DNA from: Verrucomicrobiia bacterium | GTDB lineage: Bacteria; Verrucomicrobiota; Verrucomicrobiia; Limisphaerales; Pedosphaeraceae | Reading direction: 5' to 3' | DNA: 64,000 nucleotides | Assembly (NCBI GenBank): GCA_036268055.1 | Contig: DATAUW010000006.1 | Span: 1-64,000, forward strand | In this document: positions 1 to 64,000 of the stretch, in pieces | Layout of the letters: the number at the start of each line of letters is the position of its first letter | How positions within the stretch are numbered: position 1 is the first letter of the stretch | Translations under genes and position numbers: made by a program | The notes under the pieces: generated by a model | Database searches by the model: none | What the model saw: the letters and a program-made list of their open reading frames with translations, nothing else | Told to the model about the DNA's origin: nothing

Positions 1-318
1 CATATTTGATCAAATACCTGCTGCGGAACTATTTGCACAACAAATCCCGCAAAACCATTCAAACAACTCTTATCCGGAAAACCAGAAGTCATTCCAGTTC
101 CAATAGATATAGCTGGACACTAGTGCGCGGCAGCGCAGCCCTACCGTGCGTTAGGATATCAGTTGGACCTGCGGGACCGCGGCGGCGCGGCGGCGCCGTG
201 CTGCCACGTGCGCAGTATTAAGATGGCACCCTAACAACAATGAGGGCAACAATGCACATGACGGCGCGCGGGGAATTCATTAGGATGGGCGGCGAAGAAG
301 AGCGCCAAGTGTGAACCA
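1..318. other. Left-edge non-coding stretch with GC-rich inverted-repeat segment
   Basis: No convincing complete gene lies here. An open frame runs from the left edge to a TAG at 104-106 and could be the last ~34 codons of an upstream gene, but nothing in it is recognisable. Positions 124-214 form a very GC-rich block bounded by imperfect inverted repeats (TGCGCGGCAGC at 124-134, GCTGCCACGTGCGCA at 200-214). This suggests a long hairpin or a small structured element. A 3'-end reading frame also closes at 311-313, five bases before the permease start, without support as a gene. Confidence 0.4.
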
Positions 319-1959
319 ATGACAACCGTTTTGCCCATCGTGGATCGGGAATTGCGCGTGGCCGCGCGCAAGCGAAGCACGTATCGCCTGCGATTCTGGG
401 TGGCGCTGGCGACGCTCCTGCTCTGGATAATCCTGCTCAAGGGAAGCAATAATGTTTTACCGACCGCAATGGGCCAGCATTTGTTGAATTCGATGGGGAT
501 CCTCGCGCTGACTTTCTGCATGTTCGCGGGAATTTTCCTGACGGCGGATTGCCTGTCGGAAGAAAAACGCGAGGGCACGATGGGGCTGCTGTTCCTGACG
601 GATCTAAAATCCTACGATGTGATCTTCGGCAAACTCGCGGCAAATTCCCTGCACGCATTTTTTGGATTTCTGGCGGTGTTTCCGATTTTTGGTTTGACGC
701 TGATGATGGGCGGCGTGACCGGGGCTGAATTCATGCGGCTGTCATTGGTATTCGTGGTGACGCTTTTTTTCTCGCTGGGCATTGGTCTGGCGGTTTCCGC
801 GGCGGCGCAGGAAACGAGAAATGCCATATCGGGGACGCTGCTGGTGATCGTGTTTCTGGCCGGCATTTGCCCGGCGGTCTGGTGGCTGTACACCTCGGCA
901 GCAAGCCGCGCCAGCGCCAATTTTCTGCTATGGCCAAGCCCGGGTTACGCTTATCGGAATGCTTTCGCGGCCTACTATCGCAGTCCATTCAGCGGCCGGG
1001 AATTCTGGCATTCCATCATCACATTGTTTGGCGTGGGCCTGGGTGGAATTATTTTTGCGAATGTAATCCTGCCGCGTTCCTGGCAGCAAACGGGCGAACG
1101 CAAGGCGGCGGGAAAATTTTTCCGCTGGCCCTATTTTTTAGCCACAAAACCGGTGATGAAACTTCGCGACATGTTTTGCGAGCCGATGTATTGGCTGGCG
1201 GTGCGCGACGGTTCGCCGGGGATGTCCGCCCTGCGGGTGATTTTAATTCTGTTTCCCCTCGTGATGGTGGCGCTGATGCTGTCGGTCGGATTAAGCAACC
1301 AGAACGCGTGTAAAGTGGCTTTCATCGTCGCATTTTTTTCGGTGTATGGGCTGCATTTCGTGACGAAAGTTTTGATCGCCGCCGAGGCCTCGCGCCGGAT
1401 GAACGAAGACCGGCGCAGCGGCGCGTGGGAATTATTGCTGGTGACGCCGTTGCGGGTGAAGGAAATTTTGCGCGGGCAAAGGGATGGGTTGCGCCGGCAA
1501 TTCCGCGGCGCCCTGTTTGCGCTTTGCCTGCTGAACATTATCCTGGTCGCGATGGTCTTGATTTTCCCGCGCGAGCTTGGCATGGCTACTCGCGACAAGC
1601 AGATATTTTGTGAAATATTTCTGGGCGGAATTGTGGCGCTTCAGGCGGATTTTTTCGGGCTAAGCTGGGTGGGCATGTGGCGCGGGTTGCTGGCGAAACA
1701 GCATTATCGCGCGGTGCTGGTGGCACTCGCGCAAATTATTTTGCCGCCGGCGGCGATCCTATTTTTGCTGATTTTCACTGAGCCGTTCCATAACGAAGCG
1801 GTTTTAGCCGAAATCATTGCCGGGTGGTTCATGCTTAGTTTGGTGATTTCCTTCTTCACCGGGCATAACGCCCGCAACAAGCTGCATCAAAAATTTCGCT
1901 CGGCGGTGCTTGGTTCACAGCGGGCAGAAACTTTAGACCTGATCGGAGGCGAGGGATGA
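319..1959 (+). CDS. ABC-2 type transporter permease
   Basis: This is a 546-residue polytopic inner-membrane protein, probably the channel subunit of an ABC exporter. About ten hydrophobic segments are visible, beginning near residues 29-43, 58-78, 105-125, 136-156 and 168-190, with more in the second half. Two cytoplasmic stretches, KREGTMGLLFLTDL near residue 90 and RRSGAWELLLVTPLRVKEIL near residue 370, match the 'E-x-G-T/W-LL-x-T' signature that follows TM2 in ABC-2 permeases. The protein may therefore be two fused or duplicated halves. No ATPase gene is in the window; the partner probably lies upstream of the left edge. It overlaps the next gene by ATGA. Substrate unknown. Confidence 0.85.
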   Translation: MTTVLPIVDRELRVAARKRSTYRLRFWVALATLLLWIILLKGSNNVLPTAMGQHLLNSMGILALTFCMFAGIFLTADCLSEEKREGTMGLLFLTDLKSYDVIFGKLAANSLHAFFGFLAVFPIFGLTLMMGGVTGAEFMRLSLVFVVTLFFSLGIGLAVSAAAQETRNAISGTLLVIVFLAGICPAVWWLYTSAASRASANFLLWPSPGYAYRNAFAAYYRSPFSGREFWHSIITLFGVGLGGIIFANVILPRSWQQTGERKAAGKFFRWPYFLATKPVMKLRDMFCEPMYWLAVRDGSPGMSALRVILILFPLVMVALMLSVGLSNQNACKVAFIVAFFSVYGLHFVTKVLIAAEASRRMNEDRRSGAWELLLVTPLRVKEILRGQRDGLRRQFRGALFALCLLNIILVAMVLIFPRELGMATRDKQIFCEIFLGGIVALQADFFGLSWVGMWRGLLAKQHYRAVLVALAQIILPPAAILFLLIFTEPFHNEAVLAEIIAGWFMLSLVISFFTGHNARNKLHQKFRSAVLGSQRAETLDLIGGEG

Positions 1960-2333
1960 TCAACCTGATCTGGCCGGTGGTATCGCTGGCTTTTCTGACG
2001 CTGGTGGCGGGCTGGGCGTGGTGGAGCGCGACGCGGCGGCCCAGGCAATGGGGTTTGCTGGTGGATCGCGAAAATGATTTCTGGCAAAAGCGCGGGGTGC
2101 TATCGCCCGCGCTCGTGGAAAAAATCAAGTCGTGGGAAAAGGGCAGGCCGCTCAAATGGATCGCAGGCGCGGCGACTTGCCTGGGCACGTTCGGCGTGAT
2201 TTGGACGACGTTCATGTTGTGCAAGGCCATGGCGCTGGAGCATCGCCGCATTCCGATGCCTATGAATCCGGCGTTGCATATCAAAGCGGTTTCAAAATCA
2301 GGCGCGACGAATAAGCCAGCGGGAAAGCCTTGA
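1956..2333 (+). CDS. Small membrane protein coupled to the ABC permease
   Basis: This 125-residue protein has two predicted transmembrane helices (about residues 4-24 and 68-90) separated by a basic, Trp-rich loop (WWSATRRPRQWG, FWQKRG). Its ATG overlaps the permease stop codon in an ATGA arrangement, indicating translational coupling and a role with the transporter. The family was not recognised. A strong inverted repeat follows the stop codon, so this is probably the last gene of the operon. Confidence 0.65.
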   Translation: MINLIWPVVSLAFLTLVAGWAWWSATRRPRQWGLLVDRENDFWQKRGVLSPALVEKIKSWEKGRPLKWIAGAATCLGTFGVIWTTFMLCKAMALEHRRIPMPMNPALHIKAVSKSGATNKPAGKP

Positions 2334-2340
2334 AGACATT

Positions 2341-2373
2341 CAGCCGCGCACAATCGAAAATCGTGCGCGGCTG
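2341..2373. terminator. Bidirectional hairpin between convergent genes
   Basis: Two perfect 11-base arms, CAGCCGCGCAC at 2341-2351 and its complement at 2363-2373, are separated by an 11-base A-rich loop. The hairpin lies between the convergent stops of the ABC-permease operon and the porin gene. No clear T-run follows on either side, so termination is inferred from position and stem strength. Confidence 0.6.
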
Positions 2374-2402
2374 AGAGTGAGTATCGTTATGCGCGCGGCG
2401 CG

Positions 2403-3647
2403 TTAGAATTTGTAAATGATGTTTGCGGCGATGATGAAGGAGTCCTGTTGCGAACCGGTGACGGTGTGACCGCTTTGAATGTGCATGGGGGTGGTTCCGC
2501 CAAAGGCATCCGTGCCGTCGAGCGCGTGATCCCAGCGAAGTTCGACGCGGCTGAGGACATTTTTCCAGAGATCATATTGCGCGGTCACGGTCGTGGAGAG
2601 CACTGAGCTGGGCAAGCCAATGCCTGCGCCTTGCGCGAGGCTCGCGGCCAGCGGTGTGATGTCCGCGTATTCCAACCGCCCGTGCAGGCTCAATTTGTCG
2701 AACACCTGATAGGACATGTAGCCCGCGAAGGAGTGTGCTTCAAACGATGGAAACGGTGTGCCGGCAACGCCCGCCACTGCCGTGAGGGTCTTGTCGGTCT
2801 TCGCATAATCGAACGAACCGCCAACGCGCAAGCCGTTGACCGGCGTGTTCAGCGTGGCGCCGAGATAATAGTTTTGCTGCGAAGCGCCCGGGGCAATGCC
2901 GCCGTTCCAACCGGAAACGATGCCCGCGAAAAAAGCCGAGTCGGCGATAAATTTCCAATCGCTGGGCGCGGTCAGCGACGTGGAGGCCATGTAAGTTTTG
3001 TAAGATTCGTTTTGTCCGGCGAGTGGGGAACCCGAACCTGACCGGCCATTGATCTGCGGGCTCAATGTGTCAGCAACTCCGGCTGAAAACGCGACGTGTT
3101 CATTGACGTGATAGGAAGCGAGCACGCCGGTGTGTTCGGATGGTTCAAACGTGTGGCCCCAGGAACGGGTGAAGTTCGGATTTTCCGTGGCTTCGGTGGA
3201 TTCGTAGCCGATGACGCTGTCGAACACGCCCACTTTAAAATCAAGGCCGTTGCCAACCGGGGCGCGCAGGACGACGTAAGCTTGCTTGACGGCAAAATCG
3301 GATGCAGCGGCGGCGGTGGATTTTGTGGCGAGAACCTCGGCATCGGGCCCGAAGAATAAATCCACTTTGTAACCGGCGGCAAACTGGCTTTCGTCGAGGG
3401 GCCGTTCGATGGTGAGCTTGATGACGTCGAGGTTGAAACCATCGGCGCGGCTGGCACCGCCATATTTATATGCGGGCGCGTGCGAGACGCCATCGCCAAG
3501 ATTCCATTGGGCCGAGGTGTCCACGTAACCGCTCAAAACGGTGGACGAAAGACTGCTGAGCGGGCTGGGAGCTTCCTCGCCCCGAGCGACGGATGCCCAA
3601 CTGACCGCGCCGGCCGCCGCCAAACCGATTGTCCATTTGTTTATCAT
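2403..3647 (-). CDS. OmpL-like outer-membrane beta-barrel porin (bbp2 family)
   Basis: This 414-residue outer-membrane protein probably allows passive diffusion of small solutes. The chosen start gives MINKWTIGLAAAGAVSWASVA, a clear signal peptide with cleavage near ARG-EE, and is preceded by a GAGGGA ribosome site. The longer in-frame extension to 3773 has no signal-peptide character. The body shows alternating hydrophobic strands, opens with LSGYVDTSAQWNLGDG and continues with DVIKLTIERPLDE and YKVDLFFGPDAEVL, typical of the bbp2/OmpL-like porin family. The last residues, IIYKF, end in the C-terminal Phe expected for BAM recognition. The gene stands alone and converges with the ABC operon. 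Confidence 0.8.
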   Translation of the reverse strand: MINKWTIGLAAAGAVSWASVARGEEAPSPLSSLSSTVLSGYVDTSAQWNLGDGVSHAPAYKYGGASRADGFNLDVIKLTIERPLDESQFAAGYKVDLFFGPDAEVLATKSTAAAASDFAVKQAYVVLRAPVGNGLDFKVGVFDSVIGYESTEATENPNFTRSWGHTFEPSEHTGVLASYHVNEHVAFSAGVADTLSPQINGRSGSGSPLAGQNESYKTYMASTSLTAPSDWKFIADSAFFAGIVSGWNGGIAPGASQQNYYLGATLNTPVNGLRVGGSFDYAKTDKTLTAVAGVAGTPFPSFEAHSFAGYMSYQVFDKLSLHGRLEYADITPLAASLAQGAGIGLPSSVLSTTVTAQYDLWKNVLSRVELRWDHALDGTDAFGGTTPMHIQSGHTVTGSQQDSFIIAANIIYKF

Positions 3648-4344
3648 AGTTCCCTCGAGGTTTATTTTGTTATACGGCTGCGTGCGTTTGCTTGCGGGTC
3701 GCTTCGATTTCGGCGTTTCATCCAAAGAAGGTCTTTGGGCCGTTAAAATGAGGAAAACCAAAGTTTGTGACAATAACTTTTTTCCGAGGGCGAAGGAACG
3801 AATCGAATTTTATGAAATGATTTCGATTACAACTATCATCGGGCAGACCTGGCCCATTTTGCCATTGCGGCAAAAGATTTTTCGAGATTAACAATTTTCC
3901 ATTTTGCCGCGCCGCCGACGAGTGAAGCGCGTTTTTGCAAGCGCTCCGCGATGCGCAAACTTCGTTTGGCCTGGGTGGCCGCCGACATGCGACGTTGCGA
4001 TTCCTGCCTTTTTAATGCAACCACCGTTTGCGCTTTCACACTTACATCATTAGCCCGTCACTGAATGGAGGTCAAGTTACCGGTTGGAATTCTCTGCGAT
4101 TTATCACGCGAATATTTTGGGAGGGACAGACATGAAGTGTCCAATAATTAGACGCTTCGCAATCTAAATATAGGTTTTGAAAAAGTGTTCTCCCGCAAAC
4201 AAGCTCAAATCCCACAGTGCGTGAACGACCTCCGGCATGGAACGCGGTTTGCTTATTTCGGAGTGAGATGCGCCAGCGGCGAATTGCGGAATGGATTCCG
4301 CGGAAGTTCGGCGAAGCGTTTCCGGAAATTTAACGAACCATTTT
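3648..4344. other. Intergenic region between porin and pilC-like gene
   Basis: This ~700-base stretch separates the divergent porin and pilC-like genes and should contain both promoters. A TATAAC hexamer on the minus strand at 3669-3674 could be the porin -10 box, without a good -35. The part nearest the porin is AT-rich. Apart from a doubtful small minus-strand frame (3836-4039), no gene is seen. Confidence 0.4.
3836..4039 (-). CDS. Doubtful small basic protein
   Basis: A GTG-initiated frame of 67 codons encodes a basic, Ala/Lys/Arg-rich peptide (AERLQKRASLVGG in the middle) with helical character. No family was recognised and no convincing ribosome site precedes it. It is listed only because it fills otherwise empty sequence and its composition is protein-like. 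Confidence 0.2.
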   Translation of the reverse strand: MKAQTVVALKRQESQRRMSAATQAKRSLRIAERLQKRASLVGGAAKWKIVNLEKSFAAMAKWARSAR

Positions 4345-5556
4345 ATGCCTTCATTCGTTTACGTAGCTCGCGAGACCGCCACCGGCCGCGAAATCCGCAA
4401 CTCCGTCGAGGCCGCCACGGAGCAGGCCGCGATCACGGCGTTGCTGAACCGCAACCTGCTCGTCGTATCCATCCAGGAAAAAGTCGGCAAGAAGGGCAAG
4501 ACTTCCGGCGGCAAAGTCAGCTTGCAGGACCAGGTCATTTTCACCCGCCAGTTGGCCACGATGATTGACGCCGGCCTCGCGATGGTGCAATCGCTCCAGG
4601 CGCTGGCCGAGCAGACCACGAACAAGGTGATGCGCGATGTCATCAAGGACGTCACGGCGCGAGTCGAGGCGGGCGATAGCTTTTCCGAAGCGCTCGTGAA
4701 GCATCCCAAGGCTTTCAACAAACTTTACGTCTGCATGGTGAGCGCCGGTGAAAAGGGCGGTTTGCTCGCGGAAATTTTGTCGCGTCTCGCGACGTATCTG
4801 GAAAACAGCGCGCGCCTCCGCCGCAAGGTGAAATCCTCGATGATGTATCCGACGACGGTGACGTTCGTCGCGATCAGCATCACGATCTTTTTGCTGGTGA
4901 AGGTCGTGCCGGTGTTCGGCGATATTTTCACGAGCTTCGGCGCCAAGTTGCCCGGCCCGACGCAATTTCTTATTTCGCTCAGTAATTTCGTGAAGAAGTT
5001 TCTGATTCCGATTTTGCTGGTGATGGGTGGGACGGTTTATGGCTGGCTTTATTTCATCAAGACTCCGACTGGGCTCGCATTTTGGGATGCTAAGCGCATC
5101 AAACTGCCGATCTTTGGCGTGATTGCGCATAAGATTTGTCTCGCGCGTTTCACCCGCACTTTCGCCTCGCTGATTCGAAGCGGCGTGCCGATTCTCGAAG
5201 TGATGAGCGTGGTCGCGAATACGTGCGGCAATGTGGTAATGGAAAAAGCGATTCGCACTTCGATGACGGACATCGAGCGCGGCGAAAGCATTTCCGTAGC
5301 GCTCGCGAAACATCCGGTGTTTCCGAGCATGATTTTGCGCATGATTTCCGCCGGTGAACAGACGGGTAAAATTGACAGCATGCTCGAGCGTATCTCGGAC
5401 TTTTTGGACGAGGAAATCGAAACGATTCTTTCGGGCCTGACCGCGCTGATTGAGCCGTTGCTGATCGTGTTCCTGGGCGTGGTCGTGGGTGGCATCGTGA
5501 TTTGTATGTTCCTGCCGATCTTCAAGATGAGCGAAATCATCAACGCGAAACATTGA
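4345..5556 (+). CDS. PilC/GspF-type inner-membrane platform protein
   Basis: This 403-residue protein is the polytopic platform of type IV pili or type II secretion, which couples the cytoplasmic ATPase to pseudopilin assembly. The start gives MPSFVYVARETATG, the usual N-terminus of the family; the longer frame from 4291 adds unrelated residues. Two T2SF domains are visible, the first with FTRQLATMIDAGLAMVQSL near residue 70 and the second with RFTRTFASLIRSGVPILEVM near residue 270. Three transmembrane helices lie near 170-190, 222-243 and at the C-terminus (LLIVFLGVVVGGIVICMFLP). No pilB, pilT or pilin genes are adjacent, so it acts with components encoded elsewhere. Confidence 0.9.
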   Translation: MPSFVYVARETATGREIRNSVEAATEQAAITALLNRNLLVVSIQEKVGKKGKTSGGKVSLQDQVIFTRQLATMIDAGLAMVQSLQALAEQTTNKVMRDVIKDVTARVEAGDSFSEALVKHPKAFNKLYVCMVSAGEKGGLLAEILSRLATYLENSARLRRKVKSSMMYPTTVTFVAISITIFLLVKVVPVFGDIFTSFGAKLPGPTQFLISLSNFVKKFLIPILLVMGGTVYGWLYFIKTPTGLAFWDAKRIKLPIFGVIAHKICLARFTRTFASLIRSGVPILEVMSVVANTCGNVVMEKAIRTSMTDIERGESISVALAKHPVFPSMILRMISAGEQTGKIDSMLERISDFLDEEIETILSGLTALIEPLLIVFLGVVVGGIVICMFLPIFKMSEIINAKH

Positions 5557-5580
5557 TTTAACAGTAGAAAATCCATTCAC

Positions 5581-5613
5581 AAAACGCCCGCCTAAATGGT
5601 GGGCGTTTTTTTT
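5581..5613 (+). terminator. Rho-independent terminator after the pilC-like gene
   Basis: The stem AACGCCCGCC / GGTGGGCGTT (10 pairs, one G-T) has a five-base loop and is followed directly by a run of eight T. It begins about 25 bases after the stop codon. Confidence 0.9.
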
Positions 5614-5693
5614 GTTTTTGATGAGGGAACGCGACGCTGTGATTCGTGGTAATGTTCGATGAAGATTGCTGCAATAGATAAAAACAGTTGCGG

Positions 5694-5699
5694 TATAAT
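5694..5699 (+). promoter_or_regulatory. Consensus -10 box ahead of xanthine dehydrogenase
   Basis: A perfect TATAAT lies about 95 bases upstream of the xanthine dehydrogenase start. No good -35 is present at 16-18 bases, so the promoter would be weak or activator-dependent. Confidence 0.45.
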
Positions 5700-5793
5700 A
5701 CGCACGCGTAATTATTTATTTAAATTTCGTCTCATTGCATTCGACTAAGTATTGCGCACGGGCGAATTTTTAGTTATCTTTGGCGAGATAGAT

Positions 5794-8700
5794 ATGTACG
5801 GAGCGCTTGAGCTTACTTTGAACGGACGGGCCGTTCGCGTCGAAAATTGCTCCCCCAATCTCACCCTGCTCGAATACCTGCGCGGCACTGGCTGTACGGG
5901 GTCGAAGGAAGGTTGCGCCGAGGGCGATTGCGGGGCTTGCTCGGTCGCAATCGTGGACCGCGATGCGCGGGGATGCGCGCGTTTTCGCGCGATTAACAGT
6001 TGTCTGGTGCCACTCTCGCTGCTCGCGGGTCGTGAAGTGGTCACGGTCGAAGGCGTGGCGCGTGATGGCGAATTGCATCCCGTCCAGCGGGCGATGGTCG
6101 AGTGCCACGGTTCTCAATGCGGCTATTGCACGCCGGGTTTTATCATGTCGCTGTTCGAAGGTTACTATCGCGGACTGCGCGAGCCGTGGCAGGTGGACGA
6201 ACAACTTTGCGGCAACCTTTGTCGCTGCACCGGCTATCGGCCGATTCGCGAGGCGGCGGGCATCGCCTTCGCGCAAAAAAGTGAGCGCAACGGGCAGGAC
6301 CATTTTGCGGCGCGCCTGCAAAGCGCGCCCGAGGAATTGGCGGAAGTAAATTATGAGGCGGCGGGAGAAAAGTTTTTTCGCCCGCGTTCGCTGGATGAAT
6401 TGCTCAAGCTGCTGCAAAAATTTCCCGAGGCACGAATGATCGCGGGCGCCACGGAAATGGGGCTCGAAATCACCAAGCGTTTTAAAAAATTTCCTACTTT
6501 AATTTCGATTGAAGCGACGCCGGAACTCAAAGGCATTTCCACAACGGCGACCGAATGGACCGTGGGCGCGGCGATGAATTTGACGCAAGTGGACGAGGCA
6601 TTGGGCGATGAATATCCCGCGCTGCGCGATATGCTTCACGTGTTTGGGTCGCGGCAGATTCGCAATCGCGCCACGCTCGGCGGAAATCTGGTGACGGCTT
6701 CGCCCATCGGCGATAGCGCGCCGGTTTTGTTGTCACTCGATGCCAAGGTCGTGATCGCTTCATTACAAGGCGAGCGGACGATTCCGTTGTCGGACTTTTT
6801 CATCGCGTATCGCAAAACGGCTTTGCAGCCCGGAGAAGTTTTCAAAAGTGTGATCGTGCCACGCGGCGTTTCGCAACCGGGGCTGACCCGCAAATCCGCG
6901 TGGTATAAAGTTTCGAAGCGGCGCGAAATGGACATCAGCACCGTGGCAGGAAGTTTCGTCGTGGATCTGGATGCGGAAGGAATTGTCCGTCATGCACGGC
7001 TCGGTTATGGCGGCGTGGCAGCGATGCCGTCACGCGCGCAGAAAACCGAAGCGGCGTTATTGGGGAAAGTATGGAATGCCGAATCAATTCGCAGTGTGCT
7101 GCCAATATTGGCCACTGAGTTCATACCGATTTCCGACGTGCGCGGCGCGGCGATTTATCGGCAGGGATTGATCACGAGTTTGCTGGAAAAGTTTTTCAGT
7201 GCGGAATGCGGAGTGCGGAGTGCGGAGTTGGGGAATGAGGAAATTGCGCCACCGGGTATTGCTGACTTGGCAGTGAAACGGCCGCCGCCGCACGAGAGTG
7301 CGCACAAACATGTGACGGGCGAGGCGATTTATACCGATGATCAGACTTCGACACGGCGGATGCTGGAGACGTGGCCGGTCTGTTCGCCGCATGCGCGCGC
7401 GAAGATTTTGAAGCGTGATGCGACCGCGGCGCGGACGATGCCCGGCATTCATGCCGTGTTGCTCGCCGAAGACATTCCCGGAAAAAACGATGTCGGCGCA
7501 GTGGTGCATGACGAAATTCTTTTGGCGGACAAGGAAGTTTTTTTTCACGGGCATATAGTCGCATTGGTAGTGGGAGATTCGCACGAAGCCTGCCGCGCGG
7601 CGGCGGCAAAAGTCGTGGTGGATTACGAACCGACCGCGCCGATGCTGCTGTTGAGTGAAGCGGTGGACGCCGGCAGTTTTCACAACGAACCGAATTTCAT
7701 CCGCCGCGGCGATGTGAAGCAAGGGCTGGCAAGCGCGCCGTTGAATCTCGAAGGCGAATTTGAATTTGGCGGGCAGGAACATTTTTATTTGGAGACACAC
7801 GCCGCGTGGGCCGAACCCGGTGAAGACGGTTCCGTTCGCGTGACTTCTTCAACGCAGCATCCATCCGAAGTGCAAAACGTGGTGGCCCATGTGCTGCACC
7901 TGCCGATGAATCAGATCATCGTGCAAAATCCGCGCATGGGCGGCGGATTCGGTGGCAAGGAAACGCAAGCCAACACTCCCGCCGCGCTCGCCGCGCTGGC
8001 GGCATTTCGCACGCGGCGTCCGGCGCGAGTGCGCTTCAATCGCGATCAGGACATGATGTTGCTTGGTCATCGGCATCCGTTTCTGGCGCGGTTTCACGCG
8101 GGTTTTGATGCGAACGGAAAACTGCTTGCGTTGAAGGCGCAACTTTATTCCAACGGTGGCTGGTCCATGGACCTTTCGCAAGCGGTGACGGATCGCGCGC
8201 TGTTTCACCTCGACAACAGTTACTATATTCCGCACGTCGAATTTCAAGGACGCGTGGCGAAATTAAACGTCTCGTCCAACACTGCCTTTCGCGGATTCGG
8301 CGGCCCACAGGGAATGCTTGTCATTGAGGAAATCATAGATCGCATCGCACGGCGATTGAACCTCCCGCCGGAAGTTGTGCGTGAACGAAATTTGTATCAC
8401 GGCCGTGGCGAAACGAACACGACGCATTACGGCCAGGAGATCGAAGACAATCGCATCTTAACTGTTTGGGACGAGTTGAAGCGTTCGAGCGAATTGGAAA
8501 AACGCCGCGAGGGAATCGTGCGTTGGAACGAAAAAAACCCGCAACGCAAACGCGGCATCGCCATGACGCCGGTGAAGTTCGGCATCTCGTTCACCGTCAC
8601 GCATCTCAATCAGGCGGGCGCGCTCGTGTTGCTATATCAGGACGGCACAGCGCAGGTGAATCACGGCGGCACGGAAATGGGACAGGGGCTGCACACAAAC

Positions 8701-9621
8701 ATCCGCGAGATCGCGTCGCTCACGCTCGGCCTCAAGACCGAGAACATCCGCGTGATGCAAACCAGCACGGACAAAGTGCCCAACACTTCCGCGACGGCCG
8801 CATCGGCGGGAACGGACTTGAATGGCGCGGCCGTAAAAAATGCGTGCGATATTTTGCGCGAGCGCTTGAGCGGGCCAGCGGCGATGCTTTTGACGGAGAA
8901 ACTCGGACGCGCGCCTTCGCCGGAAAAATTAATTTTCGCCGATGGTGTCGTTTATGAACGTGATCGTCCGGAAACGAACGTGCCGATTTTTGCCGTGATT
9001 CAAAAAGCATACTTTGAACGCCTCAGCCTTTCGGCGACGGGATATTATCGCACGCCGGACATCCATTGGGACCGAGTAAAAGGCCGGGGCAAGCCGTTCC
9101 ATTATTTTTCCTACGGCGCGGCGGTGACCGAAGTGGAGGTGGATGGTTTCACCGGTATGGCGCAGGTGTTACGCACCGATATTTTGCACGACGTCGGCAA
9201 TTCGGTAAACGCAGGCGTGAACCGTGGCCAGATCGAAGGCGGTTTTATCCAGGGCATGGGCTGGCTCACCGCCGAGGAATTGAAATGGGACGGCGCGGGT
9301 CGCTTGCTGACGCATTCGCCGGACACTTATAAAATTCCCGCCATCGGCGACACGCCGCGCATTTTCAACGTGAACTTTCTCCATGACGCCGCGCAAAAAA
9401 CCGTCGTGCACGGCTCGAAGGCCGTGGGCGAACCGCCGTTCATGCTCGCGATTTCCGTGCGTGAAGCGATTCGCGATGCGGTCGCGGCGTTCGGCGCACG
9501 TGGCGGAGAAGTGCGGCTGGCCTCACCAGCCACGTGCGAGGCGATCTTTATGGCCATCCAAGAGCGGCGCAAAATCAACGGCGCGATTTTGCCCAAGGAA
9601 GAAGTCCTCAGCGAAAAATAA
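5794..9621 (+). CDS. Single-chain xanthine dehydrogenase (FeS-FAD-molybdopterin)
   Basis: This 1275-residue molybdenum hydroxylase is predicted to oxidise hypoxanthine and xanthine to urate. The order is that of eukaryotic XDH rather than the split XdhA/XdhB form. A plant-type [2Fe-2S] domain comes first (Cys41, Cys46, Cys49 in GCAEGDCGAC, then Cys near 71). A second [2Fe-2S] domain follows (SQCGYCTPGF, CGNLCRCTGYRP), then a FAD domain (~190-370, GGNLVTASPIGDSAP) and its C-terminal domain. The large Mo-cofactor region starts near 510. Active-site motifs GGGFGGKET, AFRGFGGPQG and KAVGEPPF supply the Glu, Arg and Glu used for purine binding and catalysis in bovine XDH. The start at 5794 has a GGCGAG site; a TTG at 5752 is possible. 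A 7-bp tandem repeat lies in the linker between the FAD and Mo parts. No xdhC chaperone is adjacent. Confidence 0.9.
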   Translation: MYGALELTLNGRAVRVENCSPNLTLLEYLRGTGCTGSKEGCAEGDCGACSVAIVDRDARGCARFRAINSCLVPLSLLAGREVVTVEGVARDGELHPVQRAMVECHGSQCGYCTPGFIMSLFEGYYRGLREPWQVDEQLCGNLCRCTGYRPIREAAGIAFAQKSERNGQDHFAARLQSAPEELAEVNYEAAGEKFFRPRSLDELLKLLQKFPEARMIAGATEMGLEITKRFKKFPTLISIEATPELKGISTTATEWTVGAAMNLTQVDEALGDEYPALRDMLHVFGSRQIRNRATLGGNLVTASPIGDSAPVLLSLDAKVVIASLQGERTIPLSDFFIAYRKTALQPGEVFKSVIVPRGVSQPGLTRKSAWYKVSKRREMDISTVAGSFVVDLDAEGIVRHARLGYGGVAAMPSRAQKTEAALLGKVWNAESIRSVLPILATEFIPISDVRGAAIYRQGLITSLLEKFFSAECGVRSAELGNEEIAPPGIADLAVKRPPPHESAHKHVTGEAIYTDDQTSTRRMLETWPVCSPHARAKILKRDATAARTMPGIHAVLLAEDIPGKNDVGAVVHDEILLADKEVFFHGHIVALVVGDSHEACRAAAAKVVVDYEPTAPMLLLSEAVDAGSFHNEPNFIRRGDVKQGLASAPLNLEGEFEFGGQEHFYLETHAAWAEPGEDGSVRVTSSTQHPSEVQNVVAHVLHLPMNQIIVQNPRMGGGFGGKETQANTPAALAALAAFRTRRPARVRFNRDQDMMLLGHRHPFLARFHAGFDANGKLLALKAQLYSNGGWSMDLSQAVTDRALFHLDNSYYIPHVEFQGRVAKLNVSSNTAFRGFGGPQGMLVIEEIIDRIARRLNLPPEVVRERNLYHGRGETNTTHYGQEIEDNRILTVWDELKRSSELEKRREGIVRWNEKNPQRKRGIAMTPVKFGISFTVTHLNQAGALVLLYQDGTAQVNHGGTEMGQGLHTNIREIASLTLGLKTENIRVMQTSTDKVPNTSATAASAGTDLNGAAVKNACDILRERLSGPAAMLLTEKLGRAPSPEKLIFADGVVYERDRPETNVPIFAVIQKAYFERLSLSATGYYRTPDIHWDRVKGRGKPFHYFSYGAAVTEVEVDGFTGMAQVLRTDILHDVGNSVNAGVNRGQIEGGFIQGMGWLTAEELKWDGAGRLLTHSPDTYKIPAIGDTPRIFNVNFLHDAAQKTVVHGSKAVGEPPFMLAISVREAIRDAVAAFGARGGEVRLASPATCEAIFMAIQERRKINGAILPKEEVLSEK
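7199..7226 (+). repeat. Heptanucleotide tandem repeat inside xanthine dehydrogenase
   Basis: There are four consecutive copies of RTGCGGA (GTGCGGA, ATGCGGA, GTGCGGA, GTGCGGA), with degenerate units after them. They lie in frame within the linker between the FAD half and the molybdopterin half. The unit is not a multiple of three, so gain or loss of one copy would shift the frame. Confidence 0.85.
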
Positions 9622-9641
9622 TTGGCGAAGGTTGCGCGCGT

Positions 9642-10532
9642 TTACTGATGGGGCACAAAACCCATTTGCGCGAGAATTTCCTGGCCCTTGGCGGACTGGA
9701 CGAATTCAACAAAATCCTTTGACGCAACTTCGCGATCCTTGCGCGTGTAAAGATGCAGCTGGCGGGCATAAGGATATTTGCCGTCGTTCACCGAAGCAGC
9801 GGTGGGCTCGACGCCGCCAACGGGAAGATATTTCACGCTGGAATCTTTCATCGTGCCGACGCCGACGTAGCCAATGCCGCCGTCATCCTGCCCCACCTGT
9901 TCGGCGATGCCACCGTAACTCGTGGCGAGCTTGCGGCTCTCCGCATAAGGCTTGTCCTCCATCGCCAGCTCCTTGAAACCGAGATACGTGCCCGAAATCG
10001 GATCGCGCGCGTAAATGTGAATCGGCAAATCCGGCCCGCCGACGTCTTTCCAATTCTGAATCGTGCCCGTGAAAATATCGCGCACTTGTTCGCGCGTGAG
10101 GTTGGCAACGGTATTCTTCGGATTCACGACCACCGCCACGGCGTAAGCGCCGATGACATGATCATTCAGCGCGACATTCATGCGCGTGGCCTCGCTCAAT
10201 TCTTCCTTGGTGGCGGCGCGGGAAGCGGCGGCGATGTCGCATTGGCCGGCGCGCAAGGCGGCGAGGCCGTAGCCGGTGGCCTTGGTTACGAGATCAAAGT
10301 CAGCGGTCGCATGGTCCTTCTTGAATTCCGTGATGAGCCGCGGCGCGAGTTCCTCACCGATGGTATTGGAACCGCGAATCACAATTTTGCCGTTCGCGGA
10401 AGGCGCGGGCGCGGACGCCTGCTTTTCCGCCGGGCAACCGGCCAGCATCACGCTCGCGCAAATCAAGGCGATGGTTCGTGTCAATCGCGATGGGGAGTAG
10501 AGTGAACGTCCGTAAGAAAATATATTTTTCAT
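9642..10532 (-). CDS. PstS-like phosphate-binding lipoprotein
   Basis: This 296-residue periplasmic substrate-binding protein of the phosphate ABC transporter type captures inorganic phosphate outside the inner membrane. The N-terminus has a signal with lipobox LAGC (Cys near residue 33), so it is membrane-anchored. Ligand-binding stretches typical of PstS are RGSNTIGEEL, with the G-S-x-T that contacts phosphate, and RDPISGTYLGFKELAM. The sequence NLTREQVRDIFTGTIQNWKDVGG is characteristic of the family. No pstC, pstA, pstB or phoU gene is adjacent, so it either serves a transporter encoded elsewhere or acts as a sensor. It converges with the xanthine dehydrogenase gene across only 20 bases. 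Confidence 0.85.
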   Translation of the reverse strand: MKNIFSYGRSLYSPSRLTRTIALICASVMLAGCPAEKQASAPAPSANGKIVIRGSNTIGEELAPRLITEFKKDHATADFDLVTKATGYGLAALRAGQCDIAAASRAATKEELSEATRMNVALNDHVIGAYAVAVVVNPKNTVANLTREQVRDIFTGTIQNWKDVGGPDLPIHIYARDPISGTYLGFKELAMEDKPYAESRKLATSYGGIAEQVGQDDGGIGYVGVGTMKDSSVKYLPVGGVEPTAASVNDGKYPYARQLHLYTRKDREVASKDFVEFVQSAKGQEILAQMGFVPHQ

Positions 10533-10641
10533 GATGGCGCCTTTGTGATGATTAACCGGGTTTCATTATTCAGCAGAGGCTTTTGATAGCAAGCAAAAGT
10601 TCGGCGCGATCACAGGAGAAATCAAGGGGTGCGAGATCCAA

Positions 10642-11343
10642 TCAGGCCGCATCCCGATACGCCCTGACTTTTTGAATCAACGATTGCACCCGCGCGGGAT
10701 CAAGCTCGGTGAAACTCTGGCTGACGCCAGTGGCCACCAGAAAACAATCGGCGGTGTCCAGGTAATCATTGATATTCTCGGGAGTGATGCCACTGGCTAT
10801 TCCCAGCGGGCGATCGCCCAGCCCCGCTTTTAATCGGGTGATTTTTTCCCGCAACGCCGCGTAACCCGTGCCGGGGCCGCTGGTAGTGACGACATCCATG
10901 TATCGCGCGGCGATGCATGCCGCTCCTTCCAGGTCCGTCACCTCACGCTGATATTTGAAGGCCACGCCGCCGAAATAAAGTCCTTTCCAACCACTTTTTT
11001 CGCGCGCGGCCAGAATGCGTTCGGCCTCGGTTTGAACTTCCTTGCGTTCATCCACCATCGCGTTATCCACCCAAATGCCGTTGATGTTTTCGTTAACTCT
11101 TTCAAAGATTTCCTGCGGATCGAGCCCCAGGCAGTTGACGCCAATCCACGCATTTGGAAATTGACGCCGGACCTGCGCAGCAATTCCCAACAGCGAGTGT
11201 GAACCGATGGAATGGTTGATCAGAAAAACGCCATCGCTATCGTGCTGAAAAGCAATCTCGGTATTTTTAAGCGCCTGCGCCTCGGCCTCGACGTGAATGA
11301 CCGGCAGGACGACGTGCCGCCGTTTTTTAAAGATGGCTTTCAT
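10642..11343 (-). CDS. BtpA-family TIM-barrel protein
   Basis: This 233-residue protein resembles the BtpA family, soluble proteins of barrel fold named for a role in photosystem I stability but widespread in non-photosynthetic bacteria with unknown reactions. Supporting stretches are VVLPVIHVEAEAQALKNTEI, DGVFLINHSIGSHSLL, WIGVNCLGLDPQEIF, GIWVDNAMVDE and a phosphate-loop-like PLGIASGITPENINDYLDT near the C-terminus. ATG at 11343 was chosen; an upstream TTG at 11385 adds an unlikely extension. It is a lone gene with no pathway context. Confidence 0.6.
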   Translation of the reverse strand: MKAIFKKRRHVVLPVIHVEAEAQALKNTEIAFQHDSDGVFLINHSIGSHSLLGIAAQVRRQFPNAWIGVNCLGLDPQEIFERVNENINGIWVDNAMVDERKEVQTEAERILAAREKSGWKGLYFGGVAFKYQREVTDLEGAACIAARYMDVVTTSGPGTGYAALREKITRLKAGLGDRPLGIASGITPENINDYLDTADCFLVATGVSQSFTELDPARVQSLIQKVRAYRDAA

Positions 11344-11532
11344 AAGCTTGAATGGGAACGCCGCCGAATAAAGTGCGATGACCAAGTCTAATAGAGGTTA
11401 CGCGCGTAAACGACGAATTTTTTCGCGCGTCTTCCCTCAAAGCAATCTTCGTGCGCAACTTTAAAACTTCCTGTTCGCAAATAGTGTAAAAGCTGATACT
11501 GTTTTGGGCGCGGTAATTGTTTTAAAGAGACC

Positions 11533-11928
11533 ATGACAACGAACTTTTACGATAATTTAAAATTTAACTCAGACGGCTTGATTCCGGCGATCATCCAGGA
11601 GCAAAAGACCGGGCGCGTGCTGATGATGGCGTGGATGAACCGCGCTTCGCTCGAATCCACCATCGTCACCGGCAAGACGCATTTCTGGAGTCGCTCGCGC
11701 CAAAAATTCTGGATGAAAGGTGAGAGCAGCGGCCACACCCAGGCGGTGAAGGATATTTCGTTCGATTGCGACGGCGATACGTTGTTGATCCAGGTCGAGC
11801 AAATCGGCGCGGCGTGCCATGAGGGTTATCGGTCGTGCTTTTTCCGCTCGGCTCAGGACGCCGGGAAAAGTTTCAAGATCACCGAGCCGCAGTTGGAGAC
11901 GCCGGAACAAATTTACGGCAAAAAATAG
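11533..11928 (+). CDS. hisI: Phosphoribosyl-AMP cyclohydrolase
   Basis: This 131-residue cytoplasmic enzyme performs the third step of histidine biosynthesis, opening the adenine ring of phosphoribosyl-AMP. Diagnostic motifs are present: [17 protein letters not shown] near residue 55, the Mg-binding DCDGDT, and the Zn-binding [11 protein letters not shown]. It is the single-function form, with no fused HisE pyrophosphohydrolase. No other his gene is in the window. Its stop codon directly abuts the next start, so the next gene is probably co-translated. Confidence 0.95.
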
Positions 11929-12453
11929 ATGGAGGATTTCGTCCCATTTGCGAGCCGCGATTATTTCGTGGTGCTCGCGCTGCTGTTGTTCGGCCGGGGC
12001 GCGGATATTTTCAGCACCTGGGTGGCGACGCCGAATCTGGTCCTCGAAGGAAATCCCGTTGCAAAAAAACTTGGTTGGAAATTTGGCGTGCCGGTGAACG
12101 CGGTGTTTTGTTTCGGCTTCGCCTTGTGGCCGCTGCCGGGCGTGGTGATCAGTGTAACAAGCCTGCTCGTTGCCGCGCGAAATTTTCAGCACGCGTGGCT
12201 GATGCGTTCGCTCGGGGAGGAAGTTTACCGAAGCTGGCACGTCGCGCGCATTCTCGAGACACGCCTCTCGCTATTTTTATTTTGCCTGCTGGGTAATACC
12301 GGCCTGACGGCGGCGGTGGGCGCGCTGCTGATTTATTTTGCGCGCGACCATTTCATGCCGGTAGCCATCGGCATGGGCATCGTGGTCTATGCGATCACGG
12401 TGGCGTTCTACACGCTGCTTTCTGTCTGGCGCATCCGGCGGGCGTTGGGGTAA
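11929..12453 (+). CDS. Small polytopic membrane protein after hisI
   Basis: This 174-residue protein has about four or five transmembrane helices (DYFVVLALLLFGRGADIFSTW, NAVFCFGFALWPLPGVVISV, LSLFLFCLLGNTGLTAAVGAL, MPVAIGMGIVVYAITVAFYTL). The first helix carries GRGADIFSTW, which recalls small DUF5658-like membrane proteins, but I cannot assign a family firmly. Its ATG begins on the base after the hisI stop. Function unknown. Confidence 0.7.
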   Translation: MEDFVPFASRDYFVVLALLLFGRGADIFSTWVATPNLVLEGNPVAKKLGWKFGVPVNAVFCFGFALWPLPGVVISVTSLLVAARNFQHAWLMRSLGEEVYRSWHVARILETRLSLFLFCLLGNTGLTAAVGALLIYFARDHFMPVAIGMGIVVYAITVAFYTLLSVWRIRRALG

Positions 12454-12480
12454 GTTCATCAGACTGAGTTAAGGACAGGT

Positions 12481-14103
12481 ATGTATTCACCGACACTTGA
12501 AACATTTTTGAAACTCGCGAAGCAGGGCAATGTGGTCCCGGTGACGCGGAAATTGCTCGCCGATTTTGAAACGCCGCTCTCGGCTTATCATAAAATTCGC
12601 GGCCAGGGGGAATCGTTTCTTTTTGAATCGGTCGTGGGTGGCGAACATCTCGGGCGTTATTCCTTCGTCGGTTGCAATCCGCGCGCGGTCATCCGCCAGG
12701 TGGGCAATGCCATTCAACTGATCGAGAACGGCAAGGTCATCGAGCGCTTCGTCGTTTCACACGAACCCGCTTCGCCGCCGGACACCAAGGCTTTTGTCAT
12801 GGGCCAGCCGACACTCAAAAAGTTCGGCCAGGTCGAAGAGGTCACGATGTCTTACGCGCCCACCGAGACGCCGCCACAAACCGTGCGTGACGGCCTCGAA
12901 GTCGTCGAGCGCGTGATGAAGAAATACCGGCCGGTGTCGCTCCCATCATTGCCGCGGTTCACGGGCGGCGCGGTGGGATTCATCGGTTATGAATTCATCC
13001 ACGATGTCGAGCCGATCGTGCCGCGTCCCGCACAGGATGATTTGAAAACGCCGGTGATGTATTTTCTGATCGCGGATGAATTGCTGATCTTCGATCGCGT
13101 GGCGCAGACGATCACGGTGCTCGTCAACGCAATCCTCGAAGACGGCGTGAATCCCGCCGACGCCTACGAAGATGCCGTCGGCGAAATCGAACGCCTGATG
13201 TCGCTGCTCGAACAGCCCTCGCAATATAAGCCGGTCACCGTGCCGTCCGAATTGCCGTCACTGCCGTTTCAATCGAACGTGACGCGCGAGAAATTTTTGT
13301 CGAACGTCCTCAAAGCCAAGGAATACATCACCTCCGGCGACATCATTCAGGTCGTGGGTTCGCAGCGTTTTTCCACGCCGGTGAAGGCCTCGCCGCTGGA
13401 CATTTATCGCGCGGCACGCTCGATCAATCCTTCGCCGTATATGTTTTTGCTGGAACTGGAAGGCATGTCGCTCGTCGGCGCTTCGCCGGAGTTGCATGTG
13501 CGCTGCGAAGATCATCAGGTCGAGATTCGGCCCATCGCGGGGACGCGTCCGCGCGGGCAAACGCCGGAGCAGGATTGCGCGAATGAAAAGGAATTGCTGG
13601 CCGATCCCAAGGAGCGCGCCGAACACGTGATGCTGGTGGACCTTGCGCGCAACGATCTCGGGCGCGTGTGCAATTACGGTAGCGTGCAGGTGAAAGACCT
13701 GATGGTGATCGAGCGTTACAGCCACGTGATGCACATCGTGTCGCAGGTCGAGGGGCAACTGTCGCCGGAAAAAACGCCTTACGATTTGATGCGCGCGACG
13801 TTTCCGGCGGGCACCTTGAGCGGCGCGCCGAAAGTCCGCGCGATGCAGATCATTGCCGAACTGGAGCAGACGCAGCGTGGAACGTACGGCGGCTGCGTGG
13901 GATATTTTTCTTTCAACGGCAACCTGGATTGTTGCATCACGATCCGCACAGCGTTGATCAAGGACGGCAAGGCTTATGTGCAAGCCGGCGGCGGCTGGGT
14001 AAATGATTCGACGCCCGAAGCGGAATTCGACGAGACCGTGAACAAAGCGAAGGCGATGTTAAAAGCGGTCGCGGTCGCAGAGAGTTTTACAGCGGGAAAT
14101 TGA
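12481..14103 (+). CDS. trpE: Anthranilate synthase component I
   Basis: This 540-residue enzyme makes anthranilate from chorismate, using ammonia from the TrpG glutaminase. The N-terminal domain begins with TLETFLKLAKQGNVVPVTR and contains ESVVGGEHLGRYSFVG, where the LLES-like element helps bind feedback-inhibiting tryptophan. The catalytic chorismate-binding half carries GDIIQVVGSQRF, EIRPIAGTRPRG, MLVDLARNDLGRV, FPAGTLSGAPKVRAMQII and YVQAGGGWVNDS, all hallmark TrpE motifs. An AAGGAC ribosome site precedes the ATG. No trp leader or attenuator was seen upstream, and trpG is not in the window. Confidence 0.95.
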   Translation: MYSPTLETFLKLAKQGNVVPVTRKLLADFETPLSAYHKIRGQGESFLFESVVGGEHLGRYSFVGCNPRAVIRQVGNAIQLIENGKVIERFVVSHEPASPPDTKAFVMGQPTLKKFGQVEEVTMSYAPTETPPQTVRDGLEVVERVMKKYRPVSLPSLPRFTGGAVGFIGYEFIHDVEPIVPRPAQDDLKTPVMYFLIADELLIFDRVAQTITVLVNAILEDGVNPADAYEDAVGEIERLMSLLEQPSQYKPVTVPSELPSLPFQSNVTREKFLSNVLKAKEYITSGDIIQVVGSQRFSTPVKASPLDIYRAARSINPSPYMFLLELEGMSLVGASPELHVRCEDHQVEIRPIAGTRPRGQTPEQDCANEKELLADPKERAEHVMLVDLARNDLGRVCNYGSVQVKDLMVIERYSHVMHIVSQVEGQLSPEKTPYDLMRATFPAGTLSGAPKVRAMQIIAELEQTQRGTYGGCVGYFSFNGNLDCCITIRTALIKDGKAYVQAGGGWVNDSTPEAEFDETVNKAKAMLKAVAVAESFTAGN

Positions 14104-14113
14104 ACGGTCTTTG

Positions 14114-14226
14114 CGGATCGCGGGTCTGTGACCCGCAGCAAGGTGCATAAGGTCAAGCCGTTCTCGAATTAGCCTTGCGCGGCAATCTTCTTCGCGAGTT
14201 GCTGCGGGTCATAGACCCGCGATCCG
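14114..14226. repeat. Palindromic intergenic element, copy 1
   Basis: This 113-bp element lies between the convergent trpE and ppk1 genes. Its outer 28 bases at each end are inverted repeats matching at 27 positions, and each end contains its own small hairpin (GCGGGTC / GACCCGC). Copies 2 and 3 are at 45464-45576 and 53642-53753. The element could act as a bidirectional terminator here. Confidence 0.85.
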
Positions 14227-14265
14227 TCAGGATAGTTATCACGCAGCGAATTCTTTCCGCGCCGC

Positions 14266-16416
14266 TCACCGGGTCTTCGTTTTTGGCCGTAGCGCGAGTT
14301 TCACTTTTGCGTATTTGGTTTTCGCGCCGTGGTTCTGCGGCTGTTTGCCCGCGATGGTGCGCTGGATAAATTCCTCCTGGCTGCGGTGCGCTTTTTCGCC
14401 GCGCTTGAGCGAGGGGCGATAATAAGTTCCGTCCGCTTTCATGATGCGCGCCTTGACGTTGTCCTCCAGCGCGGCGGCAAGAATTTCGCTGATGATGCGT
14501 TCGCGGAGGTTGCCATCTTCAATCGGAAAAACGGCTTCGATGCGGCGATAGAAATTTCGCGGCATCCAATCGGCGCTGCCCACGTAAACTTCCGGCTGGC
14601 AGGCGTTGTCGAAATAGAAAATCCGGCTGTGCTCGAGAAAACGATCCACGATGCTGCGCACGGTGATGTTCTCGCTCACGCCTGTCATCTGCGGACGCAG
14701 GCAGCAGATTCCGCGCACGATCAAATCAATCTTCACGCCCGCTTGCGAAGCGTCGTAAAGGTCTTCGATCATTTCGCGATCCACGAGCGCATTCATCTTA
14801 GCGATGATGCGGGCGGGCAATCCCTGGCGCGCGTTGTCAGCCTCGCGGCGGATGAGCTTGCGCATGCGGTCGTGCAATTCAAACGGGGCGACGAGCAGTC
14901 TTTGCGTGCCTTGAAATTGCGAGATGCCGGTAAGCAAATTGAAAAGATTCGTGGCATCTTCGCCGAGCGTCGAGCGGCAACTCAGCAAGCCGATGTCAGT
15001 ATAAATGCGCGAGGTCGTGGGATTGTAATTGCCGGTGGCGAGATGGACGTAGCGGCGGATGCGGTCTTCGTCACGCCGCACGATCAGGCACATCTTGGCG
15101 TGGATTTTGTAGCCAACGAGACCGTACACCACGTGCACGCCGGCTTCTTCGAGTTGCCGCGCCCACTGGATATTATTGGCCTCATCAAAGCGCGCGCGCA
15201 ATTCCACCACAGCGGTGACCTGCTTGCCATTTTGGACCGCCTGCATCAATGCGCCGATGATGCGGTTATCGCCGCCGGTGCGATAAAGCGTCTGTTTGAT
15301 GGCCAAAACTTTGGGATCTTCCGCGGCGCGTTCGAGCAGTTGCACGACGCTGTCAAACGTCTCGTACGGATGATGCAGCAAAACATCGCGCTCGCGAATG
15401 GCGGCAAAAACGTCCGTGTGATCGCGCAGCGCGGCAGCGACGGATGAAACGTAAGGCGGGTCGCGCAATTCTGGCGAGTGATCGCCTTCATAGATCGCCA
15501 TGAGGCGCGTCGGATTTACGGGCCCGTTGATGATGTAGAGATCGTCGTCCGTAAGCTTGAGCGTGCCGAGCAGCGCGTTGCGCAAATCCTCCGGGCAATC
15601 GTGCTCAATCTCCAGCCGCACGGCGTCGCCTTTGCGGCGGTTGCGCAATTCATTCTCGACCGCCTTGAGCAAATTCGCGGTTTCCTCTTCGTCAATGTAA
15701 AGCTCGCTGTTGCGCGTGACGCGAAAATTCCAGTAACCAAGGATGGTCGTGCCCGGAAAAATCTCCGCGAGATAATGGCCGATGAGATTGCTGAGAAAAA
15801 TATAATCGTGGCGTTCATCCTCGCGCGGCAACCGGACGAGCCGCGGCAATACGCGCGGGACTTGCACGACGGCGAGATGCCGCAACATATCCGCGCCGTG
15901 CAGCATCTCGAGGCGCACGATGATGTTGAGCGATTTGTTGAGCAGTTGCGGGAACGGATGCGCGGGATCCAGCGCCAGCGGCGTGAGCACCGGCCAGACT
16001 TGCGCGCGATAATATTCTTCAACCCACTTTTTATCAGCGGCATCCAACTCGGCAAATTCGAGAAAACGAAAACCATTTTTGGCGAGCGCGGGGCGAAGGT
16101 CCTTTTGCCAGCAATCGTATTGCTCGGCGACCATCTGGCGGACGCGTTTGGTGACGGCGCGCAAGGTTTCGGTCGAGGTGAGGCCATCCACGCTGCGCTC
16201 GACCACATCGCTTTCGACCTGTTGCTTGAGGCCGGCGACGCGCACCTCGAAAAATTCATCGAGGTTGGAACTGGTGATGCAGAAAAATTTGACGCGTTCG
16301 AGCAGGGGATTGCGGGAATCGAGAGCTTCGTCGAGCACGCGCTGGTTGAATTCAAGCCAGCCCAATTCGCGATTGATAAATTTGTCTGGACCGTAAGTTG
16401 CGGGCGCAATTCCCAT
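14266..16416 (-). CDS. ppk1: Polyphosphate kinase 1
   Basis: This 716-residue enzyme reversibly polymerises the gamma-phosphate of ATP into polyphosphate. The N-terminal domain starts with FINRELGWLEFNQRVLDEA, the standard PPK1 opening. The catalytic phospholipase-D-like part includes RARFDEANNIQWA, the active-site GYKIHAKMCLIVRR with the autophosphorylated His, and HLATGNYNPTTSRIYTDIG. The length is that of normal family members. A basic C-terminal tail (last ~35 residues) is an extension. It is divergently oriented from a four-gene operon containing a Ppx-type phosphatase. Confidence 0.95.
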   Translation of the reverse strand: MGIAPATYGPDKFINRELGWLEFNQRVLDEALDSRNPLLERVKFFCITSSNLDEFFEVRVAGLKQQVESDVVERSVDGLTSTETLRAVTKRVRQMVAEQYDCWQKDLRPALAKNGFRFLEFAELDAADKKWVEEYYRAQVWPVLTPLALDPAHPFPQLLNKSLNIIVRLEMLHGADMLRHLAVVQVPRVLPRLVRLPREDERHDYIFLSNLIGHYLAEIFPGTTILGYWNFRVTRNSELYIDEEETANLLKAVENELRNRRKGDAVRLEIEHDCPEDLRNALLGTLKLTDDDLYIINGPVNPTRLMAIYEGDHSPELRDPPYVSSVAAALRDHTDVFAAIRERDVLLHHPYETFDSVVQLLERAAEDPKVLAIKQTLYRTGGDNRIIGALMQAVQNGKQVTAVVELRARFDEANNIQWARQLEEAGVHVVYGLVGYKIHAKMCLIVRRDEDRIRRYVHLATGNYNPTTSRIYTDIGLLSCRSTLGEDATNLFNLLTGISQFQGTQRLLVAPFELHDRMRKLIRREADNARQGLPARIIAKMNALVDREMIEDLYDASQAGVKIDLIVRGICCLRPQMTGVSENITVRSIVDRFLEHSRIFYFDNACQPEVYVGSADWMPRNFYRRIEAVFPIEDGNLRERIISEILAAALEDNVKARIMKADGTYYRPSLKRGEKAHRSQEEFIQRTIAGKQPQNHGAKTKYAKVKLALRPKTKTR

Positions 16417-16530
16417 AAACGCCGCATGATAGCAGGGGACAAGTGAAAAGCGAGTGACAAGTCAGTTACGAAAAGCGGGATGCGAAAAATATTGTTTTAA
16501 GCGCGGGGAAGTTTATTTTTGAGGGAGCGC

Positions 16531-17229
16531 ATGGCACAGACATTTGCCGAACTCAAATTCCCGGGGCGTCTGATCGCGGTCGAAGGACTGGACGGCTCGG
16601 GGAAGTCCACACAGATTTATTTGTTAAAGCGCTGGCTGGAATTGCAGGGCCTCAAGGTTTTTTTCAGCGAGTGGAACTCTTCGGAAATCGTCAAGAGCGC
16701 GACCAGCAAAGGGAAAAAGCGCGAACTGCTCACGCCCACCACTTTCAGCCTGATCCACGCGACGGATTTTGCCGATCGTTATGAACGCCAGCTCGTGCCG
16801 CTGCTGCGCGCGGGGTATATCGTACTATGCGATCGGTATGTCTTCACAGCGTTCGCGCGCGACACGGTGCGCGGTTGTCGGCCCGAATGGGTGCGCGGCC
16901 TTTACAATTTTGCGGCGCATCCCGACCTCACGTTTTTCTTCAAGGCGCAACTCGAAGTCTCGTTGCAACGCATCCTCGACGGACGGCCGCAATTAAAATA
17001 TTTCGAGGCGGGCATGGACATGCGTTTGTCCAGCGACCCGTACGAAAGCTTTCGCATTTTTCAGGGGCGCATCCTTGAACAATACCTGGGCATGAGCACG
17101 GAGTTTAATTTTTCCGTGATTGATGCGAACCAGCCGATCGAGGCGCAACAAATCCTGGTGCGCGAATTGGTGGCGGCGAAAATCAACCTGGGCACGTTCG
17201 CCCGCAACCATGGCAAACCCCGCGCATGA
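16531..17229 (+). CDS. Thymidylate-kinase-like P-loop protein, paralogue A
   Basis: This 232-residue protein has the fold of nucleoside monophosphate kinases. Walker A is AVEGLDGSGKSTQ near residue 20, the DR(Y/F) motif is LCDRYVFTAFARDTVRG near 105, and a lid-like region reads FEAGMDMRLSSDPYESF. In true dTMP kinases the motif after DR(Y/F) carries Ala-Tyr-Gln, where Gln contacts the base; here it is Ala-Arg-Asp. Substrate specificity is therefore uncertain. ATG at 16531 follows GAGGGAG at good spacing. It overlaps the next gene, a diverged paralogue, by ATGA. The context is ppk1, a ROK kinase and Ppx. Confidence 0.8.
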   Translation: MAQTFAELKFPGRLIAVEGLDGSGKSTQIYLLKRWLELQGLKVFFSEWNSSEIVKSATSKGKKRELLTPTTFSLIHATDFADRYERQLVPLLRAGYIVLCDRYVFTAFARDTVRGCRPEWVRGLYNFAAHPDLTFFFKAQLEVSLQRILDGRPQLKYFEAGMDMRLSSDPYESFRIFQGRILEQYLGMSTEFNFSVIDANQPIEAQQILVRELVAAKINLGTFARNHGKPRA

Positions 17230-17975
17230 AAAAATCCCCGCGGAAAGAACCGCTTCCGAAGCATGAGGTCATGGTGCCGCGCCCTTCGCGCCGACGTTTT
17301 TACGGCTACGGCCTGCCAAACGTGGACGTGCAAAAGCTCGCGGGAAAATTGATTGTCATGGAAGGCGCGGACGGTTCGGGGCGCTCGACGCAGATTGCGC
17401 GGTTGCGCGACTGGCTGGAGGATTGCGGCCACGCGACGGTGCAGGTCGGCTTGAAACGCTCCACGCTGGTGAGCGAGGAACTTGAGCAGGCGCAGAAGGG
17501 AAATATTCTCAGCCATACGACGCTGAGCCTTTTTTACGCCACGGATTTTGCGGACCAGTTGGAGAACATCATCATTCCCGCGCTCAAGGCGGGCTTCATC
17601 GTTTTGGCGGACCGCTATATTTATACGCTCATGGCGCGCGACCTGGTGCGCGGGATGGACGCGGCGTGGCTCAAAAATCTCTATGGCATTGCGCTGGTGC
17701 CGGACGCGGTGTTTTACCTGAATGTTTCGCCGGAACAGTTGGTTGAGCGAAACTTCGCGAAAAATTACGCGCTCGATTATTGGGAAAGCGGCATGGACCT
17801 CGGCTTGTCGCGCGAGATGTTCGACAGCTTTCTCAAATACCAGGGAATGATGGCGCGGGAGTTCACGAAACTGCAGGCGTTTTACGGATTCACGATCGTG
17901 GATGCCGACCGTCATCCCGACGATATCAATGCCGAGTTGCAGCAGAAGATCGAAGTAGTTGTAGCGGGAAAATAA
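17226..17975 (+). CDS. Thymidylate-kinase-like P-loop protein, paralogue B
   Basis: This 249-residue paralogue of the preceding protein has a ~40-residue basic N-terminal extension (MKKSPRKEPLPKHEV). Walker A is MEGADGSGRSTQI near residue 45, with Lys replaced by Arg in the GxxxxGK(S/T) position (GSGRST). DR(Y/F) is LADRYIYTLMARDLVRG near 135, and the lid-like segment is YWESGMDLGLSREMFDSF. The Lys-to-Arg change in the P-loop usually weakens or abolishes ATP hydrolysis, so B may be a regulatory partner of A. The ATGA overlap with A suggests a stoichiometric pair. The same Ala-Arg-Asp replaces the dTMP-kinase Gln motif. Confidence 0.8.
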   Translation: MKKSPRKEPLPKHEVMVPRPSRRRFYGYGLPNVDVQKLAGKLIVMEGADGSGRSTQIARLRDWLEDCGHATVQVGLKRSTLVSEELEQAQKGNILSHTTLSLFYATDFADQLENIIIPALKAGFIVLADRYIYTLMARDLVRGMDAAWLKNLYGIALVPDAVFYLNVSPEQLVERNFAKNYALDYWESGMDLGLSREMFDSFLKYQGMMAREFTKLQAFYGFTIVDADRHPDDINAELQQKIEVVVAGK

Positions 17976-18039
17976 TTTTGGGGCGCAGGAAGCGCCGATG
18001 ATTCAGACGAACAAAAACTGATTTCAACTATTTACCAAT

Positions 18040-19023
18040 ATGCCCGAAGCAAATACCAAAGCGGAATACCTGGTCGGCGTGGATTTGGGTGGCACCAAGA
18101 TTTTGTCCGGCGTTTTCACGACTTCGCTCAAGTGCGTCGGCCGCTCGAAGATGAGCACGAAAGCCGAGCGCGGAACGGAATCGGTCATCGAACGCATCGC
18201 GCATTGCGTCCAGGACGCGGTGGACGAATGTGATTTGAGCCTGAAACAAGTGCGCGGCGTGGGCATCGGTTCGCCGGGCGCGATTGACCCCGAGAATGGC
18301 CGCGTGATGTTCGCGGGCAATCTCGACTGGAAAGATGTGCCGCTGAAGAAAAAGCTGGAGGAACATTTGGGCCTGCCGGTTTTTTTGCAGAACGATTGCA
18401 ATGTTTGCACCCTTGGCGTCCATGAGGTCGAGCTCGAAAGCCGGCCAAGGAATCTCGTGGGGATTTTTTTGGGCACAGGCATTGGCGGCGGATTGATTTT
18501 GGATGGGAAATTATTTACGGGTTTCAATCGCACGGCGGGCGAAGTCGGCCACATGGTGCTCGAAGTCAACGGCCCAAAATGCACTTGCGGCAACAAGGGT
18601 TGCTGGGAAGCATTGGCGAGCCGCACCGCGCTTTTTCGCCAGGTGCAGCAAGCGGTCAAGGACGGGCAGAAGACGGTTTTGACGAACATGCTGGGGGATG
18701 ATTTGAAGGATTTGCGCAGCGGTGATTTGCGCAAGGCGATCAAGCAGGGAGATAAATTTGTCGAGCACATCGTTGAAGAAGCGGCGAAATACACGGGCAT
18801 CGCGGTGGCGAATTTGATCAATATTCTCAGCCCGGAAGTGGTCGTCGTGGGCGGTGGACTGATGGACGCGCTGGAAAATGAAATGATGCCGGTGGTAGTG
18901 GAAACCGCGCGCGAACATGCGTTTCCCGGAACTGACAAGGGCGTGAAGATTTTGCCGTCGAAGCTGGGTGACGATGCGGGCATTACCGGCGCCGCCGTGC
19001 TGGCGCGGCGCGAGACGAAATAA
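18040..19023 (+). CDS. ROK-family sugar kinase (glucokinase type)
   Basis: This 327-residue protein of the ROK family phosphorylates a hexose, most likely glucose. Motifs are the ATP-binding LVGVDLGGTKI near residue 12, IGSPGAIDPENG, the catalytic QNDCNVCTLG, the glycine-rich GIFLGTGIGGGLILDGK, and the zinc-binding CTCGNKGCWEALAS that defines ROK proteins. The final adenosine motif is VVVGGGLMDAL. Polyphosphate glucokinases are also ROK proteins, and the gene lies between polyphosphate genes, so polyphosphate as phosphoryl donor is possible; the sequence alone does not show it. No good ribosome site is visible. Confidence 0.88.
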   Translation: MPEANTKAEYLVGVDLGGTKILSGVFTTSLKCVGRSKMSTKAERGTESVIERIAHCVQDAVDECDLSLKQVRGVGIGSPGAIDPENGRVMFAGNLDWKDVPLKKKLEEHLGLPVFLQNDCNVCTLGVHEVELESRPRNLVGIFLGTGIGGGLILDGKLFTGFNRTAGEVGHMVLEVNGPKCTCGNKGCWEALASRTALFRQVQQAVKDGQKTVLTNMLGDDLKDLRSGDLRKAIKQGDKFVEHIVEEAAKYTGIAVANLINILSPEVVVVGGGLMDALENEMMPVVVETAREHAFPGTDKGVKILPSKLGDDAGITGAAVLARRETK

Positions 19024-19067
19024 ATTTTGTTCGCGCAAAATCCGCGAATTTTCTCCGCGATGGCATC

Positions 19068-20021
19068 ATGAACAGCATTCGACGCGCGGTCATTGACGTC
19101 GGCACCAACTCAATCAAACTGTTGGTCGCGGACGTGTCGGGCGAGGTGGTGACGCCGGTTTGCGAGGAGAGCGAACAGACGCGGCTCGGCGCGGGATTTT
19201 TCGAGAGTCACCGATTACAACCTCAGGCGATCGCGCATTCGGCAGAAGCGGTGGCGGCGTTCACAGCGAAAGCACGGGAGTTGGGAGCCGTTTCCACGCG
19301 AATAATCGCGACCAGTGCGGCGCGTGATGCGGTGAATCCGGGCGACCTGACTTCGGCGATTGAGAAGGCGTCGGGTTTAAAAGTAGAGATCATTTCCGGC
19401 GAGCAGGAAGCGGATTGGGCTTTTCAGGGAGTGAATACGGACGCGCGGCTGGCGCAGCTTCCGTTGCTGTTGATGGACCTTGGCGGCGGGAGCACGGAAT
19501 TTATTTTGGGCCAGGGCACGCACAAATATTTTCGCAAGAGTTACCAGTTGGGAACGGTACGGTTGCTGGAAAAATTGCCGCCGGGTGATCCACCCACGGC
19601 AGAGCAGTTGGCCGCATGCCGGAATTTTGTGCGGGAATTTTTGCGGCGCGAAGTGAAGCCGGAGCTGGGACCAGCACTCGCTGAATTGTCCAAGTCTCGT
19701 GTCGCGGCGGCAGTAGTGCAATTAGTCGGCACGGGCGGGACGGCAACCATTTTGGCGCGCATGGAAGGACAGCTTGCGGATTATGATCGCGAACGCATCG
19801 AGGCCGCGCGCATCACCGGCGGCGGCATCAGAAAGCGGGTGAATGGCTTGTGGGGATTGACGCTCGCGCGGAGGAAAGAAGTCGTTGGTTTGCCGAAAAG
19901 CCGGGCGGATGTGATCCTGGCGGGCGTGGCGATTTATGAAGGCGTGATGGAGGAATTGGGATTTGAGGAACTGCGAATCACTACGCGCGGTCTGCGGTTT
20001 GCAGCATTGATGGGCGGATGA
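19068..20021 (+). CDS. Ppx/GppA-type exopolyphosphatase
   Basis: This 317-residue cytoplasmic phosphatase of the ASKHA fold is predicted to release phosphate from polyphosphate or hydrolyse pppGpp. Typical motifs are RAVIDVGTNSIKLLVAD at the N-terminus, STRIIATSAARDAVNPG, the catalytic-Glu region VEIISGEQEADWAF, the phosphate loop LMDLGGGSTEFILG, and QLVGTGGTATILARM. It is the short two-domain form without the C-terminal extensions of E. coli Ppx. It is 44 bases after the ROK gene and probably last in the operon begun at 16531. Confidence 0.9.
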   Translation: MNSIRRAVIDVGTNSIKLLVADVSGEVVTPVCEESEQTRLGAGFFESHRLQPQAIAHSAEAVAAFTAKARELGAVSTRIIATSAARDAVNPGDLTSAIEKASGLKVEIISGEQEADWAFQGVNTDARLAQLPLLLMDLGGGSTEFILGQGTHKYFRKSYQLGTVRLLEKLPPGDPPTAEQLAACRNFVREFLRREVKPELGPALAELSKSRVAAAVVQLVGTGGTATILARMEGQLADYDRERIEAARITGGGIRKRVNGLWGLTLARRKEVVGLPKSRADVILAGVAIYEGVMEELGFEELRITTRGLRFAALMGG

Positions 20022-20026
20022 TTGGA

Positions 20027-20045
20027 ACATTCCTCAAAGGAATGT
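20027..20045 (+). terminator. Stem-loop after the Ppx gene
   Basis: A perfect seven-base stem, ACATTCC / GGAATGT, with loop TCAAA begins six bases after the stop codon. No T-run follows, so it is a weak or factor-assisted terminator candidate. Confidence 0.4.
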
Positions 20046-20241
20046 CGTAAAAAGTTTATTGGAAGGGAGATTCGAGCGTCCGGCGCGAGCGTGGGATATT
20101 ATGACACACCCGATGTCGCAAGCTTCGTCGTCACTTGTGACACAATGACTCTAATGCACAAAAATAAAACCCTTCTTTTATTTATCATAAGACTCTTATT
20201 TAAAGTTAGTTATATCATTTTTTTCCCTTATCTGAAATCCT

Positions 20242-20257
20242 TGGCATGACCAAAGCT
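20242..20257 (+). promoter_or_regulatory. Possible sigma-54-type promoter ahead of hsp20 genes
   Basis: TTGGCATGACCAAAGCT keeps the invariant GG-N10-GC spacing (GG 20243-20244, GC 20255-20256) and a good -24 element, but the -12 element reads AAGC rather than TTGC. It lies about 55 bases before the first hsp20 start in a strongly AT-rich intergenic region. It is weaker than the site at 41287. Confidence 0.3.
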
Positions 20258-20311
20258 CTCTGTCCTTCAGCAAGTAAAAACAATTAACCAACACAAAGGA
20301 CAAAGAAAATT

Positions 20312-20773
20312 ATGATCGAACTTACTCATTGGCGCCGCCCGGATACTTCAGTTTGGCCCACTATCGGACGGTTGTTTGGGCTCCGCGATGAACTCGACCG
20401 TTTATTTGAAGGCGCGTCGCGAGGAAACGGCGCCCCGGTGCGCTTCTGGAATCCCGCGCTCGACGTTTACGAGGACAAGGATAATCTGTTCGTCAAAGCC
20501 GAACTCGCCGGTTTCAAGAAGGAAGACATCGAAGTCTCCCTCGAAAACGGCGTATTGACTCTGTCCGGCGAACGCAAGGACGATGAAAAATTCACCGAAG
20601 CGCAGACTCGCCGCTCCGAACGATTCACCGGTCATTTCGAACGCTCCATCACCCTGCCTTCCGAAGTGAAGGCCGATCAGGTGACCGCGCATTACGCCGA
20701 CGGCATTCTCACAATTACCCTGCCGAAAGCCGAAGCTGCCAAACCCAAACAGATCGAGGTCAAGGTTAGCTAA
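20312..20773 (+). CDS. Small heat-shock protein (Hsp20/alpha-crystallin), copy 1
   Basis: This 153-residue ATP-independent chaperone holds unfolding proteins. The alpha-crystallin domain spans about residues 45-145, with PALDVYEDKDNLFVKAELAGFKK at its start, ENGVLTLSGER in the middle and the conserved YADGILTITLPKAE near the C-terminus. The N-terminal arm has the common FGLRDELDRLFEG stretch. An AAAGGAC site precedes the ATG. A second, different hsp20 follows 84 bases downstream, probably on the same transcript. Confidence 0.93.
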   Translation: MIELTHWRRPDTSVWPTIGRLFGLRDELDRLFEGASRGNGAPVRFWNPALDVYEDKDNLFVKAELAGFKKEDIEVSLENGVLTLSGERKDDEKFTEAQTRRSERFTGHFERSITLPSEVKADQVTAHYADGILTITLPKAEAAKPKQIEVKVS

Positions 20774-20857
20774 GTGTTTTTGTCCCGGCGGCCGCGCGTC
20801 GCCGGGATGAACCGTTTAACCAAAACCATTCGTCCAAAATTTAACCAAAAAATATTC

Positions 20858-21253
20858 ATGAGTACCATTACACAAAACGAAACGAAGAATCCTCAAGTCA
20901 CTGCGGCCGAGCAATCACACCTGCCGCAGCATTACGTGTCTCCTCACGTGAACATTTTCGAGAACAACGAAGGTTATGTCCTCGAAGCCGAACTTCCGGG
21001 CGTCGCGAAAACCGGCCTTGAGATCGGCGTGGAAAATAATCTCCTGACCATCATCGGCCAGCGCGAGAAAAACACGCTCACTGCGGAGCCGATTTATCGG
21101 GAGTTATCCACGGCGAGTTACCGGCGCGTGTTTGAATTGGACCCGGCGATTGACACGGAGAAAATTGACGCCCGCCTTGAGCAAGGCGTCCTGACCGTTC
21201 GCCTGCCGAAGTCCGACCGCGCCAAACCGCGCAAGGTTCAGGTCGGCGAGTAA
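20858..21253 (+). CDS. Small heat-shock protein (Hsp20/alpha-crystallin), copy 2
   Basis: This 131-residue paralogue is clearly diverged from its neighbour. The domain reads SPHVNIFENNEGYVLEAELPG, then ENNLLTIIGQRE and EQGVLTVRLPKSD. The start was placed at MSTITQNE; the longer frame reaching back to the previous stop has no protein character in its first 28 residues. A terminator follows. Two unlike Hsp20 proteins often form mixed or separately specialised oligomers. Confidence 0.93.
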   Translation: MSTITQNETKNPQVTAAEQSHLPQHYVSPHVNIFENNEGYVLEAELPGVAKTGLEIGVENNLLTIIGQREKNTLTAEPIYRELSTASYRRVFELDPAIDTEKIDARLEQGVLTVRLPKSDRAKPRKVQVGE

Positions 21254-21289
21254 TTTTGTTCACCAACCAAGGAGGTGACAAGTGGGGAC

Positions 21290-21325
21290 AATTCCCCGGG
21301 TCGCAACGCGGCTCGGGGAATTTTT
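21290..21325 (+). terminator. Rho-independent terminator after hsp20 pair
   Basis: A nine-base perfect stem AATTCCCCG / CGGGGAATT (21290-21298 and 21314-21322) is followed by a run of T at 21321-21325, with further pairing inside the loop. Confidence 0.85.
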
Positions 21326-21372
21326 ATTGCTGCGAAAATTCTCTGGCGCTGAAAGGCCATGAGCGGACGAAA

Positions 21373-21768
21373 TCATTTCGCCGCCAGTAACTCTTCAACG
21401 TCGCGAATAAACTGGTCCGGCTTGTAGGGCTTGGCGAGAAAGCGGTCCGGCCTTTGTTCCGCGCCTTGGAAAATATCCTCGCCGACCGTACCACTCACCA
21501 GCAGGATTTTTTGCGCGGGCTCGAGATCGCGGAAGCGCTGGATGAGCTGCATGCCATTCATCGTGTGCATGGCGTAATCGGTAATCAGCAGGTCCGGGCG
21601 CGGTTTCGCGGCGGTGAATTGCGCCAGCGCAGTTTCGGGATCGCGGAAAGTTTTGATCTGATAACCGTGCGGTTCCAGGATGACCGAAGCAAGTTCCAGC
21701 AGCATCGGCTCGTCGTCCACCACGTAAATTAAAACCTCGGAATTGTTCGCTGGGGTGCTTTTAGTCAT
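21373..21768 (-). CDS. Single-domain response regulator receiver
   Basis: This 131-residue CheY-like receiver has no output domain. Acidic residues are in YVVDDEPM, the phospho-accepting Asp is in DLLITDYAMHTMNGM, and the conserved Lys is in RFLAKPYKPDQF. ATG at 21768 was chosen because it directly precedes the domain; the open frame continues upstream without protein character. There is no cognate kinase next to it. The DYAMxTMNGMQL pattern is shared with the receiver at 26777, suggesting related phosphorelay partners. Confidence 0.88.
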   Translation of the reverse strand: MTKSTPANNSEVLIYVVDDEPMLLELASVILEPHGYQIKTFRDPETALAQFTAAKPRPDLLITDYAMHTMNGMQLIQRFRDLEPAQKILLVSGTVGEDIFQGAEQRPDRFLAKPYKPDQFIRDVEELLAAK

Positions 21769-21999
21769 CGCTTTGGCCGTGCCCGTAGTAAATCCACTGG
21801 ACGCAGTTAGTAATAGCTTATTTGCACAAATTGGCAAGCGGTGTCTTTGCATCTCCGCAGTCCAATTTATTCCCTGATAAACCTGAGTTTTCCTCCGCTT
21901 TTTTCCGCCATCCATTTTTTACATTGCGCTCAGGCCAGCAGCATTATATTATTAATGCAGTGCAGGCAACCTCGTGCCGAAGAACCCCCAAGGCATCCT

Positions 22000-23352
22000 A
22001 TGAAACCGGAAAAACCGTCGCTCAAAAAGACTGTCAAAAACGTAACCAGTAAGATTCGGAAAAGCGCTGCCTCAGTCGCGGCGCGCCTGACCAAGACCCC
22101 GGCCACACCTGTCAAAGCCGTCGCCGCTTCCGCCCCCAAGCAACCGAGTAAAACCACCACGCCTAAAACCAAAGCCAAAGCCGCCGCCAAGCCCGCCGCG
22201 CCTGAGACGCCCGAGGTTCCCGCGATTTTGCTGGAAGGCGATCATCCGTCCTCGCCGCCCGCCGCCGGTCCCGGCCAGCGTTATTCATTGGGCGCAGTAC
22301 CGCCGCCGGAGCACGTCGCCGGCAAAGACGCGGGTGAATTGCCGGAAGCTTACGGCACGGAACAGTTACTCCTCACCGCCCGCGATCCGCATTGGCTTTA
22401 CGCCCGCTGGGACCTTACCCGCGCGCAACAACGCAAGTACAATTCGCTTTCCTCCGATCATCATCTCGTCCTGCGCATCTATCTCAGTGAAATCAAGGGC
22501 GAACCCGCTTCCGAAGTCCACGTGCATCCCGAGTCCACGCACTGGTTTCTTTATGTCAATCAGGCAGGCGCGAAATATCTCGCGCAACTCGGCTATTACA
22601 TGAAAGGCAAATGGACCACCGTCTCCACTTCCAGCGCCACGCTGACTCCGCCCGATTCGCTCTCGGACGATACCTCCGTTCAATTCGCTTCGATTCCGAT
22701 GGATGTTCCGTTCACACAGTTGATGCAACTCGCGCGCACCGCTGTGGAACAAAATATTCCGCTCGTCGAAGTCGTGCAGCAGCTTCGCGCCGATGGCTAC
22801 AATTTCCCGCCTGCGCGGCCCGGTGAAAAATGGACACCCGCGCGCCAGCAAGCGCTTGCCGCCATCATCACCATGGACAGCGTGCGCCGCGTCTGGATGG
22901 GTTCGCTCGAAATCACTGAACTTACGCGCCGCCAACTCGCGCAGGACATGTCCTCATTGGGCGTCGGCCAATTCTCCGCGCCGAGTTCGCCGCTGGGTGG
23001 CCTTTCGAGCATCACCAGTTTGTCGAGCGCGTTCGGTGGAGTGTATGAACGGCGCAAAAGTTTTTGGTTCAACGTCAACGCCGAACTCATCATTTACGGC
23101 GCGACTGAACCCGATGCCGAAGTCACCATCGGCGGACGCGTCATCAAGCTTCGCCCCGACGGGACGTTTAGTTACCGCTTCTCGCTGCCCGATGGCCAAT
23201 ACGAACTCCCCGCCGTCGCCATCTCCGCCGACAAGACGGATGGCCGCGCCGCCGAACTCCGTTTCGAGCGCGCCACCGAATACCGCGGCGACGTCGGCCA
23301 ACACCCGCAAGACTCGCGTCTTAAGCCGCCGTTGGTTGAGAATGTAGCGTAA
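22000..23352 (+). CDS. DUF4912-domain protein
   Basis: This 450-residue protein starts with a long Lys/Ala/Pro-rich low-complexity region (about residues 1-85, histone-like and probably disordered). A DUF4912 domain follows (YGTEQLLLTARDPHWLYARWDLT near residue 120, with a conserved Trp-rich core). The C-terminal part (about 340-430) looks like a beta-sandwich (LIIYGATEPDAEVTIGGRVIKL, then LPDGQYELPAVAIS). DUF4912 proteins are often found beside alpha-glucan branching enzymes, but none is present here. The function is unknown; carbohydrate binding is an inference. ATG at 22000 follows an AAGG site. Confidence 0.75.
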   Translation: MKPEKPSLKKTVKNVTSKIRKSAASVAARLTKTPATPVKAVAASAPKQPSKTTTPKTKAKAAAKPAAPETPEVPAILLEGDHPSSPPAAGPGQRYSLGAVPPPEHVAGKDAGELPEAYGTEQLLLTARDPHWLYARWDLTRAQQRKYNSLSSDHHLVLRIYLSEIKGEPASEVHVHPESTHWFLYVNQAGAKYLAQLGYYMKGKWTTVSTSSATLTPPDSLSDDTSVQFASIPMDVPFTQLMQLARTAVEQNIPLVEVVQQLRADGYNFPPARPGEKWTPARQQALAAIITMDSVRRVWMGSLEITELTRRQLAQDMSSLGVGQFSAPSSPLGGLSSITSLSSAFGGVYERRKSFWFNVNAELIIYGATEPDAEVTIGGRVIKLRPDGTFSYRFSLPDGQYELPAVAISADKTDGRAAELRFERATEYRGDVGQHPQDSRLKPPLVENVA

Positions 23353-23398
23353 GGAAATCAGTTTCCGCACCGCGCACGCGCACCCATCACACGGTAAA

Positions 23399-24150
23399 GT
23401 GGCATTGCAGTTCCGCCTCGTGAAACTATTGCTCACTCTCTTCATTAGCTTCCTGGTTGCGCTAATTTCGTTTAGCGCAAATTCAAATGAGGTGACCTCG
23501 GCTTCGCCTAAAGTTCAAAGGTTAGCCCTCAATGGGCAAACCAGAACTAATGGAACGTACGGGACAAAATCGGGAGGATTGGATTTACAACGTCACTGCC
23601 TTCCCCGCAACCGGAGGATGGAAAGGCGCCTACGTTACCGGCCTTTCGTTATTTCTTACGAATCAAACGCTCGCTGACTGGAGTTTTAATTATAGTTATC
23701 TTGAAAAAAACAATGACCGGACTAATCTCACACCTGAAAAAGGAGATACAAATTCTGCGATCTTAAAGTTTTTTGTGATCAGCAATGTTCGCATCGAAAA
23801 CGGAAAATTTATTAATACACCCTCATTTCCAAAATTGGGATTTATAGGTCCAAAGGCGGATCTCACGGTAAGCAAGCTTGAATCTGCGGACATTGGAGAA
23901 GAAAAACCATCTGCGGTTACTGGTTCAAATAGATGGATTTACAATCTTTCTCGCCAAAAATGATGCCAACCGATTTGAAAAACTGACGGATCAAAATGTC
24001 TTTAGCAAACTTTTGATCATGATTGACGACGAGATCGTATCCGCCCCGGTCATTCATATGCCTATTAAAAACGGAATCCTGGCTATCCGTTCTGATGATT
24101 CTGAACGTGCGCAAGAAATAAAAAGAAAATTGTCCGAAATGGTTCGATGA
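23399..24150 (+). pseudogene. Frameshifted secreted protein with SecD-like C-terminal part
   Basis: Three overlapping frames read as one broken gene. Frame one (from 23399) gives a signal peptide, LLLTLFISFLVALISFSA. Frame two (about 23532-23930) carries WIYNVTAFPATGGWKGAYV and KADLTVSKLESADIGEE. Frame three (about 23920-24150) ends with DGFTIFLAKNDANRFEKLT and IMIDDEIVSAPVIHMPI. This last part resembles the P1-head region of SecD (L-x-D-x-x-V-x-SAP). Two single-base shifts, near 23490-23570 and 23900-23935, are needed to join them. Codon usage is more AT-rich than its neighbours. It is a decayed gene, or two assembly errors. Confidence 0.55.
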
Positions 24151-24258
24151 CTGCTTTTGGCGTTACCGTTATTTTCATCGCGTAACTTCTGCTCCATCGC
24201 CCACCAGACACCATTTCATTCGACTTTCGCGCTCGTTTCCGCCAAGCTGAAGTCTTAC

Positions 24259-25710
24259 ATGGCAACTTTGTTATTAATAGACGACGAAGCGGATGTGCAA
24301 TATTCCTTCCGCCGGATCTTCGATTCGCCGGAGATTGAATTGACCACCGCCGCCAGTGGCGAGGAAGGTCTCAAGCTCATCCCGCGCCTCAAGCCCGACC
24401 TCGTCATCATGGATGTCCGCATGGGCGGCATCAGCGGCCTCGAGACCCTTCGCCGCATCCGCCAGATTGATTCCAAGCTGCTCGTCATCCTTATGACCGC
24501 TTACGGAACCACGCAAACCGCCATCGAAGCCATGAAGCTCGGCGCGTATGATTATCTGCTGAAGCCGTTCGACGTTCCCAAGCTCAAGGAAATCATCGCC
24601 GGCGCGCTCAAGACCGCGCTCGACATGAAACAGGTCGTCTCGTATCAGCCGCTGCTCGAATCGGAGGATTACGAGATAGGCATCGTCGGCCGCAGCGAAC
24701 CGATGCAGAAAGTTTTCAAGCTTATCGGCCAGCTGGCCGGATCGGATGCCACCGCGCTCATCACCGGCGAAAGCGGCACTGGCAAGGAACTCGTCGCCCG
24801 CGCGATTTATCATCACAGCGAACGCAGCGAAAAACCGTTTCTCGCCATCAACTGCGCCGCGATTCCCGAACAACTGCTCGAGAGCGAATTGTTCGGCCAC
24901 GAACGCGGCGCGTTCACGGGCGCGACGACCCAGCGCATCGGACGTTTCGAGCAATGCCATCAGGGCACAATCTTTCTCGACGAAATCGGCGACATGACGC
25001 CCGCGACGCAAACGAAAATTTTGCGCGTCCTGCAATCCGGTACGTTCGAGCGCGTCGGCGGCAACACCGCGATTGAGGTGGACGTGCGCGTTATCGCCGC
25101 GACCAACAAGCCACTGGAACAAGCCGTCGCCGCGCGGCAATTTCGTGAAGATTTATTTTATCGCCTCAATGTCGTGCGGGTGCAACTCCCGCCGTTGCGC
25201 GAACGCCCTGAGGACATCCGCCTGCTGGTGAATTATTTTCTCAAGAAGCTTTCCCAAAATCACCAGCATCCGCCCAAATCCATTTCCGCCGGCGTGATCA
25301 AGGCGCTCGAAAAATATCATTGGCCGGGCAACGTGCGTGAATTGGAAAATATCATCCAGCGCGCCGTCGTCGTGGCGAAGGGCGATGTCATTCTCCCCGG
25401 CGATTTGCCGCCCGAGATCATCAACCCCGGCGCGCATGCGAGTTCGACCGCGCAACTCGCCGCTGTCCCGCTGGCCGCCGGCGAAACCGGCAACGAAATG
25501 TCTTCCATCGCCCGCATGATGTTCCGCTGGGCGCGGCAGGATCCCAAGCTCAAGGTGCTGCCGTCCGTCGAGCGCGAGCTGATCATCCAGGCGTTGCACG
25601 AGACCAAGGGCAACCAGGTTCACGCGGCGAAGTTGCTCGGCATCACGCGCGCGACACTTCGCAAGCGCGTCGAGAAGTTCAACATCAAACGGGAGTTGAA
25701 CATCCAATGA
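24259..25710 (+). CDS. Sigma-54-dependent response regulator (NtrC family), copy 1
   Basis: This 483-residue transcription activator has a receiver at about 1-120 (LLLIDDEADVQ, phospho-Asp in LVIMDVRMGG, Lys in YLLKPFDV). The AAA+ domain at about 145-385 has Walker A ITGESGTGKELV, the sigma-54-contacting GAFTGA loop, Walker B TIFLDEIGDM and arginine-finger region RLNVVRVQLPPLRERPEDI. A Fis-type helix-turn-helix ends the protein (NQVHAAKLLGITRATLRKRVEKF). All elements needed to open sigma-54 promoters are intact. No kinase is adjacent. ATG at 24259 directly precedes the receiver. Confidence 0.95.
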   Translation: MATLLLIDDEADVQYSFRRIFDSPEIELTTAASGEEGLKLIPRLKPDLVIMDVRMGGISGLETLRRIRQIDSKLLVILMTAYGTTQTAIEAMKLGAYDYLLKPFDVPKLKEIIAGALKTALDMKQVVSYQPLLESEDYEIGIVGRSEPMQKVFKLIGQLAGSDATALITGESGTGKELVARAIYHHSERSEKPFLAINCAAIPEQLLESELFGHERGAFTGATTQRIGRFEQCHQGTIFLDEIGDMTPATQTKILRVLQSGTFERVGGNTAIEVDVRVIAATNKPLEQAVAARQFREDLFYRLNVVRVQLPPLRERPEDIRLLVNYFLKKLSQNHQHPPKSISAGVIKALEKYHWPGNVRELENIIQRAVVVAKGDVILPGDLPPEIINPGAHASSTAQLAAVPLAAGETGNEMSSIARMMFRWARQDPKLKVLPSVERELIIQALHETKGNQVHAAKLLGITRATLRKRVEKFNIKRELNIQ

Positions 25711-25760
25711 GCCGCGCCGTGCCGGTTGCAATCCGCCGGTTCTGTGGTAATTGAAAAAGC

Positions 25761-26624
25761 GTGACCCAGCCAGCGCCCAGTCTGCTGTTATTGGTCCCGG
25801 CCTATAACGAGGAATCCCGGATCGGCCCGGTGCTCGTCGCTTTTGCCGAATACTTCCAGAAAAATTACGACGGAAAATTCCAACTCGTCGTCGTCCTCAA
25901 CGGCTGCCGCGACAACACGCTCGGCGTCGTCCAGGGCGTTGCCAAAAAATATCCCACGATCAGCGCGCTGGATTTTGCCGAACCGCTTCACAAAGGCGGT
26001 GCGCTCATCGAGGGCCTCAAACTCGCCCCGCGCGCGGACCTCGTTGGCTACGTGGATGCCGATGGCGCGACCGGTCCCGAAGCGTTTCATAAAATCGTCA
26101 AGCTCTGCGACCGCGCCGATTGCGTGATCGGTTCGCGCTGGCTTCCCGGCGCCGTGCTGCATCAGCACCAGACCAAATTGCGCCGTTTCGTGAGCCGCTG
26201 CTTTCATGCAATCGTGCAGTTCCTTCTGCGCTTGAATATTCAAGACACGCAATGCCCGGCGAAAGTGATGAGCCGCCATGCGATTGAAAAGGTTCACAGC
26301 ACCCTGCTCACCGCCGATCTTGCTTTCGACGTCAACCTGCTCTTTTCCCTCAAACGCGCGGGTTTCACGATCCTCGAAGTTCCTATCGAATGGACAGACG
26401 TCGCCGGTTCCAAAGTCACCCAGACCTTGATTCGCTCGTCACTGACGATGTTCCTCTCCGTCGTTCGCCTGCGGCTAATCTATTCGCCATTCTACAGTCC
26501 GTTGCGAAAAGTGTTCGGACCGTTTGAAGCGTGGATTTACAAAAAGCTTCGCGCGCCTGTTCCGCTTCCCGGGCCCGACCCTAAGAGACTTAAAAAGGAA
26601 GAGGAAGAAAACGCGAAGAAATGA
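25761..26624 (+). CDS. Family 2 glycosyltransferase (dolichyl-phosphate-sugar synthase-like)
   Basis: This 287-residue glycosyltransferase of the GT-A fold starts with LLLLVPAYNEESRIGPVL, the nucleotide-sugar binding region. The metal-binding DxD is in LVGYVDADGATGPEAF near residue 95. The DCVIGSRWLPGA stretch and the later IQDTQCPAKVMSR follow the pattern of dolichyl-phosphate mannosyl/glucosyltransferases, which transfer sugar to a polyprenyl phosphate at the inner membrane. No clear transmembrane anchor is present; the C-terminus is basic. It starts with GTG, 50 bases after the sigma-54 regulator, and could share its transcript. Confidence 0.85.
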   Translation: MTQPAPSLLLLVPAYNEESRIGPVLVAFAEYFQKNYDGKFQLVVVLNGCRDNTLGVVQGVAKKYPTISALDFAEPLHKGGALIEGLKLAPRADLVGYVDADGATGPEAFHKIVKLCDRADCVIGSRWLPGAVLHQHQTKLRRFVSRCFHAIVQFLLRLNIQDTQCPAKVMSRHAIEKVHSTLLTADLAFDVNLLFSLKRAGFTILEVPIEWTDVAGSKVTQTLIRSSLTMFLSVVRLRLIYSPFYSPLRKVFGPFEAWIYKKLRAPVPLPGPDPKRLKKEEEENAKK

Positions 26625-26776
26625 ATTTCTGATGTCGCGCAGGTTCGCATCCAAAAATCTATTCATCGGTAAGCCTCGATCCCTTCACAAAACCGTTGCA
26701 CAATTTTTGCTTTTCGCCCAACGTCCATTCTGTCACCTTGATAGCGAGCTTTCAGCGAAATCGGCATTATATCGTT

Positions 26777-27187
26777 ATGAATGATTCCGCAACCCAGGCA
26801 GTAACCGGTTCCAAGAAGTCCATTCTTGTCGTAGATGACTCCGCCAGCGTGGCGGAACTCATCAGCGAAATGCTGTTGAGTTTTGGCTACCATCCGGAAA
26901 TCTGCCTCACCGTCAAGGAAGCGCTCGCAAAATTCGAGGCCAACAAATACGACCTGGTCATCACCGATTACACCATGCCGGGAATGAACGGCGTGGACTT
27001 CGCGAAATTGCTCAAAGAAAGCGCGCCCAGTCAAATCGTGTTGCTCATCACCGGCTCGAATTTCTCCATGACTGAGGCGGCTTCGCGTTCGATGCCCGTG
27101 AATGCAACCTTGCAAAAGCCTTTCTCTGTCCAGGAGTTCCAGGAAGCCGTCGCCAACCTCATCGGCGACGCCAAGGCCCACGCGTAA
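26777..27187 (+). CDS. Single-domain response regulator receiver
   Basis: This 136-residue CheY-like receiver has acidic residues in LVVDDSASV, the phospho-Asp in LVITDYTMPGMNGVDFAKLL and the Lys in TLQKPFSV. There is no output domain and no adjacent kinase on the same strand; it converges with the HDOD-kinase operon ending at 27232. The start was placed at MNDSATQ; the longer frame to 26696 has no domain content. It could be a diffusible receiver for one of the large kinases in the window. Confidence 0.88.
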   Translation: MNDSATQAVTGSKKSILVVDDSASVAELISEMLLSFGYHPEICLTVKEALAKFEANKYDLVITDYTMPGMNGVDFAKLLKESAPSQIVLLITGSNFSMTEAASRSMPVNATLQKPFSVQEFQEAVANLIGDAKAHA

Positions 27188-27231
27188 TTTTAGTCACGGC
27201 TCGCGGGTACGCTCGTCCTCCCTGGAGTGAT

Positions 27232-28386
27232 TTATGCCGCGGCTTCGACGTAGATGGGTTCCTTGATTCCCGAGAGCGAGGAAAAATTTCTTAGGCGATG
27301 GATCAAGGCAGGCGTGATGCGGTTGCCGGCAGCGACGATCATAGTGCCGTTGCGGGTCTCGATGTCGGAGACGAGCAAGTGGCCGACGCGCAGCGCAGGG
27401 AATGCCACGGGAACCGGTGGTTTGGCCGCGTTTTCAGTCACGGGCGTGGCGAGTTTGAAGCAGCCGCAGATCGCTTCGAGAATGTCGGGATCATACCAGC
27501 CCTGGCGGTTGCGTAACTGTTCGAGCGCGAGTCCGCGAGACACTCCCCCGGCCTCGACTTGCGTGAGGTCGAACAGTGCCTTGAGCAAACGCGCGCCGAG
27601 CGGGATGTCGTGGCCGGCGATGCCATCGTTGGGAAACCCGGCGCCGTTGAAGCGTTTGTTCTGGTATAAAATAATCCTGGAGACTTCCTCAAGCCGCGGA
27701 ATTTGGGCGAGAAGATTCGCGCCGACCGCCGGGATGCGCGCGAACATCTCATGCTCCTGCGCGACGAGCGTGTGGCCGATGCGGGCCTTGAGCACAACCT
27801 CGGGCGGGATGGTGACCTGGCCGATGTGGGCGAGCGTGGCGGCGACTTCCAACTGCCAGACGCGGCCGATTTTCATGTAGGCGGCCAGCGCGCGAATGTC
27901 GTTGCGCAAAGTTTCCGTATGGCCGAGCGATTTCGTTTCGGTGAGCGCGAGGATTTCGGAAAGCACTTTGATGCTGCCGCTCAAGGTGTTTTCAAGCAAC
28001 TCGCGCTCGGCGGTGATGAGTTGATGCTGGCGCAACGCGGCTTCGAGCGCGTCGGCCAATTTTTCACTCGTGCAGGGTTTGTTGAGAAAGCGGAAGATGC
28101 AGCCTTCATTGATGGCCTCGATGGCTGTGCCCTGATCGGCGTTGCCAGTGAGCATGAGACGGACGACTTCGGGCGCGAGCGCCTTGACCTTTGTCAGAAA
28201 TTCCACGCCGTTCATCTCAGGCATGCGCATGTCGGCGACGACGACCGCGTAATCCTGGTCGTTCTGGAGAATGGCAAGTCCTTCGTTCGGCCCGGGCGCA
28301 GTCTCGACGGAAAATTGTTTGCGCAACTGCCGCTGAAACGCGGCGAGCACGTTGGGTTCATCATCCACAAAGAGAATTTTTTTCAC
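27232..28386 (-). CDS. Receiver + degenerate HD-GYP-like protein
   Basis: This 384-residue protein has a receiver at about 1-120 (KKILFVDDEPNVL, phospho-Asp in VVVADMRMPEMNG, Lys in RFLNKPCTSEKL). A helical domain resembling HD-GYP phosphodiesterases of the RpfG type follows. The metal-binding residues look lost: the usual HD pair falls in TLAHIGQVTIP, with no Asp, the HHE stretch is YQNKRFNG, and GYP is replaced by GAGFPND. It is therefore probably not an active cyclic-di-GMP hydrolase but a binding or scaffolding protein. The GTG start overlaps the upstream stop as GTGA. It is the last gene of a four-gene operon. Confidence 0.8.
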   Translation of the reverse strand: MKKILFVDDEPNVLAAFQRQLRKQFSVETAPGPNEGLAILQNDQDYAVVVADMRMPEMNGVEFLTKVKALAPEVVRLMLTGNADQGTAIEAINEGCIFRFLNKPCTSEKLADALEAALRQHQLITAERELLENTLSGSIKVLSEILALTETKSLGHTETLRNDIRALAAYMKIGRVWQLEVAATLAHIGQVTIPPEVVLKARIGHTLVAQEHEMFARIPAVGANLLAQIPRLEEVSRIILYQNKRFNGAGFPNDGIAGHDIPLGARLLKALFDLTQVEAGGVSRGLALEQLRNRQGWYDPDILEAICGCFKLATPVTENAAKPPVPVAFPALRVGHLLVSDIETRNGTMIVAAGNRITPALIHRLRNFSSLSGIKEPIYVEAAA

Positions 28387-29594
28387 GCAGCGCTCCTTCC
28401 GAAAAGCCCTTCGCCGGGGATGTGACGCCACACCTGCGCGCGTTCCCACATGCCGATCTGGCCAAGATAATTATAATCCATTTGCGGCAGCAACGTGGCA
28501 CCCAAGCCTTCGGCGCGCTCGTGCGCAAGGACATTGCTCGCGTGAACCATGCTTAGCGGACCAAACTGGCGGCCGCGGCATTGGCGCGGGGAATGATGAA
28601 AAACGGCGGCTTCGACCAGCGAAATCGGCAGTCCCCACAAGCCCAACAGATAACCGCCGACCTCGGCGTGGCTCGCGCCGAAAACTTCTTTTTCAACCTC
28701 GACCAGCGGAGTTTGTTCGTCACGCGAGCGCTTCATCGCGGCGGCGTATTCCTGCGGAAGATTCGCGATGAACACGAGCCGGCCGACGTCATGCAACAAA
28801 CCTGCGGTAAAAGATTCCTCAACGATATTGCTTTCCTGGCGTTCCCATTGCGCGATGCGCCGGGCGGTCGCGGCAGTGGCGAGGCTGTGCTGCCAAAGAT
28901 TTTGCAGCGAAAGTTCGCCGTCCGTTTTATTTTCAAATTCGGAAAAAACATGGATGCCCAGCACGAGCGATTTGATCGTCTCAAGGCCGAGTTGGGAAAC
29001 GGCTTCAGTGGGGTCGGTCAACTGGCGGCGCAAACCGAAGAAGGCGGAATTCACCAACTGCAACATCTTCGCGGTCATGCCGGGATCCTGCGCGATGGTG
29101 ACACCGACGTTTTCCAGCGTGGCCTGCGGTGAACCGAGTTCCTTCAAAATTTCAAAATAGAGCGACGGCATGCTGGGGAGCGTGCCCATGCGCGAGACGA
29201 TGGCCTTCAACTTCTCATTATTGATCCACTCATCCATGTCGAGCGCGCGGCCAACGACATCCTTCAAAGTTTCAGCGTTACACGGCTTCGTCAAAAATTG
29301 ATGCGTGCCGCTCAGGCAATCCATGATCATCTCGAGATCGGAGAAGCCGGAAAGAATGACGCGCACGGTCTTGGGATGGAGCCGCGCGATTTCGTTCAAC
29401 AACTGCGCGCCGTTCATCTCGGGCATGCGCATGTCGGAGACGACGACATCCGCGGGACGCTCCGCCATCAGTTGCAGCGCGACCGTGCCGCTCGTGGCGA
29501 AACGCATCGCCCACGTGTCGCGCATCGAGTGAAGCGAGCGCTGCAAGGCTTCCAGGATGAACGGCTCATCATCAACGAATAGAATCTGTTTCAT
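28383..29594 (-). CDS. Receiver + HDOD domain response regulator
   Basis: This 403-residue protein has a receiver at about 1-125 (QILFVDDEPFILEA, phospho-Asp in VVVSDMRMPEMNGAQLL, Lys in QFLTKPCNAETL). An HDOD domain at about 140-340 follows (LPSMPSLYFEILKELGSP, IAQDPGMTAKMLQLVNSAFFG, SFTAGLLHDVGRLVFIANLP, VFGASHAEVGGYLLGLWGLP). HDOD domains are HD-like output modules in bacterial signalling and usually lack full phosphohydrolase metal ligands. It overlaps the upstream kinase by ATGA, so the pair is likely co-translated and functionally linked. Confidence 0.92.
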   Translation of the reverse strand: MKQILFVDDEPFILEALQRSLHSMRDTWAMRFATSGTVALQLMAERPADVVVSDMRMPEMNGAQLLNEIARLHPKTVRVILSGFSDLEMIMDCLSGTHQFLTKPCNAETLKDVVGRALDMDEWINNEKLKAIVSRMGTLPSMPSLYFEILKELGSPQATLENVGVTIAQDPGMTAKMLQLVNSAFFGLRRQLTDPTEAVSQLGLETIKSLVLGIHVFSEFENKTDGELSLQNLWQHSLATAATARRIAQWERQESNIVEESFTAGLLHDVGRLVFIANLPQEYAAAMKRSRDEQTPLVEVEKEVFGASHAEVGGYLLGLWGLPISLVEAAVFHHSPRQCRGRQFGPLSMVHASNVLAHERAEGLGATLLPQMDYNYLGQIGMWERAQVWRHIPGEGLFGRSAA

Positions 29595-32008
29595 CTTGTG
29601 GTCTCCGATTTTTTGCGGGCGGGTGGTTGGAGCGGCAGGCGGATGATGAACACCGTGCCAACATTCATTTCCGTTTCAAAAAGCAGTTGCCCCTGATGCT
29701 GGTCCACGATCACCGCATGCGCGATGGCGAGGCCCTGGCCGGTGCCGCGGCCGACGGGCTTGGTCGTGAAAAAAGGATCGAAGATTTTCCCGCGAATTTT
29801 CTCAGGGATGCCCGTGCCGGTATCGCGAATGCGGATCTCCACCGATTCGCCGCATAGATGCGTGCTCGCGGTGATGACGCCCAGGCCTTTCGTGCCGTTG
29901 CCCACGACATCGGCGATCGCGTGCGCGGCATTGACGACGAGATTGAGGATGACCTGGTTGAGTTCGCCGGGCAGGCAGGGGATCTGCGGCAGCGCCGGGT
30001 CGAAATCGGTGACGATCTTGGCGACGTATTTCCATTCATTGCCGGCGACGGTGAGCGTGGTCTGCACCGCCTTGTTGATATCAATCGGCGTTTTCTCGCC
30101 CGTGCCGGGATGCGAAAAATCCTTCATCGCGCGCACGATGCGAGCTACGCGGTCCACGCCTTCAAGTGATTGCTGAATGGCGCCGGGAATTTCCTTCATC
30201 AGAAATTCGACGTTGCTCCGTTGCGCCGCGCTCTCTACTTCGGCGATTAATTCGGGCGTGATGCTGTTTTCCTTCGCGGCGTGGAAAAGATTTTCGTATT
30301 GCGCTTGCAGCTTTTGGAGATCGCCAAAGGAATCCTGAAGAAAGCGGATGTTGTCGCCGATGTATTGCGTCGGCGTATTGATCTCGTGGGCGATGCCCGC
30401 CGCGAGCTGGCCGATGGATTCCATTTTTTGCGCGTGGCGCAACTGGATTTCCATGCCACGCCGCTCAGTCTCAGCGAGCTTGCGTTCCGTGATGTCGTTG
30501 CCGAAGCCGATGAGTTCCGCGAGCGCGCCAGAGTCATCGAGTTTGTTGAGGGAATTCCAACTCACGGTGCGTTTCTGGCCGGTCTTGGTGGTCAGCACCA
30601 TTTCATAATCGCGCACGGGGCCTTTTTCCAAATCGCGAAAAAATTGTTCCACCTGCTGCTGCCCTTCGCCGGGATAACAAAGTTGCCACCAGTTTTTGCC
30701 GATCAATTCGGCGGGCGAATAACCGGTGTGCTGCATGATTGAGGGATTGACGAACGTCGTCGTGCCGTCGGGCGCGATACCCACGACCAGCGCGGGCGTC
30801 TCGCGGATGATTTGATCAATGTAATCGCGTTCGCGCTTGAGGTCGTCCTCGGCCTGGCGGCGTTCCACGAATTGGCCGATGGTGCTGCCGATGACGGCGA
30901 AAGTCTGGAGTGTATCGCGATCGCGTTCGCGGATGTCGCGCGTGAGAAATTCCATCACGCCGATCATTTTCTTGCCGGCGTAAATTGGAAAACCGATGGC
31001 CCCGTGCAAGCCACTGATGGTAGCAGAAGCGCTTCGGCGAAAATCTTCGTGGGAAATGTCCCGAGTCCATACGACCTGTCCGCTGCTCCAAACGCGGCCG
31101 GGAATTCCGACACCCGGCTCAAGCGTGAGTTCACGGCTGAGATCAATGAACGCATCGAGCGCAATATCGGAGACGTGCCAATGATTGGCGAGGCGCAGGA
31201 CATTGGCCTGCGCATCCACCTGCCAGAGCGCGCCCCATTCCCAATCAAGGCTGCGGCAAACGATTTGAAAAATAATTTCGACGGCATCGCTGAGCGTGGC
31301 GGCGGGAGCGAGCGCCTGGCTGACGGAATATTGCGTGACGAGGCGGCGTTCGGCTTGTTTGTTTTCGACGATCTTGCGTTGGAGCGAAAGATTGGCTTCC
31401 TGGAGTTTGGCCGTGCGTTCGCTGACGAGTTTTTGGAGGCGTTGAAGATGGCTTTGGGCCTGGTGCGAGAGGTCCCATTTTTCCGCGAGCGAATAGGCGA
31501 CCTGCCGGACTTCCGTCATGTCGAACGGCTTCTTCATGATCAGCAGCCGGTCGCTGTGGCCGAATTTGCGGATCAGATCATGCCAAGAAAAATCCGTATA
31601 ACCGGTGCAGATGACAATTTGCAGGTCGTAACATTCCTTCCAGATGTGGCCGATGGTTTCGATGCCATCCCAGCCGGGCGGCATGCGCATGTCAATAAAA
31701 GCCATCGTGTAGGGACGCTCCTCGGCGAGCGCCTTGCGGACGAGTTCGAGCCCTTGCTGGCCTTGAAAAGCAAAATCAATTTCAAACTGCGGAAAGTCCG
31801 CCGCGGGAGGTTCCTCGGTCATGACCGCAGGTGACGATGCCGATTCCGCTTCAGTGCCGGGAAACGGTTTGAAGGTGCGGGGCGCGGGAGTCGTGCTGTC
31901 CGCCACCGGAGGCGGGTCCGGCATCTGCGAAAGCATCAACGAAAAAACCCGGTGCATCCCCTCATCGTCATCCACGACCAGAATCCGGTAAGGCTGGGCG
32001 AGTTTCAT
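29591..32008 (-). CDS. Receiver-GAF-PAS sensor histidine kinase
   Basis: This 805-residue cytoplasmic kinase has no transmembrane helix. A receiver at about 1-170 begins [14 protein letters not shown] and contains an extra ~45-residue Pro/Ala/Glu-rich insertion before [14 protein letters not shown] coiled-coil stretch (~185-225), a GAF domain (~230-370) and a PAS domain (~395-510, [19 protein letters not shown]) follow. The HisKA region reads [20 protein letters not shown], with the phospho-accepting His, and the ATPase domain has [20 protein letters not shown] and [12 protein letters not shown]. The N-terminal receiver suggests input from another kinase, making a relay with the two receivers encoded downstream. 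Confidence 0.93.
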
Positions 32009-32029
32009 AACGAGGTGGGCGAAGCGGGG

Positions 32030-32947
32030 TTAGATCATGCCTTCGAGGATCGTGGGAATCCGTTCCAGGCTGCGTTTGAGAGCGGCGCGGGTGATGGCGC
32101 GTTCCTCGTCTTTTTGATGTCCGAAAAGGATTTTCCAGCCGCTGGCAGCCAGCCAATTTTCCTCAGTGACTTCGTTGCGATTACCGCTGTTGCCGATTTT
32201 GGCATGGCGGACAAGGAGGTCGGCCACTTGCACCGCGGCGACGACTGAGGCGTGTTCCTGGGCCTTCTCGGGATGATGATGATATTGGACGATCTCGATG
32301 AATACTTCGGGCAGCGTTTGTTTCTTGAGATAGAGCGCGCCGAGTTCCGCGTGGTCAATGCCGAGAATTTCCCGCTCGAGTTCGAGCAAATCCTGTTCGG
32401 TGTCTTTGCGGTTGATGTAGATCTCCGCGAAATGATCGGGGAAGGCGGATGCCATCGCAATCTTACCCACGTCGTGAATCAAACCGGCGACGTAATCAAT
32501 TTCGCCCTTTTGCGATTGGACGATGTCAATGACTTCGCGGGTCATGAGCGCGGTGCCGATGCAATGCTGCCAGAAAGCGCGCCAGGCGAAACGCTGGTCG
32601 CCGCCGAGCTTTTGAAAATCCTCGATGATCGGCGTGACCATCGCGAGCTGGCGGATTTGGCGGACGCCGAGATAAAAAACCGCTTCCTCAATGTTCTTGA
32701 TCGGGCGCGAAATGCCGTAGTAAACCGAGTTGACGAGCCGCAGCAGGCGCGAGGTGAGGCTGGGATCGCGCCGGATGATCTCGGCGATCTGCGAGGTGTA
32801 GCGCTGGTCGGCGCTCAACAAATCCTTGAGGGCGTTCTCGATGCTGCCGAGCGAAGGCAGGCAGGGGCAACCCTTTAAGCGGTTTTCAATTTGTGACCGG
32901 TCCAGTTTTTGTAACTTGGCCGGCGGTGCTGTTAAAACAGAAATCAT
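32030..32947 (-). CDS. HDOD domain protein
   Basis: This 305-residue single-domain HDOD protein is the first gene of the four-gene operon. Motifs are CPCLPSLGSIENALKDLLS, IIRRDPSLTSRLLRLVNSVYYG, AGLIHDVGKIAMASAFP and LGIDHAELGALYLKKQTLPEVFI. Unlike many HDOD proteins it keeps a His-Asp pair in LIHDVGK and a downstream His-His in VQYHHHPEKAQ, so residual metal binding is conceivable. It is separated from the kinase start by 21 bases. HDOD proteins act in signalling output, often with chemotaxis-like systems. Confidence 0.9.
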   Translation of the reverse strand: MISVLTAPPAKLQKLDRSQIENRLKGCPCLPSLGSIENALKDLLSADQRYTSQIAEIIRRDPSLTSRLLRLVNSVYYGISRPIKNIEEAVFYLGVRQIRQLAMVTPIIEDFQKLGGDQRFAWRAFWQHCIGTALMTREVIDIVQSQKGEIDYVAGLIHDVGKIAMASAFPDHFAEIYINRKDTEQDLLELEREILGIDHAELGALYLKKQTLPEVFIEIVQYHHHPEKAQEHASVVAAVQVADLLVRHAKIGNSGNRNEVTEENWLAASGWKILFGHQKDEERAITRAALKRSLERIPTILEGMI

Positions 32948-33128
32948 CTCATCATTTGCATCGTCAAAATCCTGCGGGAGTTAAGCGCGGAAATGCACTT
33001 TTTTTGAAATTCACGCCGCGGTTAAGTCCGTGGTGGAAAGTGCCGATAGTTTTGCAGGGTGAACGCGGCCAGAAACCGCACCCGATGAATTCATAAATTC
33101 AAACCGGCCCGCGCCGGAAAAGTTCATT

Positions 33129-33632
33129 TTGCAAAACATACGCCTTAAATCGGAAAAGCGCAGCTGGTCCTCAAGCCGGTGGGCGATTTTATTTTTGCTG
33201 GCCGCAGCCTTGAACCTCACGGCGGTGGCGGCGGAAGGGCCGGGTTATTTGCGAACGGTGGGTCCGGTGGGACTGCGATTTTTTCCCATGCCAGTGCCGA
33301 TGACCAATCAAATTGTTTTGCCGCCACCACCGCCGCCCATCGAGCCGGTGGTCGTTCCCAAAGCGGATACGAACGCAGTGGTTGTGCCGCCGCCGGTCGA
33401 ACATGAAGCGATCACCAACGAGGCGTCGAGCCTGCCGCCCGCGCTGCCGGAACCGCAACGCTCGGACGATGTGGTCTCGCCGCAGGTGTTCCTCAAATAT
33501 TTTAACAAGAGCACGAATGGCGTGAGCGGAACCAATGGCAGTTCGGCGACGGTCGCCGCGCCGCTGGATTTCACGCCGCCGAAGGCCGCTGAACCCGCGC
33601 CGAGCAAGGCCGCTTACTCGACCGGCCCATGA
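33129..33632 (+). CDS. Secreted proline-rich protein
   Basis: This 167-residue protein starts with TTG, after a GGAAAAG site. An N-terminal signal peptide (WAILFLLAAALNLTAVAAE) is followed by a Pro/Val-rich low-complexity region (IVLPPPPPPIEPVVVP) and a Ser/Ala/Pro-rich tail. No catalytic domain is seen. It overlaps the TPR gene downstream by ATGA, so both are likely co-expressed envelope proteins; the Pro-rich part could span periplasm or anchor to a partner. Family unknown. Confidence 0.65.
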   Translation: MQNIRLKSEKRSWSSSRWAILFLLAAALNLTAVAAEGPGYLRTVGPVGLRFFPMPVPMTNQIVLPPPPPPIEPVVVPKADTNAVVVPPPVEHEAITNEASSLPPALPEPQRSDDVVSPQVFLKYFNKSTNGVSGTNGSSATVAAPLDFTPPKAAEPAPSKAAYSTGP

Positions 33633-35065
33633 AGATTTTGAATTCGCATATTTTTTGGCCGATGAAACATTTGTCCCGGATATTTTGTGCGCGCGTATTT
33701 TTGTTAGCCGCAGCGATGCTCGTGGCGGCCCCGATTTCGTTGCTAGCGGAAGGCGCGGCGGCGAATGCCACCAACGCGGTTTCGGCGGCTGATTCGACCA
33801 AGACGAATTCCACCGCCGCTTTCCTGGCCACGGCTCCGACAAATGACCTCACGGCCGAACCTGCTCCAGCCTTGGGCGCGTTTCCAACTCCGGGGACGAT
33901 AGTGGCCGTTGCGTCGAACGTGGTGGACCATATAAAGGATTTTCAGACGATGCTCGACCTCGCGCGCGATCAACGCCGCGCGAAGGATTTCACTTCGGCG
34001 GAATTGACGCTGGTGACCATTTTGGAAACCAACGCGCCGCCGGAATTGCGCCGGCTCGCCTTGTTTGAAATGGCGCTCGTCGCGCAGGACGAAAATCAAC
34101 TCGTCAAGGCGCAGCAGGTTTTCGCGCAATACGTCCACACGTATCCCGACGATCCGAGCGTGCCGGAAGTGATGCTGCGACAGGCCTCGCTGTATCGTCA
34201 GATGGGCGTGAACACACTCGCGATCTCGAAGTATTACGCGGTCATGTCCAGCGCGCTCAATCTGAAGCTCGACAACATGGATTACTACAAGAAGCTGGTG
34301 TTGCAGGCGCAAATCGAAATTGCGGATACGTATTATCTCGAAGGAAAATATGACGAGGCCTCGGACTTTTTCAATCGCATCCTAAAGGCCAATGCGCCCG
34401 ACCTAAACAAGATACCGATCCAATTTAAATTGATCCGCTGCCTTTCCTACATGACCAACAACACCGAGACGGTTGCGCGTTCGCAGGTGTTTTTGGATCT
34501 GCACACGAACTCCACGGACATTCCCGAGGTGCGTTTTATTTTGGCGTCGGCATTGAAAAAGCTGGGGCGCAATCACGAGGCGATGAAGCAGGTGCTGTTG
34601 CTGTTGCAATCACAGCAGGAAAATGTGAAGAAGAATCCCGAGACGTGGATTTACTGGCAGCAGCGGGCGGGCAACGAAATTGCGAACCAGCTTTATAAGG
34701 AAGGCGATTATTTTAGCGCGCTGCAAATTTATTTGAGCCTGGCGGATTTGAACCAGTCGCCTGCGTGGCAGTTGCCGGTATGGTATCAGGCGGGATTGGT
34801 CTATGAGCAGCTTCAGCAATGGCAGAAGGCCACGGAGACTTACACGAAGATTTTGTCGCGCCAAAAGGAATTGACGCCGGAGGTTTCCACGCCCACGCTG
34901 GCTTCACTGATGGAAATGTCGAAGTGGCGCAAAGATTATATTGATTGGATGCAGAAGGCGCGCATGTCCAGCCAGGCGTATCAACCGGCGGTTCCCGCGA
35001 TGCCCGCGGACACCGGCGCTCCGACCGCAACTCCGCCCGCGCCTTCAGCCGCAACCAACCCGTGA
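33629..35065 (+). CDS. Exported tetratricopeptide-repeat protein
   Basis: This 478-residue protein has an N-terminal signal sequence (SRIFCARVFLLAAAMLVAAPISLLAEG) and an array of TPR-type helical repeats from about residue 105 to 430. Examples are AKDFTSAELTLVTILETNAPPE, IADTYYLEGKYDEASDFFNRIL and VYEQLQQWQKATETYTKIL. The tail is Pro/Ala-rich. TPR proteins like this act as periplasmic scaffolds (BamD/YbgF-like), but no specific match is claimed. The start overlaps the previous gene as ATGA; a Met 11 codons later (33662) also gives a good signal peptide. Confidence 0.8.
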   Translation: MKILNSHIFWPMKHLSRIFCARVFLLAAAMLVAAPISLLAEGAAANATNAVSAADSTKTNSTAAFLATAPTNDLTAEPAPALGAFPTPGTIVAVASNVVDHIKDFQTMLDLARDQRRAKDFTSAELTLVTILETNAPPELRRLALFEMALVAQDENQLVKAQQVFAQYVHTYPDDPSVPEVMLRQASLYRQMGVNTLAISKYYAVMSSALNLKLDNMDYYKKLVLQAQIEIADTYYLEGKYDEASDFFNRILKANAPDLNKIPIQFKLIRCLSYMTNNTETVARSQVFLDLHTNSTDIPEVRFILASALKKLGRNHEAMKQVLLLLQSQQENVKKNPETWIYWQQRAGNEIANQLYKEGDYFSALQIYLSLADLNQSPAWQLPVWYQAGLVYEQLQQWQKATETYTKILSRQKELTPEVSTPTLASLMEMSKWRKDYIDWMQKARMSSQAYQPAVPAMPADTGAPTATPPAPSAATNP

Positions 35066-35071
35066 CGTGAA

Positions 35072-35491
35072 ATGAGCTTGCCGCAGGAAATCGTCGCCGA
35101 CTTGCAGGCGCGACTCGACCTCTGCCAGGAGTTGCTAGGCGTGATCGAGCGCGAAGCCCAGGCCTTGCGCCGGGCCGATCAGCCGTCGCTGTTCGAGTTT
35201 TATCAAATCAGAAAAAACTTGCTTCCCCGCCTCAATCAGTCGCTAGATACATTGCGAAGGCACCGTGCGAACTGGCAACAGTACAGCCAGGACGAACGCG
35301 CCCGGCATCCCGAGATAGGCATGTTACTGCGGCAGAACCAGGACCTGACCATGAAGCTCATCGTGCTCGACCGCGAGAACGAGCAAAGCCTCCTGCGTCG
35401 CGGAATGGTTCCGGCCCGCGAGTTGCCCTCGGTGAACCGCCAGCGGCCGCATTTCGTCGCTGACTTGTATCGCCGCCAGGGCACGAGCTAG
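35072..35491 (+). CDS. Coiled-coil protein, weakly FlgN-like
   Basis: This 139-residue all-helical, charged protein has heptad character across LDLCQELLGVIEREAQALRR, a central KNLLPRLNQSL, and the C-terminal LDRENEQSLLRRGMVP. The layout recalls FlgN-type export chaperones, in which an N-terminal helical bundle is followed by an amphipathic C-terminal segment ending in Asn/Glu-x-x-LLRRG. No flagellar genes are in the window, so this is a tentative likeness. It is eight bases after the TPR gene and just before a sigma-54 activator of the kind that controls flagella. Confidence 0.5.
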   Translation: MSLPQEIVADLQARLDLCQELLGVIEREAQALRRADQPSLFEFYQIRKNLLPRLNQSLDTLRRHRANWQQYSQDERARHPEIGMLLRQNQDLTMKLIVLDRENEQSLLRRGMVPARELPSVNRQRPHFVADLYRRQGTS

Positions 35492-35500
35492 CGCTGATCC

Positions 35501-36973
35501 ATGCCCATTGAAAAAATTATCGTGCTTGAGGACGAACTGATCGTCCGCAAGAACCTCGAACAACTGCTTCGCCAACGCCGCTATGACGTGGCGTCCACCG
35601 GCACCATCGCCGGCGCCCACGAATTGATGGCCAAGGATACCTTCGACCTGATCTTCGTGGATGTCCGCCTGCCCGACGGCGAGGGCACAGATCTTTTGCG
35701 CGAATTGCAATCGCGTCCGGAGAAGCCGCTGGTGGTGATGGTCACAGGTTTTGGCTCGGTCGAGTCCGCCGTGGAGTGCATGCGCAACGGGGCGTTCGAC
35801 TACATGCTCAAGCCGTTTTCGAACGACCAGCTCGAGGTCACACTCAAGAAGGCGGATAATTTCAATCAACTTCTCAAGGTCAACGAGTATTTCAACCGCG
35901 CCGAAGAGGAAGAGTCTGGTTACGAACTCCTTGGCCAAAGCCCGGTCATGGAAAATTTGCGGCAACTCATCCGCAAGGTTGCACGCACTCAAGCGACGGT
36001 GTTGATTGCTGGCGAAAGCGGCACCGGCAAAGAATTGGTCGCAAGAGCACTTTATCGTCAAAGTCCGCGTGCAAATGCCCCTTTTATCAAGTTAAACTGC
36101 GCTGCAGTGCCTGAAAACCTTATTGAGAGCGAGTTCTTCGGCCACGAAAAAGGCGCTTTTACAGGTGCGCTGACCAAGCGCGAAGGCCGCTTTGAATTGG
36201 CCCATAATGGAACCATTCTCCTCGACGAAATCAGCGAGATTTCTCCGCAAGTTCAGGCCAAGCTGCTGCGCGTCCTTCAGGAACGCGAGTTGGAACGCGT
36301 CGGCGGGAATCGTACCATTAAAGTGGATGTCCGCGTCATCGCGACGACTAACCGCAAGCTGGAGGAAAGCGTTGAGCGAAAAGAATTTCGGCAGGATCTT
36401 TTCTTCCGCCTGAATGTCGTGCCGATTCAGGTGCCGCCCTTGCGCGACCGCCGTGAAGATGTGCCATTTCTTGCGCAACAATTCATGCAGCGCTTCGCCC
36501 GCAAACACGGCGTGCGGGTGCGTGGCTTGACCGATGATTGCCAAGCCGCGCTCAAGGCCCACAACTGGCCCGGCAATGTGCGCGAACTCCAGAATGTCAT
36601 CGAGCGCGCGGTCATCCTCTGCGGCGACGGCGGCCTGCTTGAAACCGAACACCTCGGCCTGACGGCGGTGGCGGCTTCCGCCGCTGGCAATACTGCTCCG
36701 GTTTCTGCGAAACCGAGCAGCGCTGGCGCCACAACCAATACTCCTTCCGCCTCTGTTCCAGTGAGCAGCAGTGCAGCCACTTCCCCGGCAGGCGACTTGG
36801 TTAGTCTTGCCGAACTCGAGAAACGCCACATTTTCGCCGCGCTGGAAAAGACGAATCAAAACCGCACACACGCCGCGAAACTACTCGGCATCAGCATCCG
36901 CACCTTGCGCAACAAACTCACCGAATACGGCGTCAACGCCAAAGAAGAATCCGGCGGCGAGACTGAGGAATAG
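35501..36973 (+). CDS. Sigma-54-dependent response regulator (NtrC family), copy 2
   Basis: This 490-residue activator has a receiver at about 1-125 (IIVLEDELIVRKNLE, phospho-Asp in LIFVDVRLPDGEG, Lys in YMLKPFSN). The AAA+ domain runs from about 145 to 385: Walker A IAGESGTGKELV, GAFTGA, Walker B TILLDEISEIS and NVVPIQVPPLRDRREDV. An Ala/Ser/Thr-rich linker of ~45 residues leads to the Fis-type helix-turn-helix (RTHAAKLLGISIRTLRNKLTEYG). The receiver has Glu-Asp-Glu at the acidic cluster, still compatible with phosphorylation. It begins nine bases after the FlgN-like gene. Confidence 0.95.
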   Translation: MPIEKIIVLEDELIVRKNLEQLLRQRRYDVASTGTIAGAHELMAKDTFDLIFVDVRLPDGEGTDLLRELQSRPEKPLVVMVTGFGSVESAVECMRNGAFDYMLKPFSNDQLEVTLKKADNFNQLLKVNEYFNRAEEEESGYELLGQSPVMENLRQLIRKVARTQATVLIAGESGTGKELVARALYRQSPRANAPFIKLNCAAVPENLIESEFFGHEKGAFTGALTKREGRFELAHNGTILLDEISEISPQVQAKLLRVLQERELERVGGNRTIKVDVRVIATTNRKLEESVERKEFRQDLFFRLNVVPIQVPPLRDRREDVPFLAQQFMQRFARKHGVRVRGLTDDCQAALKAHNWPGNVRELQNVIERAVILCGDGGLLETEHLGLTAVAASAAGNTAPVSAKPSSAGATTNTPSASVPVSSSAATSPAGDLVSLAELEKRHIFAALEKTNQNRTHAAKLLGISIRTLRNKLTEYGVNAKEESGGETEE

Positions 36974-37146
36974 TTCGCTACGGTCAGAGCGTACTCGCGA
37001 GACGCTCACCTTTCCATTTCAAGTTTAAATCTTCATTCCGCTATACGCCCCCATGCGGCTGGACTCTCGCGGGCGAAAAGGTAATGCTATATTGAAACAA
37101 CAATATAAAACGCGCACGGGACGCGAGTATCAAAATTTAAATTCAT

Positions 37147-39063
37147 TTGGCGAAAAAATTTCATCGCGTTTTTGGCGGGGCAATCATTCTGTTGCTGTCG
37201 TGCGCCATTGCTTCCGCGCAGCCAGCGAATACGAATCGGCCCGTGCGCCGCATCATCGTCAGCGGCGACGGAGTGCAACCCGTCTCGCACACGATTCCGC
37301 CATCGTCCATTTCGCCGGATGCCTTCGATAACATGGTGGCTTCGGCGGCGTCGTTCGACATGGATTCGCCTGTGGAAGCGCAGGCGGAATTCGATCCTCC
37401 CGTTGCTGTCGCTGGTGGGCACGTGGTCTATCGCCTCACCGTGTCTGCGCTCGACGAGTCATTGACGGTGCCGGACGATTTGCCCGCGCCCGCTGGAATC
37501 GCCCTCCACGCGGGTGGACGCGGACAGATTTATCAACCCACGGGCGGGATGAAATTGCGTCCCGAGACGACCGTGATCTATCGCGGCATCGTGACAAACA
37601 CCGGCACTTTCACCGTGCCCGAATTCGAAGTAACCGCCTACGGCAAACCTGTCAAAGTTCCCGCGACCACCCTGACCGTCACTGCCGTTGGCAATCTGGG
37701 CGACGCGGAACCGCCGCATCTGCTTTTGGATTTGCCGGCGGATGATTGTTACGTCGGCCAGCTTTTGAGAGTCGGCGTGATGCTTCCGTTGCAGGCGAAT
37801 GGCGGCGCGCTCGGTTTTTCGCAACCGCACGTCACTGGCGATTTTATTTTCTCTGAACAATTTTCCACCGGCATGCGGCAGGAAACGCGACAGCGCGATG
37901 GAAAAATTTTTCAGGCTTACGTGGAGGACGTGCTCATCACGCCCTTGCGCGCGGGCGATGAGGAGTTGGTCGGCCAGGCGCGCAGTTATGTGATACGCCC
38001 GAATCCGGTGCACACGAATATTCAGCAAACGATGAATGTGCTGGTGGATTCCGACCCGGTGACGTTCAACGTGAAACCATTGCCCAAAGAAGGCGTGCTG
38101 CCGGGCTTCACTGGCGCGGTGGGAAATTTCCAGGTCGAAAAACCGCGCCTGTCCGCCGCTGAAATTCGCGCCGGTGAACCGGTGACGCTCGATGTCATCA
38201 TTCGCGGCGATGGCAACCTTGGCCGGCTCACCGCGCTCACGCTGCCGGAGTCGCGCGAATGGCAAACTTTTCCGCCCACGTCCGACGGCGTTCCCGCATC
38301 GCTCGCGCAAATGCGCGGCTACGCGAGTTTCAAATATACGCTCATTCCGCTTACCGCCGCCGTCAGCGCCACGCCGCCCATCCCGTTCAGTTATTTCGAT
38401 CCGCGAAAAAAAACCTACGTTGACCTCACGATTCCTTCCGTGCCGATCAAGGTGGATCCGGGTGCGGCGGCTTCGAGTGCGCCGCTGGAAGCCGTGCAAC
38501 CGCCCGCGCCTGATCCTGAATTTGACGATTCCAACAATCACGAGAAAGAGCCGGTGCTCAGCGATCTCGCCGCGTCGCCCGGCGCGCGGGCGGGTTCATT
38601 GCTGCCGCTGCAACAGCACGCGTGGTTTATCGCGTTGCAATTCATTCCCGCGGGTGCGCTGCTCGGCTTGTGGCTGTGGGATCGCCGCCGCCGATTTTTG
38701 GCGCAACATCCTGAAGTGATTCTCAAACGCAAGGCGCGCCGCGGTTTGGCCCGGGAACTTCGCCGCGCCCGCCGCGCCGCCAGCGCGCATGATGCCGCCG
38801 GTTTTGTCACCGCCGGCACGGATGCTTTGCGCGAAGCCTGCGCGCCACACATCGCTGCGAATCCCGGCGCGCTGGTTTGCGCGGATGTTTTACAGGAAAT
38901 GCCCGCCGTGCCGCGCGGTGTCCAGAGCACGGAAATGATCCGGCGTTTTTTCGCGGCGGCGGATGCATTGCGTTTCGGCGGACCGGCGAAAGAAAGTTCC
39001 GAACTGCTCGCGTTGCAACCTGACCTTGAACAACTGCTCGAAGAATTGCGAGGCCGCCTGTGA
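37147..39063 (+). CDS. BatD-type aerotolerance protein
   Basis: This 638-residue envelope protein of the BatD ('oxygen tolerance') family starts with TTG and has a signal peptide (VFGGAIILLLSCAIASAQ). Several beta-sandwich domains of extracytoplasmic type follow (AEFDPPVAVAGGHVVYRLTV, then EPVTLDVIIRGDGNLGRLT). A single transmembrane helix near residue 495-515 (WFIALQFIPAGALLGLWLW) is followed by a basic, helical cytoplasmic tail. BatD normally belongs to a set with MoxR ATPase and VWA proteins BatA and BatB; here only a BatE-like gene follows, overlapping as GTGA. The missing partners may lie elsewhere. Confidence 0.82.
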   Translation: MAKKFHRVFGGAIILLLSCAIASAQPANTNRPVRRIIVSGDGVQPVSHTIPPSSISPDAFDNMVASAASFDMDSPVEAQAEFDPPVAVAGGHVVYRLTVSALDESLTVPDDLPAPAGIALHAGGRGQIYQPTGGMKLRPETTVIYRGIVTNTGTFTVPEFEVTAYGKPVKVPATTLTVTAVGNLGDAEPPHLLLDLPADDCYVGQLLRVGVMLPLQANGGALGFSQPHVTGDFIFSEQFSTGMRQETRQRDGKIFQAYVEDVLITPLRAGDEELVGQARSYVIRPNPVHTNIQQTMNVLVDSDPVTFNVKPLPKEGVLPGFTGAVGNFQVEKPRLSAAEIRAGEPVTLDVIIRGDGNLGRLTALTLPESREWQTFPPTSDGVPASLAQMRGYASFKYTLIPLTAAVSATPPIPFSYFDPRKKTYVDLTIPSVPIKVDPGAAASSAPLEAVQPPAPDPEFDDSNNHEKEPVLSDLAASPGARAGSLLPLQQHAWFIALQFIPAGALLGLWLWDRRRRFLAQHPEVILKRKARRGLARELRRARRAASAHDAAGFVTAGTDALREACAPHIAANPGALVCADVLQEMPAVPRGVQSTEMIRRFFAAADALRFGGPAKESSELLALQPDLEQLLEELRGRL

Positions 39064-39791
39064 AACGATTTTTGGTTTTAGCGTTCGCCATTTATTTCGC
39101 CGGCCAATGTCTCGCGGGCGCAGCCGACGACTTTTTCTCTCAAGGGTCGCGGGAATATGCCGCGGGACATTTCGATTTGGCGGCGGCGAATTTTAACCAG
39201 GCCGTTGAAACGTCACCCTCCATCGGTGCGTGGCAAAATCTTGGCAACGCGGAATGGCAATGCGGCGAAACCGGGCTCGCAATCCTCGCGTGGGAACGCA
39301 CGCAATGGCTCGACCCGCTCGATGCCCGTTCGCGCGACAATCTTCGTTTCGCCCGCAAGATGCGCCTGCTCGAAGCGCCCGAACTTTCGTGGCCGGAAAT
39401 TTGTTCGTCCTGGCTGCCGGTGGCCGCATGGCCGTGGGTGGCGATGTTCAGCTTTTGGGCCGCCGTCGGAATGGTGCTGCTGCCGGGAATTTTTCGCTGG
39501 CGCAAGGCGGGATGGCATCAGGCCATTGCCGCGGCGGGCTTCGCGATTTTTCTGCTCGCCATTCCGGCGATGATTGGTGTCCACACGCGGACGAAAATCG
39601 GCGTGGTGTTGGTCCGCGACACTCCCCTGCGGCTGACGCCAACAAGCGACGCGCAAAGCATCGCGCGATTGGCGGCGGGAGAAACCGCGCGGCTGGAACG
39701 CGAGCGCGGGCACTATCTTTTTATTCGCACCGCGAATGCGTCCGGCTGGATTGACCAGACGCAATTCGCGTTGATCGCGCGGGAGCGCTGA
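39060..39791 (+). CDS. BatE-like TPR/SH3 membrane protein
   Basis: This 243-residue protein starts with GTG within the BatD stop region. A signal peptide (LVLAFAIYFAGQCLAGA), a TPR pair (EYAAGHFDLAAANFNQAVE, NLGNAEWQCGETGLAILAWERT) and two hydrophobic helices (about 118-140 and 150-172) follow. A C-terminal SH3-like beta domain ends the protein (VVLVRDTPLRLTPTSDAQSIARL to TANASGWIDQTQF). This TPR-membrane-SH3 order is that of BatE. The stop codon directly abuts the stop codon of the convergent ThuA-like gene, with no base between them. Confidence 0.8.
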   Translation: MKRFLVLAFAIYFAGQCLAGAADDFFSQGSREYAAGHFDLAAANFNQAVETSPSIGAWQNLGNAEWQCGETGLAILAWERTQWLDPLDARSRDNLRFARKMRLLEAPELSWPEICSSWLPVAAWPWVAMFSFWAAVGMVLLPGIFRWRKAGWHQAIAAAGFAIFLLAIPAMIGVHTRTKIGVVLVRDTPLRLTPTSDAQSIARLAAGETARLERERGHYLFIRTANASGWIDQTQFALIARER

Positions 39792-40730
39792 TCAGCCCCG
39801 CTTCGGCGCGGGAGGCAACTGCATGCAATTCGGCGCGACTTGCGCAATGTTCGGCGTGACGTTCGCGTTGACATTGCGCACGGCCCAGGAGATGCCGCCG
39901 AAAAGCATTTCGTGATACAGCGGGTTCGTCCACACGTCTTCGCGATGGCCCATAGAGGTATAGAATACGCGGCCTTTGCCGTGCATGCGCGCCCAAGTCT
40001 CGGGATACGGCGGGCGTTGATACGGGTCGCCCTCCATGCCGGCGGTGTCCTGCAAGAGGATCACGTGCAGGTTGTCCGCGAAATCCTTCAACGAATACCA
40101 TTCCTCATTCCATGAGAAAGTGGCTCCGACGTCTTTGAAGCCAGGGAAATTGGGATCAATCACACGAATGGTCGAGTGCTGCTGCTTGCCGTGAATGATG
40201 AATTCCGCGCCCAGCATACGGATGTAGGGATCGGCTTCCGCGCCGTAATTTTTGTAGCGGCTGGCGCCTTTGACCTTCCACGCATCGGGACCTTCACCGG
40301 TGTGAAAGGTGTCGGACGCCGAGTGCGTGCCGATAAAACCTTTGCCGCCGGCGATGGCATCGAGGAACGCCTGTTTGCCGGCGACGGTCATCGGCGGATT
40401 TTTGTCCGTGCCCGCTTCAGTGAGCGAACCGGTGGTGTAAAAGAAATACGCGTCGAACTGCGCGAGATAATCCGGCGTGAACAGACTGCCGTCCTTGGAG
40501 AACGTGAACTCGACGCCATGTTGCGGGGCTAGGTCGGTCAGGATTTTTTGCGCGAAGCTTGGCTGGCCGTTCACGGACTTGATGACGGAATGCTCAAAGC
40601 CAGAAGACTTGCTGAAGAAAAGTATTTTCTTCGTGCGAGACGTGTCGGCGGAGGAGGTGGTGCAACCCGCAAGGCCCAAGCCCATAGCGGCGGCCCCGGT
40701 GCGGAGAATCATTTGGCGGCGGTTCATCAT
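39792..40730 (-). CDS. ThuA-like domain lipoprotein (Tat-exported)
   Basis: This 312-residue protein has an N-terminus NRRQMILRTGAAAMGLGLAGC that combines a twin-arginine-type signal with a lipobox, so it is likely exported folded and lipidated. The body is a ThuA-like (trehalose-utilisation) class-I glutamine-amidotransferase fold (KKILFFSKSSGFEHSV, FDAYFFYTTGSL, GKGFIGTHSASDTFH, GKGRVFYTSMGHREDVW). Such proteins occur in large numbers in Verrucomicrobiota and Planctomycetota, associated with sugar or ether degradation, but the reaction here is unknown. The gene stands alone. Confidence 0.88.
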   Translation of the reverse strand: MMNRRQMILRTGAAAMGLGLAGCTTSSADTSRTKKILFFSKSSGFEHSVIKSVNGQPSFAQKILTDLAPQHGVEFTFSKDGSLFTPDYLAQFDAYFFYTTGSLTEAGTDKNPPMTVAGKQAFLDAIAGGKGFIGTHSASDTFHTGEGPDAWKVKGASRYKNYGAEADPYIRMLGAEFIIHGKQQHSTIRVIDPNFPGFKDVGATFSWNEEWYSLKDFADNLHVILLQDTAGMEGDPYQRPPYPETWARMHGKGRVFYTSMGHREDVWTNPLYHEMLFGGISWAVRNVNANVTPNIAQVAPNCMQLPPAPKRG

Positions 40731-40860
40731 AACATTTAGAGACAGGTTGTTAGGTTTAATAACTATAACTCACGTGCTTGAAGACAAACTGAGGCACCAC
40801 CGCCGCGCCGTCAACCACGAAAGCGCCCCATCAGGATTGATTATGCAGGAACAGAACCGA

Positions 40861-41109
40861 TTAATGTTCGGACTTTTTGCGCCCTTGCCGCATCGCTGAC
40901 GCGTGATCCAATTTTTGTAGCAACGCCAAGCCTCGTTTGGCATCGCCTCGCGAAGCCCGCAGCAGGAAACGGGTTTCCGTATCGAATTGCGCCAAAGCCA
41001 TGCTGGCCCATTCGTCAACCAGCTTATTCAAGCTCACTCCATTGCGCTCGGCAAGGCGGCGCAGACGTTCGTGTTTTGCGTCAGGAAGACGGATGGTTAT
41101 AGTCGCCAT
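40861..41109 (-). CDS. Ribbon-helix-helix DNA-binding protein
   Basis: This 82-residue CopG/Arc-type protein has a beta strand ATITIRLPDAKHERL followed by two helices (RLAERNGVSLNKLVDEWASMAL). Such proteins are often antitoxins that bind DNA as dimers. The start at 41109 was placed at MATITIRLP; the frame runs further upstream without domain content. No toxin gene follows on the same strand before the ThuA-like gene; the ~130 bases between them hold no recognisable toxin. Confidence 0.75.
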   Translation of the reverse strand: MATITIRLPDAKHERLRRLAERNGVSLNKLVDEWASMALAQFDTETRFLLRASRGDAKRGLALLQKLDHASAMRQGRKKSEH

Positions 41110-41427
41110 AAATGTAGTTGGTGTCTCAATAGATTTTAAATCAGAAATTTCTCCCGCGACTCTCCGCAAACCTGCCAACCTATAATACTTCCGCGCCTGC
41201 GCAAATGCCTTTTTCACCTACAAAGCGTCCATTTGCATTTGCCGAACGATGGATTATAGAAATGTGCCTCCCGCCCGACCGTTTCGTGGCAGGAGTTTTG
41301 CTCAATCGGACACTATGATTTTGGCATTATTGAGAAAAACGGCCATTTGCCGCTATCTCCATCATTTGCAGGCCACTGGGTCTTAGGTCTTTTGGGAACT
41401 TAAATCGTTTTTATCACTCTTATTTGT
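41110..41427. other. Regulatory intergenic region before the sedolisin gene
   Basis: This stretch of ~320 bases separates the divergent ribbon-helix-helix and sedolisin genes. It has no gene. It contains a good sigma-54-type promoter (41287-41302) and an AT-rich segment before the sedolisin start. Confidence 0.6.
41287..41302 (+). promoter_or_regulatory. Sigma-54-type promoter ahead of the sedolisin gene
   Basis: TGGCAGGAGTTTTGCT matches the -24/-12 consensus TGGCAC-N5-TTGC(A/T) at all but one of its fixed positions, with exact GG-N10-GC spacing (GG 41288-41289, GC 41300-41301). It would give a leader of about 115 bases. Two NtrC-type activators are encoded in the window. Confidence 0.6.
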
Positions 41428-44400
41428 ATGGCTCAAAGCAGCTTTCTGAAGTCCTTTGTGCGCGTGCTGTTCGCGCCGGGGGTGAAGGTTCGCACTTCGC
41501 GTTCGTTCGGTTTTCGTAATGCTTTCCTCGCCATCGCTGCTCTCGTGCTTCTGGCCGCGATGACTTCCGAAGCCGCACCGCGCCGTCGTCTTTCCGGCCA
41601 TGTTCCGCCGGCGGTCGCCAGTGTGGCGGCGGTGGATCGTCTGGATCGCTCCGCCAAGCTTGAGCTTTCCATCGGCCTGCCTTTGCGCAACGAGGCGGAA
41701 TTCGACGCCTTGCTCGAACAGATTTACGATCCCGCGAGCACGAATTATCACCACTACCTTTCGCCCGCGGATTTCGCCGAACGATTCGGGCCCACGGCCG
41801 AGGATTATCAAAAGGTCATTGATTTCGCCCAGGCGCATGGCCTCGCCGTCAGCAAAACTTTTTCCAATCACACGCTGGTGGTCGTTCAGGGCGCGGCCAC
41901 CAATATTGAAGACGCGTTTCAATTGAACTTGCGCGTTTATCCGCATCCCACGGAGAACCGGCGATTTTTTGCGCCGGACACCGAGCCATCGGTTGACGCG
42001 AGTGTTCCGATTTTGGACATTAGCGGATTGGATAATTACGTTTTGCCGCACCCGATGAATTTACAAATCAGTCCCGCCGCTCAAACCGCTAATTTCCAAT
42101 CGCAGGCTATTCCGCCGCTGACCGGTTCCGGTCCCAACCGTAATTTTATCGGGAACGATTTTCGCGCCGCGTATGCGCCGAATGTTTCGCTGACGGGCGT
42201 CGGCCAAACGGTCGCGTTGTTTGAACTGGACGGTTATTTTCCAGTGGACATCACCAATTATAAAAACGAAGCGCACGAGCCGGATGTGCCGGTGCAAAAT
42301 GTGCTGGTGAATTACGACGGCACGGCTGGCTCGAATAATGTGGAAGTCGCGTTGGACATCGAACTGGCGATTTCGATGGCGCCCGGTTTATCCAAGGTGC
42401 TGGTCTATGAAGGCACGACGGGAAATTCCATCCTCACGCAAATGTTTCAGGACAATGCTGCCGCGCAATGCAGCGCGTCCTGGACTTACTCCATCAATGG
42501 GACTACCACGAATCTTTTTCGCGAATTCGCCGCCGCCGGAGTTTCGTTTTTCACCGCGTCCGGCGACAGCGGCGAGTATAAAAATACCCCCGCCACGCCG
42601 ACCGATGTTCCTTTTCTCACGAGTGTTGGCGGCACGACGCTGCAGACCAGTTCCGCCGGCGGCCCGTGGTCGTCGGAGATTGTATGGAACTGGTTCACCA
42701 CCGGCCAGGGTACCGCCGCAAGCAGCGGTGGTATCAGCACGAGTTACAATTTGCCGACGTGGCAATCGGGTGTCGCCACGACTGCCAACAAAGCCTCGAC
42801 CACGAAACGAAATATTCCCGATGTCGCCCTGACGGCGGACAATATTTTTGTGAACGTGAATAACGGCAGTTCCGGCACGGTGGGCGGAACGAGTTGTGCG
42901 GCCCCGTTGTGGGCGGGATTCGCGGCGTTGATGAACCAGCAAGCCTCGGCGCATGGGCTTACGAATGTAGGTTTCATCAATCCTTCGATCTACGCCATCG
43001 CAAAAACTGCGAACTACACGAACGCCTTTCACGACGTCACCACGGGCAATAACACCAATGCCAATAGCTCAACCCGTTTTCCCGCGACGACCGGTTACGA
43101 TCTTTGCACCGGCCTCGGCTCGCCCAACGGCGCGAACCTCATCGCCGCGCTGGTGCCTGTGCCGATCATCACCACGCAACCGGCAGATGAAGTCACTTCG
43201 CCCGGCAGCAATGTCACTTTTTCCGTGCAAGCTGCGGGCACATCACTTTCTTATCAGTGGCAGGAGAATAACAACAACATTGCTGGCGCGAACAGTTCCG
43301 CTTACACGATCACCAACGCGCAAGTTTCCGATGAGGGAAATTATTCCGTCATCGTTTCCGATAATTCGTTGGCCGTGACGAGCAGCGTTGCCACGTTGAC
43401 CATGAGCGCGCCGCCCATTTTTACTTTGCAGCCGCAAGATCAGTCGGTCCCGCAAGGCGCGACCGTCGTGTTCATGGGCATGGCCACGGGCACGCCGGAT
43501 CCTACGTATCAATGGCAACTCAACGGCGCGGACATTCCGTTCGCGACGGACACGACGCTCACCATCCCGAACGCGCAACTCAGCAACGCGGGCACTTATA
43601 CGCTCGTCGCGTCGAATTCCGGCGGGGCGACTTTCAGTTCCAACGCCGTTTTGATCGTGCAGGCGCCGCCCGCGATTTCCGCACAACCCGTTTCACGCTC
43701 GGTAAATCAAGGTAACAGCGCGCTTTTTTCGGTGACGGCTACGGGCACGCCCACGCTTATTTATCAATGGCAGTTCAACAGCAATAATATTTCTGGCGCG
43801 ACGAATTTCTTTTACGTCGTCTCCAATGCGCAACTCGGCAACTCCGGCAGCTACGATGTCATCGTCATGAATGATTACGGAACCATCACCAGTTCGGTGG
43901 CGACGCTCACTGTGAATGCCCCGCCGATCATCACGTTGCAACCGCAAGGCGAAAGCCTCACCGTCGGCGACACCGCAAATTTCAGCGTCGCGGCCACTGG
44001 CACGCCGCAGGTCAACTACCATTGGCTGTTCAACAATGTTGCGCTCTCTGACAGCGCGCGTATCAACGGCTCGCAAACCGCCAATCTCACCATCAACGGA
44101 GTGCTCACCAGCGACGCGGGAAATTACCAGGCCGTCGCCGCCAATTCTTTCGGCTTGAGCAATAGTATCGTTGTCTCATTGTCCGTCGTCCCCGCCACCC
44201 CGGTCATCACTTGGACAACGCCCGCAGCGATCACTTACGGCTCCGCGCTCACGGTGACGCAATTAAATGTCACCGCTACTCAGCCCGGAACTTTCGCCTA
44301 TTCGCCCGCGCTCGGAACGGTTCCCGATGCCGGCACGAATCTTCTCTCGGTAATTTTCACGCCGAGCGACGCGGCGGATTACAACAGTGTCACGAGCCAC

Positions 44401-45438
44401 GTCAGCATTATGGTTTTACCGGTGGTGTTGACCGTCACCGCAGCCGATGCTTCCCGCGCTTTCGGCCAGGCGAACCCAGTCTTCACCGCCAATGTTACCG
44501 GCGCCGTGAATGGCGATGCCTTCACCACGGCGGCCAGCAGCCTCGCCACCGCGACCAATCTCCCCGGAACCTATCCCATCGTGCCGAGTCTCTCCGGCAC
44601 GAACAGCCGCGCCGCCAATTATTCCGTCACACTGGTGAACGGCAGCTTGACCATCACGAACGCTTCTCCGCCCACAATCGCGCGCATTGACCCCCATTCC
44701 GGCGCAACCAACGGTGGCACGACCGTAATCATCACCGGTACGGGTTTTCAGAACGGCGCCACCATTAATTTCGGCACGCTCGCCGCTGTCTCCGTGACCG
44801 TCACCAACGACACCAACATCATCGCCGTCACGCCCGCCGCGCCCCTCGGTGCCGTGGACATCATCCTCACCAACGCCGACGGCCAAACCGCCGTCCTCAC
44901 GAATGCCTTCACCTATGTCGAACCGCAAACCATAGACATCACGCCCGCGCAAATCACCAGCGAACCCACCAACGCCACCGCCCCGCTCGGCGGCAGCGCG
45001 ATCTTTTCGCTCACCGCCACGGGCGCGCAACCACTCGTTTATCAATGGTTGCTGAACAATACGAATCTGCCCGCCGCCACCAACGCCACCCTCTCCCTCA
45101 GCGACATCCAGCCGTCCGACGCGGGCATGTATCAGGCCATCGTGACCAACGCGTATGGCGCGGCCACCAGCAGTATCGTCACCCTCAGCGTGCTCGGCGC
45201 GCCGGTGTCCTTCACCACTCCACCCGGCGGCTTGCAAATTTCCAACGGCCAATTCGTCCTCCAACTTTCCGGCCTCACCGGCCAGGGCCCCGTCATCATT
45301 CAAAGTTCCACCAACCTGATTGATTGGACGCCGATCTACACGAACCCGCCCGGCTTCGGCCAGCTTCAATTCACCGACACCAACGCGAGCAATAACACCA
45401 CCGGTTTTTATCGCGCCGTCACGCAATCTTCGCAATAG
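41428..45438 (+). CDS. Secreted sedolisin (S53) peptidase with Ig-like, MBG and IPT domains
   Basis: This 1336-residue exported protease has a signal at about 28-48 (NAFLAIAALVLLAAMTSEA) and a pro-kumamolisin activation domain at about 55-195 (YDPASTNYHHYLSPADFAERFG). The catalytic domain runs from about 235 to 570, with the Glu-Asp pair in NVEVALDIELAISMAPG, the oxyanion Asp in FTASGDSGE and the nucleophilic Ser in GGTSCAAPLWAGFAAL. Four Ig-like repeats follow (~575-920), then two MBG-type repeats, an IPT/TIG domain (GGTTVIITGTGFQNGA), a further Ig repeat and a C-terminal domain common in secreted Verrucomicrobiota proteins (VIIQSSTNLIDWTPI, then TGFYRAV). It probably acts on proteins or peptides outside the cell, the repeats serving adhesion. 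Confidence 0.92.
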   Translation: MAQSSFLKSFVRVLFAPGVKVRTSRSFGFRNAFLAIAALVLLAAMTSEAAPRRRLSGHVPPAVASVAAVDRLDRSAKLELSIGLPLRNEAEFDALLEQIYDPASTNYHHYLSPADFAERFGPTAEDYQKVIDFAQAHGLAVSKTFSNHTLVVVQGAATNIEDAFQLNLRVYPHPTENRRFFAPDTEPSVDASVPILDISGLDNYVLPHPMNLQISPAAQTANFQSQAIPPLTGSGPNRNFIGNDFRAAYAPNVSLTGVGQTVALFELDGYFPVDITNYKNEAHEPDVPVQNVLVNYDGTAGSNNVEVALDIELAISMAPGLSKVLVYEGTTGNSILTQMFQDNAAAQCSASWTYSINGTTTNLFREFAAAGVSFFTASGDSGEYKNTPATPTDVPFLTSVGGTTLQTSSAGGPWSSEIVWNWFTTGQGTAASSGGISTSYNLPTWQSGVATTANKASTTKRNIPDVALTADNIFVNVNNGSSGTVGGTSCAAPLWAGFAALMNQQASAHGLTNVGFINPSIYAIAKTANYTNAFHDVTTGNNTNANSSTRFPATTGYDLCTGLGSPNGANLIAALVPVPIITTQPADEVTSPGSNVTFSVQAAGTSLSYQWQENNNNIAGANSSAYTITNAQVSDEGNYSVIVSDNSLAVTSSVATLTMSAPPIFTLQPQDQSVPQGATVVFMGMATGTPDPTYQWQLNGADIPFATDTTLTIPNAQLSNAGTYTLVASNSGGATFSSNAVLIVQAPPAISAQPVSRSVNQGNSALFSVTATGTPTLIYQWQFNSNNISGATNFFYVVSNAQLGNSGSYDVIVMNDYGTITSSVATLTVNAPPIITLQPQGESLTVGDTANFSVAATGTPQVNYHWLFNNVALSDSARINGSQTANLTINGVLTSDAGNYQAVAANSFGLSNSIVVSLSVVPATPVITWTTPAAITYGSALTVTQLNVTATQPGTFAYSPALGTVPDAGTNLLSVIFTPSDAADYNSVTSHVSIMVLPVVLTVTAADASRAFGQANPVFTANVTGAVNGDAFTTAASSLATATNLPGTYPIVPSLSGTNSRAANYSVTLVNGSLTITNASPPTIARIDPHSGATNGGTTVIITGTGFQNGATINFGTLAAVSVTVTNDTNIIAVTPAAPLGAVDIILTNADGQTAVLTNAFTYVEPQTIDITPAQITSEPTNATAPLGGSAIFSLTATGAQPLVYQWLLNNTNLPAATNATLSLSDIQPSDAGMYQAIVTNAYGAATSSIVTLSVLGAPVSFTTPPGGLQISNGQFVLQLSGLTGQGPVIIQSSTNLIDWTPIYTNPPGFGQLQFTDTNASNNTTGFYRAVTQSSQ

Positions 45439-45463
45439 AACGAAAAGTAATTCATCATCCTGA

Positions 45464-45576
45464 CGGGTCGCGGGTCTATGACCCGCAGCAACTCAAGATT
45501 AAGATTGCCGCGTTAGGCTGATTCGAGAATGGCCTGACCCTATGCGCCTTGCTGCGCGCCACACACCCGCGATCCC
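45464..45576. repeat. Palindromic intergenic element, copy 2 (inverted)
   Basis: This copy lies between the sedolisin and dehydrogenase genes. Its reverse complement aligns along its length with copies 1 (14114-14226) and 3 (53642-53753), including the internal segment. The end arm GCGGGTC-TAT-GACCCGC is intact, while the other arm is more decayed. Confidence 0.85.
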
Positions 45577-45691
45577 TTAGAATCAGTCTTCACATTTTCA
45601 AGGCACATTTAAAATTAATTTTCCCCCTATCTTTTTTCCCCGCTTGAGGCAACTTGCGCCTGCAAGTTTAAAACCAAACCATAAGACAACT

Positions 45692-46447
45692 ATGAACCAA
45701 AAAAAATTAACGGGTAAAGTCGCCGTCGTCACCGGCGCGTCCAAGGGCATCGGCGCCTCCATCGCGAAACATCTGGCCGCGGAAGGCGCATCCGTCGTCG
45801 TCAATTATGCGTCCAGCAAAAGCGGCGCGGACAAAGTCGTCGGCGAAATCACCGCGCAAGGCGGCAAGGCGATTGCCGTGCAGGGCGACGTCGCCAAAAA
45901 AGCGGACATTGAGCGTTTATTTGCCGAGACGAAAAAAGCCTACGGCAAAGTGGATGTGCTCGTGAACAACGCCGGCGTTTACGAATTCGGCTCGCTCGAA
46001 CAAATCACGCCCGAGAATTTTCACAAAATGTTTGACCTGAATGTGCTCGGCCTGTTGCTCACCACCCAGGAAGCGTTGAAATATATTCCCGCCGAGGGCG
46101 CCAGCGTCATCAATCTCAGTTCGCTCGTGAGCACTTACACGCCGCCGAACTCGGCGGTTTACTCCGCCACCAAGGGCGCGGTGGATTCCATCACCGGCGT
46201 GCTCGCGAAGGAATTGGGCGCGCGCAAAATCCGCGTCAACGCCATCCGTCCGGGCATGGTGGAAACCGAAGGCACGCACACGGGCGGCTTCACCAGCGGC
46301 GATTTCCGCAAGCAGTTGGAATCGCAAACCCCGCTCGGCCGCATCGGCGCACCTCAGGACATCGCCACAGCCGTGGTATTTTTGGCGTCGCCAGATTCGT
46401 CATGGATCACCGGCGAAACCTTGCTCATCGCCGGCGGATTGCGCTAA
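45692..46447 (+). CDS. Short-chain dehydrogenase/reductase
   Basis: This 251-residue classical SDR has the NAD(P)-binding motif TGASKGIGASI near residue 13, NNAG in VLVNNAGVYEFG, the catalytic Ser in VINLSSLVSTY, and the YxxxK pair in AVYSATKGAV. The PG motif is VNAIRPGMVETEG, and the C-terminus VVFLASPDSSWITGETLLIAGG is typical of the 3-ketoacyl-ACP reductase/glucose dehydrogenase-like group. Arg at the end of the second strand region suggests no clear NADP preference. The start at MNQKKLTGK was chosen over an upstream in-frame codon. The substrate cannot be told. Confidence 0.92.
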   Translation: MNQKKLTGKVAVVTGASKGIGASIAKHLAAEGASVVVNYASSKSGADKVVGEITAQGGKAIAVQGDVAKKADIERLFAETKKAYGKVDVLVNNAGVYEFGSLEQITPENFHKMFDLNVLGLLLTTQEALKYIPAEGASVINLSSLVSTYTPPNSAVYSATKGAVDSITGVLAKELGARKIRVNAIRPGMVETEGTHTGGFTSGDFRKQLESQTPLGRIGAPQDIATAVVFLASPDSSWITGETLLIAGGLR

Positions 46448-46527
46448 GCCGAGCGCGGGAAATTCTCGATTATTTCGGTCCTTCCTCCCTGCCGGGGGAA
46501 GGATCGAAACGAAAGTTTTCTAGGGCC

Positions 46528-46636
46528 ATTGTTCTTCCCTCCAGAAACCCACGCTTCTACCTGATTCCCGCCGTGGAAGCCACTGGGGGGCGGACAATAC
46601 ATTGTTCTTCCCTCCAAAAACCCACGCTTCTACCTG
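46528..46636. repeat. Direct duplication, 36 bases repeated 73 bases apart
   Basis: A 36-base sequence beginning ATTGTTCTTCCCTCC occurs at 46528-46563 and again at 46601-46636 with one difference. It leads directly into the 226-bp tandem array and is probably part of the same repeat-rich locus. Confidence 0.85.
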
Positions 46637-47300
46637 CGTTATAAATCGTCCAAGCGTTCATCGTCCACAAGCTCCGTAGGAGCGCCATGTTTATAACCAC
46701 GGTCCCCAAACCAACCAAGCTCCGTAGGAGCGGCACGACCACGACTCGATAAGCTCACCCATTAACCTCCATCAAACCTTTTTGAAGACATATCGTTCAT
46801 CACAAGGAACCTCAATTTAGAGCGGCAACTTTATCACTCCAAAAAAATTGTGCTTTCTCCCTGCATTATGAATCGCGCGAGCGTTCCTCTTCCATAAGCT
46901 CCGTAGGAGCGCCATGTTTATAACCACGGCCCCAAACCAACCAAGCTCCGTAGGAGCGGCACGACCATGACTTGATAAACTCATCCCTTAACTTCCATCA
47001 AACCTCTTTGAACACATATCGTTCATCACAAGGAACCTCAATTTAGAGCGGCGACTTTATCACTCCAAAAAAATTGTGCTTTCCACCTGCACCGATGATC
47101 GTCCAAGCGTTCCTCTTCCACAAGCTCCGTAGGAGCGCCATGTTTATAACCGCGGTCCCCAACCAACCAAGCTCCGTAGGAGCGGCACGACCACGACTCG
47201 ATAAGCTCACCCCTTAACCTCCATCAAACCTCTTTGAAGACATATCGCTCATCAAAAGGAACCTCAAATTTGTTCAAGAGATTCAAATATTCCTCCCGAA
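46637..47300. repeat. 226-bp tandem array with paired palindromes
   Basis: Nearly three copies of a 226-227-bp unit run through this segment. Each holds two copies of the palindromic GCTCCGTAGGAGCG 47-48 bases apart (46671 and 46719; 46898 and 46945; 47124 and 47171). Each also contains a segment matching the 3' end of the adjacent transposase gene (CCTCCATCAAACC to ATATCG). In the third copy that segment is the real 3' end of the gene. A seventh palindrome lies at 47777-47790 on the other side of the transposase. The 775-base gene-free stretch is thus accounted for. Confidence 0.9.
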
Positions 47301-47682
47301 ACGATTTTTTGGAATGATGCGCTTCCTGATTCTGAATATATCGGATCACCTCCGTTAATTGAGAATGCGAATACGAAAATGCGCCGAACCCTTCCTGCCA
47401 GGAAAATTTGCCCGGCATCCATTTTTGCCGGTTGATGTGGTTGGTTGACCCCGTTTTGATATCGCCCGCCAAATCGGACAGAGCGATGTTCGGTTTAAGG
47501 CCGATCAAAACATGCGTGTGATCGGGCATGCAAGAGATGGCCAAAAGCTTTTGACCCTGCCGGGTAATGACACCCGAAATGTATTTTTGCAGCTCTTCTT
47601 TATGTTCGCCGCGGATAAGACATTGCCGCGCTTCTATCACAAAGACGATTTGGACATAAATTTGAGTGTAAGTATTGGCCAT
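47224..47682 (-). CDS. REP-associated / IS200-like tyrosine transposase
   Basis: This 152-residue Y1 transposase (HUH nuclease) starts MANTYTQIYVQIVFVIEAR. The HUH motif is HTHVLIGL within CMPDHTHVLIG near residue 55, and the catalytic Tyr is in VIRYIQNQEAHHSKKSF near residue 118. Such single-domain enzymes cut and join single-stranded DNA at hairpins. The palindromic repeats flanking it on both sides, including copies of its own 3' end, are those expected of a RAYT/REP system. The gene looks intact. No tnpB is present. Confidence 0.9.
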   Translation of the reverse strand: MANTYTQIYVQIVFVIEARQCLIRGEHKEELQKYISGVITRQGQKLLAISCMPDHTHVLIGLKPNIALSDLAGDIKTGSTNHINRQKWMPGKFSWQEGFGAFSYSHSQLTEVIRYIQNQEAHHSKKSFREEYLNLLNKFEVPFDERYVFKEV

Positions 47683-47776
47683 CGGTTTGTGCCGCTCCTG
47701 CGAAGTTTGGTTAATTTAAGGCTGTTATGATCGCGTTAAGCAGTTTAATTTCCCGCGCCTTCTCCATCGTCCACAA

Positions 47777-47790
47777 GCTCCGTAGGAGCG
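47777..47790. repeat. Palindromic repeat upstream of the transposase
   Basis: A further GCTCCGTAGGAGCG lies in the same sequence context as the first palindrome of each tandem unit (followed by CCATGTTTATAACC), placed 95 bases upstream of the transposase start. Confidence 0.9.
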
Positions 47791-47816
47791 CCATGTTTAT
47801 AACCACGGTTCCAAAT

Positions 47817-48290
47817 TTACAACGGCCAAAGCACCAAACCTATAGCGGACGCCACGCCACCAATCAGACAAAGCCCTATAAGAACAAACAGCACCTTCGC
47901 CGGAGTTTTTTGATCAATCGCCAAGGCCACCATCGCCTCCCCGATCCTTTGGGTGCCGTGTTTGGCATTGGCCGCAGCGAGATAGGAAACCGGCAGTAAT
48001 GCCGCCAGGCCGGCTCCGATTCCCAGGCCTCGCCAATCATGGTCACCCATCCAGCCCAAGGCGTACAAGAAATATCCGACCAAAAATCCGGCCAGTGAAA
48101 GCGTTTTCGCCACCCGAAGCGCGTTTTTATTCTCCTCCAGCAGTTGCTTCTTTCTCTTTTTACCAACCTTCTTGGGTATCGAGGGAGCCCAGCGTTTGAC
48201 TTGCCATCGGAAAATCAGCGAGGCGACCATTGCAGAAAAAATTGCGCCGATCGGCCCACAACCGATTGATCGTAATTGTTCAGCGGTCAT
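47817..48290 (-). CDS. Uncharacterised membrane protein
   Basis: This 157-residue protein has about four hydrophobic segments (PIGAIFSAMVASLIFRW, LAGFLVGYFLYALGWMG, IGAGLAALLPVSYLAAA, LFVLIGLCLIGGVASAIGLVLW). A strongly basic stretch (PKKVGKKRKKQLLEENK) lies after the first and is probably cytoplasmic. The family was not recognised. Its end reaches into the sequence just beyond the outermost palindromic repeat, so the repeat locus may have inserted beside it. Confidence 0.6.
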   Translation of the reverse strand: MTAEQLRSIGCGPIGAIFSAMVASLIFRWQVKRWAPSIPKKVGKKRKKQLLEENKNALRVAKTLSLAGFLVGYFLYALGWMGDHDWRGLGIGAGLAALLPVSYLAAANAKHGTQRIGEAMVALAIDQKTPAKVLFVLIGLCLIGGVASAIGLVLWPL

Positions 48291-48420
48291 TTTAACTTAT
48301 GCGCAAGGTTATATCGCATTTCCTGGAACGTGTGACAGTAAACTGAATCAATCCTTAACCGCGGGCCTGCACCCTAGGTTCTAACAGGAAATTCTGCCAT
48401 TTCAAAACGGTTAAAAATAC

Positions 48421-48699
48421 TCACGGCTTTTTTTCTTTCCGGTTTTTATCGAGAATGCCGATGAGGATCAGCAGAAACGCGGTGAGCCGGATCAGGTAAA
48501 CCTGCGCCGGTAATTCCGAAGAGTTGAGTTCCAGCACGATCCGCTCAAGGCCAATCAGGAAAAACGCCGCCGCAAAAAACCCGAACAAACGGTCGTTCGT
48601 CGTTTTTTTGAAGCGCAGAAAAAACAGCGCGATCGCCCACGCCGCGATCACGATCGCGCCGGACAAAAAGGAATTGATGAGCAGCGGGTCTTTCATCAC
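48421..48699 (-). CDS. Small membrane protein, DUF5985-like (second)
   Basis: This 92-residue protein has three transmembrane helices (LSGAIVIAAWAIALFFLRF, LFGFFAAAFFLIGLERIVLEL, AQVYLIRLTAFLLILIGILD). The sequence RFKKTTNDRLFGFFAAAFFLIGLER is typical of DUF5985 proteins. It overlaps the preceding gene by four bases (48696-48699), so the two related small membrane proteins are co-translated and probably form a pair. Confidence 0.75.
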   Translation of the reverse strand: MMKDPLLINSFLSGAIVIAAWAIALFFLRFKKTTNDRLFGFFAAAFFLIGLERIVLELNSSELPAQVYLIRLTAFLLILIGILDKNRKEKKP

Positions 48700-48956
48700 G
48701 AACGCTCCCGAATCAGCCCGAACAGCAGCATAAGTAATCCGGCGAGCGTGAGGCCGCCGCGCGGCACGGAGAGGTCCACATTGGGCAGCAGGACCAAATC
48801 AACAAACAGAAGGATGTTCGTCGCGGTCAAACAGACGAAACAGCACGTGCTCCAGAACAGCAACGGCGTGTGCGTGGCGCGAAATCCCCGGAACAGCAAC
48901 ACGGCGCAGAGCATCCCCGTCAGCGCGCAAAGAATGTAAACCGTTTCTGCCATCAT
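48696..48956 (-). CDS. Small membrane protein, DUF5985-like (first)
   Basis: This 86-residue, three-helix membrane protein begins with ETVYILCALTGMLCAVLLFRGF. THTPLLFWSTCCFVCLTATNI follows, and then GGLTLAGLLMLLFGLI. It has the same layout as its downstream partner, including the Arg-rich loop between helices 1 and 2. It overlaps the genes on both sides by four bases. Such pairs are found beside histidine kinases, as here. Confidence 0.75.
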   Translation of the reverse strand: MMAETVYILCALTGMLCAVLLFRGFRATHTPLLFWSTCCFVCLTATNILLFVDLVLLPNVDLSVPRGGLTLAGLLMLLFGLIRERS

Positions 48957-49393
48957 GGCTTTTCCCTTCTGATTCGAAACGCATCGGCAAAATTTCTGAC
49001 CGTGTCGAGCGGCTTTTGGTAAATCATTTCCACGATCGCCACCCGGCGCTCGCGATAGGTCTTCACCAGTTCGTCCACCAGCACGGCCTGCCCGGCATTT
49101 CCCGGCGCGAACCGGAGTTTTCCTTCGACGCTGGCGGACAAAAATTGTTCACGCGTGAAATATTGCAGTTGCGTGGCCACAGATTCCGGGCTGCTCTGGA
49201 TGGCCTTCAAAACGTCGCTCTCGCTCCACGCGCGGTCCGGATTTTCCGCAAGCAGGCATAGGATTTCCAACTGCTCGACCGACTGGATGTAACGAGCAAT
49301 GAACGCCTGCAATTCTACCGATATGGGCTTGCTGGACACTGAAATGGACCGGCTTTCTTTTATTAATTGCGGCCGCCGCAGGCGGGCGAACAT
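48953..49393 (-). CDS. Small helical protein upstream of the DUF5985 pair
   Basis: This 146-residue soluble protein has the central pattern FIARYIQSVEQLEILCLLAENPDRAW. SESDVLKAIQSSPESVATQL and a following basic strand-like part come next. The order is like a winged-helix domain (three helices then a beta wing), so it could bind DNA. ATG at 49393 was chosen; the open frame continues upstream to a TTG. It is the first gene of a three-gene overlapping operon and lies downstream of the LuxR-type response regulator. The exact family is unknown. Confidence 0.6.
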   Translation of the reverse strand: MFARLRRPQLIKESRSISVSSKPISVELQAFIARYIQSVEQLEILCLLAENPDRAWSESDVLKAIQSSPESVATQLQYFTREQFLSASVEGKLRFAPGNAGQAVLVDELVKTYRERRVAIVEMIYQKPLDTVRNFADAFRIRREKP

Positions 49394-49474
49394 TTTCGCC
49401 GCGAATGGATGCGGACAATCGCGTGGAAATTCTAGCAACAAAACGGCGAAGCGAAAAATTATTTTTTGCGGCGG

Positions 49475-50146
49475 CTAGGTTCCCGCCGCGTCGCGATTCT
49501 CCTGGATGGCGTGGAGCATGACTTCCGTGGAGCTTTTCAACTGCAACTTCTCCTTGATGTGCGCGCGGAACGAATTGATCGTGGCGATGGTGAGATTCAG
49601 TTCCTCCGCGATTTGCCGCGTGCCCTTCCCCTGGCCCATCATGCGAAACACTTCCAATTCGCGGTCGCTTAATTTGTGCAAGGCCGATGAAGGTTCGTCG
49701 CGTTTGCCGCGGGTGAATTTCGCGAGCATGGAAGTGGACATGCGCGGGCTCACGTAAATATCGCCGTTCAAAACGGTGGCAATCGCCGTTTCAACTGTGC
49801 GGCCCGGTTCATGTTTCATCACGTAACCCATCGCGCCCGCCCGCAACGCGCGCTCCGCGTAGAGCGATTCGTCGTGCATCGAGACGACCAGCACCGGCAA
49901 ATCTTCGTATTGGTCGCGGATGCTTTTGATGAGGTCAATGCCGCTGGTTCCCGCGAGCGAAATGTCCACCAGCACGAGGTCGGGCTTCAATTCGGGAATC
50001 GCCTGGAGCGCCTGTGCGGCGTCCGCCGCCTGGCCGCAAACCACCGTCTCGGGATTGTCGTCAATCATCTGCTGCAATCCCTGGCGGAACAACGGATGAT
50101 CGTCCACGATGAGGATTCGGCTTTTTTCAGCGGGGCTTTTACTCAT
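49475..50146 (-). CDS. NarL/LuxR-family response regulator
   Basis: This 223-residue regulator has a receiver at about 1-125 (RILIVDDHPLFRQGL, phospho-Asp in LVLVDISLAGTSG, Lys in GYVMKHEPGRT). A LuxR-type helix-turn-helix at about 155-215 follows (LSDRELEVFRMMGQGKGTRQIAEEL and INSFRAHIKEKLQLK). It overlaps the upstream histidine kinase gene by eight bases and is clearly its cognate regulator. The downstream DUF5985 operon is a likely target or partner. Confidence 0.95.
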   Translation of the reverse strand: MSKSPAEKSRILIVDDHPLFRQGLQQMIDDNPETVVCGQAADAAQALQAIPELKPDLVLVDISLAGTSGIDLIKSIRDQYEDLPVLVVSMHDESLYAERALRAGAMGYVMKHEPGRTVETAIATVLNGDIYVSPRMSTSMLAKFTRGKRDEPSSALHKLSDRELEVFRMMGQGKGTRQIAEELNLTIATINSFRAHIKEKLQLKSSTEVMLHAIQENRDAAGT

Positions 50147-53100
50147 AATTTTCCCGGGCAGACGCGCCGGTGTCCCTCGTGCCGTTCATTGCACGCGGCG
50201 CTTTTTTGCGTCCATTTTCCGCCGCCGACTCGCGGGAAATCGTTTGAAAAAGACATACGATATGGGTGCCGGAACCGGGGCGGCTCTGCAAGTTCAAAGT
50301 CGCGCCGATCACCCGCGCGCGATAGTGCATGATGCGCACGCCCATGCCGGTTTGCGCCACGGATTCCGGCGTGAAACCACAGCCGTCATCTTTTACTTCG
50401 AGCGCGTAACGACCATCAGCCGGGCCCAAATAAATCGTGATGTTCTCCGCCCGGGAATGTTTCGCCGCGTTCGCCACCGCTTCGAGCGCGATGTAATATA
50501 GGTGCAGCGCGATTTCATTTTCAACGATCGCCGCCGGTTCGCCCGCGATGAAACGGCAGTTGACCTTGAACAATTCGGCGGAGTTCGTCGCGAGTTCCTC
50601 CAATGCCGACGCGAGCCCGTTCTCCTCCAGCCGCACCGGAAATAATCCGCGTGCGACGCCGCGGGTCTGGCTGATCGCGGTGTTGATGAGCGTGCTGATG
50701 CCTTCGGCCTGCGCAAATTCGGGATTGCCTTTTTGCTGCAAACGATTCGCCAGCGTGTGGCTCATGAACGCGATGCCCGCAAGCTGCTGGCAAACGCCGT
50801 CGTGAAGGTCGTGCCCGATGCGCCGCTGTTCGCGATTGCTGATTTCGAGAATTTCGCGCTCAAGACGTTTGCGTTCCGTGATGTCGCGCGCGATGCCCTC
50901 AACTTCAACGAACTGCCCGTCCGACTCAATCAATCGCGTGCTGATTTCCAATTTTACGCGCTGTTCCGGCGCCACTACAAAATCCCATTCCGCCGTCGGT
51001 GGCGCAGTCCCTGTGAGCACCTGGTCGAGCCAGTTTTGCGCAGCCGCCTGTTCCTCGGGGACGATCAGGTTCACGATCTTGCGCCCGAGAATGTCCGTGC
51101 GTTTGCGTTGCAACAGGCGTTCGCCGGTCTGGTTCACGGTCGTGATGCGCCCGTTGAGATCGAGCGTGTAAACCATGTCGTTCGCGTTTTCAAAAAGATT
51201 GATGTAACGCTCTTCGAGCGCGGCTTCGTCCTCCAATTTTTGCCGGATGAGTTGCGTTTGCCGGCTCACCTGCCGCCGCAAAAGCGCCACCCACGCCAGC
51301 GCAAATGCAAATGCCAGCATCATGCCGCCGACCAGCATGAAGGTGTGCCGCGAAGTCCACCACGGCGGCGTTTCGAGCAACTCAATGTCCGCGGGCTGGC
51401 GCAGCAACAACCGAAATGTCGCGGGCTCGTGCCGTTCGCCGCCCTGGATGGAACACACGCCCGTGAGCCGCACGAGGCTGCCGGATGGCAGCGCGGGCAC
51501 GTCTTGTTTGCGATTCTGCGTTTCCAGATGCGCGGTGAAAATGATCGGGCCGTCCTGCAACACGAGTTGCGGATTCGCCGAGCGCGGTACGCTTTGCAGC
51601 AATCGCGCTTTGATTTCGACGACCAGGTTGTCGTTCGTTCCCTGCAACAGGATTTGTTCAGCCGACATTTTTCGCGCGGCGGGCAGCGGGCCGGTGCCGG
51701 TTTTGCGAAACGAAGCTTCTTCGAGGTACGGCGAGAAATCGCCAATGACGGGAAAGCCAAGCACGTCCACGATGTCGCCAACCTGCACGCCGCTCGCCTG
51801 CCGCGTGAGCACGCGGATGCCGCCCGACGCGTCCTCGACAATAAAACCCTGCGCGGGAATTTGCAGCGTCACCACGCCGCGAACTTTCACCCGGCGGCCC
51901 GCGAGCCGGTCGGGATCGAACGTCGCCACGGCATCAATCGGCGTGGTCGTGATTGAAAAAGGATCGGCGGAAGGCGGCTCGATGATTTTGACTTGAGCCA
52001 GGCTCGGCGCGTGCAGGGTGATGCCGCTGAGTTGCCGCCGCACGTTCAATTCGGAAGCGCACGCGCCGGTCACACTGACGAGGGCATCAATCAGATTCGT
52101 CGGCACGGTGGCGTTATCAAAATTTGGGATGACCACCTTGAACCGGCCTTGCGGCGTCATGAGGCTGAGGCTCAAGTGTCCCCACTGCTGGTCGGCGCGG
52201 CGCACCACGCCTTCCATCTCCACCCAATGCGCGTCGAGCCGGCCGTTCGCCAAATCTTCCAGGTCCACTTTTGCGGGCGTGGGAAAATTGGTTTCGCCCA
52301 GCACGGTGATGGACGAGCCTAAAATTTCCGGCGCGAACCCGCCCGAACTTGTGTGCCCCGTCAGTTCGACATATTCGCCCGAGTGAACATCCGATTGATT
52401 CAAGTCCACGTACACCGCGCCGCCTTTGTCCTGAACAAATGCGTTGCGCCAATCGGCATCGGCGTAGGTGAGCACCCCGCGCAAACGCACGGGAATATGT
52501 TCGGCGGATTGTTCGCGGCGCAGTTTCAAAATATCGGAAACCTGCGTGAGCAGCGCCGGACGATTGGTCGAATGCGCCGTGCCATCGGCAATCGCCAGCG
52601 AATCATTTTGCGGCGGCGGTTGCGCGACTTCGAAATACGCGTTGTTCAAAAAAACTTCCGTCGGCGAAACTTGCAGGAAACCCCAAACATCCACGCGCTC
52701 GTCCGGCTGGATTTGCGTGAGTTGAATGACCTGCGCGCGAATGACGCCGGTCGGGTCTTTGACCACGACGGATTTGCCGGGCTGATACGAGACGACGAGG
52801 CCGTTGATGTGAACGGGATCATTCGTCCACGGGCCGAGTTCGAGATTGAGCAGGCTGCCGATGGACGCGACCGGCACCGGCGCGCGGTTCGGCGTGGACG
52901 TTTCGAGCACGTAAATCTCATTCATGCTCGGCGCAAAAACCGAGGCCGATTCCAGATGCCCGTCCACGGTCTTGCTGGCATTGATGCCGCGCGCGCGAAT
53001 TTTATTTCCCACGAAACGCTTCAAATCATTGGCGGCGGGAACCGCGCCCAGGACATACACGAGACAATTTTGCGTCCCCGCTTGCAGCAGCAACGCGAGG

Positions 53101-53573
53101 CGTCCACTCGTATTTTCCGCCGACAACACCCGCCCGGTGATCTCCACCCATTCGCACCAGTAAGTGCCGAGTTCGGAAAGTTCGAGTTTTTGCGCGGGAG
53201 GAATCGTGCCGGGCCCGAGCACGGAAAGGCGGGCGTTGGTCAAGGAATTGTTCGTGGCGGTCGTGGCGAAAATTTCGACGAGCTGGCCGAGTTGCGGCTG
53301 CGTTTGAAAATCGTGCGAGTTGAAATAAGCCGTCTCATGGCCGTCATAGACATAAAGCTGATTCCAGCCGGAATCGTAACACAACACCACGCCGGTGAGA
53401 TGGACGGGATGGCCCAGGGCGGACTGCTCCGGCGTGAGATTTTTGAGTTGATGAAGGGTGATGATTTCATCCGCCGGCGCGGCGTGCAGCCCCGCAGCGA
53501 TCATCGCGTAAAACATTCCCGCGAGGAGAGCGGAGAGCCACAGGCGATTGCGATGATGACGGCGTCCGGACAT
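50139..53573 (-). CDS. Large periplasmic-sensing histidine kinase (HisKA_3 type)
   Basis: This 1144-residue kinase pairs with the LuxR-type regulator. The chosen start gives a signal/anchor LWLSALLAGMFYAMIAAGLHA. About 700 residues outside the membrane follow, made of five or six beta-rich repeats of OB-like pattern (HPVHLTGVVLCYDSG, then IPVRLRGVLTYADADWRNAF, RRVKVRGVVTLQI). A transmembrane helix near residue 735 (FMLVGGMMLAFAFALAWVALL), a PAS domain (~790-900) and HisKA_3 (RIGHDLHDGVCQQLAGI) precede the ATPase domain (EAVANAAKHSRAENI, DDGCGFTPESV). Each external repeat could bind a ligand or partner. The open frame extends upstream to 53675 but would overlap a palindromic element, so ATG at 53573 is preferred. 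Confidence 0.9.
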   Translation of the reverse strand: MSGRRHHRNRLWLSALLAGMFYAMIAAGLHAAPADEIITLHQLKNLTPEQSALGHPVHLTGVVLCYDSGWNQLYVYDGHETAYFNSHDFQTQPQLGQLVEIFATTATNNSLTNARLSVLGPGTIPPAQKLELSELGTYWCEWVEITGRVLSAENTSGRLALLLQAGTQNCLVYVLGAVPAANDLKRFVGNKIRARGINASKTVDGHLESASVFAPSMNEIYVLETSTPNRAPVPVASIGSLLNLELGPWTNDPVHINGLVVSYQPGKSVVVKDPTGVIRAQVIQLTQIQPDERVDVWGFLQVSPTEVFLNNAYFEVAQPPPQNDSLAIADGTAHSTNRPALLTQVSDILKLRREQSAEHIPVRLRGVLTYADADWRNAFVQDKGGAVYVDLNQSDVHSGEYVELTGHTSSGGFAPEILGSSITVLGETNFPTPAKVDLEDLANGRLDAHWVEMEGVVRRADQQWGHLSLSLMTPQGRFKVVIPNFDNATVPTNLIDALVSVTGACASELNVRRQLSGITLHAPSLAQVKIIEPPSADPFSITTTPIDAVATFDPDRLAGRRVKVRGVVTLQIPAQGFIVEDASGGIRVLTRQASGVQVGDIVDVLGFPVIGDFSPYLEEASFRKTGTGPLPAARKMSAEQILLQGTNDNLVVEIKARLLQSVPRSANPQLVLQDGPIIFTAHLETQNRKQDVPALPSGSLVRLTGVCSIQGGERHEPATFRLLLRQPADIELLETPPWWTSRHTFMLVGGMMLAFAFALAWVALLRRQVSRQTQLIRQKLEDEAALEERYINLFENANDMVYTLDLNGRITTVNQTGERLLQRKRTDILGRKIVNLIVPEEQAAAQNWLDQVLTGTAPPTAEWDFVVAPEQRVKLEISTRLIESDGQFVEVEGIARDITERKRLEREILEISNREQRRIGHDLHDGVCQQLAGIAFMSHTLANRLQQKGNPEFAQAEGISTLINTAISQTRGVARGLFPVRLEENGLASALEELATNSAELFKVNCRFIAGEPAAIVENEIALHLYYIALEAVANAAKHSRAENITIYLGPADGRYALEVKDDGCGFTPESVAQTGMGVRIMHYRARVIGATLNLQSRPGSGTHIVCLFQTISRESAAENGRKKAPRAMNGTRDTGASARENYE

Positions 53574-53641
53574 GGGCGAGCTTGCTTTCGCATATACTAC
53601 TATGCCGCGCCCGATGAGCAAGCGCCGTGTGCGCCTCCGAA

Positions 53642-53753
53642 CGGACCGCGGGTCTGCGACCCGCGCAAGGTACATAAGGTCAGGCCGTTCTCGAATCAGC
53701 CTTGTGCGGCAATCTAGCTCGTGAGTTGCAGCGGGTCACAGACCCGCGGTCCG
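53642..53753. repeat. Palindromic intergenic element, copy 3
   Basis: This copy lies between the divergent histidine kinase and RodZ-like genes, in the same orientation as copy 1. The terminal arms CGGACCGCGGGTC and their complement at the far end are intact. The element is not restricted to terminator positions, since here it separates two starts. Confidence 0.85.
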
Positions 53754-53811
53754 AACCGAAGTATTTCCATTGTTGCCAAAGCCAATGGAATTAAGCTATT
53801 AACGGGGACGC

Positions 53812-54312
53812 ATGACGACGGTTGCTGAACAACTTCACCTGGCCCGCGAAGCCCAGAAACTCTCGGTCAACGATGTGGCCGAGGTGACGAAAATCCGCAC
53901 CGACCACATTCGCGCTCTCGAAGAGGGAAATTTCAACGTCTTTTCCGCGCCGGTTTACATCCGCGGTTTCGTGCGCACTTACGCGACGCTCCTCAAGCTC
54001 GACGTCACGCGCATCATGGCCAATCTCGACGGCGAACTCGGCAAGACGGAAAAATTCCGTGAGCCGCCGCCCCTCAGCGATCAGAAACGCGGCGTCCTGG
54101 ATTTTCTCACGCTGCAACTTTCCAAGGTGAACTGGCGCGTGGCCTCGGTGGTGCTGGTCGCCGCCGGAATAGTTTTGGCCATCAGCATGTTCGTGTGGAT
54201 TTCGCGGCATCGCCACACGGCCGACCCGCTGGCGAATTTGCCGACCGGAATTTATCAACCAACCACGTCGGGTGAGATGGCCCCATTGCCAACGGTTGCG
54301 CCGAAGCATTAA
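53812..54312 (+). CDS. RodZ-like helix-turn-helix membrane protein
   Basis: This 166-residue protein has an N-terminal Xre-type helix-turn-helix (LREAQKLSVNDVAEVTKIRTDHIRAL-like layout at about 8-60) with APVYIRGFVRTYATLL, the hallmark of RodZ-type cytoskeletal proteins. One transmembrane helix follows at about 118-138 (VASVVLVAAGIVLAISMFVWI) with a short periplasmic tail. RodZ binds MreB in other bacteria. This one lacks the long C-terminal beta domain, so it is a short form. It converges with pgsA. Confidence 0.85.
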   Translation: MTTVAEQLHLAREAQKLSVNDVAEVTKIRTDHIRALEEGNFNVFSAPVYIRGFVRTYATLLKLDVTRIMANLDGELGKTEKFREPPPLSDQKRGVLDFLTLQLSKVNWRVASVVLVAAGIVLAISMFVWISRHRHTADPLANLPTGIYQPTTSGEMAPLPTVAPKH

Positions 54313-54340
54313 CCGCGCAGGCGCGGAGAGGGCAGCGAAC

Positions 54341-54931
54341 TTACAAATCCTGCAAATATAATTGCCGATTGCGCCAAAGATAGAGCGCGCCGGAAAAGAG
54401 AGTCAGCCCCACAGCCACCCACACGGACAATGGCATGAACCACTCGATCCACGGGTGTCCCGCGATGTCGAAACCGAAGATGATCCGCCCGGGCGCGCCG
54501 AGTTGCTGGTAACTGTGATAGACGAGGATGGCGATGACCGCCACGATTTGCGAAATGGTTTTGTGCTTCCCATAGCCTTCGGCGGCGAGCACGAGATTGC
54601 GCGACGCAGCGAGCAGGCGCAAACCCGTGATGGCCAGTTCGCGCGCGACGATGATCACGACCATCCACGCCGCCATCCAGCGCAAATCCACGAACGCGAT
54701 GAACACCGAGCAGACCAGGATTTTGTCCGCAAGCGGGTCCATGAGGATGCCGAAATTGGTGATGAGATTGTCGCGGCGGGCGATCTTGCCGTCGAAATAA
54801 TCGGTGAGACTGGCCGCGCTGAACACCAAGAGCGCCACCGTTTCAAAAAAACGAAATTGCGAAAACATCACCACCAACAGGACCACCGTGAGCGCGAATC
54901 GCGAGACGGTCAATCTATTGGGCACGTTCAT
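54341..54931 (-). CDS. pgsA: CDP-diacylglycerol-glycerol-3-phosphate 3-phosphatidyltransferase
   Basis: This 196-residue inner-membrane enzyme makes phosphatidylglycerophosphate from CDP-diacylglycerol and glycerol-3-phosphate. The start MNVPNRLTVSRFALTVV is the family opening. The CDP-alcohol phosphotransferase motif D-x2-DG-x2-AR-x8-G-x3-D-x3-D is complete in TDYFDGKIARRDN through GILMDPLADK near residues 43-70. There are about five transmembrane helices. rimO lies 88 bases upstream on the same strand, so the two may be co-transcribed. Confidence 0.93.
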   Translation of the reverse strand: MNVPNRLTVSRFALTVVLLVVMFSQFRFFETVALLVFSAASLTDYFDGKIARRDNLITNFGILMDPLADKILVCSVFIAFVDLRWMAAWMVVIIVARELAITGLRLLAASRNLVLAAEGYGKHKTISQIVAVIAILVYHSYQQLGAPGRIIFGFDIAGHPWIEWFMPLSVWVAVGLTLFSGALYLWRNRQLYLQDL

Positions 54932-55019
54932 AAGGGCGTCGGAACATGGGACAAATTAAGACGCAACCGGTGTCCGCGGTCAATGTTTCGTGCAAGAGCA
55001 ATGCCGCCCGTGAAGCGTT

Positions 55020-56717
55020 TCAAATCGGTTCGGCGATCAGGTCGTAGTCCGTATGGCCGATGATTTTCACGCGGGCAAATTCGCCGAGCGGAAGTTTTCC
55101 GCGAATGTAAATGCGGCCGTCAATGTCCGGGGCATCGGCCTCGCCGCGTGCCACCAAATATTTGCCCGTGGCCGCCAGTTGATCTTTGCGATGTTCGCGG
55201 CTGCGCAAAAGTCCGTGTTCCCATGAGCTGACGTCGGCCTTGCGCAGGTCTTTCGCGCTGGCTTCGGATTCAACCAGCACTTTCAATTCGCGTCCCACTT
55301 GCGCTTCAGAAATATGGCGCGCGATTTTATTTTGCAACGCCATCGCCTGATCGCGGCGTTGTTTTTTCACCGAGTCCGGAATTTGCCCGGCCATTTTGCC
55401 GGCGCGCGTGCCTTCCTCCTGCGAGTAAGTGAAGATGCCAAGCCGCTCGAATTTTGTGTCGCGGATGAAATCCAGGAGGCTTTGAAAATAGGCATCGGTC
55501 TCGCCGGGAAAACCCACGATGAACGTGGTGCGCAAGGCGATGCCCGGCACGCCGGCGCGGATTTTCGCGATCAGATCCACGATGTATTGCTGCGAAGTTT
55601 CGCGGCGCATGCGTTCAAGCATGTTTTCGTGAATGTGTTGCAAGGGCATGTCCACATAGCGCGCCACTTTGGGGCTCTCGGCGATGGCCCGGATCAAGTC
55701 ATCGGTCCAATGCGCGGGATGCGTGTAAAGCAGGCGAATCCAAAAATCACCAGGCAACGTGTTGAGTTCGCGGATGAGGCTGGCGAGCGTGGCGGCATCT
55801 GCGGGCAATGATTTTGCGGCGGTCGTGAATTTTTCCGGCGACGCAATATTGCGGCTGTGGTTCTCGCGCAGGTCGAGGCCGTAGTAAGTCGAGTCCTGCG
55901 AGATGAGATTGATTTCCTTGACGCCATCGGCGATGAGCTGGCGCGCTTCCTGAACGATGTCGCCGGGTTGGCGGCTGCGATGGCTGCCGCGCATGCGCGG
56001 GATGATGCAAAAGCTGCACGGATGATTGCAACCCTCGGCAATCTTCACGTAAGCAAAATGCCGCGGCGTAAGACGAAAACGCGGTGTGGCAAAATCGGGA
56101 ATGTAAACAGGGCGGGCGTTGACGTTGAGCAACGGCTCGGCGGGCGCGGGCGCGATGACGGTTTTCGTGCGGCCAAATTTTTCCGTGCCGCGAAGATTTT
56201 CTTCATCCTCGTGCGTGGAGTTTGCGCGGGCTTTGTCCATCTCGGCGAAACGATTGACGATGGAAGATTTTTTCGCGCCGGGAGTTTTTGCGGCGGAACC
56301 GGGCGGAGTTTTTTTCAGGCGTTGCGCGCGATGATCCATCGCCTGCTGCACGATCTCCGTGACCTGCGCGACTTGATCAATGCCCATGAAGGCATCCACC
56401 TCGGGCAAAAGCTTGGGCAGTTCCTCGCGAAAACGCTGCGGCAAACAGCCGGAGACGATGAGCCCCTGGCCGCGATTCTGGGCATCGCGCAACTCGGCGG
56501 ATTGAAGAATGGTGTCCACGCTTTCCTCCTGCGCTGAATCAATGAAGGAACAGGTGTTGACGATGACGACGTCGGCGTGGGCGGCATCGTTGGTGATCTC
56601 GACGCCGCCTTTCATCAACGAGCCGAGCATGATTTCGGCGTCCACAAGATTTTTGGCGCAGCCGAGAGAAATCAGGCCGACCCGAACGGGGCGTTTGGTA
56701 GTATCACTGCTTTTCAT
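55020..56717 (-). CDS. rimO: Ribosomal protein S12 methylthiotransferase
   Basis: This 565-residue radical-SAM enzyme adds a methylthio group to an Asp of ribosomal protein S12. The N-terminal UPF0004 domain (GLISLGCAKNLVDAEIM, VIVNTCSFIDSAQEES) supplies three cysteines for the auxiliary 4Fe-4S cluster. The radical-SAM core has CNHPCSFC near residue 235. A C-terminal TRAM domain ends the protein (LVARGEADAPDIDGRIYI to HTDYDLIAEPI). It is ~110 residues longer than usual. The excess lies mainly in a charged insertion at about 135-200 between the first two domains, plus a shorter insertion at ~280-300. The function should be unaffected. Confidence 0.93.
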   Translation of the reverse strand: MKSSDTTKRPVRVGLISLGCAKNLVDAEIMLGSLMKGGVEITNDAAHADVVIVNTCSFIDSAQEESVDTILQSAELRDAQNRGQGLIVSGCLPQRFREELPKLLPEVDAFMGIDQVAQVTEIVQQAMDHRAQRLKKTPPGSAAKTPGAKKSSIVNRFAEMDKARANSTHEDEENLRGTEKFGRTKTVIAPAPAEPLLNVNARPVYIPDFATPRFRLTPRHFAYVKIAEGCNHPCSFCIIPRMRGSHRSRQPGDIVQEARQLIADGVKEINLISQDSTYYGLDLRENHSRNIASPEKFTTAAKSLPADAATLASLIRELNTLPGDFWIRLLYTHPAHWTDDLIRAIAESPKVARYVDMPLQHIHENMLERMRRETSQQYIVDLIAKIRAGVPGIALRTTFIVGFPGETDAYFQSLLDFIRDTKFERLGIFTYSQEEGTRAGKMAGQIPDSVKKQRRDQAMALQNKIARHISEAQVGRELKVLVESEASAKDLRKADVSSWEHGLLRSREHRKDQLAATGKYLVARGEADAPDIDGRIYIRGKLPLGEFARVKIIGHTDYDLIAEPI

Positions 56718-56806
56718 TCAGAACGAATAATCTAAGCAGAATACAGTCGCGGTGCAACCTTGGAGGCGTTTGTTCAAGAAGGCGATTCCTGCGCTAATGT
56801 ATCAAA

Positions 56807-59800
56807 TCATCCGCCCGTAACTTTCGGAGAATCCGTCAGGACTTTCTTCAGGGTTTTGAGAAGGGTTTCCGCGGTATAAGGTTTGGGGACAAAATGTTGC
56901 ACGCCCGCGCCGACCGCCTCGGCTGCGCCACCGCTGGCTGACAAACCGCTGGAACCGATGATCCGCACCAAAGGATTAATGGAGCGCAACGCAATGATCA
57001 TCGCCGGACCGTCCATGATGGGCATGGCCATGTCGGTTAGGACAACTGCTATGTCCGCCCGATGTTGCGCGTAAAGTGCTACCCCCTCCGCCCCATTCAC
57101 GGCTTCCAGCACACGATAACCAAACCGCACCAGCGTGCCGTGCGCGACTTGCCGGATGGCCGCCTCATCATCCACCACGAGAATCAATTCATTATTGCCG
57201 CGCGGCAATCGCGTTTGCTCAATGGCGACTTGCTCTCTGGAGACTTCCGACGAATCCGCCGGAAGATAGACTTTGAATTTCGTGCCCTGGCCTATTTCGC
57301 TGTAAAGATTGATGATGCCATTGTGGCTTTTGACAATCGCCAGCGTCGTGGAAAGTCCGAGCCCGGTTCCATGCCCAATATCCTTGGTGGTGAAGAACGG
57401 CTCGAAAACCCGGTCGCGAATTTCACGTGGAATTCCCGTGCCGGTATCCGCGACTTTCACCATCACGTAAGGCCCGGGTTGCGAGTCGGGGTTCATCGCG
57501 GCGTACGTTTCATCGAGCACGACATTTTCGAGGGTGATGCTCAGGTGGCCGCCGTTGGGCATGGCATCGCGGGCATTGACGCAAAGATTGAGAAAGACCT
57601 GATGCATTTGCGTGGGATCGCCAGTGACCATCCACAGTTTTTCGGCGGACTTGAAACGAATATCTATGGACTTGGGAAACGTGTCCTCCATGACCTTGAT
57701 CAGGTCGCGAATCAGATGTTCGAGATTGACCGGGATGCGCTGGCCTTTCACGCCCCGGGCAAAGGAAAGCACCTGCTTGACCAAATCGGCGCCGCGGTGG
57801 GCGCTTTTTTCCAGCGTGGCGAGCAAATTGATGTCCTCGGGAGTTTGCGCGAGATCTTTCAATACCGCCACGGACATCAGAATCGGCGCGAGCACATTGT
57901 TCAAATCATGCGCAATGCCTCCGGCCAGCGTGCCGATGCTTTCCATGCGTTGCGCGCGGAGAAATTGCTGCTCCAATTTTTTACGCTCGGTGAGATCAAT
58001 GACGAAGCAGACGCCTTCGTTGAGATCATCTTCAAACGAGGCCGCGCCGATCAAGACCGGCACGCGCGTGCCGTCTTTTCGGAAATATTCCTTTTCGTAA
58101 GGCGTGCAGGCTCCCTTGGTGATCATTTCTTTGACGCCGCGCCGGTCCACTTCGTCATATTCCGGCGGCGTCAACGTGGCCCAATTAATGCGCCCGGCTT
58201 CCAGGTCTTCGCGGGTGTAGCCAAGCAGGTTCAGCAGCGCATCATTGGCGCCGCTGATTTGCCCCTGGTTGTTGGCGAACATGACACCCTGCGCATTGGA
58301 CTCCACCAACCGCCGGAAACGCGCCTCAGTGCGTTTTCTTTCGGTGATGTCGCGGATCATGGCCAGCACATTTCCATCGGGCATAAGGGCGGCGATCACT
58401 TCCGTCGGGAAAATGCTGCCGTCCTTCCGGCGAAAATTCCACTCGCGATGATACATTGACTTTGCCTTGATGATGTTCAGCGCGGGTTGGATATGGGGGA
58501 CCTCCGCCTCGCTGACGATGTCCCGCGCCTGCAACCCGATTAATTGTTCAGGGGTATAGCCGAGCATGCTGCACATGCTCGCATTGGCGTCGAGATAAAT
58601 GCCTTCCGCATTGGCGATGAGGATGCCGTCGGGTGCATATTCAAACAGCGCGCGATAACGCTCCTCACTTGCTTTCCGCGCCTCATCCGCCTTTTTTCGC
58701 GCCGTGATGTCGGAACTGTACACGCGTAACCGGCCTGTTTCGGGCACGCGAGTGATATGCTGGCTGAAGAAAAATTCTCCCACCGCCACTTCACGATAGG
58801 TGGACTGAAGTTTGTGATCCCGCGCCGTCCGGTAATCTTCCAGCAGGCTCTTCGTTAGCGGATGCAACACTCCATTGGCCAGATTCTCCGGCGCCAGCCG
58901 GATCGCGGCGTCATTGGCATAATGAATGATGCCGGTGGCAAGGTCCAACTCCAGGATTGGATTGGGATTCTGTTCGGGAAACGAGGCCAGCCACACCGCA
59001 TGCTCACGGGCGCGCTTGCTCTCCGAGATGTCGCGCGCCACTTTGGAGACACCAATGATCTTCCCCGACGCATCTTTGATTGGCGAAGCAGTCACCGAAA
59101 CATGGATGCGGCGTCCATCTTTGGTTTGCCGCTCGGTTTCGAAATGTTCGACACTTTCACCGGCGCGGATTTTCCCCAAAATCAGATCTTCTTCGTCACG
59201 GCGTTCCGTTGGGATCAATTGCATGATGGAGGCGCCGACCATTTCTTCAGCCGTGTAGCCAAACACTTTTTCCGCGCCATGATTCCAGGTGGTGACCACG
59301 CTCTGAAGATCCTTGCTGATGATGGCGTCATCCGAAAACTTGACGATGGCCGCAAGCCGCGAGGCCGCGATCTCCGCCTGCTTGCGCAACGTGATATTTT
59401 CGTGGGTCACCACCGCGCAAGCGGCGCCCTCGTCATAAAAACGCGTGACGCGCCCGACAAACCAGCGAATTTCCATGGGCGAATGGCAGGGATATTCCAT
59501 CGAGAATTCATCGCGCTCATCGCTCAGTACCGCGCGGATGCCCGCCGCGAAATTGGCGGCATCCTGCGCGTCCGGGCCCGTCGCCCGATCACACACAGCC
59601 AGATAATTGTCACCAATCTCCGCACTTTGGGGCGAGGGGCGGTTCGCCGCCGCAAAGGCTCGCCAGGCTTCATTCGAGGCGAGGATGATTCCTTTTTTGT
59701 CTAAGACACAGAGATGTGCGGACAAGGCGTCAATCGTGGATTGCGCGAACCGGCCTGCCGCCATCAGCCGCTGCTCTGTGCGCTTGCGTTCCGTAATGTC

Positions 59801-60628
59801 CGTCAAGGCCACCACCACCGAAGCCACGCCGCCGTTTTCCATCATCGGTTCGTAACGGATATCGTAGTAGTGTTCTGTCTTCCCGAGTGCCAGGTGCCCC
59901 TCGTAAGCAACCCGGCTCCCGGCGAACGCTTTGTCCAGGCGCGGGGAAATCTGTTCTTCGTACATCGCGGGCAATACCTCCCGCACGAGTTTTCCAACAA
60001 TGTCCGGCGACGGCAATTGCAGCAACTCAGCATATGCTTTGTTGGCATACACGTAACGCCGTTCGCGGTTGACAACTACCACCCCCACCCGCGCATTATC
60101 TGTGACGATCCGCAGCCGTTCTTCCGACGCTGCAAGCTCGCGCCGCAGCCGGACCGTTTCCAAATACGCCACGGTCTGCCGGCCAAGCCTCCGCAACGCG
60201 TCCTCCTGAGCGGCTGTGATGTCATGCGGTTTGACATCCATCACGCACAACACACCAAAGGCATGGCCTTCCGGCGTGATCAACGGCACGCCGGCATAAA
60301 AGCCGATCTTGTGAGACCTTATAATCGCATCCTTTGCGTAAAGCTGGTCCTTCGCCACAGCCGGGATGACGACCAAATTAGGCCGTCCAAGGGTATTTTG
60401 AATCAAAGCTATGTTCGGTATTGATTCGGGAGCGGTAAAACCAATATTTGCCACGACCTGAGAATGGCTCTCCCCTATTAAGACTATAAGTGACATCGCA
60501 GATTCGCAGATGTGCGCCGTCGAAACTGCTAATTCGTCTAAATTTGGATCAGGCAGCATCTTCGGTAAAAAAGAGTGCCAAAGCAAGTCCAACTGCTGAT
60601 TGTCACTACCTGCTGCGAGCCGGGGCAT
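56807..60628 (-). CDS. Multi-PAS hybrid histidine kinase
   Basis: This 1273-residue cytoplasmic hybrid kinase has no clear transmembrane helix. An N-terminal GAF domain (~1-165, KIGFYAGVPLITPEGHAFGVLCVMD) is followed by a chain of about six PAS/PAC domains (ITDITERKR, VTHENITLRKQ, KVARDISESKR, SDITARKKAD, IRDITERKR, VIDLTERKK at their ends). HisKA reads RMESIGTLAGGIAHDLNNV, and the ATPase has NLCVNARDAMPNGG, DTGTGIP and GHGTGLGLSTT. A C-terminal receiver ends the protein (LILVVDDEAAIRQ, phospho-Asp in VVLTDMAMPIMDGPAM, Lys in HFVPKPYTAE). It has a ribosome site AGGG before ATG. A phosphotransfer partner is needed and not adjacent. Confidence 0.93.
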   Translation of the reverse strand: MPRLAAGSDNQQLDLLWHSFLPKMLPDPNLDELAVSTAHICESAMSLIVLIGESHSQVVANIGFTAPESIPNIALIQNTLGRPNLVVIPAVAKDQLYAKDAIIRSHKIGFYAGVPLITPEGHAFGVLCVMDVKPHDITAAQEDALRRLGRQTVAYLETVRLRRELAASEERLRIVTDNARVGVVVVNRERRYVYANKAYAELLQLPSPDIVGKLVREVLPAMYEEQISPRLDKAFAGSRVAYEGHLALGKTEHYYDIRYEPMMENGGVASVVVALTDITERKRTEQRLMAAGRFAQSTIDALSAHLCVLDKKGIILASNEAWRAFAAANRPSPQSAEIGDNYLAVCDRATGPDAQDAANFAAGIRAVLSDERDEFSMEYPCHSPMEIRWFVGRVTRFYDEGAACAVVTHENITLRKQAEIAASRLAAIVKFSDDAIISKDLQSVVTTWNHGAEKVFGYTAEEMVGASIMQLIPTERRDEEDLILGKIRAGESVEHFETERQTKDGRRIHVSVTASPIKDASGKIIGVSKVARDISESKRAREHAVWLASFPEQNPNPILELDLATGIIHYANDAAIRLAPENLANGVLHPLTKSLLEDYRTARDHKLQSTYREVAVGEFFFSQHITRVPETGRLRVYSSDITARKKADEARKASEERYRALFEYAPDGILIANAEGIYLDANASMCSMLGYTPEQLIGLQARDIVSEAEVPHIQPALNIIKAKSMYHREWNFRRKDGSIFPTEVIAALMPDGNVLAMIRDITERKRTEARFRRLVESNAQGVMFANNQGQISGANDALLNLLGYTREDLEAGRINWATLTPPEYDEVDRRGVKEMITKGACTPYEKEYFRKDGTRVPVLIGAASFEDDLNEGVCFVIDLTERKKLEQQFLRAQRMESIGTLAGGIAHDLNNVLAPILMSVAVLKDLAQTPEDINLLATLEKSAHRGADLVKQVLSFARGVKGQRIPVNLEHLIRDLIKVMEDTFPKSIDIRFKSAEKLWMVTGDPTQMHQVFLNLCVNARDAMPNGGHLSITLENVVLDETYAAMNPDSQPGPYVMVKVADTGTGIPREIRDRVFEPFFTTKDIGHGTGLGLSTTLAIVKSHNGIINLYSEIGQGTKFKVYLPADSSEVSREQVAIEQTRLPRGNNELILVVDDEAAIRQVAHGTLVRFGYRVLEAVNGAEGVALYAQHRADIAVVLTDMAMPIMDGPAMIIALRSINPLVRIIGSSGLSASGGAAEAVGAGVQHFVPKPYTAETLLKTLKKVLTDSPKVTGG

Positions 60629-61034
60629 GAAAAAACCCTATAGCCTAAAAATCTGAAAAATTCGAGAAAATTCGCATTTTGCGATCATTATCTATGATAA
60701 GCCCACAAAGACAAAGACTTAGCCAAGTATAAACTGGTATAAGTGGACATAAGCATTGTCAGGGAATTGTTACAGAAAGAGTAAAGGTATTTTTTGGAGT
60801 TAGACCATTAGTTATACTTAGTAAGTCGGTTCTTGCCATTTGAACAATCAAATTGGCTTCTTTTAAACGGTGCTAGTTTTTTGATTGAAAGCAGGGCTGC
60901 GCCTTTTTTCAGTCCGTAAAATCAGGGATCATCCAACTTTAAAACCTTCACTTATAGTAAATGGGCGCCATTAAAGGGGAGCAGGCGCAAATCAGATGGA
61001 TTGACATTTTATAAACTTCGCGCACCATCACGCC
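60629..61034. other. AT-rich regulatory region
   Basis: This ~400-base stretch separates the divergent hybrid kinase and secreted-protein genes. It has no gene. It contains three TATAA-type pentamers spaced exactly 10 bases apart (60728, 60738, 60748), consistent with an operator or promoter on one face of the helix. A TTGACA at 60999-61004 lies ahead of the downstream gene but lacks a good -10. Confidence 0.5.
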
Positions 61035-61658
61035 GTGAAACCCATCCCAACTTTATACTCAATCTCTTTGGCAATTTTTTGCGCGTTGTTCCTCACATCG
61101 GCGAAGGCTGATGATATCAAGCTTGAATCTGGCAATCTTGGCTTCCTCAAAGGCCAGACCACCATCTGCGTGAAATACGCTTACGACGGAATGAAGGTGG
61201 ACAATAAGACCGAGGAGGAGTTTATCAATTTCCAGGTTGGCGAGCAGAATAAAGGCGGGGCTGGAAAAGGTGAGGACTGGCTAAGTCACTGGAAAAACGA
61301 CCGCGCCGGCCGTTATCAACCACTTTTCGAGGAGCGGATCAATAAGGTGCTGCACAAACGCTCGGTTGAGGTCAGTCCCAAGGCAACCGACGCCAAATAC
61401 ACCCTCATTATGAAAGTTGTAGCGGTCCACCCCGGTTGGGCTGGTTGGGGTTTGATTCACGATGGTTCCAGAATAGACGAAACGGCCACCTTCGTGGAAA
61501 CCGCCCAGCCTGAGCATGTATTGGCCGTCATTAGCCTGAAAAAAGTTGATGGCAATGGTTATGACTACAATGTGTTTGGAAGGGTGTCAGACGCTTTCGG
61601 TAATTGCGGCAAACAACTCGGCCACTTCCTTTTAGATAAAAAGGCCTTCAAAAATTAG
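61035..61658 (+). CDS. Exported protein of unknown function
   Basis: This 207-residue protein starts with GTG and has a signal peptide (LYSISLAIFCALFLTSAKA). The mature part is beta/alpha with FLKGQTTICVKYAYDGMKV, DWLSHWKNDRAGRYQPLFEERINKVL and TLIMKVVAVHPGWAGWGLI. The layout recalls a secreted family common in Bacteroidota, from memory, without a name. Codon use is more AT-rich than in neighbours, which may suggest acquisition. Function unknown. Confidence 0.6.
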   Translation: MKPIPTLYSISLAIFCALFLTSAKADDIKLESGNLGFLKGQTTICVKYAYDGMKVDNKTEEEFINFQVGEQNKGGAGKGEDWLSHWKNDRAGRYQPLFEERINKVLHKRSVEVSPKATDAKYTLIMKVVAVHPGWAGWGLIHDGSRIDETATFVETAQPEHVLAVISLKKVDGNGYDYNVFGRVSDAFGNCGKQLGHFLLDKKAFKN

Positions 61659-62224
61659 CCACTAAAATCACCTGTCGGTCTTTTGGGAACAAACGCTGAT
61701 AGGTTGATTCAGCCATAGGCAGGAAATGGGATGTCACCGGGCAGCTTCAGACTCCTAACTGAGTCAACGCAGGCGATCCTTTCTCGTCGCGACAGCCACT
61801 TCCATTTTTTTCGCTGCCTGCTGGAGCCAAGAATTTTATCGAGTGATTTTGTCGCCGTGAGGATGGGGCGAGTGGCCAGTTTGATGAAATCAGGTATGAC
61901 CGTTTAAAATTTATTCCAAGGATGCTTTTATCCTCACTTCGGGCTCGGGTACGACGATGAGGTTGCGGGCTTTGTTCAGGGATTGAAAATTATCGAGGGT
62001 TGCGCGGATTGCTCGTTTCCTGTGGAAGAGGTTGTGACTGTGGCTGATTTCATGCGGGTCGTTTTACGGTCGGCCATGAAGCGGAAATCCACGACTGCCT
62101 CCCATAGAATGTTTTGCTGGAAAAAACCGACGGTTTGGCATACACAAATACAACTTTTGCGAATTTAATATATTGATTTATAGCTAATTATGATTAAAGT
62201 TAATCAACAGAAATATCGACGGAA
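61659..62224. other. Gene-poor region with a possible decayed gene
   Basis: No intact gene is seen in these ~570 bases. On the minus strand a protein-like segment ending NFQSLNKARNLIVVPEPEV closes at 61912-61914. Another, QNILWEAVVDFRFMADRKTT, lies upstream in a different frame. Joined, they would look like the 3' part of a gene disrupted by frameshifts. The part next to the Fic gene is strongly AT-rich and likely holds its promoter. Confidence 0.35.
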
Positions 62225-63445
62225 ATGAGCGGGGAATTTTACACTCAAATTGCTGCAATGGAGCCCTTGTTTCCAAAAGCGGCTGGCAGTGCATTAGCTG
62301 ATCTGACTTGTGAGGTCATCCACAAGGCGGGCGCGCTTTCAGCGCAGTTGCCATCATCAATCGTCCGTGCCCGCATTGCGGTTGTCGTTCGGGAGATGGA
62401 CAGTTATTACTCGAACCTAATCGAAGGTCACAAAACTTTGCCGCGAGATATTGAAAGAGCCATGCGCGGCGATTACTCGCCCAGCCCCATCAAGCGGAAT
62501 AACCAGTATCTGAATCGCGCGCACATAGAAGTGGAACAACTTATGACCGAACGCCTTCAACGCGAGCCGGAATTATCCATTCATTCCGTGGAGTTTCTTT
62601 GCTGGTTGCATCGCGAATTTTTTTCACGACTGCCGGAAGATTTACATTTCAGCGAAGACAAGAGCGGACGGAAATATCGCATCGAACCAGGCGCTTTGCG
62701 AACCTTTGAGGTAAGTGTCGGCGGGCATCAACCGCCGCATCACGCCGCCTTGCCAAAAATGCTCGAACGGCTCGCGAGCTTTTATGGAGGTCCGCAAATT
62801 TTATCCACCAGCCAGCTTGTGGCACTGGCGGCGGCGCATCATCGGATGGCATGGATACACCCCTTCGGGGATGGCAACGGACGTGTGACGCGCCTGCATT
62901 CGCACGCGTGGCTCCTGCGGTGCAAGGTTGGCAGTGAAGGCTTATGGACACTATCGCGCGGGCTTGCCCGTCATCGGAAAGAATATTACGCAAACCTTCA
63001 CCACGCCGATCAAAGACGCTGGAATGATTTGGATGGCCGGGGAAATCTATCGGACCGCGCGCTAGGTGATTTTTGTTTGTTTATGTTGAAAACGATGATT
63101 GATCAAATTGGTTTCATGGCCGAGTTGTTGCAGTTGCAAAACTTAGGCACGCGCATCGAGCGCTATGTGCATTTCGAAATGCCGAAATTGGACGGAAGAA
63201 CGCGCGGCCGCCTGATACGACTCCTTAAAGCGGCGTTAACGGAAGGTGAAATTGAGCGCGGACGCGTTGGAGAAGTTGTGGGTTTGCAAGGCACTGCGGC
63301 GCGCGCCATCATACGCCTGGCCTTGAAGGAAGAACTGCTGGATTCGCCGAGTGAAAAGGGCGTGCTTTCGCTAGTGTTCACGTCAAAGACATTGGAGAGT
63401 TATTTTCCAAAATTATATCAGGATTTGCCAGTCGAAGCTGCTTGA
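62225..63445 (+). CDS. Fic (Fido) family protein
   Basis: This 406-residue enzyme is predicted to transfer AMP, or another nucleotide part, onto a target protein hydroxyl. The catalytic motif HPFGDGNGR is complete near residue 218. The Fic_N inhibitory segment carries SNLIEG near residue 62, matching the (S/T)xxxE(G/N) autoinhibition motif in the same protein. The C-terminus has a winged-helix-like part (RIERYVHFEMPKLDGRTRGRLIRLL to ARAIIRLALKEELLDSP). Because it carries its own inhibitory helix, no separate antitoxin is needed and none is adjacent. The AT-rich upstream region suggests recent acquisition. Confidence 0.93.
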   Translation: MSGEFYTQIAAMEPLFPKAAGSALADLTCEVIHKAGALSAQLPSSIVRARIAVVVREMDSYYSNLIEGHKTLPRDIERAMRGDYSPSPIKRNNQYLNRAHIEVEQLMTERLQREPELSIHSVEFLCWLHREFFSRLPEDLHFSEDKSGRKYRIEPGALRTFEVSVGGHQPPHHAALPKMLERLASFYGGPQILSTSQLVALAAAHHRMAWIHPFGDGNGRVTRLHSHAWLLRCKVGSEGLWTLSRGLARHRKEYYANLHHADQRRWNDLDGRGNLSDRALGDFCLFMLKTMIDQIGFMAELLQLQNLGTRIERYVHFEMPKLDGRTRGRLIRLLKAALTEGEIERGRVGEVVGLQGTAARAIIRLALKEELLDSPSEKGVLSLVFTSKTLESYFPKLYQDLPVEAA

Positions 63446-63454
63446 GAATGAAAA

Positions 63455-63531
63455 TGGCGGGAGTGGCGGGGCTCGAACCCGTAACCTCTGCCGTGACAGG
63501 GCAGCGCTCTAACCAATTGAGCTACACCCCC
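63455..63531 (-). tRNA. tRNA-Asp (anticodon GTC)
   Basis: A complete 77-base cloverleaf on the minus strand has acceptor stem GGGGGTG / CACTCCC, D-arm GCTC / GAGC, anticodon stem CTGCC / GGCAG with loop CTGTCAC and T-loop TTCGAGC. The 3' CCA is encoded. The outer pair of the T-stem is an A-C mismatch, otherwise all stems pair. It has its own promoter at 63549-63577. Confidence 0.95.
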
Positions 63532-63548
63532 ATTTTAAGGGGACGCGA

Positions 63549-63577
63549 AATGTACGGAAATCTTTCGCCCACGTCAA
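63549..63577 (-). promoter_or_regulatory. Sigma-70 promoter of tRNA-Asp
   Basis: On the minus strand, -35 TTGACG (63572-63577) and -10 TACATT (63549-63554) are separated by 17 bases. Transcription would start about 10 bases before the mature tRNA end. Confidence 0.6.
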
Positions 63578-63584
63578 GACCTAG

Positions 63585-63662
63585 AAAAAGGGATTCGGGC
63601 AGCAGACGCCAAGGAGGTGGGGGTGGGGAACCCCGCTGAAGAAACGTACTGCTACCCGAACA
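63585..63662 (-). ncRNA. Candidate structured small RNA with promoter and terminator
   Basis: On the minus strand an RNA of about 77 bases would begin at 63661/63662 and end at a run of five U (63585-63589). Its ends form a 12-base stem TTCGGGTAGCAG / CTGCTGCCCGAA with one G-U pair, so the whole RNA is a closed rod. Inside are a GGGG-TT-CCCC hairpin and the segment CACCTCCTT, identical to the anti-Shine-Dalgarno end of bacterial 16S rRNA. I do not recognise it as 4.5S, 6S or tmRNA. No open frame of note lies within it. Confidence 0.55.
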
Positions 63663-63667
63663 CCATA

Positions 63668-63695
63668 ATTTTAATCCTCAACCCGCTTTTGTCAA
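63668..63695 (-). promoter_or_regulatory. Strong sigma-70 promoter of the candidate RNA
   Basis: On the minus strand a perfect -35 TTGACA (63690-63695) and -10 TAAAAT (63668-63673) are separated by 16 bases. The expected start, near 63661, coincides with the first base of the closing stem region. Confidence 0.65.
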
Positions 63696-63906
63696 TAGTC
63701 CTTGCGCATATCCTTCACACGTCCGCGCAGGTTTTGCGCGCGATAATCACCCCTTTGCGCACGCCATTGCACGCCCGGGCGGAACCGCCGCTCGGCCTCC
63801 CTGCTGAAAACTTGAAACTTCAAACTTTCCGCCTCGTTCCATCATTGCAAACGCCCTTCGCCCCGCCTAAGATATTTTTTCCCGCGTGTCGATGCCGCGG
63901 GTCGCA
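63696..63906. other. Intergenic region before scpA
   Basis: No further gene was recognised here. It separates the divergently transcribed candidate RNA from scpA and should contain the scpA promoter, which is not obvious. A plus-strand frame is open through most of it but has no protein-like features. Confidence 0.4.
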
Positions 63907-64000
63907 ATGGCCGAATACAAAGTCAAATTCGAGGTCTTCGAAGGGCCGCTCGATTTGCTCCTTTATCTCATCAAAAAGGAGGAGGTGGACATTTATGATG
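63907..64000 (+). CDS. scpA: Segregation and condensation protein A (N-terminal part)
   Basis: Only the first 31 codons are in the window. The residues [20 protein letters not shown] followed by EEVDIYD are the conserved start of ScpA, the kleisin subunit that links SMC heads in chromosome condensation. An alternative in-frame ATG lies at 63892. The gene continues past the right edge. Confidence 0.92.

Follow-up and report, generated by a model that had tools for sequence, protein, structure and literature searches.

A Y1 transposase locus with a two-hairpin repeat and a tandem array carrying the end of the gene in a member of the Pedosphaeraceae

Next to a transposase gene of a Verrucomicrobiia bacterium (Pedosphaeraceae), a tandem array repeats the end of the gene together with pairs of a palindrome. 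This raises the question of what the array is: a stage in the making of the repeats that such a transposase serves, or a local product of a locus whose repeats spread in another way. Gene and array are contained in the window, the whole stretch of 64,000 nt that was analysed, and were compared with the remainder of the genome and with related loci in other genomes. From these comparisons we consider the locus to be probably REPtron-like, with a Y1 transposase and a cognate two-hairpin repeat, and the array to be a local by-product of hairpin-seeded duplication.

Transposase gene and tandem array

The gene is located at 47224–47682 on the minus strand and encodes 152 amino acids; the Y1 transposase recognised there by the sequence-only reading is borne out by a match to Y1_Tnp (PF01797) of 84.7 bits (cut-off 23). 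The protein contains H55-T-H57, W95-Q96, and Y115-x3-Q119-x2-H122-H123, and so has both the HUH motif and the single tyrosine of the Y1 HUH transposases; catalytic roles for H55, H57, Y115 and the others are predicted by analogy with the family. The middle residue of the HUH motif is threonine, not a hydrophobic residue. The NCBIfam IS200/IS605 model gives 64.2 bits, above its cut-off of 55, and the model for REP-associated tyrosine transposases (REP_Tyr_transpos) 40.1 bits, below its cut-off of 80; by the latter model, the protein lies outside the canonical RAYT/TnpA-REP group (class 2). The nearest solved chains are the transposases 2fyx, 2xm3, and 2xma, which we take to be ISDra2 TnpA, a likeness to the IS200/IS605 elements (ISDra2, IS608). 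In IS608 and ISDra2 each end has a hairpin, and the two point the same way; the repeat described below likewise has two hairpins of the same orientation. The differences from IS200/IS605 are that the gene is not multicopy, that no tnpB family matches any of the four neighbouring ORFs scanned, and that a small unit is scattered without the gene. The genome contains three paralogues (30–33% identity) and one further weak PF01797 match (35.6 bits), and no near-identical second copy of the gene; the many near-identical copies of a gene mobile as a unit, which define an IS200/IS605 insertion sequence, are lacking. An ordinary IS200 element was considered and dropped. Two adjoining genes of the DUF5985 family (92 and 86 amino acids) are located at 48421–48956 of the window.

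Tandem Repeats Finder reports a single array here, at 46628–47267 (period 226, 2.8 copies, 90% matches, score 1073; no strand assigned), in agreement with the nearly three 226-bp units noticed at the outset and with repeat families and alignment. The array is located 3' (downstream) of the stop codon, toward lower coordinates. Read in the direction of the gene, each unit comprises the last ~47 nt of the gene including the stop codon, ~35 nt, hairpin 2, a spacer, the core, hairpin 1, and a ~80-nt tail, with both hairpins inverted. Two copies of the last 47 nt of the gene, stop codon included, are found on the minus strand at 46998–47044 and 46772–46818 (each 91.5% identity, E 6.6e-15) and correspond to gene nt 413–459. 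Copying of the gene's 3' end had been claimed and stands; the length claimed, about 60 nt, does not, as about 44–47 nt are found. When gaps are allowed, the edge of the array within the gene is ambiguous, at about nt 402 to 415 in our own reading of the alignment. The outermost unit has a tail that passes over into the flanking DNA, to which the tails of the inner units show a partial resemblance; therefore, the first duplication appears to have taken in host flank. The flanking DNA (46527–46636, plus strand; repeat family and alignment) has a 37-nt direct repeat of its own beyond the outer edge of the array, at 46527–46563 and 46600–46636.

The hairpins and the core are identical across the three array copies, and the gene fragment, the spacer, and the tail drift. 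Copies A and B show 0/50 differences in hairpins and core and 24/175 in the remainder (p = 0.003), so the hairpins are constrained or homogenised. Such constancy just past the stop codon would suit an array retained because it serves a purpose itself, for instance by terminating transcription or as a platform for binding that controls the transposase or its neighbours. We regard this as very unlikely: such arrays occur at only 2 of 123 loci (see below), no Rfam family overlaps the array in a scan of 46000–48500, and hairpin constancy would also be expected under continued exchange by the transposase. The same scan gave a fluoride-riboswitch match at 46144–46195 (21.3 bits, gathering score 34), which lies inside a short-chain dehydrogenase gene and was set aside as unrelated. 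A CRISPR-like array was considered and dropped.

The two-hairpin unit and its copies in the genome

The palindrome GCTCCGTAGGAGCG occurs exactly seven times in the window, all within 46671–47790. Allowing up to two mismatches leaves the number at seven, against 0.36 expected, and seven was reached in 0/100 shuffles. Within pairs the starts are 48, 47, and 47 bases apart, the spacing of 47–48 bases already reported for them, and between array units the pairs start 227 and 226 bases apart. Each repeat unit is ~72 nt long and consists of two hairpins of like orientation with 5-bp stems, HP1-(C/A)ATGTTTATAG-~24 nt-HP2-GGCAT. Three complete units are located in the array on the plus strand, with covariance model (R1) scores in brackets: the gene-proximal one, inverted relative to the gene, at 47121–47190 (64.0 bits), the middle one at 46895–46964 (65.9 bits), and the outer one at 46668–46738 (67.2 bits). 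On the other side of the gene, the 5' palindrome that had been pointed out is confirmed at 47777. It belongs to a partial unit of HP1 and core at 47774–47830 (35.3 bits), which is on the same strand as the array units and 96% identical to the array over 51 nt; the second hairpin is missing or decayed. A degenerate inverted second hairpin, 88% complementary to the array hairpin, is found on the minus strand at 47689–47712, just 5' of the start codon; in relatives this position is taken by HP2 of the forward unit upstream of the gene. The window protein lies on a long branch in the tree described below (0.35). Because the upstream unit is broken and the branch long, the window copy of the system may be decaying.

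The evidence for the hairpins comes from covariation across relatives, because single-strand folding of the array unit is no better than that of shuffles (z -0.95 and -0.29). Folding is better than shuffles for a dispersed unit of the same genome (z -2.64) and for a unit of L109, a related locus discussed below (z -2.21). An alignment of 46 units was used, our own pick, for typical length and variety, from the 99 less redundant rows of 113. In it, 99.3% of the stem cells are paired, and 8 of 10 stem pairs have compensatory (both-side) changes. Against 500 shuffles, the covariation is reached in none on four of five measures and in two on the fifth, and sliding the stem partners destroys the signal. 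The core begins 6 nt after HP1 in 105 of 113 units. The GT(A/G)G tetranucleotide found at the 5' foot of canonical REP hairpins is not conserved at this position in the 46 units; GTAG spans the loop in many of them, variably.

Elsewhere in the 5.1-Mb genome there are eight further exact copies of GCTCCGTAGGAGCG, 15 in total, which upholds the proposal that the palindromes are a repeat family tied to the transposase. Absence of the palindrome outside the locus, which the sequence-only reading had set against itself, is refuted: R1 gives 18 matches, four of them in the window, leaving about 14 unit copies elsewhere. Aligned by eye, most dispersed copies read AAGCTCCG(T)TAGGAGCGcCATGTTTATAA, about 22 variable nt, and CAAGCTCCGTAGGAGCGGCAC. 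When the whole array was used as query, 16 matches outside the locus were found at E ≤ 1; one extends 12 nt into the tail, and 0/16 reach the gene-3' part. The 226-bp unit is thus not the general mobile unit, and the copying of the gene end is a local event, since the dispersed copies found do not hold it. The suggestion of a transposition unit spanning from the palindromes into the gene consequently fails for the dispersed copies found; for the array itself it may hold.

Of the 16 dispersed loci fetched, 12 gave 13 unit matches at 48 bits or more. An inverted second unit is present at 6 of the 12, with four of the six partners weak (20.9–27.8 bits). Compared with mechanical ORFs of at least 120 amino acids, six of the 12 sites have no overlap, two overlap by up to 3 nt, and four overlap by at least 46 nt, so the units are not cleanly intergenic. 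The locus thus has the architecture of a REPtron, inverted flanking repeats together with repeats scattered in the genome, with its own upstream unit degraded.

Association with a transposase clade and comparison with known systems

The relation between unit and protein was followed over 123 distinct loci, drawn from the best 80 of 544 relatives plus loci from further genome searches; one further search added no new locus. At 93 of these the protein identity is at least 50%, and at 30 it is below 45%, the 30 being a part only of the remoter group, with unlocated matches (most of the remoter ones and both of G549) left out. A strict pattern was defined as a hairpin, the core 3–9 nt later, and a second hairpin, within 200 nt of the gene. 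Homologues of at least 50% identity have such a unit upstream, pointing at the gene, in 60/90 cases and downstream, inverted, in 52/90, with both flanks occupied in 36/87; it is absent upstream of 30/90 and downstream of 38/90. Units in the opposite orientation were found at 6/90 upstream and 13/90 downstream. One dinucleotide shuffle per flank gave the strict unit in 0/90 upstream and 0/90 downstream flanks, a control spot 1.2–1.4 kb upstream gave it at 1/81, and paralogues under 45% identity gave it at 0/30 on each side. A tree of 116 of the proteins sets the homologues of at least 50% identity apart by a single branch (support 99/93, bootstrap not fully settled); its labels denote identity (>50% or <45%), not presence of the unit.

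At the level of whole genomes, R1 finds units in 20/20 genomes with a close homologue and in 8/20 without; at least four units are present in 19/20 and 6/20, respectively (p = 4e-5). These counts are lower bounds, from 123 candidates scored per genome, and part of R1 derives from flanks in the group with a close homologue, so that the 20/20 is partly by construction and the count of at least four units is the fairer one. The 40 genomes were picked by us, 20 with a match at E ≤ 1e-40 and 20 without. One genome without a close homologue has as many as 19 units. As far as these counts go, the association of unit and protein is strong but not exclusive, because 8 of the 20 genomes without a close homologue have units.

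Close copies of the gene are few per genome (32 matches in 31/320 genomes and 12 in 10/213). Viral contigs gave eight pattern matches and no relative, and relatives are present in 2 of 72,556 plasmid records. The low copy number and the near-absence from viruses and plasmids point to a resident REPtron gene, not a roaming insertion sequence. The unit-bearing records, mostly metagenome bins in which single phylum labels may be wrong, are labelled Verrucomicrobiota, Acidobacteriota, Bacteroidota, Ignavibacteriota, candidate division KSB1, Candidatus Poribacteria, Candidatus Neomarinimicrobiota, and, once, Planctomycetota. A genome of the same family, among the nearest relatives of the genome studied here (G002), has a homologue identical to that at locus L057, from an uncultured Pedosphaera sp., which fits a Pedosphaeraceae-like host.

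Some loci carry further arrangements of hairpins. Runs of at least three hairpins in the same direction are seen in the flanks of L061, L070, L104, and L113 and in the downstream flank of L148, the last with almost no spacer; therefore, arrays of the monomer also exist in relatives. When unit sites of genome G067 were compared with G060, G075, and G099 in search of a site empty of the unit, no such site was recovered: the right flank alone aligned, and the G067 units lie within a ~250-bp repeat. Four copies of this repeat (L180, L181, L182, and L183) have long inverted ends with a convergent pair of two-hairpin units inside, as if the pair were riding inside a MITE-like repeat.

Near the remoter Y1 paralogues (L001, L004, L010–L035, and L143–L145), another inverted repeat of larger size is often found on the flanks; by eye it is made up of a long hairpin with a small one on either side. 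L001 and L004 are in the genome studied here, at C11:182164–182586 and C10:134298–134738. An inverted flank repeat is present in 22/30 remoter paralogues and a direct one in 13/30; pairing with the flanks of a neighbouring locus gave 5/30. The whole class may be repeat-associated.

By its motifs, the protein falls into subclass 1.2 of the TnpA-Y1 transposases. It shares with that subclass, as tabulated in 2018, Y-x3-Q-x2-HH, WQ, a length of ~150 amino acids, and a low copy number. Y-x3-Q-x2-HH is found in 89/93 close homologues and in 28/30 remoter paralogues, and WQ in 93/93 close homologues. The assignment would thus hold by motif, not by a tree with the sequences of the 2018 survey. The HUH motif is DHTH here and DH[IV]H in the 2018 table. 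In Table 1 of Quentin et al. 2018 (PMC6006769), subclass 1.2 is entered with REP "no" and is mostly from Cyanobacteria and Bacteroidetes; here, in contrast, a repeat unit is tied to the protein. We read the units at 60/90 and 52/90 flanks as correcting this entry; alternatively, the clade could lie outside the sample of that survey. Literature searches by name gave no report of repeats for subclass 1.2 among the matches listed, and searches by repeat sequence no relevant report among the matches listed.

The canonical RAYT/TnpA-REP systems of Proteobacteria (REPtrons, BIMEs, and REPINs), with which a 2021 paper on REP recognition is concerned in the parts drawn on here (PMC8266576), have in common with the present one a mostly single-copy Y1 gene and inverted palindromic repeats that flank it and are scattered in the genome. 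They differ in that there is no 5' GTAG guide here and the hairpins form a same-orientation pair with a TTTATAG core; by sight, the window protein has no NP(L/V) motif following its tyrosine, and it is nearer to IS200/IS605 TnpA. The class 3 Y1 proteins of the 2018 survey also have atypical hairpins in a REPtron-like setting, but their table entry gives NHVH, W followed by T or A, and the foot CnGA. Identity with class 3 was dropped in view of DHTH and WQ and of the lack of such a foot here.

Among the TIRtrons of Di Nocera et al. 2013 (PMC3733652), some tyrosine transposases are described as having "double palindromic TIRs" around them, and one group of the TIRYTs there is Acidobacterial; Quentin et al. 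2018 (PMC6006769) equate subclass 2.1 with TIRYTs as probable. Double palindromic repeats and an Acidobacterial group are thus shared with the present system, and a partial earlier sighting of the two-hairpin unit among the "double palindromic TIRs" is possible, as compared by the description in that text, its figure aside. The CGTC repeats of the same paper, described as having 8–9 bp stems and no transposase, were dropped.

Capture of the gene end and origin of the array

Arrays containing the 3' end of the gene were found at 2 of the 123 loci (E ≤ 0.001, within 2 kb), the window and L109. In L109 the period is 131, and the copies begin at gene nt 412–413, compared with 413 in the window; each is followed by inverted hairpin DNA, and the last is cut by the end of the contig. 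The L109 gene (4001–4462) encodes DLAH in place of DHxH, and its branch is about eight times that of its sister L069 (0.39 compared with 0.046). Because the first histidine of the HUH motif is lost, the L109 protein is probably not making the array now. Copies of the gene end are absent from L069, the nearest tree relative of L109, and from the nearest relatives of the window gene, so two separate origins of the arrays are likeliest. A control in which each gene was compared with the flanks of the next locus gave 0/123 matches. A profile of the last 66 nt of the gene, applied with minus-strand loci left out, found extra copies in the window and L064 only and missed L109. The arrays may be undercounted, because repeats break short-read contigs and the L109 contig ends inside its array. 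In the remoter locus L015 (G040 C416), the opening 47 nt of the Y1 gene recur (87% identity) about 860 nt before the stop codon of that gene, some 400 nt upstream of the start.

For canonical systems, Nunvar et al. 2010 (PMC2817692) report four BIMEs built with the rayt 3' end and the sequence up to the downstream REP, and the same text proposes a mechanism driven by the RAYT for these gammaproteobacterial cases. Capture of a gene's 3' end accordingly has a precedent there; here it concerns another branch of the family and another repeat. A link between copying of the gene end and processing of the hairpins is plausible, because the capture recurs in L109 and was reported for canonical RAYTs in 2010.

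The array could instead have arisen by ordinary tandem duplication, through slippage of the polymerase or an unequal exchange between short repeats; the transposase would have no part in it, and the hairpins would do no more than make the region fragile. This origin, which the sequence-only reading had also set against itself, we take as a serious but doubtful alternative. The array units differ from each other by about 10%, their tails partly resemble the flanking host DNA with its own direct repeat, the gene-3' part has no other occurrence in the genome, and the periods of the two arrays are unlike (226 and 131), all as expected of such an event. It accounts less well for nearly the same gene end, from about nt 412 to the stop codon, being captured in a second, separate lineage, for the four similar cases described for canonical RAYTs in the 2010 text, and for the finding that the 93 closer loci hold no copies of any other gene part (within 2 kb, E ≤ 0.001). 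Searched over whole loci, other gene parts gave weak short matches in L099 (E 5.5e-4) and L130 (E 8.9e-4).

The similar capture points raise a further alternative, namely that a cryptic cleavage site at gene nt 411–416 serves as an alternative end and that the segment from codon ~138 to the outer hairpin is added in tandem through a single-strand circle or strand transfer. Copies begin at nt 412–413 in both arrays; L064 has a damaged full-length second copy of the gene whose internal deletion has its right edge at about nt 416; and in our own reading, L109 has CGGCATG at that point, like the right end of its upstream unit. The instances are, however, two arrays and one deletion only, the window site has no CGGCAT motif, and this end does not recur among the dispersed units found. 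The agreement of the capture points between the window and L109 is suggestive, not proof, because the window edge is ambiguous with gaps (about nt 402–415). A cryptic end of this kind is unlikely. It is equally improbable that the array represents the birth of a repeat unit, in which the cryptic end at codon ~138 and the outer hairpin foot would define a single-strand intermediate that is stacked in tandem, independently in at least two subclass 1.2 lineages.

The array is thus most likely, and most simply, a local duplication seeded at the hairpins. By analogy with IS608, ISDra2, and TnpA-REP, the transposase would be predicted to bind the hairpins of the unit as single strands, to nick near the core or the CAT-rich right end, and to move two-hairpin units in trans. 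A nick made at the downstream inverted unit, or a fork stalled there, could then have led to tandem duplication of a segment that starts at gene codon ~138, spans the unit, and takes in about 80 bp of flank, and slippage or unequal exchange afterwards would have given nearly three copies.

At the level of sequence, the units flank a gene family in inverted orientation, covary in their stems, occur dispersed over the genome, and are found more often in genomes that have a close homologue; on these grounds we regard the system as a new subtype of REPtron. This suggests a REP/RAYT way of life that extends beyond the class 2 proteins and class 3. A clade closer to the active IS200/IS605 transposases would possess a cognate repeat of its own with a different structure, found in seven or eight phyla according to the record labels, and would offer a second system for asking how a transposase comes to serve short repeats in trans. 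That two lineages have captured the 3' end of the gene echoes the gammaproteobacterial cases of 2010, and the formation of the arrays would be testable with small proteins and oligonucleotides.
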